Positions 1 to 64,000 of a stretch of 64,000 nt of DNA are shown here, piece by piece. Made by a program: the position numbers and the translations under genes. Source of the DNA: Astropecten irregularis (lineage: Eukaryota; Echinodermata; Asteroidea; Paxillosida; Astropectinidae); the NCBI GenBank assembly GCA_963971285.1, contig OZ020244.1, positions 20,708,001 to 20,772,000 of the forward strand, read 5' to 3'. The notes beneath the pieces are model-generated. The model ran no database searches, had not been told where the DNA came from, and was given only the letters and a program-made list of their open reading frames with translations. How positions within the stretch are numbered: position 1 is the first letter of the stretch; the number at the start of each line of letters is the position of its first letter.

Positions 1-56
1 ATAATGAACAAGGTTACAATGCCAACATTCATTTGGTGAGTGTAACTTTTTCTTAC

Positions 57-1820
57 TTTTTGGTCAAATGGACGCCTCCTTTCAGTCCACTGGAGAAGAT
101 TCCCTTGCCTCGCCCTCCTGCTAAGATCTGAGCTTTTAAAACAATCTCCTTAGCATCTGTGTCAAAGAAGAACCAAGCGTGAGAATCTTGTGAGATACAA
201 ATTCAAAGTAAGGCTTGGTCTATCCAACATGTACCATATGCTTGTATCTGGTAGTATCCATAAGAAAAAAAACATCAGTTTGAGGAATTTGAACCCCAAA
301 CCTACTGCTTACAAGTGCAGATGTCCTACCAGCTAGACTACCAATCTTGCCATGGTAAACAAATAGACATGAATAATTTATGGTGGAAGGTACTTCTACT
401 CAAAAACTTGCACTCGTCCTTATGTGGCAAAGTGCTTAATTTGGATTCAACGTATCTCAGAGAGTACAACACCGATTCCTTAAACATTTCCTGGGAGCTT
501 CTGAGCCCCCTACTGATCCAGTGGCTCAGCGCTTGTCAACTTCTTTTGAGATACCCAGGATACAATATTTTTATGCTAGGAAAAACAGCTTAGAATTAAT
601 TAGAAGTAACAGTTATGCATGGAAATTGGACCAGTAACTTTGATTTCACCAAACTCATTGTAACTTTATTTTTATACTATCAATCGTAGGACTTATGATG
701 CATTGCAGCCCAACAATCGAATCGGGTATCCTTCATAACTTGAGTTACGATCGCTCATAGGACTATCCAAATTAGGCTTGCTCTTCACTGACGAAGATGA
801 GTGCAGGACTTCGTGAAATCGACCCCAGACATGAGTAAATCTGGACTCACTGAGGGCTTTGGCTGCTTTGACTGCATCGGGGGGATTTTCAGCCACCTGG
901 AACCTCTGCACCGTCACATCATAGTCCGACATCAGCTTCTTGCTCTGGTACTCTTGAAGGTTCAGCCATCTCGCTGGAACCACGGAGGCAGCCACTGACT
1001 AATGGAATAATAAAAGGAAGGCAGGGTTGGGTGGGTGTGGCACGGCATCATGTTTTGATAAATGTAAGCTAGTAGTACGAAAAAGCTTTGGAAGTGTATA
1101 TTTTGCCAGCACCGTCATGCATTCTTCTCGTTGGCCATGCCGGCCTTCTTTCTCTAAAGGTTATTTTGCCGGAGGTGCAATTTAGTCAATGGGAACGGCA
1201 AAATAGCGTTTGTAGGAAGATTGCCGGTGCCAGCAAAATATACACTGCCAAAAACGTTTGATTTACTATGACTGGGTTAAGTTAATACTCTAACCTTATT
1301 ATTTTAACAAAACTTTGGCAGACGCTCTGCCTCTGGAATTGAATGACTCTAGGGCCTAAACGATCGTCTGGTTTTTGGTCAGAACACATTGATTTTCATC
1401 ACAGAGTCACAGAATGATCGTGAGCATAAATCATGTAAATAAATATGATGCATTTCATCCATCACATTCAGAGAAAAGATTTCAAGCAAATATGTGATGT
1501 CTTTGTTGTCATATGGGGAAATTATTCGGCGCAAGTAATCGCCGTGAAGTACAATGTTTTTCGTGTACAAAATGTCGAACTCAATGGGATTCTCTTGGGC
1601 GCTAGACCGACCGTCGCGTCGATCACCAGTGCCCCAGTTACCGGGTCTAACTAGAATGAATAATTGACTAGTGTCATCAATTCCGAATGGAAACAGCAAA
1701 ATAAAATCGTAACAACTTAATATCCTGACTACTTACCTGTTTGTGAAGAAATGGGAGGTTAGCGAAGCCGGGCGAACTTCGCTGCAATCGACGTAGAACT
1801 CGTGATACGGAGGCCGCCAT
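57..1820 (-). CDS. SUCLG2: Succinyl-CoA ligase [GDP-forming] beta subunit, 5' part (three exons, runs off left edge)
   Basis: Beta subunit of the mitochondrial-matrix enzyme that converts succinyl-CoA plus GDP and phosphate to succinate, CoA and GTP in the TCA cycle; it pairs with SUCLG1. Coding exons on the minus strand are 1737-1820, 851-998 and 57-156. Phases match (0, 1, then 2 at the left edge) and each exon has GTAAG/GTGAGT donors and AG acceptors. Residues 1-28 are Arg- and Ser-rich without acids, as expected for a mitochondrial presequence. Residues 38-48 ([11 protein letters not shown]) and 78-85 (NAKEIVLK) closely match what I know of animal SUCLG2 rather than the ATP-type SUCLA2. 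The ATP-grasp loop GGRGKG is at residues 91-96. The start is the first ATG in frame with the presequence. The rest of the gene (about three quarters) lies left of position 57. A giant transposon begins about 106 bp upstream of the ATG. Introns hold several short repeats. Confidence 0.93.
281..349 (-). repeat. tRNA-derived SINE fragment in SUCLG2 intron 2
   Basis: On the minus strand this stretch reads like a tRNA head: a box-A-like part followed by a B-box-like GGGGTTCAAATTCC. The same region (with 'CTTACAAGTGCAGATG' on the plus strand) is shared with the better copies at 23690-23830 and 49445-49600. It is too degraded to be a tRNA gene. The 3' body is unclear. Confidence 0.55.
640..826. mobile_element. 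Palindromic MITE, 'ATTTCA' terminal group, in SUCLG2 intron 2
   Basis: Starts TGATTTCACCAAACTC and ends TTCGTGAAATCGACCCC, an inverted pair, with a core of cross-matching TACGATC/ATCGTAGG segments. The same family is at 32624-32763, 33077-33682 and 52371-52522. Its inner end lies 25 bp from the exon 2 donor site. Confidence 0.7.
1093..1246. mobile_element. Short inverted-repeat element (MITE) in SUCLG2 intron 1
   Basis: Left end AGTGTATATTTTGCCAGCAC is matched in reverse complement by CAGCAAAATATACACT at the right end, with one 3-nt indel. The element is about 154 bp and its core contains further TTTTGCCGG/CGGCAAAA matches. No target duplication was clear. Confidence 0.65.
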
Positions 1821-1917
1821 GTTCAGATGTTGGCAAACAGTCTGCTTACCCAACACATTCTCTATCGTAAAAATGCACAACGGCATAGGGTACAAGACCA
1901 AGGGCCGAAGAATTTCT

Positions 1918-1926
1918 TACGGAGGC
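1918..1926 (+). repeat. Left target-site duplication of the giant fold-back element
   Basis: TACGGAGGC sits directly outside the left terminus (ACCTAACTGAACC). It is repeated perfectly at 14597-14605 outside the right terminus (GGTTCAGTTAGGT). Nine base pairs, no mismatch. Confidence 0.9.
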
Positions 1927-1938
1927 ACCTAACTGAAC

Positions 1939-2010
1939 CTAGCCGCGGTCTCAGCCGCGGTCTCAGCCGCGGTCTCAGCCGCGGTTTCAGCCGCGGTTTC
2001 AGCCGCGGTT
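1939..2010 (+). repeat. 12-bp tandem repeat at left tip of fold-back element (6 copies)
   Basis: The period is CAGCCGCGGTCTC/T-like, six copies, each centred on the palindrome CCGCGG. The outer copies read TCTC and the inner copies TTTC. The same gradient is mirrored on the right arm. Confidence 0.92.
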
Positions 2011-2110
2011 TAAGAAATGCAGAATCCATGCAGTAAAAGGAGGTACGATTTTGCATATTGAAACAACGATTTTCACCACATAATTTAAAAAATACCGGCC
2101 TTTTTTGCAG

Positions 2111-4779
2111 ATTCTAGTTAATCCATCCTTTGGCCAGATCATATTATGGAGGGGGCAAAATCCGTCCACTAATTATATGTTAATTAGGGGTCTAATTAAG
2201 AGACCGCATTCCCATGCCTCTAACGCGGAATACAGTATAAAGCTGAAAATACTGCTCCGTAAAAACAAAATGTACACCACATACTTTTGAAAATGCTCAT
2301 TTTTATTGCAGATTCCAATCAATCCATCCTCTGGGCAGATCAAATTTTGTAGCAGGAAAAATCGGTCCACTAATTATGTGTTAATTAGGCGTCTAATTAA
2401 GAGACCGCATTCCCATACCTATAACGCGTAATACATATGCGGCTGAAAATACTACTTCGTAAAAACAAAATGTACACCACATACTTTTGAAAATGCTCAT
2501 TTTTATTGCAGATTCCAATCAATCCATCCTCTGGGCAGATCAAATTTTGTAGCAGGAAAAATCGGTCCACTAATTATGTGTTAATTAGGCGTCTAATTAA
2601 GAGACCGCATTCCCATACCTATAACGCGTAATACATATGCGGCTGAAAATACTACTTCGTAAAAACAAAATGTACACCACATACTTTTAAAAATGCTCAT
2701 TTTTATTGCAGATTCCAATCAATCCATCCTCTGGGCAGATCAAATTTTGTAGCAGGAAAAATCGGTCCACTAATTATGTGTTAATTAGGCGTCTAATTAA
2801 GAGACCGCATTCCCATACCTCTAACGCGTAATACAGTATAAGGCTTATTTACTGCTCCGTAAAAACAAAATGTACACCACATACTTTTGAAAATGCTCAT
2901 TTTTATTGCAGATTCCAATCAATCCATCCTCTGGGCAGATCAAATTTTGTAGCAGGAAAAATCGGTCCACTAATTATGTGTTAATTAGGCGTCTAATTAA
3001 GAGACCGCATTCCCATACCTATAACGCGTAATACATATGCGGCTGAAAATACTACTTCGTAAAAACAAAATGTACACCACATACTTTTAAAAATGCTCAT
3101 TTTTATTGCAGATTCCAATCAATCCATCCTCTGGGCAGATCAAATTTTGTAGCAGGAAAAATCGGTCCACTAATTATGTGTTAATTAGGCGTCTAATTAA
3201 GAGACCGCATTCCCATACCTCTAACGCGTAATACAGTATAAGGCTTATTTACTGCTCCGTAAAAACAAAATGTACACCACATACTTTTGAAAATGCTCAT
3301 TTTTATTGCAGATTCCAATCAATCCATCCTCTGGGCAGATCAAATTTTGTAGCAGGAAAAATCAGTCCACTAATTATGTGTTAATTAGGCGTCTAATTAA
3401 GAGACCGCATTCCCATACCTATAACGCGTAATACATATGCGGCTGAAAATACTACTTCGTAAAAACAAAATGTACACCACATACTTTTAAAAATGCTCAT
3501 TTTTATTGCAGATTCCAATCAATCCATCCTCTGGGCAGATCAAATTTTGTAGCAGGAAAAATCGGTCCACTAATTATGTGTTAATTAGGCGTCTAATTAA
3601 GAGACCGCATTCCCATACCTATAACGCGTAATACATATGCGGCTGAAAATACTACTTCGTAAAAACAAAATGTACACCACATACTTTTGAAAATGCTCAT
3701 TTTTATTGCAGATTCCAATCAATCCATCCTCTGGGCAGATCAAATTTTGTAGCAGGAAAAATCGGTCCACTAATTATGTGTTAATTAGGCGTCTAATTAA
3801 GAGACCGCATTCCCATACATCTATAACGCGTAATACATATGCGGCTGGAAATACTGCTTCGTAAAAACAAAATGTACACCACATACTTTTGAAAATACTC
3901 ATTTTTATTCTAGATTCCAATCAATCCATCCTCTGGGCAGATCAAATTTTGTAGCAGGAAAAATCGGTCCACTAATTATGTGTTAATTAGGCGTCTAATT
4001 AAGAGACCGCATTCCCATACCTCTAACGCGTAATACAGTATAAGGCTTATTTACTGCTCCGTAAAAACAAAATGTACACCACATACTTTTGAAAATGCTC
4101 ATTTTTATTGCAGATTCCAATCAATCCATCCTCTGGGCAGATCAAATTTTGTAGCAGGAAAAATCAGTCCACTAATTATGTGTTAATTAGGCGTCTAATT
4201 AAGAGACCGCATTCCCATACCTATAACGCGTAATACATATGCGGCTGAAAATACTACTTCGTAAAAACAAAATGTACACCACATACTTTTAAAAATGCTC
4301 ATTTTTATTGCAGATTCCAATCAATCCATCCTCTGGGCAGATCAAATTTTGTAGCAGGAAAAATCGGTCCACTAATTATGTGTTAATTAGGCGTCTAATT
4401 AAGAGACCGCATTCCCATACCTATAACGCGTAATACATATGCGGCTGAAAATACTACTTCGTAAAAACAATATGGACACCACATACTTTTGAAAATGCTC
4501 ATTTTTATTGCAGATTCCAATCAATCAATCCTCTGGGCAGATCAAATTTTGTAGCAGGAAAAATCGGTCCACTAATTATGTGTTAATTAGGCGTCTAATT
4601 AAGAGACCGCATTCCCATACATCTATAACGCGTAATACATATGCGGCTGGAAATACTGCTTCGTAAAAACAAAATGTACACCACATACTTTTGAAAATAC
4701 TCATTTTTATTCTAGATTCCAATCAATCCATCCTCTGGGCAGATCAAATTTTGTAGCTGGCAAAATTGGTCCACTAATT
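2111..4779 (+). repeat. 200-bp tandem array, left arm (about 13 units plus a partial)
   Basis: The landmark GATTCCAATC recurs at 2311, 2511, 2711, 2911, 3111, 3311, 3511, 3711, 3913, 4113, 4313, 4513 and 4715, a strict 200-bp period with two 202-bp units. The outermost unit (about 2111-2310) is a diverged type. At least three variants alternate: one with 'CATATGCGGCTGAAAATACTA', one with 'CAGTATAAGGCTTATTTACTG' and an inner 'GGCTGGAAATACTGC' type. Every unit has the hairpin TTAATTAGGCGTCTAATTAA. Confidence 0.95.
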
Positions 4780-4849
4780 TGTATATAACTGCTACGAAAA
4801 AACAAAATAAATGCACTGCTGGGGTGGTATTAATGTATTAATGTATTAA

Positions 4850-5174
4850 AGGTAGTATCATACTTCGGTCAGAAACCAAAACAGAAATGTTCATAGATTT
4901 ACGTATAACTGCATACAGGGTAAGAAGATGGTGCTGGTAGAAATATACCGTTAAAATACTTCCGCCTGAAATTGTGTAGGCCTAGAATACTTATCCAGAA
5001 ATTAGTCAAACAAAGACCGAAAACAGTTTTGATCTCGGCGTAATATCCAAACCATTCTTTATGTTTTATAAGAAAAATTGAGTCGGGTTTTTACTATTTT
5101 CGCGTGACTCAATTTTTCACAGGTTTCTATATTCCATGTACATGTTTGACCTTAACCAGTCATGTATTATACCT
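4850..5174. mobile_element. TTAA-type MITE (AGGTAGTATCA family) inside the fold-back element
   Basis: Flanked by TTAA at 4846-4849 and 5175-5178. The left end AGGTAGTATCATACTTCGG is inverted at the right end, which reads (minus strand) AGGTATAATACATGACTGG. Same family as 15163-15528, 30331-30653, 46771-47246 and 49747-50112. The TTAA target suggests mobilisation by a piggyBac- or Kolobok-type transposase (inference). Confidence 0.75.
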
Positions 5175-5694
5175 TTAAACTGGTGAAAAATAATACAATC
5201 AACACTGCCATCGCACCCATGTTACGCTGTATGATTTGTTCCTCCCCTTTATACTTGTGTCTCAATCATGCAAATTATTTTGAGTGTGGTATCTCAATAT
5301 TCTATGGGCTGGCTATGGCTAAAAAAGTCCGCATTTCGTGCGTACGAGCCGGTACTTTATGGACGACCCCCCCCCTACATTATCGCAACGTAGAAAAACA
5401 ACCGTTTGGGCGTTCTCCCGTTCTAGCTGCGCCTGTGCTTATCGGTCTTTGAATTTACCACAGTCTATGGGAGAGGGGCTTGTTAGAAAAACAGCCGTTT
5501 TAGCGTTCTCCTATACAAAAAATTGGAAATATCTCAAAAAAACAAATCTTTAAAATATATCTCGAAAAAAAAAATGTTTCTAAAAATAGTAACAATGTTT
5601 CCAAAAATAGATACAAGAAGGATAATTGATCCCAAAAATATATCACGAAAAAACAAATTTTGAAAAATATATCTCGAAAAAACAAATCTGTAAA

Positions 5695-5802
5695 TTACGG
5701 AAGCGCATTCCTGCCAACTTGAATAATTTTTTAAGTCGTTCAAAACGAGATAATTATGTCGTTTGAACGAGATAATAATTGGCAGAAATGCGCTTCCGTA
5801 GT
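5695..5802. mobile_element. Small palindromic element inside the fold-back centre
   Basis: TTACGGAAGCGCATTCCTGC at the left end is inverted at the right end as GCAGAAATGCGCTTCCGTA. The core has two copies of CGTT(C/T)..ACGAGATAAT. The surrounding 5500-5830 is very AT-rich with repeated 'ATATCTCGAAAAAACAAAT'. Confidence 0.6.
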
Positions 5803-6433
5803 AAATATTTATCTCGAAAAACATTTCGAAATAATTTATACTTCACTTTTTCAGAATATATACTTGATGGCACTACGGGGCTTTCGTAATGACTGTGTAT
5901 GCGGGGATTTTAACACAGTATCGGCATCTTTACGAAAGTTAATTTGCTGTTCACATTTCACAAGATAAAGAAGGTTAACAACAAAAATAATTATTTATTC
6001 GTTTTATTCCCCAGGTCACCGATGCATGTGTATGTAGTACCCGCCTTCTCACCGCACACCTCGCTCGGTGGCCTGACCAGTTCCCACCCGGGGCATCGGG
6101 CTGAAAGTGGGCTCGATGTGCCCACATCCTGACGCCAGTGAACCCCACTCCATCTTCCCTTACGTTTACTTCGAACGTTTCGTTAACAAGTATTTATTTT
6201 CGATTCTTGTTTTGTGGATCTTCTGGTAGTGGCTGCTCGTGCTACATGAGATGGTGTATACCTCCCCTCCCGACCGAGATCATTGATCTATTTTATGCTT
6301 GTACACATATTTTTTCCCTCAATGTTTTCTTGCATAATGTTCATATGCAACGTTGTTATCGTTGTGTTGTATAATGTATGTAACGTTTATTTTGGCCCTC
6401 CAACACATAAAGGTTGGGTATTAACCTTACCCA

Positions 6434-6640
6434 ATCCAAATTTTACCCAGTTGTGATGGTAGAAACATATCATTAAAATTTGTCTGCTGGAAGTGCTGTA
6501 TTTTTTCAAGAAAGTAGTAAAACCAATGACCCAAAACAATTTTGATCTTTTAAAAGGTATAAAATAACGGTGGAAAGATTTTAAATACTGTGGCCGTTTT
6601 CACTGTTTTCTCAAAAAGTGGGCCATATAATGCCTAAAAA
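6434..6640. mobile_element. Partial copy of the TTAA MITE family
   Basis: Shares 'TTTTGATCTTTTAAAAG', 'AATACTGTGGCCGTTTTCACTGTTTTCTC' in two overlapping parts, and 'AAAAAGTGGGC' with the full copy at 49747-50112. The outer end with AGGTAGTATCA is missing. Confidence 0.5.
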
Positions 6641-7233
6641 AAATAGGATATAAGTAATTAATTTTTACCATTAATGATTATACGCAGAGAGAAGTTGCTC
6701 TTTATAACATCCTTTGCATGCTCTGATAGACGTCATTGGTAAGGTAGATTGAATAGTGTTCTACAGAAGGGGTTCCTGGTGTCTTACAGTGGATAGGTGT
6801 ATGGATGTTCTAACTTTAGTAAGATGGAGGTTCTTTGATGATCTGGTGTCGTAGTTATGAATATTCGTGTTTTTTTATAAAGAGGGATTAAATTTTTAAG
6901 GGCAAAGTCTTTTTTTCAAATTGATACATGTAAGAGCACACAAATGATATTTATACAGATCAAATATAAAATAGACAAGATGCGAAATTTAACAAATAGT
7001 AATGCAGAGTGTTCTCGATATCTAGATCCTATGGTGTTCCATTTGTGCCGTTAACGCGTAGCGGGTTTTTTTGCCGTCGCATTATTTTTTTGCGGCGCCT
7101 TTTTTTTTTTGGCGGCGCCTTTTGTTTCCGTCGCCTTTTTTTTTTGCGGCGCCTTTTTTTTTTGCGGCGCCTTTTTTTTCCCGTCGCATTATTTTGGGAT
7201 TATATGCTGAGCCCTTTGTTTGTATCCTTTTAT

Positions 7234-7258
7234 GGGGGGGGGGGGGGGGGGGGGGGGG
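7234..7258 (+). repeat. Poly-G run (25 G)
   Basis: 25 consecutive G. A C-run (8039-8050) lies near the mirrored position in the same nested element. The length in the assembly may be unreliable. Confidence 0.9.
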
Positions 7259-7466
7259 CTTAAAACATTATTTACAAAACGCGTTACATTAACATATCTG
7301 GTTGATTTATATTTTCTGCAAGGCATTGCTAAAAACAAGGCAGAGGAACACTGCCCCTGTTCTTCTCAGTTGGAATGTTAATTAACTGATTTCCACACTT
7401 AATTATGTTAGTTCCGCTGGTTTCTTTCCCCCTGTGACCTGTGTCCGCCGCATGTGGGTTTAATTA

Positions 7467-7962
7467 GCCCCTTTCACACCGGGTCTACTTAGAGTTGCGT
7501 GGTGTTGCGTATCTTGTACGTCGAAATAAGGTTGCGTACTCTAGGTGAGCCTGCGTAAAATGTGTGTGCGACGGCGTATGGTTGCGTACCCAGTACAGAG
7601 GCACCGCACACCTATACCAGCATAATACTATTTGCGTACAGGCGCGTAGGTTGCGTATAACAGACGTAGGGTAGCGTACTATTGCGTAGGCATGGCGTAC
7701 AGAAGCGTAGTGTTGCGTAGACTTGCGTTAAAACTGCGTATAACGTCTGGTGTCTAGTGCTCTGCGCCACGTACGCGAACAAATTAAACATGTTTAAGTT
7801 TTTGCGTACATCTCGCGTACTCCTGCGTACTCCTGCGTACTCTGCGTATTGTTATGTAAGCCAGCGTAGAGTAGCGTAGGAACAGCGTACGTAGGGCAGC
7901 GTATAGGCAGCGTACACTCCCTACGCTACGCAACTGTACGTAAGGCCCGGTGTGAAAGGGCC
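7467..7962. mobile_element. MITE with TIR GGCCCTTTCACACCGGG and a GCGTA-rich core
   Basis: Left end GCCCCTTTCACACCGGG, right end its reverse complement (CCCGGTGTGAAAGGGCC) with one mismatch. The core contains 24 copies of GCGTA, all on the plus strand, in irregular steps of about 9-25 bp. No target duplication was clear. It sits inside the 7030-8310 element, which sits inside the giant element. Confidence 0.78.
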
Positions 7963-8339
7963 AGTTATGGAGGGGCGGGCACATTTCTTTACCTTCGTTT
8001 ATACCACGACCCTCTCCCAACCCTACCTTCTATCTCAACCCCCCCCCCCCACTACAAACTACAAACTGTATGCCGCTTGAAGTTTTTCTGGGCTCGATAA
8101 CACTGATATAAGCTTCTTTTCCCAATTTTTAGCACTATCATGGAGGTAGAAATTGAAATTCTAGAGGACTCCTTATAACTATTTATATAACCGTCAAAAA
8201 AATGCGCCGCAAAAAAAAAGGCGACGGAAAAAAAAAATCCGGCGCAAAAAAAAAAATGCGACGGCAAAAAAAAAAAAGCGACGCGTTAACGGCACAAATG
8301 GAACACCATAAGATCCGTTTATCACTCTTAAGGATTTCT

Positions 8340-8828
8340 TTTGGACAATGAACAATTTATCAAGAAGGGTTTTGAGGGTGTTTCCCCAAGCAAGTATGCC
8401 ATATTGTAGATAGGGTAATTATAATGTATTAAAAATGGAAAGTAGGATACAAGATGGCGCATAATATTTAAGTTTTCTAAGAATGCCAAGGTTCCGAGCT
8501 GCAAGTGTAAGAACTTTCGGACAGTGATTTTTCCACGTTAGCTTGTCATCAATAATGACACCCAGGAAGGTACAGGACTCAACCCTTTTAATATCAATCA
8601 TTATTGTTAAATTTAATCTTGTGTCATCTGCAAAAAGGACAAAAGTCAGAAGTTTTGAAGAATTACAAGTATCATTAATATAAATAAGAAATAAGATGGG
8701 CCCAAGGATTGATCCCTGAGGAACACCACAATTAAGTGATTTCTAGACTTTTTATTTTGCCACACAACTATTTCTTAAGTAATCTTTAAACCAGTCAAGT
8801 GCTGTACCTCTAATATCATATAAATGTA
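8340..8828 (-). pseudogene. LINE reverse-transcriptase fragment (Jockey/CR1-like), decayed
   Basis: Reading the minus strand gives, in order, a GTALDWFKDYL-like segment, two in-frame stops, GVPQGSILGPILF, an FADDT catalytic box, then FLGVIIDDKLTWK. These are the RT thumb and palm motifs of non-LTR retrotransposons of the Jockey/CR1/L2 type. The roughly 100 residues usually found between FADDT and FLGV are missing, so this is an internally deleted relic. The plus-strand right boundary is a MITE half at 8829. Confidence 0.8.
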
Positions 8829-9025
8829 AGATCAAAAATAAAAGAAAAAGGACTTAAGAAATACTGTGGCCGTTTTTCACTGTTTTCTCAAAAAGTGTGC
8901 ACCTTATGTGACTGAAATTTTCACAGATGACTGTTACTGTATCCGTCTTGATATTTTTGCCCATGAATCTATATATCTTTGATAAAAACCAAAGTATGAA
9001 AAACTATGGTATCATCTTTAAAGGT
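8829..9025. mobile_element. Half copy of the TTAA MITE, inserted in the LINE relic
   Basis: GATCAAAAATAAAAG through CAAAGTATGAAAAACTATGGTATCATC followed by TTTAA matches, in reverse orientation, the left half of 49747-50112. It separates two parts of one LINE reading frame (8340-8828 and 9063-9330). Confidence 0.65.
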
Positions 9026-9062
9026 TGGACAATAAAAGGAGCTACATCTTTGATCAGTTATG

Positions 9063-9330
9063 TATATTATCAAATTCATCATGTCCAGAACTTTTCTTGT
9101 TAGGAAGTTTATTAATACAATCAAGGAGTTCTTCCTGAGTAATTGGGCTTATGAATAAGGAATTGGGAAAGTCAGCATTGATATATTTAATTGGATCGGA
9201 TGTACTATATGAGGAACTTGTGGAGGCAGGATTTATTCCAATGTCTACAAAATGCTGGTTGAAATGCTCAGCAATTTTATGTGGGTCATTTACATTTATA
9301 TCATCGCCATCCTGAGCCTGTGTTCCTTAA
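9063..9330 (-). pseudogene. LINE RT N-terminal region fragment (same relic as 8340-8828)
   Basis: The minus strand encodes a stretch with HKIAEHFNQHFVDIG, then FISPITQEELLDCI and KLPNKKSSGHDE. This is the usual pre-RT linker and RT box 1 pattern (F..I...E....I..L..KKSSG.D) of Jockey/CR1-type LINEs. It continues the relic at 8340-8828 across the MITE half. No start codon or endonuclease domain was found. Confidence 0.72.
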
Positions 9331-9520
9331 CAGTCACAGTAAGTTGTTTTCGCAATTTTTAACACCATTTTATTAATGTATAAAAAAATTATAAAAAAGC
9401 TGTTTACAAAGACGACATGCTCATCGATGCATTTCTATTAATGTTTTTGTTTGAATTTCAAGATTTGCGTGTATTTTATAACCTTTATACTTAATGTAAA
9501 CTGTATACTGTAAAGGAAAA

Positions 9521-12500
9521 TGATTAGTGGATCGATTTTTCCTGCTACAAAATTTGATCTGCCCAGAGGATGGATTGATTGGAATCTAGAATAAAAATGA
9601 GTATTTTCAAAAGTATGTGGTGTACATTTTGTTTTTACGAAGCAGTATTTCCAGCCGCATATGTATTACGCGTTATAGATGTATGGGAATGCGGTCTCTT
9701 AATTAGACGCCTAATTAACACATAATTAGTGGACCGATTTTTCCTGCTACAAAATTTGATCTGCCCAGAGGATGGATTGATTGGAATCTGCAATAAAAAT
9801 GAGCATTTTTAAAAGTATGTGGTGTACATTTTGTTTTTACGGAGCAGTAAATAAGCCTTATACTGTATTACGCGTTAGAGGTATGGGAATGCGGTCTCTT
9901 AATTAGACGCCTAATTAACACATAATTAGTGGACCGATTTTTCCTGCTACAAAATTTGATCTGCCCAGAGGATGGATTGATTGGAATCTAGAATAAAAAT
10001 GAGTATTTTCAAAAGTATGTGGTGTACATTTTGTTTTTACGAAGCAGTATTTCCAGCCGCATATGTATTACGCGTTATAGGTATGGGAATGCGGTCTCTT
10101 AATTAGACGCCTAATTAACACATAATTAGTGGACCGATTTTTCCTGCTACAAAATTTGATCTGCCCAGAGGATGGATTGATTGGAATCTGCAATAAAAAT
10201 GAGCATTTTCAAAAGTATGTGGTGTACATTTTGTTTTTACGGAGCAGTAAATAAGCCTTATACTGTATTACGCGTTAGAGGTATGGGAATGCGGTCTCTT
10301 AATTAGACGCCTAATTAACACATAATTAGTGGACCGATTTTTCCTGCTACAAAATTTGATCTGCCCAGAGGATGGATTGATTGGAATCTGCAATAAAAAT
10401 GAGCATTTTCAAAAGTATGTGGTGTACATTTTGTTTTTACGAAGTAGTATTTTCAGCCGCATATGTATTACGCGTTATAGGTATGGGAATGCGGTCTCTT
10501 AATTAGACGCCTAATTAACACATAATTAGTGGACCGATTTTTCCTGCTACAAAATTTGATCTGCCCAGAGGATGGATTGATTGGAATCTGCAATAAAAAT
10601 GAGCATTTTCAAAAGTATGTGGTGTACATTTTGTTTTTACGGAGCAGTAAATAAGCCTTATACTGTATTACGTGTTAGAGGTATGGGAATGCGGTCTCTT
10701 AATTAGACGCCTAATTAACACATAATTAGTGGACCGATTTTTCCTGCTACAAAATTTGATCTGCCCAGAGGATGGATTGATTGGAATCTGCAATAAAAAT
10801 GAGCATTTTTAAAAGTATGTGGTGTACATTTTGTTTTTACGAAGTAGTATTTTCAGCCGCATATGTATTACGCGTTATAGGTATGGGAATGCGGTCTCTT
10901 AATTAGACGCCTAATTAACACATAATTAGTGGACCGATTTTTCCTGCTACAAAATTTGATCTGCCCAGAGGATGGATTGATTGGAATCTGCAATAAAAAT
11001 GAGCATTTTCAAAAGTATGTGGTGTACATTTTGTTTTTACGAAGTAGTATTTTCAGCCGCATATGTATTACGCGTTATAGGTATGGGAATGCGGTCTCTT
11101 AATTAGACGCCTAATTAACACATAATTAGTGGACCGATTTTTCCTGCTACAAAATTTGATCTGCCCAGAGGATGGATTGATTGGAATCTGCAATAAAAAT
11201 GAGCATTTTCAAAAGTATGTGGTGTACATTTTGTTTTTACGAAGTAGTATTTTCAGCCGCATATGTATTACGCGTTATAGGTATGGGAATGCGGTCTCTT
11301 AATTAGACGCCTAATTAACACATAATTAGTGGACCGATTTTTCCTGCTACAAAATTTGATCTGCCCAGAGGATGGATTGATTGGAATCTGCAATAAAAAT
11401 GAGCATTTTCAAAAGTATGTGGTGTACATTTTGTTTTTACGAAGTAGTATTTTCAGCCGCATATGTATTACGCGTTATAGGTATGGGAATGCGGTCTCTT
11501 AATTAGACGCCTAATTAACACATAATTAGTGGACCGATTTTTCCTGCTACAAAATTTGATCTGCCCAGAGGATGGATTGATTGGAATCTGCAATAAAAAT
11601 GAGCATTTTCAAAAGTATGTGGTGTACATTTTGTTTTTACGGAGCAGTAAATAAGCCTTATACTGTATTACGCGTTAGAGGTATGGGAATGCGGTCTCTT
11701 AATTAGACGCCTAATTAACACATAATTAGTGGACCGATTTTTCCTGCTACAAAATTTGATCTGCCCAGAGGATGGATTGATTGGAATCTGCAATAAAAAT
11801 GAGCATTTTTAAAAGTATGTGGTGTACATTTTGTTTTTACGAAGTAGTATTTTCAGCCGCATATGTATTACGCGTTATAGGTATGGGAATGCGGTCTCTT
11901 AATTAGACGCCTAATTAACACATAATTAGTGGACCGATTTTTCCTGCTACAAAATTTGATCTGCCCAGAGGATGGATTGATTGGAATCTGCAATAAAAAT
12001 GAGCATTTTCAAAAGTATGTGGTGTACATTTTGTTTTTACGGAGCAGTAAATAAGCCTTATACTGTATTACGCGTTAGAGGTATGGGAATGCGGTCTCTT
12101 AATTAGACGCCTAATTAACACATAATTAGTGGACCGATTTTTCCTGCTACAAAATTTGATCTGCCCAGAGGATGGATTGATTGGAATCTGCAATAAAAAT
12201 GAGCATTTTTAAAAGTATGTGGTGTACATTTTGTTTTTACGAAGTAGTATTTTCAGCCGCATATGTATTACGCGTTATAGGTATGGGAATGCGGTCTCTT
12301 AATTAGACGCCTAATTAACACATAATTAGTGGACCGATTTTTCCTGCTACAAAATTTGATCTGCCCAGAGGATGGATTGATTGGAATCTGCAATAAAAAT
12401 GAGCATTTTCAAAAGTATGTGGTGTACATTTTGTTTTTACGGAGCAGTAAATAAGCCTTATACTGTATTACGCGTTAGAGGTATGGGAATGCGGTCTCTT

Positions 12501-14389
12501 AATTAGACGCCTAATTAACACATAATTAGTGGACCGATTTTTCCTGCTACAAAATTTGATCTGCCCAGAGGATGGATTGATTGGAATCTGCAATAAAAAT
12601 GAGCATTTTTAAAAGTATGTGGTGTACATTTTGTTTTTACGAAGTAGTATTTTCAGCCGCATATGTATTACGCGTTATAGGTATGGGAATGCGGTCTCTT
12701 AATTAGACGCCTAATTAACACATAATTAGTGGACCGATTTTTCCTGCTACAAAATTTGATCTGCCCAGAGGATGGATTGATTGGAATCTGCAATAAAAAT
12801 GAGCATTTTCAAAAGTATGTGGTGTACATTTTGTTTTTACGGAGCAGTAAATAAGCCTTATACTGTATTACGCGTTAGAGGTATGGGAATGCGGTCTCTT
12901 AATTAGACGCCTAATTAACACATAATTAGTGGACCGATTTTTCCTGCTACAAAATTTGATCTGCCCAGAGGATGGATTGATTGGAATCTGCAATAAAAAT
13001 GAGCATTTTTAAAAGTATGTGGTGTACATTTTGTTTTTACGAAGTAGTATTTTCAGCCGCATATGTATTACGCGTTATAGGTATGGGAATGCGGTCTCTT
13101 AATTAGACGCCTAATTAACACATAATTAGTGGACCGATTTTTCCTGCTACAAAATTTGATCTGCCCAGAGGATGGATTGATTGGAATCTGCAATAAAAAT
13201 GAGCATTTTCAAAAGTATGTGGTGTACATTTTGTTTTTACGAAGTAGTATTTTCAGCCGCATATGTATTACGCGTTAGAGGTATGGGAATGCGGTCTCTT
13301 AATTAGACGCCTAATTAACACATAATTAGTGGACCGATTTTTCCTGCTACAAAATTTGATCTGCCCAGAGGATGGATTGATTGGAATCTGCAATAAAAAT
13401 GAGCATTTTCAAAAGTATGTGGTGTACATTTTGTTTTTATGAAGTAGTATTTTCAGCCGCATATGTATTACGCGTTATAGGTATGGGAATGCGGTCTCTT
13501 AATTAGACGCCTAATTAACACATAATTAGTGGACCGATTTTTCCTGCTACAAAATTTGATCTGCCCAGAGGATGGATTGATTGGAATCTGCAATAAAAAT
13601 GAGCATTTTCAAAAGTATGTGGTGTACATTTTGTTTTTACGGAGCAGTAAATAAGCCTTATACTGTATTACGCGTTAGAGGTATGGGAATGCGGTCTCTT
13701 AATTAGACGCCTAATTAACACATAATTAGTGGACCGATTTTTCCTGCTACAAAATTTGATCTGCCCAGAGGATGGATTGATTGGAATCTGCAATAAAAAT
13801 GAGCATTTTCAAAAGTATGTGGTGTACATTTTGTTTTTACGAAGTAGTATTTTCAGCCGCATATGTATTACGCGTTATAGGTATGGGAATGCGGTCTCTT
13901 AATTAGACGCCTAATTAACACATAATTAGTGGACCGATTTTTCCTGCTACAAAATTTGATCTGCCCAGAGGATGGATTGATTGGAATCTGCAATAAAAAT
14001 GAGCATTTTCAAAAGTATGTGGTGTACATTTTGTTTTTACGAAGTAGTATTTTCAGCCGCATATGTATTACGCGTTATAGGTATGGGAATGCGGTCTCTT
14101 AATTAGACGCCTAATTAACACATAATTAGTGGACCGATTTTTCCTGCTACAAAATTTGATCTGCCCAGAGGATGGATTGATTGGAATCTGCAATAAAAAT
14201 GAGCATTTTCAAAAGTATGTGGTGTACATTTTGTTTTTACGGAGCAGTATTTTCAGCTTTATACTGTATTCCGCGTTAGAGGCATGGGAATGCGGTCTCT
14301 TAATTAGACCCCTAATTAACATATAATTAGTGGACGGATTTTGCCCCCTCCATAATATGATCTGACCAAAGGATGGATTAACTAGAATC
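9521..14389 (-). repeat. 200-bp tandem array, right arm (about 24 units plus a partial)
   Basis: Reverse-complement copies of the left-arm unit. The landmark GATTGGAATC ends at 9586, 9788 and then every 200 bp from 9988 to 14188; the outermost diverged unit ends near 14389. Between about 11640 and 13040 two variant types alternate strictly, giving a 400-bp higher-order period. The outermost unit carries the same private variants as the outermost left unit. Unit number may be affected by assembly collapse. Confidence 0.95.
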
Positions 14390-14490
14390 TGCAAAAAAGG
14401 CCGGTATTTTTTAAATTATGTGGTGAAAATCGTTGTTTCAATATGCAAAATCGTACCTCCTTTTACTGCATGGATTCTGCATTTCTTAAA

Positions 14491-14582
14491 CCGCGGCTGA
14501 AACCGCGGCTGAAACCGCGGCTGAGACCGCGGCTGAGACCGCGGCTGAGACCGCGGCTGAGACCGCGGCTGAGACCGCGGCT
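14491..14582 (-). repeat. 12-bp tandem repeat at right tip of fold-back element (8 copies)
   Basis: Mirror of 1939-2010: eight CCGCGG-centred copies, inner ones CTGAAA-spaced and outer ones CTGAGA-spaced. Confidence 0.92.
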
Positions 14583-14596
14583 AGGTTCAGTTAGGT

Positions 14597-14605
14597 TACG
14601 GAGGC
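14597..14605 (+). repeat. Right target-site duplication of the giant fold-back element
   Basis: TACGGAGGC, identical to 1918-1926. Confidence 0.9.
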
Positions 14606-15162
14606 TGTAATAGGACACGTTTAGATATAAATATATAGAGACAGAAAAACCCACACGTTTCAATGGAGAAACAAGCCACACATTTCAATAGGCTTTTCAC
14701 TGGCAACACACTGACACACCCACCATTACAGTGTGGATGGGGGGGGGGGGGTGTCAAGTGTAGTAATACGGTGTGGATAGTGGGGGTGGGGGGTGGTACT
14801 CTACATAAGGAAATTTTCGATAGCACAAAAGTTCTTGTAGATATTGCACAGCACATTCTAATGTAGTTTACGTCATATCACAACTGAGCATTTGAGATTT
14901 GAGATACATGTAGAAAGTAGAAACCCTCCCCATTGATTTGTGGGTTTAAGTTCCCTTAATTAAGCTAAATTCATGTCTGTCTCGATCCAAAGCTCCAGTT
15001 AAGATCCAACTTGTTGGTTGGTGGCGCTCTAACCAGTGATTTTAGACACACCCAGCACAGCCACATGACTAGTCTAGGAGTCTGGGAAACCTTCATTTAG
15101 CATGAAAATCATATCTGCTTGTTTAGTAGATTTTAATGCCCAGCAGCTCCATAGAATATTAA

Positions 15163-15528
15163 AGGTATAATACATGATTGGTAAAGGTCACAGAACAGCA
15201 CGCACACTTTGTCTAATCCAACATGTACATGTATGAAATGATAAACCTGTGAAAATTTGAGCTCAATCGGACATCTGAGTCCCGAGCCTAATGAAACCCA
15301 ACTAAATTTTTCTTTTGAAAAAACAAAGAATGGTTTTGATCTTACCCCGAGATCAAAACTGTTTTCAGTCTTTGTGTTACTAATTTCTGCATAAACGTAG
15401 CATTTCAGGTTCAGCCAGAAATATTTAAACAGAATGTTTCTACCAGCATCATCTTCATATCCTGAATGTTTTACGTAAATCTGTGAACATTTCTGTTTGG
15501 GTATGTTACCAATCCTGTACTGTAATAT
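15163..15528. mobile_element. TTAA-type MITE (AGGTAGTATCA family, diverged)
   Basis: TTAA at 15159-15162 and 15529-15532. Left end AGGTATAATACATGATTGG is close to the right end of 4850-5174. The interior shares 'TTTTGATCTTACCCCGAGATC' (two adjoining parts) and 'CGTAAATCTGTGAACATTTCTG' with other copies. The right inverted end is weakly preserved. Confidence 0.6.
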
Positions 15529-15857
15529 TTAATGTTTCAACTGTTTGAACAGCTGCCACAATCACCTTCACACTGCATCACTTAAAACAGATCCAATCTT
15601 TGTTGTTAGGCAATATGCAAAGTTTATTTAGCATCGTCAAGCAAAAGACTCTATACTGCACATAAATGAAAACAAGGAATATAACATGTATACATGTTTG
15701 TCAGTAAATCAAATATTATCAAATATGAGTACAAGTTTCTGAAAAAAAAAGAAGAAACCATTATGATGTCCATTATTATACCTACATGTATTGTGTTGGA
15801 TAATTAAGAATTAGGAATCGTCTTGTAAATAATGGTAAACGGACACCAAAAACATCA

Positions 15858-16106
15858 GGGACCAATTTCACGGCCCTGCTTAGCACAAAAATGTGCTAAC
15901 CATGAAATTCTTGTCTTAAAAAAAAGGATTAACAACCAAATGTCCATGTGCTGTGTATCACTTGTGATTGTTCTTCAGTGTTCTTTGGCTGCTTTTTGCT
16001 GACCATGAATATCAAACAGAATTTTAAATGGTGGTTTATTTTATTGGGCAAGACATTTTTGTGCTAAGCAATTATTTGGGCTTAGCAGTTCCATGAAATT
16101 GGCCCC
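15858..16106. mobile_element. MITE, 'ATTTCA' terminal group (TTAGCAC core)
   Basis: Left GGGACCAATTTCACGGCCCT and CTTAGCACAAAAATG; right CATTTTTGTGCTAAG and CCATGAAATTGGCCCC, inverted. The core differs from the other members of the terminal group. Confidence 0.7.
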
Positions 16107-17463
16107 AGTCCTATCCCATTCTCCTTTTGCTTAGATTTAGACAACAGTTTTCTTATGCATCTAATCTACAAGGCAAGACTGGTAAAATACAGGCTTCTAT
16201 ATCTTGCCAACAACTTGTCGGTTTTGCCTGGTACCCTGCAGTTATTGCTACCCTGCAAACCTTTGATACGTGGGTTATTACCTGGCAAAACCCTCCAAAG
16301 TTTGACAAGATGGTCACTGATCAAAGTTGGCCCACAAGTCTACTATGCTAGTGCTACTTCAAGATTAGGATCATACATACATATATTTATCTCTGCGGAT
16401 AGAAACATGATAAGAGAAAAGTGAAGACTGAAGTGCTATATTACTTGCTCCCTCACTTGGTAATGAATTCACAAAAGTTGGTCAAACGCTGGTCAATGTG
16501 TAGGTCTATAAAGCTAATTCAAATCAACATTTGTAAAAAATAATAATACGCAAAGGAACGGTGGGAATTGAATGAGCATGAATAAAAACATGAGTGTTAT
16601 CCATTGTATATAACAAACCCTGGAAAACTAAGACCACAATGTGAGGTGTAAAAAGTGTGTGAATGCAAGCAAAGAGTTGAAAAGGACAACATGAGACCTC
16701 ATTGCAACAACTTAAACTCATCCACATTCTACGGCTTCTAAAAGATGAATTACCCCAGAAAGTATTAACTGTTGAAAGATTGTAATATTGTGATCATAAA
16801 AAAAGTCTTTAATAGAGACATCTTTGATTGTGATTTGCGCTATACAAAAGTGGTTTATTATTATTAAATGTGGCCAGTTAAAGTGAGTGCAAAGTCCCTA
16901 GGATTCATAAGACTGACCAGTCAAGAATAATAATTCACTCCAATCTAGCTATTCACATTTGTGACAGAAAACTGGAGATTTGCAAGAGCTGCATTGCAGC
17001 TTTGAACATCAGTTGTGCTTCAGACAGTCAAACAATACTACAATATTTTCTATCACCCAACTTCAATTCCAAGAAAAGCATTTTACTGCCGTGTACAGTA
17101 CATTCATAACCTTGTGTTATTTGGTCAATTTTGTAACTGAGGAAACCAGAGTCATAATGTAACTGCCATTTGGTTGTTCAAGCCAGTTTTTGGACCAATA
17201 TGTGGTAAAAGTACTACACTGTAAGGCTGAGAGTAAGAGTAATTACATTACTAAGGAATCATGACAAAGTGGCCTTTTGTTTTATACAACATCAATTCAT
17301 TTCAGAAAGAAAAATTATTACTGACAAAAACAGAATTAAAAAAAAAACCACTGATGAACACTTGGGCTTAATTAATGTTTTAGTCAATCACAGTGCAAGC
17401 ACAATGGTTTAGCCATTGTTAGCATATAATTATATACCGTATAATAGTATACATACATTACAT

Positions 17464-17507
17464 AGATAGATAGGTAGATAGGTAGATAGATAATAGATAG
17501 ATAGTTA
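17464..17507 (+). repeat. GATA/GGTA microsatellite
   Basis: Tandem AGATAGATAGGTAGAT-type tetranucleotides with small interruptions. Confidence 0.85.
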
Positions 17508-17947
17508 TGTGAAACTACAACAAGACTGCCTATTATGAATAACATTAGCTATTGCCTGGAAGCATGTGATGTACAGTTAATCAGTTTCAAAGAATGAGTT
17601 TCGTTTTAGTCAATAATGCACCGAAGTCGGTTACTGCACGATTATATTGAACCTCTCCCAGATAGAAGCAATGGATCAGTACTCATTAGACAGAGCCACA
17701 ACAACACATCTACAGGGCCACTGAAAGGAACTAATTAATAATGGCGATGTCACCCACAGGCAATGGAAGAAAGGTACCTGTAGTACAGTAGAATTATTGC
17801 AAATCTAATCCAATGAAAAAACAAAGAACTATTCCAATTTCAAAATGTCTGGGGTTTTTTTTCATTGGCACCTGAAGTTGGAATTAGGGGCGCAATTTTA
17901 GCACTTGCCCAAAGCGCCATTTACCCGAGATAAACAGCTGCTCTCTG

Positions 17948-18252
17948 GCAGGCGCGTTTCTCACGGGGGGGGGGGCTAGGGGGGTTCTGTAGCCCCCCCA
18001 AAATTTTGTCTAGCCCCCCCCAAAAAAATGCAAGTGAAAAAAAAATCTTGAAAATACTGGATTTTTTCAGTTATGAAGCGCCAATAACATAAAAAACGCG
18101 TTGTGTGGGCTATAATGTGCATGTTTTTCAACCCCTAATGAGACAGCAGAAGCGAGTGTTAGAAGAACCAAAAATATTGGGTCTTCTAGCCCCCCAAAAA
18201 AATAATGGCTCTTCTAGCCCCCCAAAAATTTTGGCTCTAGAACCGCGCCTGC
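17948..18252. mobile_element. C/G-run-rich TIR element, 6-bp TSD, copy 1
   Basis: Ends GCAGGCGCG(G/T)TTCT and CTAGAACCGCGCCTGC are inverted. The flanks TCTCTG and TCTTTG look like a 6-bp target duplication with one mismatch. The interior repeats 'CTAGCCCCCCCAAAA' four times. The second copy (45897-46213) is in inverse orientation. Confidence 0.78.
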
Positions 18253-20448
18253 TCTTTGGCATCAAAACCTCAGGCAATGCATGTCAAATTTAGACTAAAC
18301 ATGTTTTTCATTTCAATACAAAAAAAATTATAATGTGTAGAGATATTTCAGTCACTTTTTTGCCTAATTTGCAAATGGTAGAAAAAAAAAGTAAATGCCA
18401 TTTTAGGTCAGACCTGAAATTTCAAAAGAAATTTGGGATAGAACTTTCTATTTATTTGCCTTTTAGTATAACAAAATATAACATTAACTGAACAATCCTG
18501 GATTGTTCCAAAATGTTCATTCCTAAATGTTCCTATTTTGACAAAAATGTGTGGTCTCCAAACGTTGTCATAAAAATGAGTGCAGTGAAAAACAGACAGA
18601 AATATACTGTGCGTAGTCAAATTCTGCCTTGTGATGTGGCATTTCAAGTGAATTAGCACTTGTGGTAATGAGATGTCAATAATATCTACTAATGATAGAT
18701 TACATTACAATGACACAAACCATTCTAGGATGTTAAGAATCAACATACTAGCTTCTTTACTGTGCCATGAACGCCAACATGGGCAAAATGCATACAGCTA
18801 TTAATACGCACACATATTTGCTTAGGTTACCAGCCACAGTTCAATGCAAAGTAAATGTATATTTATATGCAACTGGTTCCCAGCTTATTTTTGCCAAACC
18901 TTGGCAAAAATATGCTGAAAGGAGCTAAACATCTCTATGAAATTGGACTCCAAGCTTTTGAGCAGAAATCCATTAACCAAACAGATCCAGACTGCCAGCA
19001 ACAATCACAGAGTAAACTTTGGCTGGTAACTAAATATACTTGCATGATCAAAACCTTAAACTATCTTTATAGTCCCTGAAACAAAACAGTGAATACACTA
19101 CAATGCACACAATGTGACTGTCGCATACATAACTATGTACGATGAAACAAAATGAAATTGATGAACTTCAACTGAAGCAGAAGTTATGGTAGACTAGTTG
19201 TTCGAAGTCTGGCTACGGCGAGATTTCAAGTCTCGGAGTTACGAGAAAGAGCGGTTTTGCAAGAGTTGCGTGAAAGAAGAGATATCACCGCAACTTTGAA
19301 CGACTTGACCACAAGTCTAAAGTTACGGGTACGTGTCAACCATATTCTCATAGGATCCCATGGACCTTGAAAGTTCATTCATTTGTTTTTCAAGTCTTAT
19401 TTTCTTCTATATACATTCTGATACCACACTTGATTTATTCACGTACACTTTCTTATGCATACAGTAGAGCACAGTCTTCTTAACACCGCAAGAAATCACA
19501 AAAAATCTGTAAACATAGCAGTGTCACAACATTGATGGCACAAACGAACATCAAAACTCAAAATTTATCACTTTTTACAGGTTTTTTTTTGGTATAGAGG
19601 ACGGTCACAAAATACACATCACACATATAACGATACCTGACTGTCATTATCACCACCTTACAACATATGTTCACATTGGAAGAGAAAAAACATCAAATTT
19701 TTGTAAAATGACTATTGCTTTCTTTAAAGACTTACACCACAACGGCAGCTGTAAGCTTAATAATATGTACAGTATTTAGAATGCATGGCGTACACTTGGC
19801 GCAGCAGTCCACATCACAACCAAAAAAGTTCTTTGAACTTTCCTTCTTTTTTTCTGTTTTTACATGATTTACTTCCTTTTCAAAGCATCAGAAATGATTT
19901 GTGTACAACCAATACATTTCTAGCAACAAAAATTAACAAAAATTAATGTTACATTGGTTTCCAAGGTGATTTTAAACTTGTCACAGCATATCTTGGCATC
20001 ACGCCTGTCTCATCAATGAGGGTTCCATTATGAAAATATCCACATTCAATTAGTGATATGCCAGATCAAAATGATAAAGAAAAAACAACTAAAGAATGTA
20101 TACTTGAAGAGCTAAAAAAAATGAAATATTCTCTCCCTCCTCCCCATGAAAGGATTTGGCATTCATGATTAACTTTGGCACCACATTACGAATCATAGTG
20201 TCCATTAACATACCTACATCACAGTACAATATCTGGTGCTCATTTAAAGTGGATCTTCCAATTGGAATAAGAACAATCTATGCACGACAGCACGTTAAAT
20301 TGAAAATCTGAACAAGGAGCAATAAAGTATACAGGTTTGCTGATGGAACATGGATCTTACCACACCAATAGTGCCCCCTTTGTGGCCGGGTAGAACAGAA
20401 TTCCAGGTGAATGCATATGTGACATGTCTGCAGATTCCAAACACAGTC

Positions 20449-20592
20449 AATGGGAGACTTTGGAGAACCGGTCTTCAAGTCAACCGCACATGCGCACACA
20501 ATTGTGAGCATGCGCACGCTGTTTTGCGCATGCGCTGTTGTGCGTGATCGTGCGCTGTTGACTTGAATTCCGGTTCTCCAAAGTCTCCCATT
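20449..20592. mobile_element. Palindromic MITE AATGGGAGACTTTGGAGAAC, copy 1
   Basis: Both ends read AATGGGAGACTTTGGAGAAC inwards. The core is a run of alternating CGCGCA/TGCGCATGC purine-pyrimidine sequence. Other copies: 23424-23557, 53399-53531 and 60338-60461. It lies just 3' of the synaptophysin-family stop codon, so it may be in the 3' UTR. Confidence 0.85.
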
Positions 20593-20722
20593 GGAATGAA
20601 CTTCTCACATACAGAAGTACCAAAGAAGTACTGTCGATGCCCTTCTTCCCCCAGCCCCCACAAAATAAACAAATAAACTTGTTGTACGCAAGGAAACTGG
20701 GCAGATGCCTGGAACGCATCAA

Positions 20723-25684
<4,962 letters not shown>

Positions 25685-27572
25685 GGTCTTGTACTGAAGT
25701 TTTTAGGTTCAGGAATTCTAAGCTTATCCGACCGACAGTCCTCCACAAAAACACAGAAATGACCTTTTATATGGACGCTATATCACCTTGCATGATTGGT
25801 GTATCTTAGAGAACCTTGTACGCACTGACCAATCAGATATCATTTAACGTGGAGTGTGTCTATCAACGATATATGCGACTGGTACCATGTAGCTATTGGT
25901 TCATTTTTCAAACCCATTACATTGGATACCAGCGTAAAAATGGGCCTTCCTTTTGGGCTTCCCTAGAAATTTGTCTACGGATGACCAAAAATGCCATAAC
26001 ATTCGCGGCATTCTATTTTAGCGTTGGTGTACGTGTAAAGTTGGGAAATCAGGAGTATTAGTCAATTATTATTAAAGGGGTTTTATATTAATCCTTGCAT
26101 GGTCACTGTTAGTAAAAGTTAAAACGCAAAGGCTCGTCCAACAAAACCTCAATGGGGCGCACTATTATATTATAGTATCCACGGGAGGAACAGTATCCGA
26201 TGCATGAGTAACAAATAAATGGGCTGTTTGTTGCCAAAATGATTAAAGAATGTATCATCGTTCACTGATTCGAGTCATGGTCCATTGGGGCTAATGTAAG
26301 ATAAAAAAAAACAAGCCAAACTAGTGATAACAAATTAATGGTCACGAAAACAAAACTTAAAGTCTCTTAATTGACTCTCTTCTATGAAATGCTCGGTGTC
26401 AACATAAAAGACATTTTCAATTGGTACATTGACGCCACAACCACACGTGTGCCTAGCTCCATATGCATTATTTATTATACATCATGTACCTGGAGATAAA
26501 TGGGGCACGTGGTACACTGTTTAAACTGATTTCCTATTATTAGTTCCGTTCAGTTTAGATGATCGCAATTGAATGAATTGATGATGAGAAAGATATGACA
26601 AATCCACGTGAATTCCAAAGGAAGTGCCTTGTTTACCAAGGAACAAGCTAGCACGGGAATGCCCGTTTAATACTTATTAAAAGATGCTTAAAAATCAATG
26701 TTGTTCACGAACTTCAGACGTACAACCTATTGACAATCTCTCTGAAGATTTCATCAAGGGGGCGCTGTTGACCAAGAGCGACATTTAGAATGGCAAATAT
26801 ATAATCATGTAATTGTTTGAAGATAAAACCGTAAACAAAATGTTGATAAAGAAACAAGTGATTTTAGAATAAACAGGCGGGGAAGATGTTTCTACGTTGT
26901 TTTTTTTATAAACCATTATCATCCACTCATGGCGCGGTCATCTTTGTCGAATATCTAATTAAGAACACCGAGCTTTATTAGTAGACAGAGTAACATAATC
27001 ATACAGTCATGATTGTAGACCATGTTTTGTAATACTGAGCTTTGAATCCCTGGCAGTGTAGGACCATGTACGTCACACTAGAATGTTCCATTGTGGGCGA
27101 AAGTTCCGGACTGGAAACTGGAAGGCCTACGTATGGCCTACAAACAGAAACTGTAATCTCAAAGTGATAGCATGCAGCACTATACAATGAAACTGCTGTG
27201 GTAGGATTATGTACTGCAATCCAACTCCTAGAAAATGTTTGGGGAAAGAGGGACAACTGTCCAGCTCTGTTATTTTTATACATAACCTCATAATTATGTC
27301 TAGTAGGCTCGTGACCCTCGCGTTATTACAATGTGCGAACGTTTTTTCGCCGAGGCTGCAAATACATGATACATTCGTTATGTAGCGATCAGACTACATG
27401 GTGTATGCCCTAGTGTGCCGAGCATTTGAAAACACTGGGAAGTTATCAGTTAGCGTGTACTATAATTATGTTGTCATCAAGAGTTGTGGGCACGCTGGCA
27501 CGGCTAATCAGGATTGGTGAGAAGCTGCAACCTTTGCTTGGTAATGACGGTTCCTAACATCAAGTCTTCAAC
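25685..27572. other. Intergenic stretch between divergent genes; nothing recognised
   Basis: It lies between the start of the minus-strand synaptophysin-family gene and the plus-strand LRR-TIR gene, so it must hold both promoters. No CpG-rich block, repeat family or coding exon stands out. Confidence 0.5.
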
Positions 27573-29480
27573 ATGTCTTCTAGCTGTATCGAGCACCTAC
27601 TAGTTTTTGTGAGCACCATCATTGGCTGTTTGGTCCAGATTGCTGGTACCATACCAGTGTGCCAAATTTGTACTTGTGAAAACAATTTCTTCCCACCTTA
27701 CGTAGATGTTGAGTGCAGTGTGAGCAGTCCCGATTTCTTCTCGAATTTTCAAAGTGTGACTGACTTTCCCTCGGAGAGTTACCAGCTTGACATTCGCGGT
27801 TACACGGCGTTTTCCAGTAACCACCAGGTCGCAATACCCGTCGACGCATTCGCATCTTTTGCAATGTCGCCACCCTGCTGCATTGGTTTCTATGGATTCT
27901 TTAATCTCGCCCCGATGCATAAAGACACGTTACGGGGACTGGAACTACAAAAGGTAAACTTTGCTGGATTGGGACTGGATAGTTTGCCAATAGAAGCCTT
28001 AAAGGTGCAGAGTAAATCGTTGTTGGCCATAAGTGTGTTTGATGTGTTGACGGTTGATGGAACGGAGATAGATCCTCCGTACTTTAACTCTTTTGAGGCT
28101 CTTCAATCCATCACTATAGAGAAAACGCCACTCATGTCTCTTCGCAACTACACCTTCTACAATCTACCGTCTCTCCTGCGAGTGAAAATCTCAGAAGGCA
28201 GCTTCAGGGAGGACGGATTTCCACGGTACATCTTCCATGGCGTCCCAAAGCTTGAATCCTTGCAGCTGATTCGTAATGGTTTCAGTGCGATGCCCTCCGT
28301 GCTGTCCGACCTTGGGACTCTTAAAAGCCTGGACCTCTCTTGCAACGAGATTAAAAACATCGATGCGACGCTCCTAGAGAACTTGTCCCAGCTGAGAAAA
28401 TTAGATCTAAACAGTAACCTCATTGAGGTAGTGAATAGAGATGCCGTTAAGGCATTGAGAAACATGAGCTTCCTGGAGGTTCTGGATGTGGGTGGAGACA
28501 ATCCATTTCGTTGCACGTGTGATCTACTGCCGTTTATCCACTGGTTGCAAAAAGCATCCATACACATTGGTAAAAGGAGCAATTTTAAAAAGCTATCGTG
28601 TAAAACCCCTTCGGATCTTTCCGGGGCACCACTTTTGTCCCCCGTTCTTGCCTCTTACTTGGAATCCAACTGCAGCGAGGAAGTCACCACCAACTACCCA
28701 TCATCTTCCGTTACCACTGAGCATATGGGAGGGTCTCGTCCCAACTTCTCTCCACCATATCGAATTATTGTGGCCATTGTAGCTGTTTCAGTCATACTGA
28801 GTTTTTTTGGTGTGGTTGGTACTTGCGTGCTCCACAGGAAACTGAAGAGGAGGTGGGTGGGCCTATTCAGACGTTTCGACAACGACTTTGCTGTCCAAGA
28901 ACAAAATTCTGACGTTGTAGCAGATCATTACAAGTACGATGCGTACGTGTGCCACCACGATGATGCAGCAGAGTTTGTCGCCAATAAGATGATACCTGAG
29001 CTGGAACAAGGGCTGGATCATTTCAAGCTGTGCCTGTCTTTCAGAGACTTTCTCGTCGGTGCGGATAACCTGGACAATGTGACGACCGCAATGGAGTCTA
29101 GTAGAGTTGTCATCATCCTCTTAGACGGCAACTTCATCTCAAACGGCCGGTGCATGCTGGAGCTGAACATGGCGTGTTCTAGGATGCTCGATACTGACGT
29201 AGTCGCTTCTCGAGGCGCAGGGGAGCCCCGACTACCGAACACTGGGAGTGGTCTCATGCTCGTGCTGCTTGAGGCTCTGCCGGTGGATGCTCTGCCCGTC
29301 ACTCTGAGAGTGCTTCAGGGAAAGATAACTTGCTTAGAGTGGTCTCTGCAAGATACTGATAGATGCTGGCAACAACTCAAATTGTCCTTGCTGGAAATAA
29401 GAGCCAAACCACCAGAGAACGACGACGAAAATGATATGTTTCAACCACTGATTGCATCGTGTTCTATAGACTCATGCTAA
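27573..29480 (+). CDS. LRR-TM-TIR receptor, Toll-like, copy 1 (intronless, 635 aa)
   Basis: Type I membrane receptor of the Toll-like class, expected to recognise ligands through LRRs and signal through TIR adaptors; ligand and location are unknown. Hydrophobic signal peptide 1-25; cysteine-rich N-terminal cap 30-48; poorly conserved LRRs about 118-310 (clearest at 248-300, with LKSLDLSCNEI and LRKLDLNSNLI); LRR C-terminal cap 311-367 with the NPFRCTCDLLPFIHWL motif; transmembrane helix about 396-420; basic juxtamembrane HRKLKRRWVGLFRRF; TIR 453-605. TIR box 1 is YDAYVCHHDD, box 2 is LCLSFRDFLVG and box 3 is CLEW. In box 2 the proline of the usual RDxxPG loop is Val. The ectodomain (about 370 aa) is much shorter than a classical TLR. 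A single uninterrupted frame, as in many deuterostome TLR genes. AATAAA at 29607. Paralogue at 35082-36902. Confidence 0.93.
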   Translation: MSSSCIEHLLVFVSTIIGCLVQIAGTIPVCQICTCENNFFPPYVDVECSVSSPDFFSNFQSVTDFPSESYQLDIRGYTAFSSNHQVAIPVDAFASFAMSPPCCIGFYGFFNLAPMHKDTLRGLELQKVNFAGLGLDSLPIEALKVQSKSLLAISVFDVLTVDGTEIDPPYFNSFEALQSITIEKTPLMSLRNYTFYNLPSLLRVKISEGSFREDGFPRYIFHGVPKLESLQLIRNGFSAMPSVLSDLGTLKSLDLSCNEIKNIDATLLENLSQLRKLDLNSNLIEVVNRDAVKALRNMSFLEVLDVGGDNPFRCTCDLLPFIHWLQKASIHIGKRSNFKKLSCKTPSDLSGAPLLSPVLASYLESNCSEEVTTNYPSSSVTTEHMGGSRPNFSPPYRIIVAIVAVSVILSFFGVVGTCVLHRKLKRRWVGLFRRFDNDFAVQEQNSDVVADHYKYDAYVCHHDDAAEFVANKMIPELEQGLDHFKLCLSFRDFLVGADNLDNVTTAMESSRVVIILLDGNFISNGRCMLELNMACSRMLDTDVVASRGAGEPRLPNTGSGLMLVLLEALPVDALPVTLRVLQGKITCLEWSLQDTDRCWQQLKLSLLEIRAKPPENDDENDMFQPLIASCSIDSC

Positions 29481-29606
29481 AAGCTAAGCATGCCTCTTTG
29501 CAATAACTGCAAGGTTGTGAAAGCTTGTAATGGCAGCCGCATCAAAATTAAGCAATGTTGCCCAAAATTTAGATACCATGAATAACAAGCCCTTGTCAGG
29601 GAAACA

Positions 29607-29612
29607 AATAAA
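29607..29612 (+). terminator. Candidate poly(A) signal of LRR-TIR copy 1
   Basis: AATAAA 127 bp after the stop codon, the first such hexamer downstream on this strand. Confidence 0.45.
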
Positions 29613-30119
29613 TGAAACTAGTTAATTCACCTGACCTTTCGAAATGTAGAGTCTCGAATTTAACATGCATGTACATGGATTATATTTGCAATTCAGACGA
29701 TGAGCCTGTTGATTTTTGGAATCAAAGACGAAAATTGGCTTCCTGAAATTTTAGTAAATGTGTCGAATAATATTACTAAAACTCAGGGGGAGCTAAATCC
29801 CACTATCATTACCTGTCCCCAGCAACAAATTGCAGTGGTTTGGGGTTATGCAAAAATTATGAAAAATTGAGGTCGGGAAAAACCGTGGGGCAGAACAAGA
29901 ACCGGAGAGAGAAATCCCCCCTCCCGTAGCTATAGCGCCGCCACTGGCAACACTGCTTCGCCAAGCGTATTCAGAACAGATCAATGTGCATGCACGAGTA
30001 AACTGAAAGAATCGGGTCTTGTTGGTTGAGGTAAAATCGAGAAAACCCTTGGACTTTATAGTCTACCTGAATATTAACCAACTGTTGACTCCCCCAAAAA
30101 TTAGTTGTTAAACTCAGCA

Positions 30120-30200
30120 GACTAAAACAAATAAATACACCAACAAATACATAAATAAATGAATAAATGAATACATAAATAAATAAATAAATAAATAACC
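30120..30200 (+). repeat. AAAT tetranucleotide microsatellite
   Basis: Imperfect (AAAT)n with ATAC and GAAT variants, ending in a clean run of AAATAAATAAATAAAT. Confidence 0.85.
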
Positions 30201-30330
30201 TTTTGATAAGAAGGGTTGAACTGAAAAGAACATTTTTAAGTGTTCGTGGCGTGTTTATTTACGTTTTGTTTAGATGAAAAATTAGACCTGTTTTCACAGA
30301 ACTGAAGTGATCAAGCTTTGGTGCTGTTAA

Positions 30331-30653
30331 GGGTAGTATCACTATCATTCTTTGGTAGCACACCGAAACAGGAATCGTCACAGATTTACCTATAACTTAC
30401 AGAGTATAAAGATTAAAGATGTTGATGGTAGAAAGGGCATACCGTTAACATTAAACTGCCTGAAATGCTGTATTTATCGAGAAAAGACATATAAATACTG
30501 AAGGCGTTTTCACTGATTTATTTTTTTTTTTTAAGTGGGCGCCGGATGGGACTGGGAATTTCACAGATGACTGTCACTGTATCTTCCTTGATTTTTTTGC
30601 CCATGAATCTGCATTTCTTTGACAAAATCCAAAGTATGATAATTATTATACCT
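30331..30653. mobile_element. TTAA-type MITE (AGGTAGTATCA family)
   Basis: TTAA at 30327-30330 and 30654-30657. Left GGGTAGTATCACTATC; right end on the minus strand AGGTATAATAATTATCATAC then TTTGGATTTTGTC. It has the family interior (CCCATGAATCTGCATTTC). Opposite orientation to 49747-50112. Confidence 0.75.
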
Positions 30654-31002
30654 TTAAACCAAACAATAATAACAGCCTCAACTGCATTGCTAAAGCCTAC
30701 ATACTAAAGGGCATTTATATTGACCTTGCACGACCATTATTTACACATCCACACGGAAGTTGATGCCGTACCTGTCTGTGCAGCCTTCCGTTCTTCCAAC
30801 ACATCCCATTGCCCGATTTGTGATATCTTTCTTTCATTATAAACCAGGCTATGTATCAATTCCAAAATGATGTGCATGTTGAAATGTTCTTCTGGGAAGA
30901 GACCGGACTGAGAGTAAATCATCATCATTGTTATCTTAACCTCGTGCTTATGACAATTTGATACGTTTACATTGGCGAATTTATCTAAATTGCATAATAG
31001 GG

Positions 31003-31205
31003 AGACACTAATTAGCGTCTAAAAGTGAACATTTGGGAGACATCTGCAAATAGGGAGACTTTTCGGTGTCTCCCTGTTATATATACCAGCTACCTTTTTT
31101 AAAGACATATTTTTCCTGTCCATATTTTAATAGAAGACAGAGAATGCTCTCAATATGATTATGTCAATTTCAAGTTCATTGGTTTGGAGGATGTTTAGAA
31201 ATAGG
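31003..31205 (+). repeat. 3' flank block shared with 37172-37360 (duplication trace)
   Basis: Shares, in order, GGGAGACA...TGTCTCCCT, ACATATTTTT, TTTAATAG, GACAGAGAATGCTC and CAATATGA with the block 3' of the second LRR-TIR gene. Same strand and same order, so it looks like part of the same duplicated segment as the two genes. Confidence 0.6.
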
Positions 31206-31808
31206 TAAGTAAAGTTTGTGCAAGACCCAATGGGAAAGCGAGCCGTCCATTGTACAGGCAACTAATTTATATTATAAGGACTCTGTGAGTTGCACCAGAG
31301 CATTCGTGCGATATGAATAAGGCATAGGCACAAAAGTGAAAGTTGAATGAATTACTCAACTTATACCAAGTGGGCCCTATCCGGTATGAAAATGCAACTG
31401 ACTATATGACATAGTTCAAGATCATTGCTTTACAGATGTCACGTCGATTTTTTTAAAGGTATAGTTAAACAGCCATTTTCAAGTTGTGTTCACTCAATAT
31501 GCTAAAACCTTCAACTTGATTAGTATAACTGATTCATTGGTTACACAAATCTTCTGATTCGTTCACAATTTTACTATTTCTTGTAGAAGTCAAAAGGTGT
31601 ACCCATTCAATTCCAATCATCGTGTATTGCAGGTACTGACAGTCACTAGGACCAAGTACCAAGTACACATGCAGCTTGTTCCGTTCTAAAAATGAAAATT
31701 TGAATATGAAACTGAATCTGAACGTTTGAATTGTGTCAGGCAAGCTCAGCCCCAGGCAGGTTAATTTGTTTCGACCGATGGGGGCGTTATAGACCCGCAC
31801 GGTTGACG

Positions 31809-32292
31809 GTTGCACCCAAGTAAATAAACTCCCATAGACAACAGTGATAAATCCTCCAACTTCAAAAATGATTTAAAAATATACAGAACTCTCACAGCTC
31901 TTCAAGTTGCACAGAAAAATGATGATGAACATGTCACCTTTCATTTTCTTTTCATTTTATGGTAGGGTGACCATTGAATTTTTGAGATATACTCATTCTC
32001 AGCTGACCACCCCTAAAACAAGGCATGGATCATTGGATCACTCCAGTCAAAGAAGCCGTTTTCAAAAAAACATCCCTCTGCAAAGCGGCTAAAATAGACC
32101 CACTTTCTCACCCAATTACATAAAAAATGGTCACAAATGGAAGCCCAGAGTCCAGACAGGATGTCCAGTGCCATATTTTGTCAATCCTTCATTTTCATAG
32201 CTCTCACAACTCTCTTATTTAAAATATATTGAGTGCTTAACTTTTATTCATGAGCTCGGCGGACGGATTTTGGCACTATTTACTTGGGTGCA
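31809..32292. mobile_element. Possible inverted-repeat element
   Basis: GTTGCACCCAAGTAAATAAA at the left is inverted as ATTTACTTGGGTGCACC at the right. Inside, CTCTCACAGCTCTTC and AGCTCTCACAACTCTC repeat near the two ends. Single copy in the window. Confidence 0.45.
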
Positions 32293-32623
32293 CCCTGACG
32301 AGCGATACAAAAAACAAAACCACTTGGCACACGTGAGGCTACAATAAAGTACATGACCTGATAATTCCAGTCTAAAGTAGCCTTTCCTGTTCAGTTTCGT
32401 TACTGAAAAAAAAATGAAAGTGAACTATTTCTCATATTTCCGGAATTAGACAATTTAAAAGACAATGCCGTGACTCTACATCACATTATCACAGGTGTGT
32501 ATTGTACCAGTGAGGTTGTTTGCCTGGAGAGTCTCTTGGCAGTCTTCAGACTTGTGGTAAGTAACATCAATTCTTGACTGATTGCTTGACTTTAGAAAAC
32601 TGGGAATGTGTGTTGTGTTTCCC

Positions 32624-32763
32624 GGGGTCGATTTCGCCAAACTCATCGTGACTTACTGTCAATCGTAGGACTTATGACGCATTGCATGTTCCCTAAGTAA
32701 GATATGCCCCCTTACGATGAGTTATCCTTCGTCGATCGTATAGGGCTTCGTGAAATCGACCCC
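32624..32763. mobile_element. Palindromic MITE, 'ATTTCA' terminal group
   Basis: GGGGTCGATTTCGCCAAACT at the left, CTTCGTGAAATCGACCCC at the right. The core CAATCGTAGGACTTATGACG matches the 640-826 copy. Confidence 0.75.
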
Positions 32764-33184
32764 TGACGTATACCTCGTTCTGCAAGGGCAGTGGCATTGG
32801 TTGTATTTTGCGGATCCGTTGTATTTAGTATCATTTTGCAGCTTATCCCCTGCAGAACACACTAGTTATATGGATCTTGACATTGGAGTTGACTTGACAT
32901 TGTTGAAAAGGTTATGATTGTCTCATTGCTCTGAGGCAGAATAGGGGCAGCCTATCATGCCTATGCTATTAACTTACAATACGCCATTCGAATCAAACTG
33001 GCCGGGTGTAGGGATCTAGGGCATTGATATGCCACAGTGACACACAAAATGAACACGTGTGATAGCTACACCTTCCTGGGGTCGATTTCACGAAGCCCTA
33101 CGATCGATCGTAACTCGAGTTACGAAGGATAACCCATCGCAGGGGACCTATCCCGCACGTAGGGCTTCAATGCATCAAAACTCC

Positions 33185-33336
33185 TATAGAGGTTATTCAC
33201 CGACGTCATAAAAACACGCAATTGGCCGTCAAGCGTCCATTATGGTTGCGCGTACGACACTACGTTGCGTGTGCGCTGAGCGTGTGTAATCATATTGTGC
33301 TTGACGGCCAATGACGTCACGTGAATAACCTCTATA
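33185..33336. mobile_element. Nested palindromic MITE TATAGAGGTTATTCAC
   Basis: TATAGAGGTTATTCACCGAC is inverted at the right end as GTGAATAACCTCTATA. Inside, TTGGCCGTCAAGC pairs with GCTTGACGGCCAA and the tip is rich in GCGTACG/TTGCGTGTGCG. The duplicated target is probably TA. Confidence 0.78.
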
Positions 33337-33349
33337 CGATTGATAGTAA

Positions 33350-33649
33350 GGCCTAGACTATACGCCGTGCTACTGCCGCGCCGAACTTAAATCTAATTGA
33401 GTGCAGCAATAGCACGGCAGTAGCGCGGCAGTTGCGCTATGAAACGCCGAGCTTAATTGAAAGTGTCGCGCCACTGCCGTTCCGAATACCGATAGCACGG
33501 CAGACCCTGTCGAGCCAAAGAGCTTGCCGTGCCGAACTCAATTTGCCGAGCCAAATTCACGCTAAACGCCGTGCTATTGCCGCGCCAAACTTGAAAATGT
33601 AAAATTATTTGAGTTCGGCGCGGCAGTAGCACGGCGTATAGTCTAGGCC
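33350..33649. mobile_element. Nested palindromic MITE GGCCTAGACTATACGCC, TAA target duplication
   Basis: GGCCTAGACTATACGCCGTG and GCTACTGCCGCGCC at the left are inverted exactly at the right end. TAA flanks both sides (33347-33349 and 33650-33652). The core repeats short blocks such as GCACGGCAG, GCGCGGCAG and TTGCCGTGCCGAAC. The TIR plus 3-bp TAA suits PIF/Harbinger (inference). Confidence 0.85.
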
Positions 33650-33682
33650 TAAGTTACGAAGTGTTTGGTGAAATCGACCCCA

Positions 33683-33830
33683 GGGGCCGATTTCATAAAG
33701 CTCTGCGACGCGTCGCAACTCGATTTGCGACGCGTCCTAGCTGCGACGCGTCGCATCTATGCGGTGAGTCCATAGAGAAAGGATGCGTCTTAACTCTGCG
33801 ACGCGTCGTAAGTTATATGAAATCGGCCCC
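33683..33830. mobile_element. Palindromic MITE, 'ATTTCA' group with GCGACGCGTCGC core
   Basis: GGGGCCGATTTCATAAAGC at the left, TTATATGAAATCGGCCCC at the right. Four copies of GCGACGCGTC inside. It abuts the end of the preceding element with no spacer. Confidence 0.82.
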
Positions 33831-34296
33831 AGGTGCCATTGTATGGAGCGATCGTTGGTCGTTCAGTCCTTTGTACAGTTTTGTCTGTTGATCGTTTGGT
33901 TCTCACGGTCCTTTGATTGTTTTAATTTTGTCCTTTGATCGTTTGAGGTTTTTATTGTTCGATTGGCAAAACTGTTGTCTGCACGAATGCTGAGCTTCGT
34001 TTTATTTTTCTGTTATACGTTTTCAAGTTGCTTTATTCATATTCTCGATCATTTGGTATACCGCATTACTGACAACCAAAAAGATTGTTCAGTTTATATG
34101 TAAAAACAAAGATCATAGTTAATTATCAGTTGATATCAATAGCAATATTTGGTGTAAGATCGTTTTTTCTCCAATGTCGCCATTATCAAGAACTGCAAAT
34201 GAACACCTCTATAACAACACAGCTAACTTCGAATTCATAAACCGACATTTAACACAATATCGGAACTTGCATAATTCACTAAATAAAACACACCAT

Positions 34297-34926
34297 GGAC
34301 CAATTTCATAAAGCAGCTTAAGCCCAGAAATTGCTTAAAGGCATTGCATACGTTTGGTAATGACTCTGAAAATTTATGGCAATAAAAACTTAATTGGTGA
34401 GAAGTACAGCCTGCTTTGGATAGTTTAATGCATATTGAGAAACGTTCAATTCGAAGTACCGCGGTTATGGAAAAATATGTCACTTTTTATCTCCAAAAAT
34501 TATGAATCTGAGAAGCGTTATGGCCGTAACGCTTCTCAGCTATTGACTTACTGTTATCTGGCGTGAAATAACCGCTCTAGTTTGTCGCCAAAATCTCACA
34601 AACGCTACCACCTTTTGAATTGAAACTTTCACAGGTTAGTTTTATGGTATATATATACAATTATATTGGTTTGAAACAAACAATAGGCTCAAATTACCAA
34701 ACGTATGCAATCCCTTTAAGCATGAAAAGTCTTCCCTGATCAAACAGGATTACCAACCAAATTTTCATGTGATGTTTACTGCTTTTGAGTTTTGACTTGT
34801 ATTCGGCCATTGTTGCTGAGCATAACATTCACAAGGGGTTCTGGTTGGCATATACTGATTTTATTTACCAAGATATCAAGTGCTGCAGCAAATGTTGTTG
34901 CTTAAGAAACTCTATGAAATTGGCCC
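34297..34926. mobile_element. MITE, 'ATTTCA' group (GCTTAAG core), broken by a TTAA element
   Basis: GGACCAATTTCATAAAGCAG with CTTAAGC at the left; TTGCTTAAGAAACTC and TATGAAATTGGCCC at the right. The 34339-34715 element sits inside. The outer end lies about 155 bp before the start codon of the second LRR-TIR gene. Confidence 0.72.
34339..34715. mobile_element. TTAA-type MITE, AGGGATTGCATACGTTTGG family
   Basis: TTAA at 34335-34338 and 34716-34719. Ends AGGCATTGCATACGTTTGGT and (minus) AGGGATTGCATACGTTTGGT, one mismatch. The centre holds the hairpin GAGAAGCGTTATGG/CCGTAACGCTTCTC. A different TTAA family from AGGTAGTATCA. Confidence 0.82.
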
Positions 34927-35050
34927 AGAACAATCGTCAATCATTGCTTTATCAACATTCTGAGCACGAAACTGATTTTGATGTACAGGCTAGTGCTATG
35001 AATTAAGATATTGCGAAATAACGCAATGATATTAATTGCAAGATATCGTA

Positions 35051-35080
35051 ATGGTTTTGTCTTACTCTTCTCTTATACAG
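35051..35080 (+). promoter_or_regulatory. Candidate splice acceptor just before LRR-TIR copy 2 start
   Basis: A pyrimidine-rich tract (TTTTGTCTTACTCTTCTCTT) then ATACAG ends at 35080, directly before AG-TGGAAAAC-ATG. This suggests an intron in the 5' UTR with an intronless coding part. Confidence 0.45.
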
Positions 35081-35081
35081 A

Positions 35082-36902
35082 GTGGAAAACATGGCAAAAT
35101 GCCGACAGTTTGGTCATGTACTGCTGCATCTGATGTTCCTTTGGCAGTCACTTTGCTTGGCAGTTTACGCCAATGACTGGCCGCCGATTTGTGACCTCGC
35201 CGAGTGTTCATGCTCCTCTTCCGGATTCATTTCTACCTATTGTAAGGCTGGTAAAAACGGCTTAAACTTTTCTATCTTCCAAAACTTCAGCTACGTTTAC
35301 GGTGGAGGATGGAACCTCATTTTAGACTCCAAGTCTGAGAACTATTCATATCCAGTGAATCCTCTAGACATACCAAAAAATGTGTTTCCGTCCTTGGCTG
35401 GTACATGGCTACGGATATTCACATTGCAAATTAGACAGGTTGACTTAATTTCAGTCGAGAATGGGGCATTTGCTGGACTGCCACTGACGAGGCTAAAGTT
35501 TGCGTCTACACGGATGACCCGTCTACCACTGGAGAGTTTCTCGAATCACACTGATTCACTGAGAGAAATCGTTCTCGACTCGGTCCAACAGAGAGACGGC
35601 ACGCCGATAGAACCACCGAGAATCCACTCTTTCGAAGCTGTTGAAACTGTCCGTATTAACAACGTCTCCTTGCCATCGCCTATTCTTCCCGATCTCACTT
35701 TATACAGGTTACCGTCACTACGCAGTGTCTTCATTACGCTCATGCCGAGATTGGTTGGCATATCGCCAAAGGCATTTCAGGAGGTCCCGAATTTGGAGAT
35801 GTTGATTATCACCGACTGCGGCTTGCAGACAGTACCGGCCGCTTTGCTATCAGCGCTCGACAATTTAACTTGGCTGGACCTTTCAAGGAACCGCATTAAT
35901 GTTGTGGACGCTGCTGGTATCGAATCACTGGAGGGACTGTCTGCCATTCAAATATTGAAGATGGAGAGAAATCCTTTCATCTGCGATTGCGAACAACTAC
36001 CGTTTCTTGGATGGTTTCGTGAGTATGTTGCCAGTTCAAGAATATGCGATCGCTCTGCATGGTCTTCGGAGTGTTACTACTATTGCGACCTTCCAGAACG
36101 TCTTCGAGACAAATCACTAGTGGACTTGGATCTTGCCATTTTCTTAGAGCTGAACTGTACTGAAGACAGCACAGTAAAACCCTTTAAGTATGCCACGATT
36201 GATTTCGTGGAGTCACCCACGGTCGCAAAAATATCCGCTTCAATAAGTGTGGCCCTTGTTTTACTTGGCATCGCAGTCATAGTGGTAGCTGTGGTAATGA
36301 ACAGGAAGATTAAGATGAAATGGATTGGGTTGTTTCGACGGTATGGTCGGGACAATGAAGGCAACGGTCGCGTGGAAGAGTGGACGTATGATGCTTATCT
36401 CTGCCATCATGACGACGTGGAGAACTTCATCGCCCGAGAGATGATCCCACGCCTTGAAGAAGAGCCCAATAACTTTCGGCTGTGCCTGTCTTTCAGAGAC
36501 TTCGTCGTCGGAGCAAACAAACTAGACAATGTGGCGACTGCCATGGAGACCAGTCGACTAACCATCGTCCTGCTGGACGGCAACTTCATCACCAGCGGCC
36601 AGTGCATGCTGGAGCTGAACATGGCGTGTTCTCGGATGATGGAGGCTGGCGTAGACGCTGTTCGAGCAGCAGGGGAAGCCCGCCTTCCAGCAGACGGTAC
36701 TGGTATCCTGCTCGTGCTGCTTGACGCACTTCCGATGGACGCCCTGCCAGCCTCTTTGACAGCGCTTCGAGACAAGATCACGTGTCTTGAGTGGAGGGCT
36801 GAGGACGAGGAGAGATGTTGGCGACAACTCATAGACTCCATTCAAGCAGTCGCAAGGCCAAATCAAATTCAGCAGTTTGAGGTTGAAGAACATATATTAT
36901 AA
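35082..36902 (+). CDS. LRR-TM-TIR receptor, Toll-like, copy 2 (intronless, 606 aa)
   Basis: Paralogue of 27573-29480 with the same order of parts: signal peptide 1-30; Cys-rich cap 37-54; LRR region about 105-297 (clearest at 238-290, LTWLDLSRNRI); LRR C-terminal cap about 298-360 with NPFICDCEQLPFLGWF; transmembrane helix about 382-406; basic juxtamembrane NRKIKMKWIGLFRRY; TIR 436-585. TIR boxes: YDAYLCHHDD, LCLSFRDFVVG, CLEW. The box 2 proline is Val here as well. TIR and juxtamembrane parts are strongly alike between the two copies (long shared runs such as GQ/RCMLELNMACSRM), whereas the ectodomains have diverged. The first ATG is at 35082; the second, four codons in, would also keep the signal peptide. 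A splice-acceptor-like site lies just upstream. Function in immune recognition is inferred from the family. Confidence 0.92.
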   Translation: MENMAKCRQFGHVLLHLMFLWQSLCLAVYANDWPPICDLAECSCSSSGFISTYCKAGKNGLNFSIFQNFSYVYGGGWNLILDSKSENYSYPVNPLDIPKNVFPSLAGTWLRIFTLQIRQVDLISVENGAFAGLPLTRLKFASTRMTRLPLESFSNHTDSLREIVLDSVQQRDGTPIEPPRIHSFEAVETVRINNVSLPSPILPDLTLYRLPSLRSVFITLMPRLVGISPKAFQEVPNLEMLIITDCGLQTVPAALLSALDNLTWLDLSRNRINVVDAAGIESLEGLSAIQILKMERNPFICDCEQLPFLGWFREYVASSRICDRSAWSSECYYYCDLPERLRDKSLVDLDLAIFLELNCTEDSTVKPFKYATIDFVESPTVAKISASISVALVLLGIAVIVVAVVMNRKIKMKWIGLFRRYGRDNEGNGRVEEWTYDAYLCHHDDVENFIAREMIPRLEEEPNNFRLCLSFRDFVVGANKLDNVATAMETSRLTIVLLDGNFITSGQCMLELNMACSRMMEAGVDAVRAAGEARLPADGTGILLVLLDALPMDALPASLTALRDKITCLEWRAEDEERCWRQLIDSIQAVARPNQIQQFEVEEHIL

Positions 36903-38217
36903 GGTTAAAATCCATCCTTGGAAGTGACATTTCTACCCACAGTCCAGAGTTTAATTATCTGTGTGGAGGTGGGTGACTGGGGTCACGCGAATTTGTTGCA
37001 ATGTAAATACGATGCTACTATACTCGTTAGTATAAGGGACATTTTGCATTAGAACTTGTTTATGGGCAGCGACGCAAAGTGTATACCATGAAGTATTTAT
37101 GCTGACGTATGTAGAAATTACATTTAAACGAAGAATTATTAAGAAAATCTACAGTTATTGTATTATTACATAGCGCCTGAAACTCAGTCAAGTGAACAAT
37201 TTGGAGACATCAGGAATTAGGGAGATCGATGTCTCCCTAAGGTATGTACATTTTAAAAACATATTTTTGCTATCCATCGTTTAATAGGAGACAGAGAATG
37301 CTCACAATATGAACATAATATCAAGTTTAACATTATTGATTTTGGATGTTTGAGAAGTACCCATCCTCAGTTATTATTATTATCATGTAATGCATGTGTA
37401 TATAGCTTGAAGCGCCGTATTTTTACCAAGGGTATCAATTAATTATGATGTCTCGGTATTACAAATTTGTATTGTTGGTGATGTATATCTGGAATTAGGG
37501 GCTTGGGTCGTTTATAGGCACTATGCCCGACGCAGTGTTGTTCTTTTGCCACCTGCATGGATGGTAGATCCAGGGTATTTTAGATTGATGTCGGTTGGTT
37601 TAGGTTAGGTTAGGTACTATACATGTTTTGGTGAATTAAACCCACTCGCAGGGCACGTAGTCAGCCATAATTATTTGTACAAGCTTATTTCCGACTAATG
37701 GTTTGTACGTTGTTATACTCTTGGCTGTGTATCATGAAAACTCGTATTACTATGCAGCAGCCCCCTTATAATGTTTGTGACGTTAAAGGATGTCTACAAT
37801 TAGGATGTCGACTGCCGCCGAAGTAGAAACTAGTCTACCGTTCTGTGACACCCATTGGATATTAGTCATGCCTTACTTTCCCTAGACTCACCCCCAATAT
37901 TCAAGCCTGGACTATTGGCCCTCTACCCCTCGTTTGCATTGGCGAGATGAGGAGGGGCGGCATACCAGGCTAGAAGTGAACCTCCCGAGCTGACGTCAAT
38001 ATAAGAATTTATTATCACACGAAACCCCCTTGTTGTTTTTCCCCATCCACCAAGTACTAATTTTGACCGGGTCTCTTACCATTTTGTCCATGGAATATAC
38101 GAAGTATTGACTGTAGTTTCTTCATTTGAGACTGTTTATGGTGACATTTCGCACTGTGTGTGTGTGGTGTTGAACCAACCGCGCGTAGTATAGTCTGTTT
38201 CAGACGTGCTTTAATGA
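36903..38217. other. Intergenic, 3' of LRR-TIR copy 2 and 5' of the Shisa gene
   Basis: Apart from the 37172-37360 block I see no exon or repeat family. The Shisa promoter should lie near its right end. Confidence 0.5.
37172..37360 (+). repeat. 3' flank block shared with 31003-31205
   Basis: See 31003-31205. Here it begins about 270 bp after the stop of LRR-TIR copy 2, against about 1.5 kb in copy 1, where the MITE at 30331 and a microsatellite lie in between. Confidence 0.6.
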
Positions 38218-41200
38218 ATGATGGGCTTACAACAGGCAGGCGCTTTGTGCATTAGAACTGTGTGTTTGGGATTGTTACTGCTCGCTGCTGTTGTGCCATT
38301 GTGTATTGCAGAAGAACCAGATACACTCATATCTGACGCTGAAGGTGGGTACGAAAGCTTATAATGCGAAATTTGATGAAACATTTTGTTTTACCACAAT
38401 GCCATGCAACATAAGACAGTTTTTCTAAGCAGAATTCGTATGTTCTTCTAAATCAAGACAGAAATTAAACAAAACTCTTTTTAAAAGAAAACTTCCATTC
38501 GAATCATTTAAGTTTACAATGCATATAACGAAACCAATGCGAACATTTCTGATCAAAATCAGTGTTCGTGCTTTCGAGATAGCAACGAACAGTTTCTGTC
38601 TGTTTTTTCGGGTGCAAATTGTTGTCGTGCTAATTTAGATAGCTGCTTTCAAATCGGATGTGGCAATTTTTTGTTCAAATACAGTGAAACTGACATCATT
38701 TCAGAGGGAAATTCACTACAACAATATTGGTTTCGTGATTGTGAACCGTAAACTTGAAACCGAAACTAAACGCCAAGAAAGATTGTATGAACTCACAAGT
38801 CCTTTATCTTATTTTCATAAATGGTTGCCAAACGATACAGTGAAATCGATTGACTTGCTCAGGAATAATGAAAGACCACATGTATACGCCTGGACATGTC
38901 ATTCGAATAAAACATTATTCGATATTCGCATTCTGAAAAATAATTTAGGCCCATTCTCAAAAGAATTATCAGCAATTGACGGGCACGACTTCGGAAGTCG
39001 TGACGAAATGTAACACATATTTCAATAGACATTACCATTTCATCTTTTCATAACAGACATAAGCAAATTAATCAAACATATTCAGGCAAATTTAATTATT
39101 ATGGTATTTATATGGCTAGGAAAATGGAGGCCAATCTTGATTAGTGCTTGTATTTCTTTGAGAGAGCCTAGGACAAAAACTTGGTAATTATGAGACATAC
39201 CACATACGGAACAAAAGCTAACATAAATTGGCGGACATAATGTGCTTAATCCAATCTTTGTCACTCACTTTTGTTTGTAATTGGACTCGGTAACATGTTA
39301 CTCAGGTAACGTGGGCAACATGACTTTGGGTCCTGTGTACACTATAGCAACATTTGGCCAACATGTTACCGAGATGTTGCTGCGACATGTTACCCAACTT
39401 GTTTTGCTTTGTGTACACATACAGCATTTTCAGCAACAAGGTATACCTGTATGGGAAACATGTTAGCGAGATTGTTACCAACAATGTTGACAGTATACAC
39501 TCTGCTTTACGCCAACGTTTCTAGTTATGATTAATTCATGTCCGCCTTTGGTTAAAGAAAAGGTCTTACATAGCTTACAATTTGAGATATCCATTTATAC
39601 TAATGTCATTATAATAGGCCTACCGTTCAGGATTTGTAATTGCTATACCAATAAACCGTTGTGGAAAGCCACTGTGATACCAAGTTGCATGGTTGTTGTA
39701 CTCTTTGCCCATGATGCATGCAGTGCTGGGAGAATACTGCGATGGGTATTACGACGAGAATGAGGAATACCACGCTGGTTTCCAGTGCACGGGTACGAGG
39801 GAAACTCCAGACGACTTGTACTGCTGCGGGACGGAGACTGACAAATACTGCTGCGATCAAGGATTCTTCATCGATTCACTCAAGTAAGTCATTATCTCCC
39901 GGACTGCAAACAGTTTTCCTTTTTCAATAAACTCCAAAGACATCCAAAGATTACCTTGATCAGCATTTTACCACAGAAAACTCCCCAGCAGTTATATCTG
40001 TTGATGTTTTTTTTTTATTTCGAAAGTCCTTAAAGAAAAATGAAAAATCTCGGCCATCTTTCTCAAAACACGGCCAGAAATTCACGCTTACATCTGACCA
40101 TAGAGCTAGGAACAGACTTCCTAGCTCTATGATCTGACAAATCATCAACAAATATTTGATCAGCCACGTGTACTTCTGAAACATGACCCAATAAGATTTG
40201 GCAATGGGTTATTTGTTATCTATTTATCCTTATTGTCTTTAACGTTCCGTTCCCTTCCGTTCCCTTCCGTTCCCTTTAACGTTCCATTGTCTTTAACTTC
40301 CAAATGTTTGTCCCTATTGGAGCGATCATTTTTGTTTTCGTTTTTCCGTTTAGTTCTTTTTCAGTCTTTTGTACACGTATATTGCTATGATTCACAGGAA
40401 AACAAGTAATAGTGAGAAGCATTTGCATTACATAAGATTGACTCCTTAAATCTATGAGTGAAGTTCCAGAATTTGTGGGAACTTGGAATTTAGAAAAATG
40501 GAGACACTGTAGAAACAAATAGCGGTCAGTCATATGCGGTAAGAGTGGTTCTAGCACGTATATGGAGGGTAATTTACTGGTGTTATGGGTGAGGCTACTA
40601 GGCCTACACGGGATGTCCTGATTATTATGCAAATTGGAAACGCCCCACAGGGGAAGTTGACGATTTTAACCTATTGTCTTCTCATCTTTATCGAAAAAAC
40701 AACAGAGTCGGAATTTTCCTGTTAACTATTGTATTTCATTCGATATGTCACCGAAATCAAAAGTCAAGAATTTCCTTGTTTCGTAAACCTTGACAAACTT
40801 ACAGCCCACTCAAGTAAGTAAAGGCTTTAAGCTTTCAATCCCGTACTTTCCTACAGGAAAGAGTTGATTTCCCATAATAAGGTCCTTTACAAGAAGTGCA
40901 CTTACTTCGAGAAATAAAAGCAAAAGTTACAATATATAAGAAGCATTTATAATTATATCGAGCTATAAAGGTTACACCTTGTTTAGGTTTCGAATTTGTC
41001 ACGATCTTAAGTTTATATGTACCGTGACCTCAGGCTTATAGGCCTGTATGTTTCGTGTCATTCAATTCATTAAAATGAAAGTGAATGTAATTATGACAAC
41101 TAAAAGACCTTGCTTTTATTTATAACCATTGGCTCGTGGTTGACATGAGCGGCCTGTGGCCTAATGTTGCAAATCATTTTGTCTTCTTAAAAAACGGCGT

Positions 41201-44200
41201 GACCAAATTCAGCGTTTCTGCAAACTTTCCATAGCTGTACAAAATATATAATTGCTTGTGTTGTTTCCATTACATTCAGCATTATCTTTCAATGTTTATG
41301 AAACGTTGTGTATAAATTGTGTTCACTTTTTTGCAACTACTCTGGCTATAATGACGTTGCAAAAGAAAGGTCTATAATTATACGAAAACAATGGATGTTC
41401 ACTTTTTGTAGAAAATTTGGCATAGGGCCTACACTAGAAATGGGAACAGTGACTCCGCTGAACTATACTGGTTTAATAGACAATGAGATTTATTGAGGGA
41501 ATACGTTGTTTGTGTACCAGGCTTGGGTATAGCTTATGTTATTCATTATCTATGTGTCATTTTAAATTTCTTTTAAATCGGGGTTCAAAAGGGCCTCCAT
41601 ACAAGGACCTGCAAGGAACAGGTTTGCCGTTGAAACCTGACAGAGAATAAAACCCATCATCTTGCGTCATTGTGTGCGATTAGGTACTTCTGCGACCTTC
41701 GTATATAACGTGTTACTGATACATAAACTTTGAGTGTGACCCTTTATGCTCCTCTACAAAATTGCCATATATCCGCACCCCTCCCCAAGGTTTTACCTTA
41801 CCAGGTAATAGAGTGGGAGTGGGTCCATGTTCGCCGGATGACGAATACATGGATCTGATGCAGCTGTCACTTTAGTCATTCTTGCACAAAGCCCAAGGAC
41901 TTGACTTTGACCTCTTGGGTTTAAATTTGGGTGAATGAGTAGCAAAGATCGGTCTTAAAATAAAGGTCTGCCTTGAAATTATTAATAGGGGCGATATTGT
42001 CTATAGTCCAAGTCTACTCTAATTATAGAGATGACTAGAGCCTGCCCATGCCCGCCAACCGCGGATGAAGTTATTTCTATAGTGTGAACTATAATTTAAG
42101 AACCGATTGGAAATAAAATCCGACATTTCAAAAATAACGGCACGCAGTTAAACTGGTGCGGAGAACTCTGAAACAAATAAGGAACGGAATATTTTCCTTG
42201 TTTCAGAGTTTGTTTTCATTTTCATTGAATATTCCTTTAGGGTCTCCATAATTGGGAGAACTAAACCTTTTTGTTTACGTAACCGGAAAAGGGTCGCCAC
42301 TCGGTCAATCAGCAAAGATTCAGCACATTAGTCGAACGTTTTTCAAACCCAGCTTCGGTTTCGGCTACCTGTCAGTTTAATGTAAAGGAGGTCTCTCACC
42401 GGGCTTTAAACTAGTACCCCCACTATGCGACTAGCTCGCGACCCAAGATTTTGCTGGTTGCAGAGACGTCTCCGCGACGTCTCCTGAAACAAATGGAGTC
42501 TCTGGTGAGTCGCAAGAAGTTTAAACATGTTTGATTAAAAAACCTGTTTACAGTCGCCGCGATGTCTCTAGACGTCTCCATCAGTTGCGGTGACGTTGCG
42601 GAGACTATATCCGCGACTGCTGAGAAGTCTCCGTGACGTCTCTGAGACGTCCTGCTGGAGACCAGAAAGACCGTACTCTACCTGACGCTGTTTGAACCAC
42701 TTTAGACACCTCGTGACTGAACGCGTGCTGACATCCCTCCTAGCCCAAGTCAGGTGCATAATATAGGCAGGAAGACCTCTCGGATACCTCCCACAGACGT
42801 CTCAGAAACCTTACGGAGACCCAGGGCAAACTAACAGCCAAGTCGCTGCGACTGCCCGGTAGCGTCTCGGAGACGTCGCCGCGGCTGCTTTAAACGTCTC
42901 GGAGACTCGCTGCGACTTCTTGGTGAATTGGCAGCGACATCCCACCGACTATCGGGCAACGTGCTTGTCACCTCTTCTGGAGACGTCGCAGAGACGCCTC
43001 CTTGAGCTAGTATCATCACTGAGCGGCGAATGCTTGCGAACGTAGCGAATTTGAGATTTCGCCTGAGTTCGTAAAAGGTTGCAAGAAAGTTCGTAAACAA
43101 TTTTCATTGTTGCAAACTGTTGTTTTTCTTGTCACGTTCAAAATTTCTTTGCGAATCTATTTTCCGCAAACAGTTTTTGCAAAACAGTCGTAAGCCTTTG
43201 CAAACGGTTGTAAAACGGTGTCGCTGAAGTTCTTTTTAATTTGCCAATATGCTAGCGACCACATAACCATATGGTTCCTAAATACATGTAAATCGACCCA
43301 TTGAGAGAAATTTGCCAGAATAGATCGTCATGCCGAGAAAACAAGGTAGGAGAGCAAAGACCCCTCAGGGGACAAGGGAGGTCCATGCCGAGGCCCGGGC
43401 CGAGACAGGACGCCCTTCCGTCCACTCCAATCGCCAACATTCGTCAGAAATTGACGAATCCAAAATTCGCAACGTTCGTAAGCATTCGCATGCCTCTGAT
43501 GCTCAGCCTATGATGCTCATTCTATGAGCCTCATAAGCGCCGAAGCAGCGGACATGTATATGAAGGGCAGTGAAAATGCGCCCTGCACTTTACTGAAATC
43601 GCGCTTCTATACACCATATATACAATGTGGACTAAACGAGAGTTTGTGACTAAGGTTTTCTAAGTTAACTTTCCTACCTACAGTCAACGTAAAGTTAACA
43701 TTTCACCTGCAAATTGAATATAGGTCTTGGGTTAATACATGTTCAAATTACTCAGTATTCATTTTGTAAACCTGTGTGATTTGTTTTAACTCCCGCTGTA
43801 GTTTGGGCAACCTTATTGGGATCTTAATTGGCGTCTTCGTCATCGTGTGTATTGGTATCATCTTGTGCTGCTGTTGTTGTTCTTGTTGCTTCTGCGCCGG
43901 GGAACGACTGTGCTCCAACCGCAGTCATCACCATCAGCATCCCGTCAGCAGGAGGGGCCGATCATCCAGGTTCATCTCACCCGAGGGAATCCGGAACACT
44001 CTCCTGAGAGCCAGGAGGAAGCGAAGATCGCCAAATGGCGAAGGTGGGAAGATGATTCCTGAAATATTGAGAGATCTAGGACGGGTACCGTTCATGCTAT
44101 ACAATCCCATAGAAAATTGTGGTGCGAAGCGAAATAATTTGATGGGGGACCGAATGCTCCGATAAGTATAGTCATCAGCGAGTACCGGTAGGCCCTATGT

Positions 44201-45386
44201 TTCGACCTGTGCAAATTGTTCTTTACGAAGGACGTCATTATTTCGCTTCCTATCACCATTAATAGCAAGACTGAAGTTGTGTCGACATTTTAATTTCTTA
44301 AAAGAACGTAACTTTACCTTCTTGCTGGATCCAATAAAAAGTGATGCGCTCTACTCCCCCTTTTTGTATTTAGACATTTTTGAATACTTGGATACAAAAA
44401 TTACATTGGAATGTGTGTCGTTTTGCTAATGGCTGCGATTAATATTGTAATTTTGGTAATTGTGGACAAGTGGTTCCCAAAACTATAAAAGAAAGGACAA
44501 GTGGTTTCTAACTTGGTTATAACGGGAAATGAAAGCAATTCTTTATAGCTTATACTGCTCCTAAACGATACTTTTCAGCAAAAGTTTAAGAGTCCTTAAA
44601 AGTAGTATAAACCCTCCAATATTTCAGTGAAAAAGTCCAATGATTTAGAAACCACTTGTCCTTTATAGTTTTGGGAACCACTTGTCCACAGTTACCGTAA
44701 TTGTCATCCTTATTACATGTATTTTGATCACAGGATCAACAACGGCATCGGACGGCCAGCAGCTTACATCACCAACGAGGCATCATCACCGCCCTGCACC
44801 TACCCAACCCCCTTACCCCGGCCAACCATACCCACCAAACCAACAATACCCATCACAGCAATATCCCCTTCAGCAATACCCATCACATCAATACCAACCC
44901 CCGCAGTACCCCTCGAACTACCCTCCAAATTACCCAACGCAGCCCTACCCGCACCCAGTGCCCAGGATGGTCAATCAGAACTACCCAGATCCTACCATCG
45001 CCATGCCGAATTTCTCGGCACCCCCGCCTCCGTACTCGGCGACGTCCACTGATTATCTTCAGGGGGCCGGGGCACCACCTCCGCTGCCGGACAAGCACGG
45101 AGCCAGTTCTACCGACAGCCAACGAGAGGAGTACCCGGACAGCCCCGATGCATGCTACCCACCGCCCCTACCGTCGCCGAGGTACCAACCACCGCCTCCC
45201 TCTTCGCCAAGGTTTGCTCCAGTGCCAGCACCACGGTCATCTAGAGCACCGCCATTAATGGACAAGCAGAGGGCTGCTGCTACGGCGGCTCAAGAATTCC
45301 CAGAAGTATGTCCTCCGCCTACCTCTCGAAGAGGACCCCCATCGGCACCTCCAGAGGAGGACAACAGCTATCCCAGGAAGATGTAA
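38218..45386 (+). CDS. Shisa-family transmembrane adaptor (complete, four exons, 393 aa)
   Basis: Single-pass protein with an N-terminal Shisa cysteine domain. Family members act at the ER or plasma membrane on receptor trafficking (Wnt/FGF receptors, AMPA receptors); the role here is not known. Exons (plus): 38218-38344, 39724-39883, 43802-44043 and 44734-45386. Phases join and the total is 394 codons with the stop. Signal peptide 1-31. Shisa domain 45-95: GEYC...FQC...YCCG...YCC, cysteines 48, 64, 76, 77, 85, 86. The cysteine that usually follows CCGT is Glu80 here. Membrane helix about 100-117, running into a cysteine cluster (CCCCCSCC). The cytoplasmic tail is very rich in Pro, Tyr and Gln (exon 4, repeated QQYP units) with a PPPY motif at 274-277 that could bind WW domains, plus several PxxP stretches. 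The start is the downstream ATG pair; the ATG at 38214 runs into a stop. The subfamily is not assigned. Confidence 0.9.
38660..39013 (+). CDS. Unassigned 117-aa open frame in Shisa intron 1
   Basis: Open from ATG to TAA. Composition is normal for protein (LYELTSPLSYFHKWLPND and similar), but there is no motif I recognise and no membrane segment or splice context. It lies inside an intron on the same strand. It may be a chance frame, an alternative exon extension or a decayed transposon fragment. Confidence 0.15.
   Translation: MAIFCSNTVKLTSFQREIHYNNIGFVIVNRKLETETKRQERLYELTSPLSYFHKWLPNDTVKSIDLLRNNERPHVYAWTCHSNKTLFDIRILKNNLGPFSKELSAIDGHDFGSRDEM
42464..42990 (+). repeat. GACGTC-rich degenerate array in Shisa intron 2
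   Basis: Eight GACGTC, mostly as GAGACGTC(T/G), plus variants such as AAACGTCTCGGAGAC and GATGTCTC within about 530 bp. The spacing is irregular. It resembles the motif-array cores of the palindromic MITEs, but I found no clear terminal inverted repeats. Confidence 0.6.
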
Positions 45387-45754
45387 CCCCTTGAAGAAAT
45401 GGAAATCACATATGCATTAATAATTGCCTTAAAAAAAAATCGAGCCGAGACGCTCATTTAAAACATGATATAACCGTAGGCTTTCACAATGACATACAAT
45501 GAGGGTTAACGGAAACAAGACAAAAACTAAAATCAAAAGTAAGTTTTGCCAAAAAAAATTTGTGCTTTCGGTATTTTTGTTTCGTGATCATTTCCCTCAT
45601 TTCAAATTCAGCACAAATCTAAATGGATACGGGAGGACGATATCCCGTACATCCTACAGACTATACAAGTGTTTCTGTAATACAAGTAATAAACTACTGT
45701 AAACATTACTGCTCATCAACCAAAATAAGTATGTGATTATATCAAATGCTTGGA

Positions 45755-45845
45755 GTTAGGAGGGCCTGACGTTTCGATCCTATAGCAGGCTTTGAGACCT
45801 AACCCTAACCCTGCTATAGGATCGAAACGTCAGGCCCTCCTATAG
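45755..45845. mobile_element. Palindromic element GGGCCTGACGTTTCGATCC, intact copy
   Basis: GGAGGGCCTGACGTTTCGAT with CCTATAGCAGG is inverted as CCTGCTATAGG and ATCGAAACGTCAGGCCCTCC. A left-flank block from about 45690 ('TGCTCATCAACCAAAAT') is also shared with the copy at 60260-60540, so the real repeat is longer on the left. Confidence 0.75.
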
Positions 45846-45896
45846 TGTCTGTGGCACTTAAGTGGCGCGACATTTTGTTTGTGACACTGCGTATAC

Positions 45897-46213
45897 GCAG
45901 GCGCGGTTCTAGAGTCAAAATTTGGGGGGGGGGGCTAGAAGAGCCATTATTTTTTTGGGGGGCTAGAAGACCCAATATTTTGGGTTCTTCTAACACTCGC
46001 TTCTGCTATGTCTTATTAGGGGTCGAAAAACATGCACATTATATCCCACACAACGCGTTTTTTATGTATTTGGCGCTTAAAAACTTTAAAAAATCCAGTA
46101 TTTTCAATAATTTTATTTTTTCACTTGCATTTTTTTGGGGGGGCTAGACAACATTTTGGGGGGGCTACAGCCCCCCCTAGCCCCCCCCCCCCCCCCCTTA
46201 GAACCGCGCCTGC
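45897..46213. mobile_element. C/G-run-rich TIR element, copy 2, GTATAC flanks
   Basis: GCAGGCGCGGTTCTAG at the left, TAGAACCGCGCCTGC at the right. GTATAC lies on both sides and may be a 6-bp duplication (it is itself palindromic, so the border is ambiguous). Interior GGGGGGCTAGAAGA repeats and GGGTTCTTCTAACACTCGCT match 17948-18252 in inverse orientation. A C-run lies near 46176-46197. Confidence 0.78.
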
Positions 46214-46770
46214 GTATACGTATATGATTATGACTCCCTGGCCATATTACAGTTAAATGCTGATCACCTTAAGGCATAAGTGTTAGGCCCGTATAATTTC
46301 CTTTCAGTATTAATACCATGCAAGACTGACGAATAAGACAGAAAATCCGCCAAGGATTAGTGTAACAAACAGTTAGTTTGGGTTTAGAATATATTATCAT
46401 ATAATAATTGCTTAGGCCTACATCTAAAGTTATCACCTCAGAAGTCAAATTATGCCTGTTTGTATTATTATTAAATCTAAATAAAAGTACATATAATCAC
46501 CCATCATAATAGTTAGTTCAAACCTTTTCCCCAATTACAAGATTACATTACTAACAGTTAAAATTTGACGTCATGATGACGTCATGGTAAATTTTATGGC
46601 AGTATGCACAACTACATGATGTAACTAAGCTTTTGCAAAAAAAATCATATTCATAGCCTTTGTCGTTCTCGAGATATGCTGGTTACAAAATTGACTAATT
46701 AAATAAGCAAATGAGCTGTCACGTGCCTAATTAATTAAAAAAATTAACAAACTCAGTCTTAGGATTAAAC

Positions 46771-47246
46771 CAGGTACTATCATACTTTGGTAGCATACCG
46801 AAAAAGAAATCTTCACAGATTTACCTATAACTTACAGGGTATAAAGATCACTGGTGTCGATTTCTTTTCATGATTGGGGGATGATTAGAGATTTGGTGAC
46901 CGAGCGGGGGGGAGGCTGTGGGAGGTGGGATACCCCTCCTAAACCAAGGACTTTCTTTTAATAAAATAGAGTTGAAAAGTCACATTTTAGAGCATTTAAA
47001 ACGCTATTCAGAAGAATTAAACATAGTATAAATTCACTGCGAAGACTAAAAAGAACAAAAGGAACATGTAATATTTATATACAATAAACTTGAATGACAT
47101 TCAACCTCAAAATATTGGGGGATATACCCCTGCACGTGAAGTGGGCACCGTAAGGGACAGGGAATTTCACATTTTTTGTTTGTTTGTTGTTTTTGCCCAT
47201 GAATTTGAATTTCTTTGACAAAAACCAAATTATGAAATTACCTTTA
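46771..47246. mobile_element. TTAA-type MITE family member with internal insertion
   Basis: AGGTACTATCATACTTTGGT at the left, TAATTTGGTTTTTGTC-type sequence inverted at the right, ending ACCTTTAA. About 250 bp of unrelated sequence replaces the usual centre. TTAA is kept only on the right. Confidence 0.55.
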
Positions 47247-48061
47247 ACAAGACGTACCCCGCAAAGATTCTAAAACTTAAGGTTTTGCAGTTTTGCTCAT
47301 TTTTAAAAATAATTTTAAAATCCCTGTGCAATGTTTACTGAACAATGGAGACAATTTATAATTAAATTAAAAGAAACATGTACATTTGTTATTATTTAAA
47401 GTGTACAAATTTGCTGTATAGTTAAAATTAATTCCTTTTCAAAGACGTTCGAAAATCTAGCAAAGCATGATGATTTTCCTCAGTTATGCACTGTAGGTGT
47501 AAGCATAAGTAAAGACCGTTGAATCTGTATGGCATTTTTATTCATAATGTTTGAAGATGTAGTTTTTAATCGTTAACTTTTAGTTTGATATTTCGTTATG
47601 GTGAGACTGCGCTAGTTAACATGTTTTGAAATAAATGAACAAAATGATGCAAAGTTTCTATAAACAAATACAAACTATATGGACGAATAATTAACGTTGT
47701 AATTCATTTATTTGCATTCGACTCATAACGTCACAAATTTCCAGTTTTTCTATACTCACTATAATTTTTTTATACAACCCACAAGATCATCGTTTGGGGT
47801 TTTTCGGTGTGATCACACACAAAACACGCACCGTCGCCATTTTGGTCGAGTTCCACTTGCTCGGATGACAAATCTGAATATGAAAATGGATCACCTCATT
47901 ACGGTTGCCAGACTAAACAAAACCAACTTGCTTTTGCATGATGTGTACGATTTATGTGATAAAAGTACCGTTATGATACACTTATTCATTATCTTTTCAA
48001 AAGGTATATAATTATTTTTTTCATTGATGTTCGTCTTTGCATTAACCCCCTCCCGCCTGCA

Positions 48062-48230
48062 TAGTTACTATGGTTTTTCCGTTGGTAAGTGTGGCATCCT
48101 GAATACCACAATATACCACAGTGCCGGTTTGTGGTAACGTGTGGTTTATGATCCAGTCCCCCTGTGGAGACTGTGATAGTGTGTGGTAAGCAGCTCTTGT
48201 CTTATGTGTGGTAGGTTGCAGAGGGTTGGG
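48062..48230. repeat. ACCACA/TGTGGT-rich dispersed repeat, copy 2
   Basis: Opposite orientation to 21013-21215 and the same orientation as 62050-62215; shares GTGTGGTTTATGATCCAGT and GCAGAGGGTT with the latter. Confidence 0.65.
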
Positions 48231-48378
48231 GTTAACCGATTCGTTGCTCTACACACCGAAGGTATAGCTTTCAATATAATCTTTTTATACAAAATCACCA
48301 ATATTGAACCATTGTTTGTTTTCAGCAAGGAAAATCGAAGAAAATCTGGAACACGAGCCTCGCCATGCATGGATGTTA

Positions 48379-48447
48379 GTTGCGATGATCGTAACCCTTA
48401 GGTCCTTGTCCCCATGTCAGACATAGGGTTACGATCATCGCAACTAG
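48379..48447. mobile_element. Small palindrome AGTTGCGATGATCGTAACCC
   Basis: The left end is inverted perfectly as GGGTTACGATCATCGCAACT (the matching 20 bp). The core GTCCCCATGTCAGAC matches 24596-24730. Confidence 0.75.
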
Positions 48448-49444
48448 ATGATTGTTATGAGATTTACATATTAATTCGTACCAATATTACACACATGTAC
48501 GACATCGGGTAATATTATTTTGGTCACATAAAATAGAAATTGGGTAAAGGTACAGATTTCGAGTGAAATCCAACATCCATTTATTTTCATTGAGAAAAAA
48601 AGCTATCATCAGGTCTTCCTGCTTAATTGATTTTATAGATAATCAAAACCTTGTTTAGCACAGTATATTATACCCCAACTAATTTTAAGAAAATTTCCTT
48701 TTGGTGACCTTTCGTAATATTCATATCAAATCTGGGATTTGACATAGATAATATATAAGTCATTTCATGATTAATTCATGAGCTTGACCTCAACTTTTTA
48801 AGAGTAGGAAATACATATAACATGGTCTATAAACATGTTTAAAATAATGTTAATGATCAACACATGTTTGAATAATTAACAATAGGACGGCAATGAATCT
48901 TTCTGCAGCTAAATACCGGACTTGGGACAAAAACAATCACACGCAAATAACTCTGTACATTTATGAATGATTAATTAATCCAAGCAGGCAAAATAACATA
49001 TAAACCCTGGGTGAAAAATTCAAATCCCTGGGGTTTTGCAACAAATCTACATAAAGCACGCTGCCCAAAGCACTTTATAATTAACATAGCTTTGCATAAT
49101 TGATGAAAAACATAATTTTCCATCATTGCGGTATAAGGAATAAATGGTTAACATGTTAATTCAATCGAATGAAGAAGATGTATATAACTATTGCCATGGA
49201 TACACATATTTCACTGGCCCATTGGAACTATAGCCTCACTTTGTGGGGCAGGTTTGGACAAAACCGGCTTTTGAGCTAAAACCTTTATGAATTGTAGCCC
49301 CTGATACTCTCTAGCCTATCCAACATTCTGTATATATTCAGACTCATCACTATAGATCTCATTTTTGACCGCAGTCTGTACCCTGATTTCAGACAAACAG
49401 CATCAAATTATTTTATTCAAATTAACTTGATGTACATCAATACT

Positions 49445-49600
49445 CCGCGATCAGTGTTGTTTGAGCGCACGTGGAAAGATTATGCACCTTGATTAGATAA
49501 GTTGGAATTTGAACCCACGACATCGGCCTCCTGCTTACTAAAAGTACATTAAATCTCACACCACTAGACCACCAAGCCAGCTGGGGTCAGCGGGTAAATT
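49445..49600 (-). repeat. tRNA-derived SINE copy
   Basis: Minus strand: ACCCGCTGACCCCAGCTGGC leader, A-box region, B-box-like GGGTTCAAATTCC, then the body shared with 23690-23830. Confidence 0.65.
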
Positions 49601-49746
49601 TGAATTCAATAATTTATGGCAATGGACACTGCAAATTTTGTTTTTCAAATTTGCAATTTGGGTCTCTTTAAACTTTGGAACCCCAAGTTCAGGCTTCATC
49701 GGCTCTGGCATCGTACACACATCTCCTCATCTGAAAGTTGATTTAA

Positions 49747-50112
49747 AGGTAGTATCAAACTTTGGTTTTTATCAAAGACATACAGATTCATGGGCAAATA
49801 TATTAAGGAAGATACAGTAACAGTCAAAACTGTGAAAATTTCAGTCCCATACGGTGCCCACTTTTTGAGAAAACATTGAAAAACAGCCACAATATTCCTT
49901 AAGTCTTTTCCCTTTTATTTTTGATCTTTTAAAAGATCAAAAAGATTTTCGGTCGTTGTTTTACTAATTTCTGGATAAATACGCCATTTCAGGCCAGGCA
50001 GAAAAATGTTAACGGTATGTTTCTACCACCACCATCTTCATACCCTGTGTAAGTTGCACGTAAATCTGTGAACATTTGTTTTGGTTTCTCTTACCAAAGT
50101 ATGATACTACCT
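49747..50112. mobile_element. TTAA-type MITE, best copy of the AGGTAGTATCA family
   Basis: TTAA at 49743-49746 and 50113-50116. TIRs AGGTAGTATCAAACTTTGGT and (minus) AGGTAGTATCATACTTTGGT. 366 bp, with a central hairpin GATCTTTTAAAAGATC. Used here as the reference copy for the family. Confidence 0.85.
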
Positions 50113-52370
50113 TTAAGTTCAACCTTCAACTCGCGAGTTTACTTTCCATTTTCAATTTCCGTTTGGGCCTGTTTATTTGGCCGCGGCAGTAATGTAAGTC
50201 CTGGTTTCAATTCATACATCAAGCAGGTGGGATGTGGTGTGTGAACTACTGATTATTAGCATGGATATAAACTGGGCTGAGATCAAGATATCAAAACGAT
50301 TATCCATGCACTGGATCCCACAGCAGATACCCGTCTGTTACATGGAGGGAACCAGTGGGGATGCTACCCAGACACAATCATGAAAGAGACAAGTATTTAT
50401 ACAGAATCATACATTTGCTTGGTCCAACCGAGAAAGGTACCTAATAAGCTGTTAATCCTGGAAGCCTGACAGCAGTTGATAATATCAAGTAAAGGAATGA
50501 CAGATTGTTCCACCCAGAGAGGGCGCCTTTATGTCCCTTGCAGGAAGATGTAAGATTTTAAAATTTCTTTCCATGCCTAAATGGAAAGACGAACTGCCTT
50601 GGTGTGGACTACAGCCTAACATAATTTATGTACCCCTTTCCAGCCCTATTGTTGAGATCTAGACCATCACTCCGTTTTATTTCAGTGAGAGGGACTGCTT
50701 TCTCCACACCATAGCAGTGGAGGCATCAATTACAGTCTTACTGTGGACACGGTGCATGTCTTGGAATATTTGCCATACATGCAGGGTACTGTTGGTCTTT
50801 GGTGGGTATTGGTAAGCACCTACTCATGATGTCAAAGGTCAAGGGTTAATGAACATTTAATGTGGGAATGCATTATTTTTCTTAAATTTTTTTGTTTTAC
50901 GATGTTCAGTTTCAAGGGTTCCAAGCTCTAAGATGCAGCACACCCGTACTCCCAATAAAAAGGTTTCTCAAAAGAATACTGAACACTTTTGAACTCAATA
51001 TGAGCGAAACACCACAATGTTTTGTTTTATTCCATTTAAACTGCATTGTATCACAAATGCGTAGAACACCGAATTAATATCATACTGCCAATTATTTTCT
51101 CGATGGGTTGAAGAACTATTTTCTCTATTTAAAAAAAAATTGGTATACTGATAATTTGACATCCATTTTTAAAAAGTTCTGAATCCAAGTATAAAATATT
51201 GAATTAACTTGTGATGAAGCATAATGATAATTATTCGTGGTCACTTCCAATGAATTGTGGGTTTTGTTTAATCCATAAATTCATGTAAAACACAAACTTA
51301 ACATACAAACTAACTATAAAACGCTACGAGATATCAAAAAATGAGAAAAAATGTACACTTTGTGTCTGATGTACAACACCATACGTGGAATAGTGTTTTT
51401 AAATTTACACCACAGCCCACATTACATTCGCCGTGAATAAATATACCTATTTACAAGACACTAACAACACTAGTGCATAATATTCTGGAACACCTGTCAA
51501 ATTTCTGAATCAATTTGCCTAGTTATAGTCATTATCAATATTATTATGATTACGTGAACTTCAACTTATTGCTTCATATGGTTACAATTTAACAATGGAA
51601 TAATGGAGATTTCTTAGACAGCAACTGAGTGAATGAGACACTACTTGTAACTGGTTTTATTATTATGATGATGATTATGATGATGATTATTTTTTTTTTG
51701 GTCACACCGATTGTTAACTAAATTGTTTGCACTTTATAAAACATAAAGACACAATTTTTGAATACGGTAATTTAATTGGGTCCTTATGCACATGATGCTA
51801 AGTATACTTTTATCACACCATTATGCAGGACTTATTTTGTCAATCATATTCTTCTCTGATTTGAAACAGGTATTTTCACCACAAGAGGGCGCTGTTTATA
51901 TATATTATATGTATATATATATATTTGTAATGAACCGATTTGATAGAAGAAAGCTTGATCTGCAATGGACTACTAATTGCAAAGCATTATGTTAATCATT
52001 AAAAAAAAAAACACAAAATATGCAACAAGATTGTGTCAGGAATTGTTACTACAAATGTTACGTACCTGTAACGTACAAAATTAACATGTTCAACTCCAAG
52101 TTGAATCCTGTTTCAGAAGAACAAAGGGAGATTTGTATGCATTTTCTTGGCCAATACTTTCATGGGATTTTAATAATGCATACATGCTCAGTCCCAGTGA
52201 ATTTCCTGTTTACAGCCTTCAATGTGTCAAAACCCTCAAATTTTACCTAATTTCAAACAGTTTTTCATTTCTGGTTGAAAATCACTAGTCCTACACATTA
52301 CACCATCAGGGAGTAATGCTCAACCTTGTACCCACTCACCCAGCACAGGCTTGGAGATCTAACAACCCCT

Positions 52371-52522
52371 GGGTCGATTTCATGAAGCCCTACGATCAAT
52401 AGTAACTTGAGTTATAAATGATAACCCATCGTATACCTACATAGGACTGCAATGCATCATAAGTCCTACGATTGTCCTACGATTGATAGTAAGTTAGGAT
52501 GATTTTGGTGAAATTAACACCT
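52371..52522. mobile_element. Palindromic MITE, 'ATTTCA' group
   Basis: GGGTCGATTTCATGAAGCCC at the left, GGTGAAATTAACACC at the right. Core CATCATAAGTCCTACGATTG matches 640-826 and 32624-32763. Confidence 0.75.
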
Positions 52523-52700
52523 GGGGCTGATTTCACTAACGCTTTGCGATCATCGCTAAAGCCCAAATCCATCGCTAAACGGAAACTGCGATCGCTACTT
52601 TGTGTAGGAAAAGCGATCGCAACTTCACGTATCAATTTTACGTGTAGCGATGGATTTGGGCTTTAGCGATGAACGCAAACCATTAGTGAAATTTGGCCCC
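52523..52700. mobile_element. Palindromic MITE, 'ATTTCA' group with GCGATCGC core
   Basis: GGGGCTGATTTCACTAACGC at the left, CATTAGTGAAATTTGGCCCC at the right. Inside, ATCGCTAAAGCCCAAATCC pairs with GGATTTGGGCTTTAGCGAT. It directly abuts the preceding element, as in 33077-33830. Confidence 0.82.
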
Positions 52701-52910
52701 TGGACTCTAGCATGACAACCCTATAGACACACACGTGTACAAGCAGTATAACAGTAAAGCATTCCTATCGTGTATAGCAATGGAAGTTTCTCCACACGGG
52801 TCAATTTGTTTAGTTTCACAATATCCTGGAAGAGAATACACCATCACAGTCTGTGCACTTGAAAACAATTCCCCTACACACAACGATACATGCGCATAGC
52901 TATGAAACTA

Positions 52911-53034
52911 GGGGCCTTTTTGTTTAACGCACAGGATCATGGATTCTACTGATCCGGATCCCATTTGAGCATACCCTGCATAGGAGGATGTGGATCCGTA
53001 AATCTGGGATCCCGTGCATTAAACAAACAGGCCC
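52911..53034. mobile_element. MITE GGGGCCTGTTTGTTTAA, copy 2
   Basis: GGGGCCTTTTTGTTTAACGC at the left, TTAAACAAACAGGCCC at the right; CTA on both flanks. Same GATCC-rich core as 24021-24140. Confidence 0.78.
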
Positions 53035-53398
53035 TAGATTCCATTGTCTTACCAGCAAGTAATGCTTCGAATGAAAATACCATGGCCGCCATGTTACAAC
53101 ACGACACAAGGAAGATTCACTGATACAGTGAAAAAATGTCGCATCTAACAGGCCTGGAATCTGGTTCTTAGCGGCCATGTTTCCACTGGAAAGCCCAAAT
53201 GTCTATGGGAACATTTAAAAGGCCACCAAAGTCAGGTGAGCAGCAGCTTTGGCCTTCGTTTACAAATCCACTGCTTGATCGCGCTTAGGAAGAATTACCC
53301 TCAACATCAGTCAACAGACAAGCTCATTTCACTGGTTCTCATAAAAAAAAAATCAGAATCAAAAAGTAAATCAAAAGAAAGTGAAAATAATGCAAGCC

Positions 53399-53531
53399 AA
53401 TGGGAGACTTTGGAACGTCGGTCTTCATATCAACAACACACGCAAAACAACGCGTGCAAGCTCACAATTGCGCGCACATGCTAAGAAATAGCAAAAAGAA
53501 ACTTCAGTTAACGTCTCAAATGTCTCCCATT
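53399..53531. mobile_element. Palindromic MITE AATGGGAGACTTTGGA, copy 3 (diverged)
   Basis: AATGGGAGACTTTGGAACGT at the left, CAAATGTCTCCCATT at the right. The core has ACGCAAAACAACGCGTGC. Confidence 0.72.
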
Positions 53532-54159
53532 GAGAATTAATGACCGGCCAAGTGTAATAGCGCCCTCTAGTGTCCAAGCAGCATCTCAACAATTTTAAAG
53601 TCAGTGATGCAGATATTTTGTGTACAAAAAAGATGGGAATAACTCCCTGTTGTATACCAGTTAAAAAAAACACATATTAAACATTCATAATATGGAATAA
53701 TGTTGCTACAGTGTCTCATAATGGAAATTTATAGAAGGAAAAACCTACATCCTGGCAGTACCTGCTGCATGCACGATTTCCTGTCAACAAAACTGCCCAC
53801 ATTTTTATTTATCTTGACGTTTTAGACCCGCAAAAACTACTGAATAACATGAGTTTAAATGTTCTTCAGAATTCTACAGATTAGATACGAACTAAACATT
53901 GAGGGCACAGCAGGGTTGTACCTTCTTCAAAAAAGAAAAAAAAAAAAAACACAAAAATTGTAACCCGAGCAAAAGAATACCACATGTGTTTTAAGATGAC
54001 CCTGATTGCAAAGTTCTGGAACAAATTTGACCCGATGTTAGTAAACAGAACTCCTAAATAAACCAGTCATCATGGATTCCTAATTCATATGTAGTATTGG
54101 TCATCATCCAACACAGTCAGACATCCGCCCTAAAACCCCTAAAAATAGTACTTGATGGA

Positions 54160-54165
54160 TTTATT
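54160..54165 (-). terminator. Candidate poly(A) signal of the SRPK gene
   Basis: AATAAA on the minus strand, about 150 bp after the TGA at 54316-54318. Confidence 0.45.
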
Positions 54166-54315
54166 TCACAGTGATCAATTACGGAAGAACAATTTAATCC
54201 TAAGTTATGTACTGTACAATAAAGCGTTCATTTTGTCTGTGTTATATGTGAGTGTGCTGTTTTGTATATCTTCTCGATTCGATCCTAAATGTGCGTGGAT
54301 GTGGCCGAGCGATCG

Positions 54316-64000
<9,685 letters not shown>

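Follow-up and report, generated by a model that had tools for sequence, protein, structure and literature searches.

Long inverted arms containing short tandem repeats are known from the Foldback (FB) elements of Drosophila and the TU elements of sea urchins, and Galileo is likewise foldback-like. The Tetris foldback of Drosophila virilis is described as having satellite units of ~220 bp in its inverted termini and 8-10-bp duplications (PMC4079207), and Rehavkus-1_TC of Tribolium, 9.5 kb in length, is reported to carry a 164-bp satellite in its inverted termini, mostly as five and eight units (PMC10218199). The hosts given for Rehavkus are arthropods and annelids (PMC10218199, PMC6446971). For the Mutator superfamily, 8-11-bp duplications and sometimes long termini have been documented (PMC13359780), with 9 bp typical (PMC6446971); in the account of arthropod Mutator-like elements, terminal repeats reach at most 1,193 bp and elements at most about 10 kb (PMC13359780). 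The view has also been expressed that natural cut-and-paste elements may be length-limited (PMC6431247). Our literature search returned nothing on sea-urchin TU elements beyond mentions in the Tetris paper (PMC4079207) and nothing on satellite MULEs in echinoderms.

An inverted-repeat element with tandem-repeat arms

The window (the whole 64,000-nucleotide stretch of DNA that was analyzed) contains, at 1927-14596, a 12,670 bp element whose termini are inverted, whose arms consist of tandem repeats and which is flanked by a perfect 9-bp target duplication. The duplication, TACGGAGGC, is found on the + strand at 1918-1926 and 14597-14605; there are 4 matches to it within the window versus 0.14 expected from shuffles, the two further matches (1806-1814, and 45026-45034 on the minus strand) lying outside the element. 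The left arm, read on the + strand, comprises the terminus ACCTAACTGAACCT (1927-1940), a 12-bp tandem repeat with six AGCCGCGGTCTC-type units (1941-2012), a flanking domain of about 86 bp that occurs once per arm (2013-2098) and a 200-bp array of 13.4 units with 95% matches (2099-4779), in which the outermost unit is diverged and the innermost partial. Beyond the centre (4780-9522, + strand) the same parts are inverted on the minus strand: a 200-bp array of 24.4 units, also with 95% matches (9523-14400), the flanking domain (14401-14486), eight units of the 12-bp repeat (14487-14582) and an inverted copy of the left terminus (14583-14596). The unit counts and match percentages of the two arrays apply to 2101-4779 and 9523-14398. 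The arms measure about 2.85 kb (left) and about 5.07 kb (right), and over the first 285 bp inside the 12-bp repeat they differ at 1 position. All of the features that the earlier note had read from this locus are present: inverted termini, the perfect duplication, arms of 12-bp and 200-bp repeats, and a centre without a recognized transposase.

The element has no stop-to-stop frame of at least 120 aa, and no transposase match was obtained for the 6 of 26 centre frames of at least 60 aa that were compared with Pfam. The centre does hold an older nested element (7030-8310) with inverted ends TATGGTGTTCCATTTGTGCCGTTAACGCGT and an apparent 6-bp duplication, AGATCC, as well as a candidate reverse transcriptase remnant at 8422-8742 on the minus strand (RVT_1, 1e-6, 29.1 bits, just below the 29.6 cut-off).

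Eight copies across the genome

A genome search for further copies, a check proposed by the earlier note, used the exact terminus and gave 16 matches that form 8 inverted pairs, with 0 matches for a reversed-pattern control. These eight family A loci, one of which is the window element, are spread over five contigs and range from 1.3 to 16.3 kb in length. Perfect 9-bp duplications, each of a different sequence, were observed for six of the eight copies, while C10b has an 8-bp duplication and C19 has none; with respect to the foldback plan, all 8 copies have long inverted arms with tandem repeats and 7 have 8- or 9-bp duplications. The flanking domain is present in 16/16 arms, and units are found in all arms, one of which is broken by an insertion. 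The centre, common to six copies and missing from two, shows 92-99% identity to that of the window element across the main segments of the other five centre-bearing copies, and the nested element is matched in all six. In none of the eight are the two flanks mirror images of each other (9-21 of 60 bp identical between sides). Together, these observations support the suggestion of the earlier note that the window element belongs to a non-autonomous DNA transposon family of the foldback type; several copies exist, most have 9-bp duplications, and no transposase was found in them.

When one mismatch to the terminus was allowed, 26 one-mismatch sites were detected versus 34 sites in the reversed control (up to one mismatch); since the count does not exceed the control, we took these sites to be mostly due to chance. 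Three sites with two mismatches, considered as autonomous copies, were rejected: each is located ~500 bp within a hAT-like element of 4.9 kb whose ends are different and whose duplications appear to be 6 bp long.

The 200-bp unit

All listed matches to the 200-bp unit (150 of 236) fall inside the eight A copies, in a check that scored 15 of 15 candidate regions, so that this satellite looks like a part of the element itself, namely its arm. The number of units per arm varies from about 1.5 to about 27, the longest arm being about 5.7 kb. For comparison of the units, 202 whole monomers, 163 of them middle units, were parsed from 15 of the 16 arms; parsing ended at the first irregular spacing, with no unit taken from one C9b arm and some inner units dropped elsewhere. 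Outermost units differed from middle units at a mean of 25.8 alignment columns, versus 9.1 between middle units. Middle units of opposite arms were nearer each other than to other copies in C1a (6.2 versus 8.4) and C8 (7.4 versus 9.2) and no nearer in C10b (10.2 versus 9.9) and C9a (10.3 versus 9.9). A re-pairing test with these four copies, for which both arms were parsed, did not demonstrate evening-out between a copy's two arms: the observed value was reached by 2 of 24 pairings, one of them the true pairing. Over the first ~285 bp, 0-10 positions differed between the arms within a copy, and the mean between copies was 8.9 (7 copies, C9b being omitted because one arm is interrupted).

A diverged sister family

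The genome also contains family B, a diverged sister of family A with the same plan, 212-bp units, and a terminus and 12-bp repeat that resemble those of A. Between the families, 55 of 69 aligned columns are identical in the flanking domain (score 45, maximum of 300 shuffles 39) and 131 of 176 in the unit (score 82, shuffle maximum 59). Among six B pairs examined, the duplication is 9 bp in two, 8 bp in one and absent in three.

The largest B member, on C17, is 40.6 kb long with an 8-bp duplication and carries a 1,688-aa open frame that ends in deubiquitinase (UCH) and Ulp1 protease domains. Of this protein, the C-terminal 645 aa and an internal stretch of 146 aa (791 aa in all) gave no match to a transposase model. 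The protease part was found again, with stops, in the B copy C11:12148789-12156624, which has a 9-bp duplication (87% identity over the best stretch), and a relative on C27, with a frame that is open over 1,698 aa, has the same domain order and nearly the same spacing (1,506 versus 1,503 nt). No relatives of the protein were confirmed in viral contigs, and our literature search for a Mutator foldback bearing Ulp1, or a transposase with UCH and Ulp1, found nothing.

Proposed mobilization and alternative explanations

We consider it likely that the window element moves by cut and paste as a non-autonomous DNA transposon of foldback build, mobilized in trans by a Mutator/Rehavkus-type enzyme, with arrays that change length internally; we infer the cut-and-paste mode from the target duplications. 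A transposase supplied in trans would bind the conserved outer ends, comprising the terminus, 12-bp repeat and flanking domain, and would excise the element; insertion would then follow with a stagger of 9 bp, as is the case for transposases of the Mutator/Rehavkus type. Within the element, the arrays may lengthen and shorten via unequal exchange or replication slippage, which would account for both the variable unit number and the most diverged unit being the outermost. Mutator-type matches are present in the genome (33 for PF10551, MULE, and 23 for PF20700, Mutator), with 0 of 33 and 0 of 23 falling inside any of the eight copies of family A or the six B pairs that were examined. Least certain of these steps, the enzyme might derive from a relative of family B, the family with the 1,688-aa protein of the 40.6-kb member; as 5 of 22 terminal positions differ between A and B, mobilization across the families is tentative.

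Mirrored arms could also result if a folded-back read had entered the assembly as an artefact, or if a satellite array had been duplicated locally in inverted orientation. Either event would produce what is seen in the B pair C15:2099839-2110246, whose flanks are perfect mirror images across the 30 bases that were read per side. The family A loci, however, lie on five contigs with unmirrored flanks, making an artefact unlikely for this family, and six of the copies have differing perfect 9-bp duplications, which artefacts do not make; for family A we judged this explanation very unlikely, to the point of being nearly negligible. It also is quite improbable that a chromosomal satellite was caught in a transposon and that the array is a passenger and no part of the element. 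In length and arrangement the 200-bp unit resembles a satellite, and the listed matches to the B unit include four places without a B terminus nearby, but among the 150 of 236 matches listed for the A unit none is outside the eight copies, the same flanking domain precedes the units in the arms of all eight, and in family B the equivalent place is occupied by a diverged unit. The same matches give only partial backing to the idea in the earlier note that such elements could be a route by which satellite DNA spreads, with the listed A matches confined to the eight copies and the B unit listed also at the four places without a terminus nearby. Given that, among the matches listed, the satellite-type repeat of family A occurs in the assembled genome only as the arms of a mobile element, the origin of differing array lengths from one ancestor is traceable at known insertion sites.

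Movement of the family by a non-Mutator transposase, for example of the hAT, P or Merlin type, with convergent foldback form, appears unlikely. In its favor, a sequence like the foldback terminus is found ~500 bp inside the 4.9-kb hAT-like element (PF05699, 6e-6), adjoining an inverted partial copy, and the Tetris paper places Galileo in the P superfamily (PMC4079207). The hAT-like element nevertheless has a different terminus, CAGAGTTGCCAACA, and apparent 6-bp duplications (2 of 3 copies, those with both ends read) versus 9 bp in family A, and 9-bp duplications fit Mutator/Rehavkus best, as far as the cited account goes (PMC6446971). Family A probably is moved by a Mutator/Rehavkus-type transposase.

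For family B, the chance that the 1,688-aa protein is captured cargo, and not the mobilizing enzyme, is close to even. The stretches read match no transposase model, and UCH and Ulp1 domains also occur in host genes; on the other side, the protease part recurs in a second B copy, the C27 relative has the same domain order in an open frame, and the ~500 aa between the two stretches could hold a transposase core. More speculative, and on balance doubtful, is a broader proposal in which A and B belong to one lineage of satellite-armed DNA transposons of giant size. Under it, the autonomous members, among them the C17 element, would encode a ~1,690-aa fusion of a DNA-binding/transposase part with a deubiquitinase and an Ulp1 (SUMO-type) protease. 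The arrays then would be a working part, for example as many transposase binding sites, and the proteases might free the transposase, or silencing proteins of the host, of ubiquitin or SUMO. If the B protein is the mobilizing enzyme, this would be a cut-and-paste transposon with its own ubiquitin and SUMO protease domains, and the use of these pathways by a DNA transposon against host silencing becomes testable.

Comparison with known elements

Family A shares long inverted arms with the FB and TU elements, its 12-bp repeat being comparable to their short tandem repeats, and differs from them in the 200-bp satellite units of the arms. We could match family A to no named transposon family, the nearest candidates (Tetris, Rehavkus, FB and TU) being compared by description and not by sequence. 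Satellite arms in a foldback already are known from Tetris and Rehavkus-1_TC, and in calling the 200-bp satellite arms unusual the earlier note overstated the case (PMC4079207, PMC10218199).

As described (PMC4079207), Tetris resembles family A in its long inverted arms, flanking domain, unit array and middle without coding capacity, and in being non-autonomous with a unit number that varies between copies. Tetris arms, however, reach 1,735 bp with few units, whereas A arms reach about 5.7 kb and about 27 units. The outermost part of Tetris is a flanking domain of up to 866 bp, while in A this place is taken by the 12-bp array, and the flanking domain measures 86 bp. The Tetris plan also includes an inner domain; A has the flanking domain, the array and the middle, and we saw nothing in it that would be an inner domain of its own. 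Tetris units alone fill 39 contigs (with no units-only array by fibre-FISH), in contrast to the A units, for which none of the matches listed is outside the element (PMC4079207). Rehavkus has 9-bp duplications, like family A, and its transposase is reported to have a PHD finger, whereas the A copies yielded no transposase (PMC10218199, PMC6446971). The sizes of 16 kb (A) and 40 kb (B) bear on the proposed length limit of cut-and-paste elements (PMC6431247), and relative to the arthropod Mutator-like elements as described (PMC13359780), the A arms of up to about 5.7 kb and the sister B element of 40.6 kb are larger.

Genome-wide copies of the foldback element

The foldback element in the window (family A; positions 1927-14596, 12,670 bp) lies between two copies of TACGGAGGC, at 1918-1926 and 14597-14605. 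Both ends start with ACCTAACTGAACCT, behind which lie six or eight units per end of a 12-bp repeat and, next inward in each arm, an 86-bp flanking domain; the arrays of the 200-bp repeat hold 13.4 versus 24.4 units in inverted orientation. All features named in the earlier note, which described a giant fold-back transposon here, were thus present where it had placed them. We also noted TACGGAGGC at 1806-1814, 112 bp left of the element, and on the other strand of the window at 45026-45034, and saw no meaning in either.

We searched the assembly (475.7 Mb, 168 contigs) with the 22-bp terminus, allowing up to two mismatches and using the reversed pattern as control. Nineteen places were detected, 16 exact and three with two mismatches, against none for the control. 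The exact termini form eight inverted pairs: the window copy C1a (12,670 bp), C1b (1,292 bp), C8 (16,346 bp), C9a (12,713 bp), C9b (13,727 bp), C10a (8,934 bp), C10b (14,751 bp) and C19 (1,531 bp). Other copies with 9-bp duplications, proposed in the earlier note as a check, were indeed recovered: perfect 9-bp duplications, all different in sequence, were found for six of the eight copies (chance of at least six such matches in eight ~1e-31, assuming random and equal bases). The C10b duplication is 8 bp, and no duplication was found at the ends of the C19 copy.

The three two-mismatch sites all lie ~500 bp inside a 4.9-kb hAT-like element, where ACCTGACTGAATCTAGCCGCGG matches the foldback terminus at 20 of 22 positions; 10 bp beyond it stands CTAGGTTCAGTT, which is exactly reverse-complementary to 12 of the terminus bases. 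Elsewhere in the window, open frames of 640 aa (27558-29480) and 616 aa (35052-36902) with leucine-rich repeats and a TIR domain are apparently Toll-like receptor genes, intronless in that part; relatives with solved structures were found for the 616-aa frame.

A shared centre and arrays of variable length

One centre, the part between the arms, is common to six of the eight copies. Its main segments in the other five show 92-99% identity to the window's; C8 and C10a have insertions or losses there, and the centre occurs in either orientation. C1b and C19 consist of arms only, head to head. Nested in the centre at window 7030-8310 is a further element, apparently bounded by a 6-bp duplication; it was matched in all six centres and therefore probably was already present before family A spread. 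In C9b, one arm is interrupted by an additional 3.7-kb insertion whose inverted ends are 18 bp long. We also noted a small insertion-like stretch at window ~7466-7966: its ends resemble CCCTTTCACACCGGG, and GCGTA occurs 27 times in 480 bp, counting both strands.

No frame of at least 120 aa was found in the window element. A Pfam search with six of the 26 centre frames of at least 60 aa gave a reverse-transcriptase remnant (RVT_1, 1e-6, 29.1 bits versus a cut-off of 29.6) and one more weak, below-cut-off match (DUF3678, 0.024); frames of at least 110 aa across all family-A copies were listed and judged by eye only. Mutator-type models matched the assembly 33 (PF10551) and 23 (PF20700) times, with none of these matches between family-A ends.

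The arms hold ~1.5 to ~27 units of the 200-bp repeat. Parsing 15 of the 16 arms yielded 202 whole monomers, 163 of them classed as middle. Middle units differed from each other in a mean of 9.1 alignment columns; outermost units differed from middle units in 25.8 and from each other in only 8.6, and innermost units showed no clear excess of divergence (10.7). Such a pattern would be predicted if unequal exchange evened out the middle and spared the array edge. When a single unit was searched against the genome, 236 matches fell into 15 candidate regions, every one of which was scored; the 150 matches listed were all within the eight copies. Searching with the terminus, flanking domain and first unit together gave 232 matches, again all within the eight copies among the matches listed. 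Therefore, as far as matches were listed, the 200-bp repeat is apparently confined to the family-A element in this assembly.

A sister family with a protease-bearing giant

Directly to the right of C10b lies one end of a different foldback (family B). Its terminus is ACCAAACTGAAGGTAGCC and its 12-bp repeat AGCCGCAAACTC; the flanking domain is similar to that of family A, and the array is built from units of 211-212 bp. A single base separates the 8-bp duplication of C10b from the adjoining family-B terminus (C10:22524506-22545011). The flanking domains of the two families are identical in 55 of 69 columns (score 45, against a mean of 21.9 and a maximum of 39 in 300 shuffles) and the units in 131 of 176 (score 82, against a shuffle mean of 34.7 and maximum of 59; reverse-complement control 36). 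A combined terminus pattern, allowing up to three mismatches, was found at 44 places, of which 16 belong to family A and the remaining 28 are of B type or weaker, compared with one for the control.

Of six family-B pairs inspected, two have 9-bp duplications (C19:12953627-12962782 and C11:12148789-12156624) and one an 8-bp duplication (C17:14090905-14131472); none was found for the pairs on C10 beside C10b, C15 and C113. In the C15 pair (C15:2099839-2110246), the left flank mirrors the right one perfectly across the 30 bases compared, and this pair may be an inverted duplication or an assembly artefact. In contrast to the A unit, the listed matches of B-type units include at least four places with no combined-pattern terminus close by (C11:8.31 Mb, C11:8.35 Mb, C12:9.49 Mb and C14:4.17 Mb), a lower bound given that the 522 matches were listed in part, with 38 of 132 candidates scored and the query's own source place unlisted.

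The family-B element on C17 spans 40,568 bp. The sequence examined covers ~6.0 kb of it. Its left array, of which this includes the final 1.8 kb, ends at ~14110840, and right-arm units on the other strand occupy 14123144-14130425 among the matches listed. Between the arrays, a 1,688-aa open frame on the minus strand encodes UCH (PF00443, 5e-27) and Ulp1/C48 (PF02902, 3e-11) domains in its last 645 aa. A second stretch of the frame, 146 aa long and ~500 aa away from the first, matched no Pfam family or solved structure; its cysteines and histidines may resemble those of WRKY/FLYWCH-type fingers. On these two stretches, the protein may or may not be the transposase. Both recur ~1,506 nt apart (versus 1,503 nt in the C17 element) at two further places: in a 1,698-aa frame on C27, with 69% and 50% identity, and on C9, where a stop codon interrupts the first of them. 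The protease part also lies, with stop codons, inside the C11 family-B copy (87% identity over the best stretch). That frames stay open despite such divergence suggests selection. Many fragments of the UCH/Ulp1 protein and several Mutator-type matches cluster on C11 at ~19-22 Mb.

Proposed mechanism and relation to known systems

The target duplications are best read as products of cut-and-paste transposition with a 9-bp stagger. The ends, 12-bp repeat and flanking domain occur in every arm and would be the likely enzyme sites; the arrays would be carried along, and the unit counts suggest that their length changes inside the element. Judging by duplication length and plan, a Mutator/Rehavkus-type enzyme is the most likely.

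Inverted arms with units of satellite length are described for Tetris, together with 8-10-bp duplications (PMC4079207), and for Rehavkus-1_TC (PMC10218199); Rehavkus duplications are 9 bp (PMC6446971). The earlier note had called both satellite arms and size unusual: the arms have precedent, and the scale differs from both elements as described in these sources. Going by the same descriptions, the starfish elements are further set apart by the presence of two repeats, one of 12 bp and one of 200 bp, by a family-A unit apparently confined to the element among the matches listed, and by the protease-bearing giant in sister family B.
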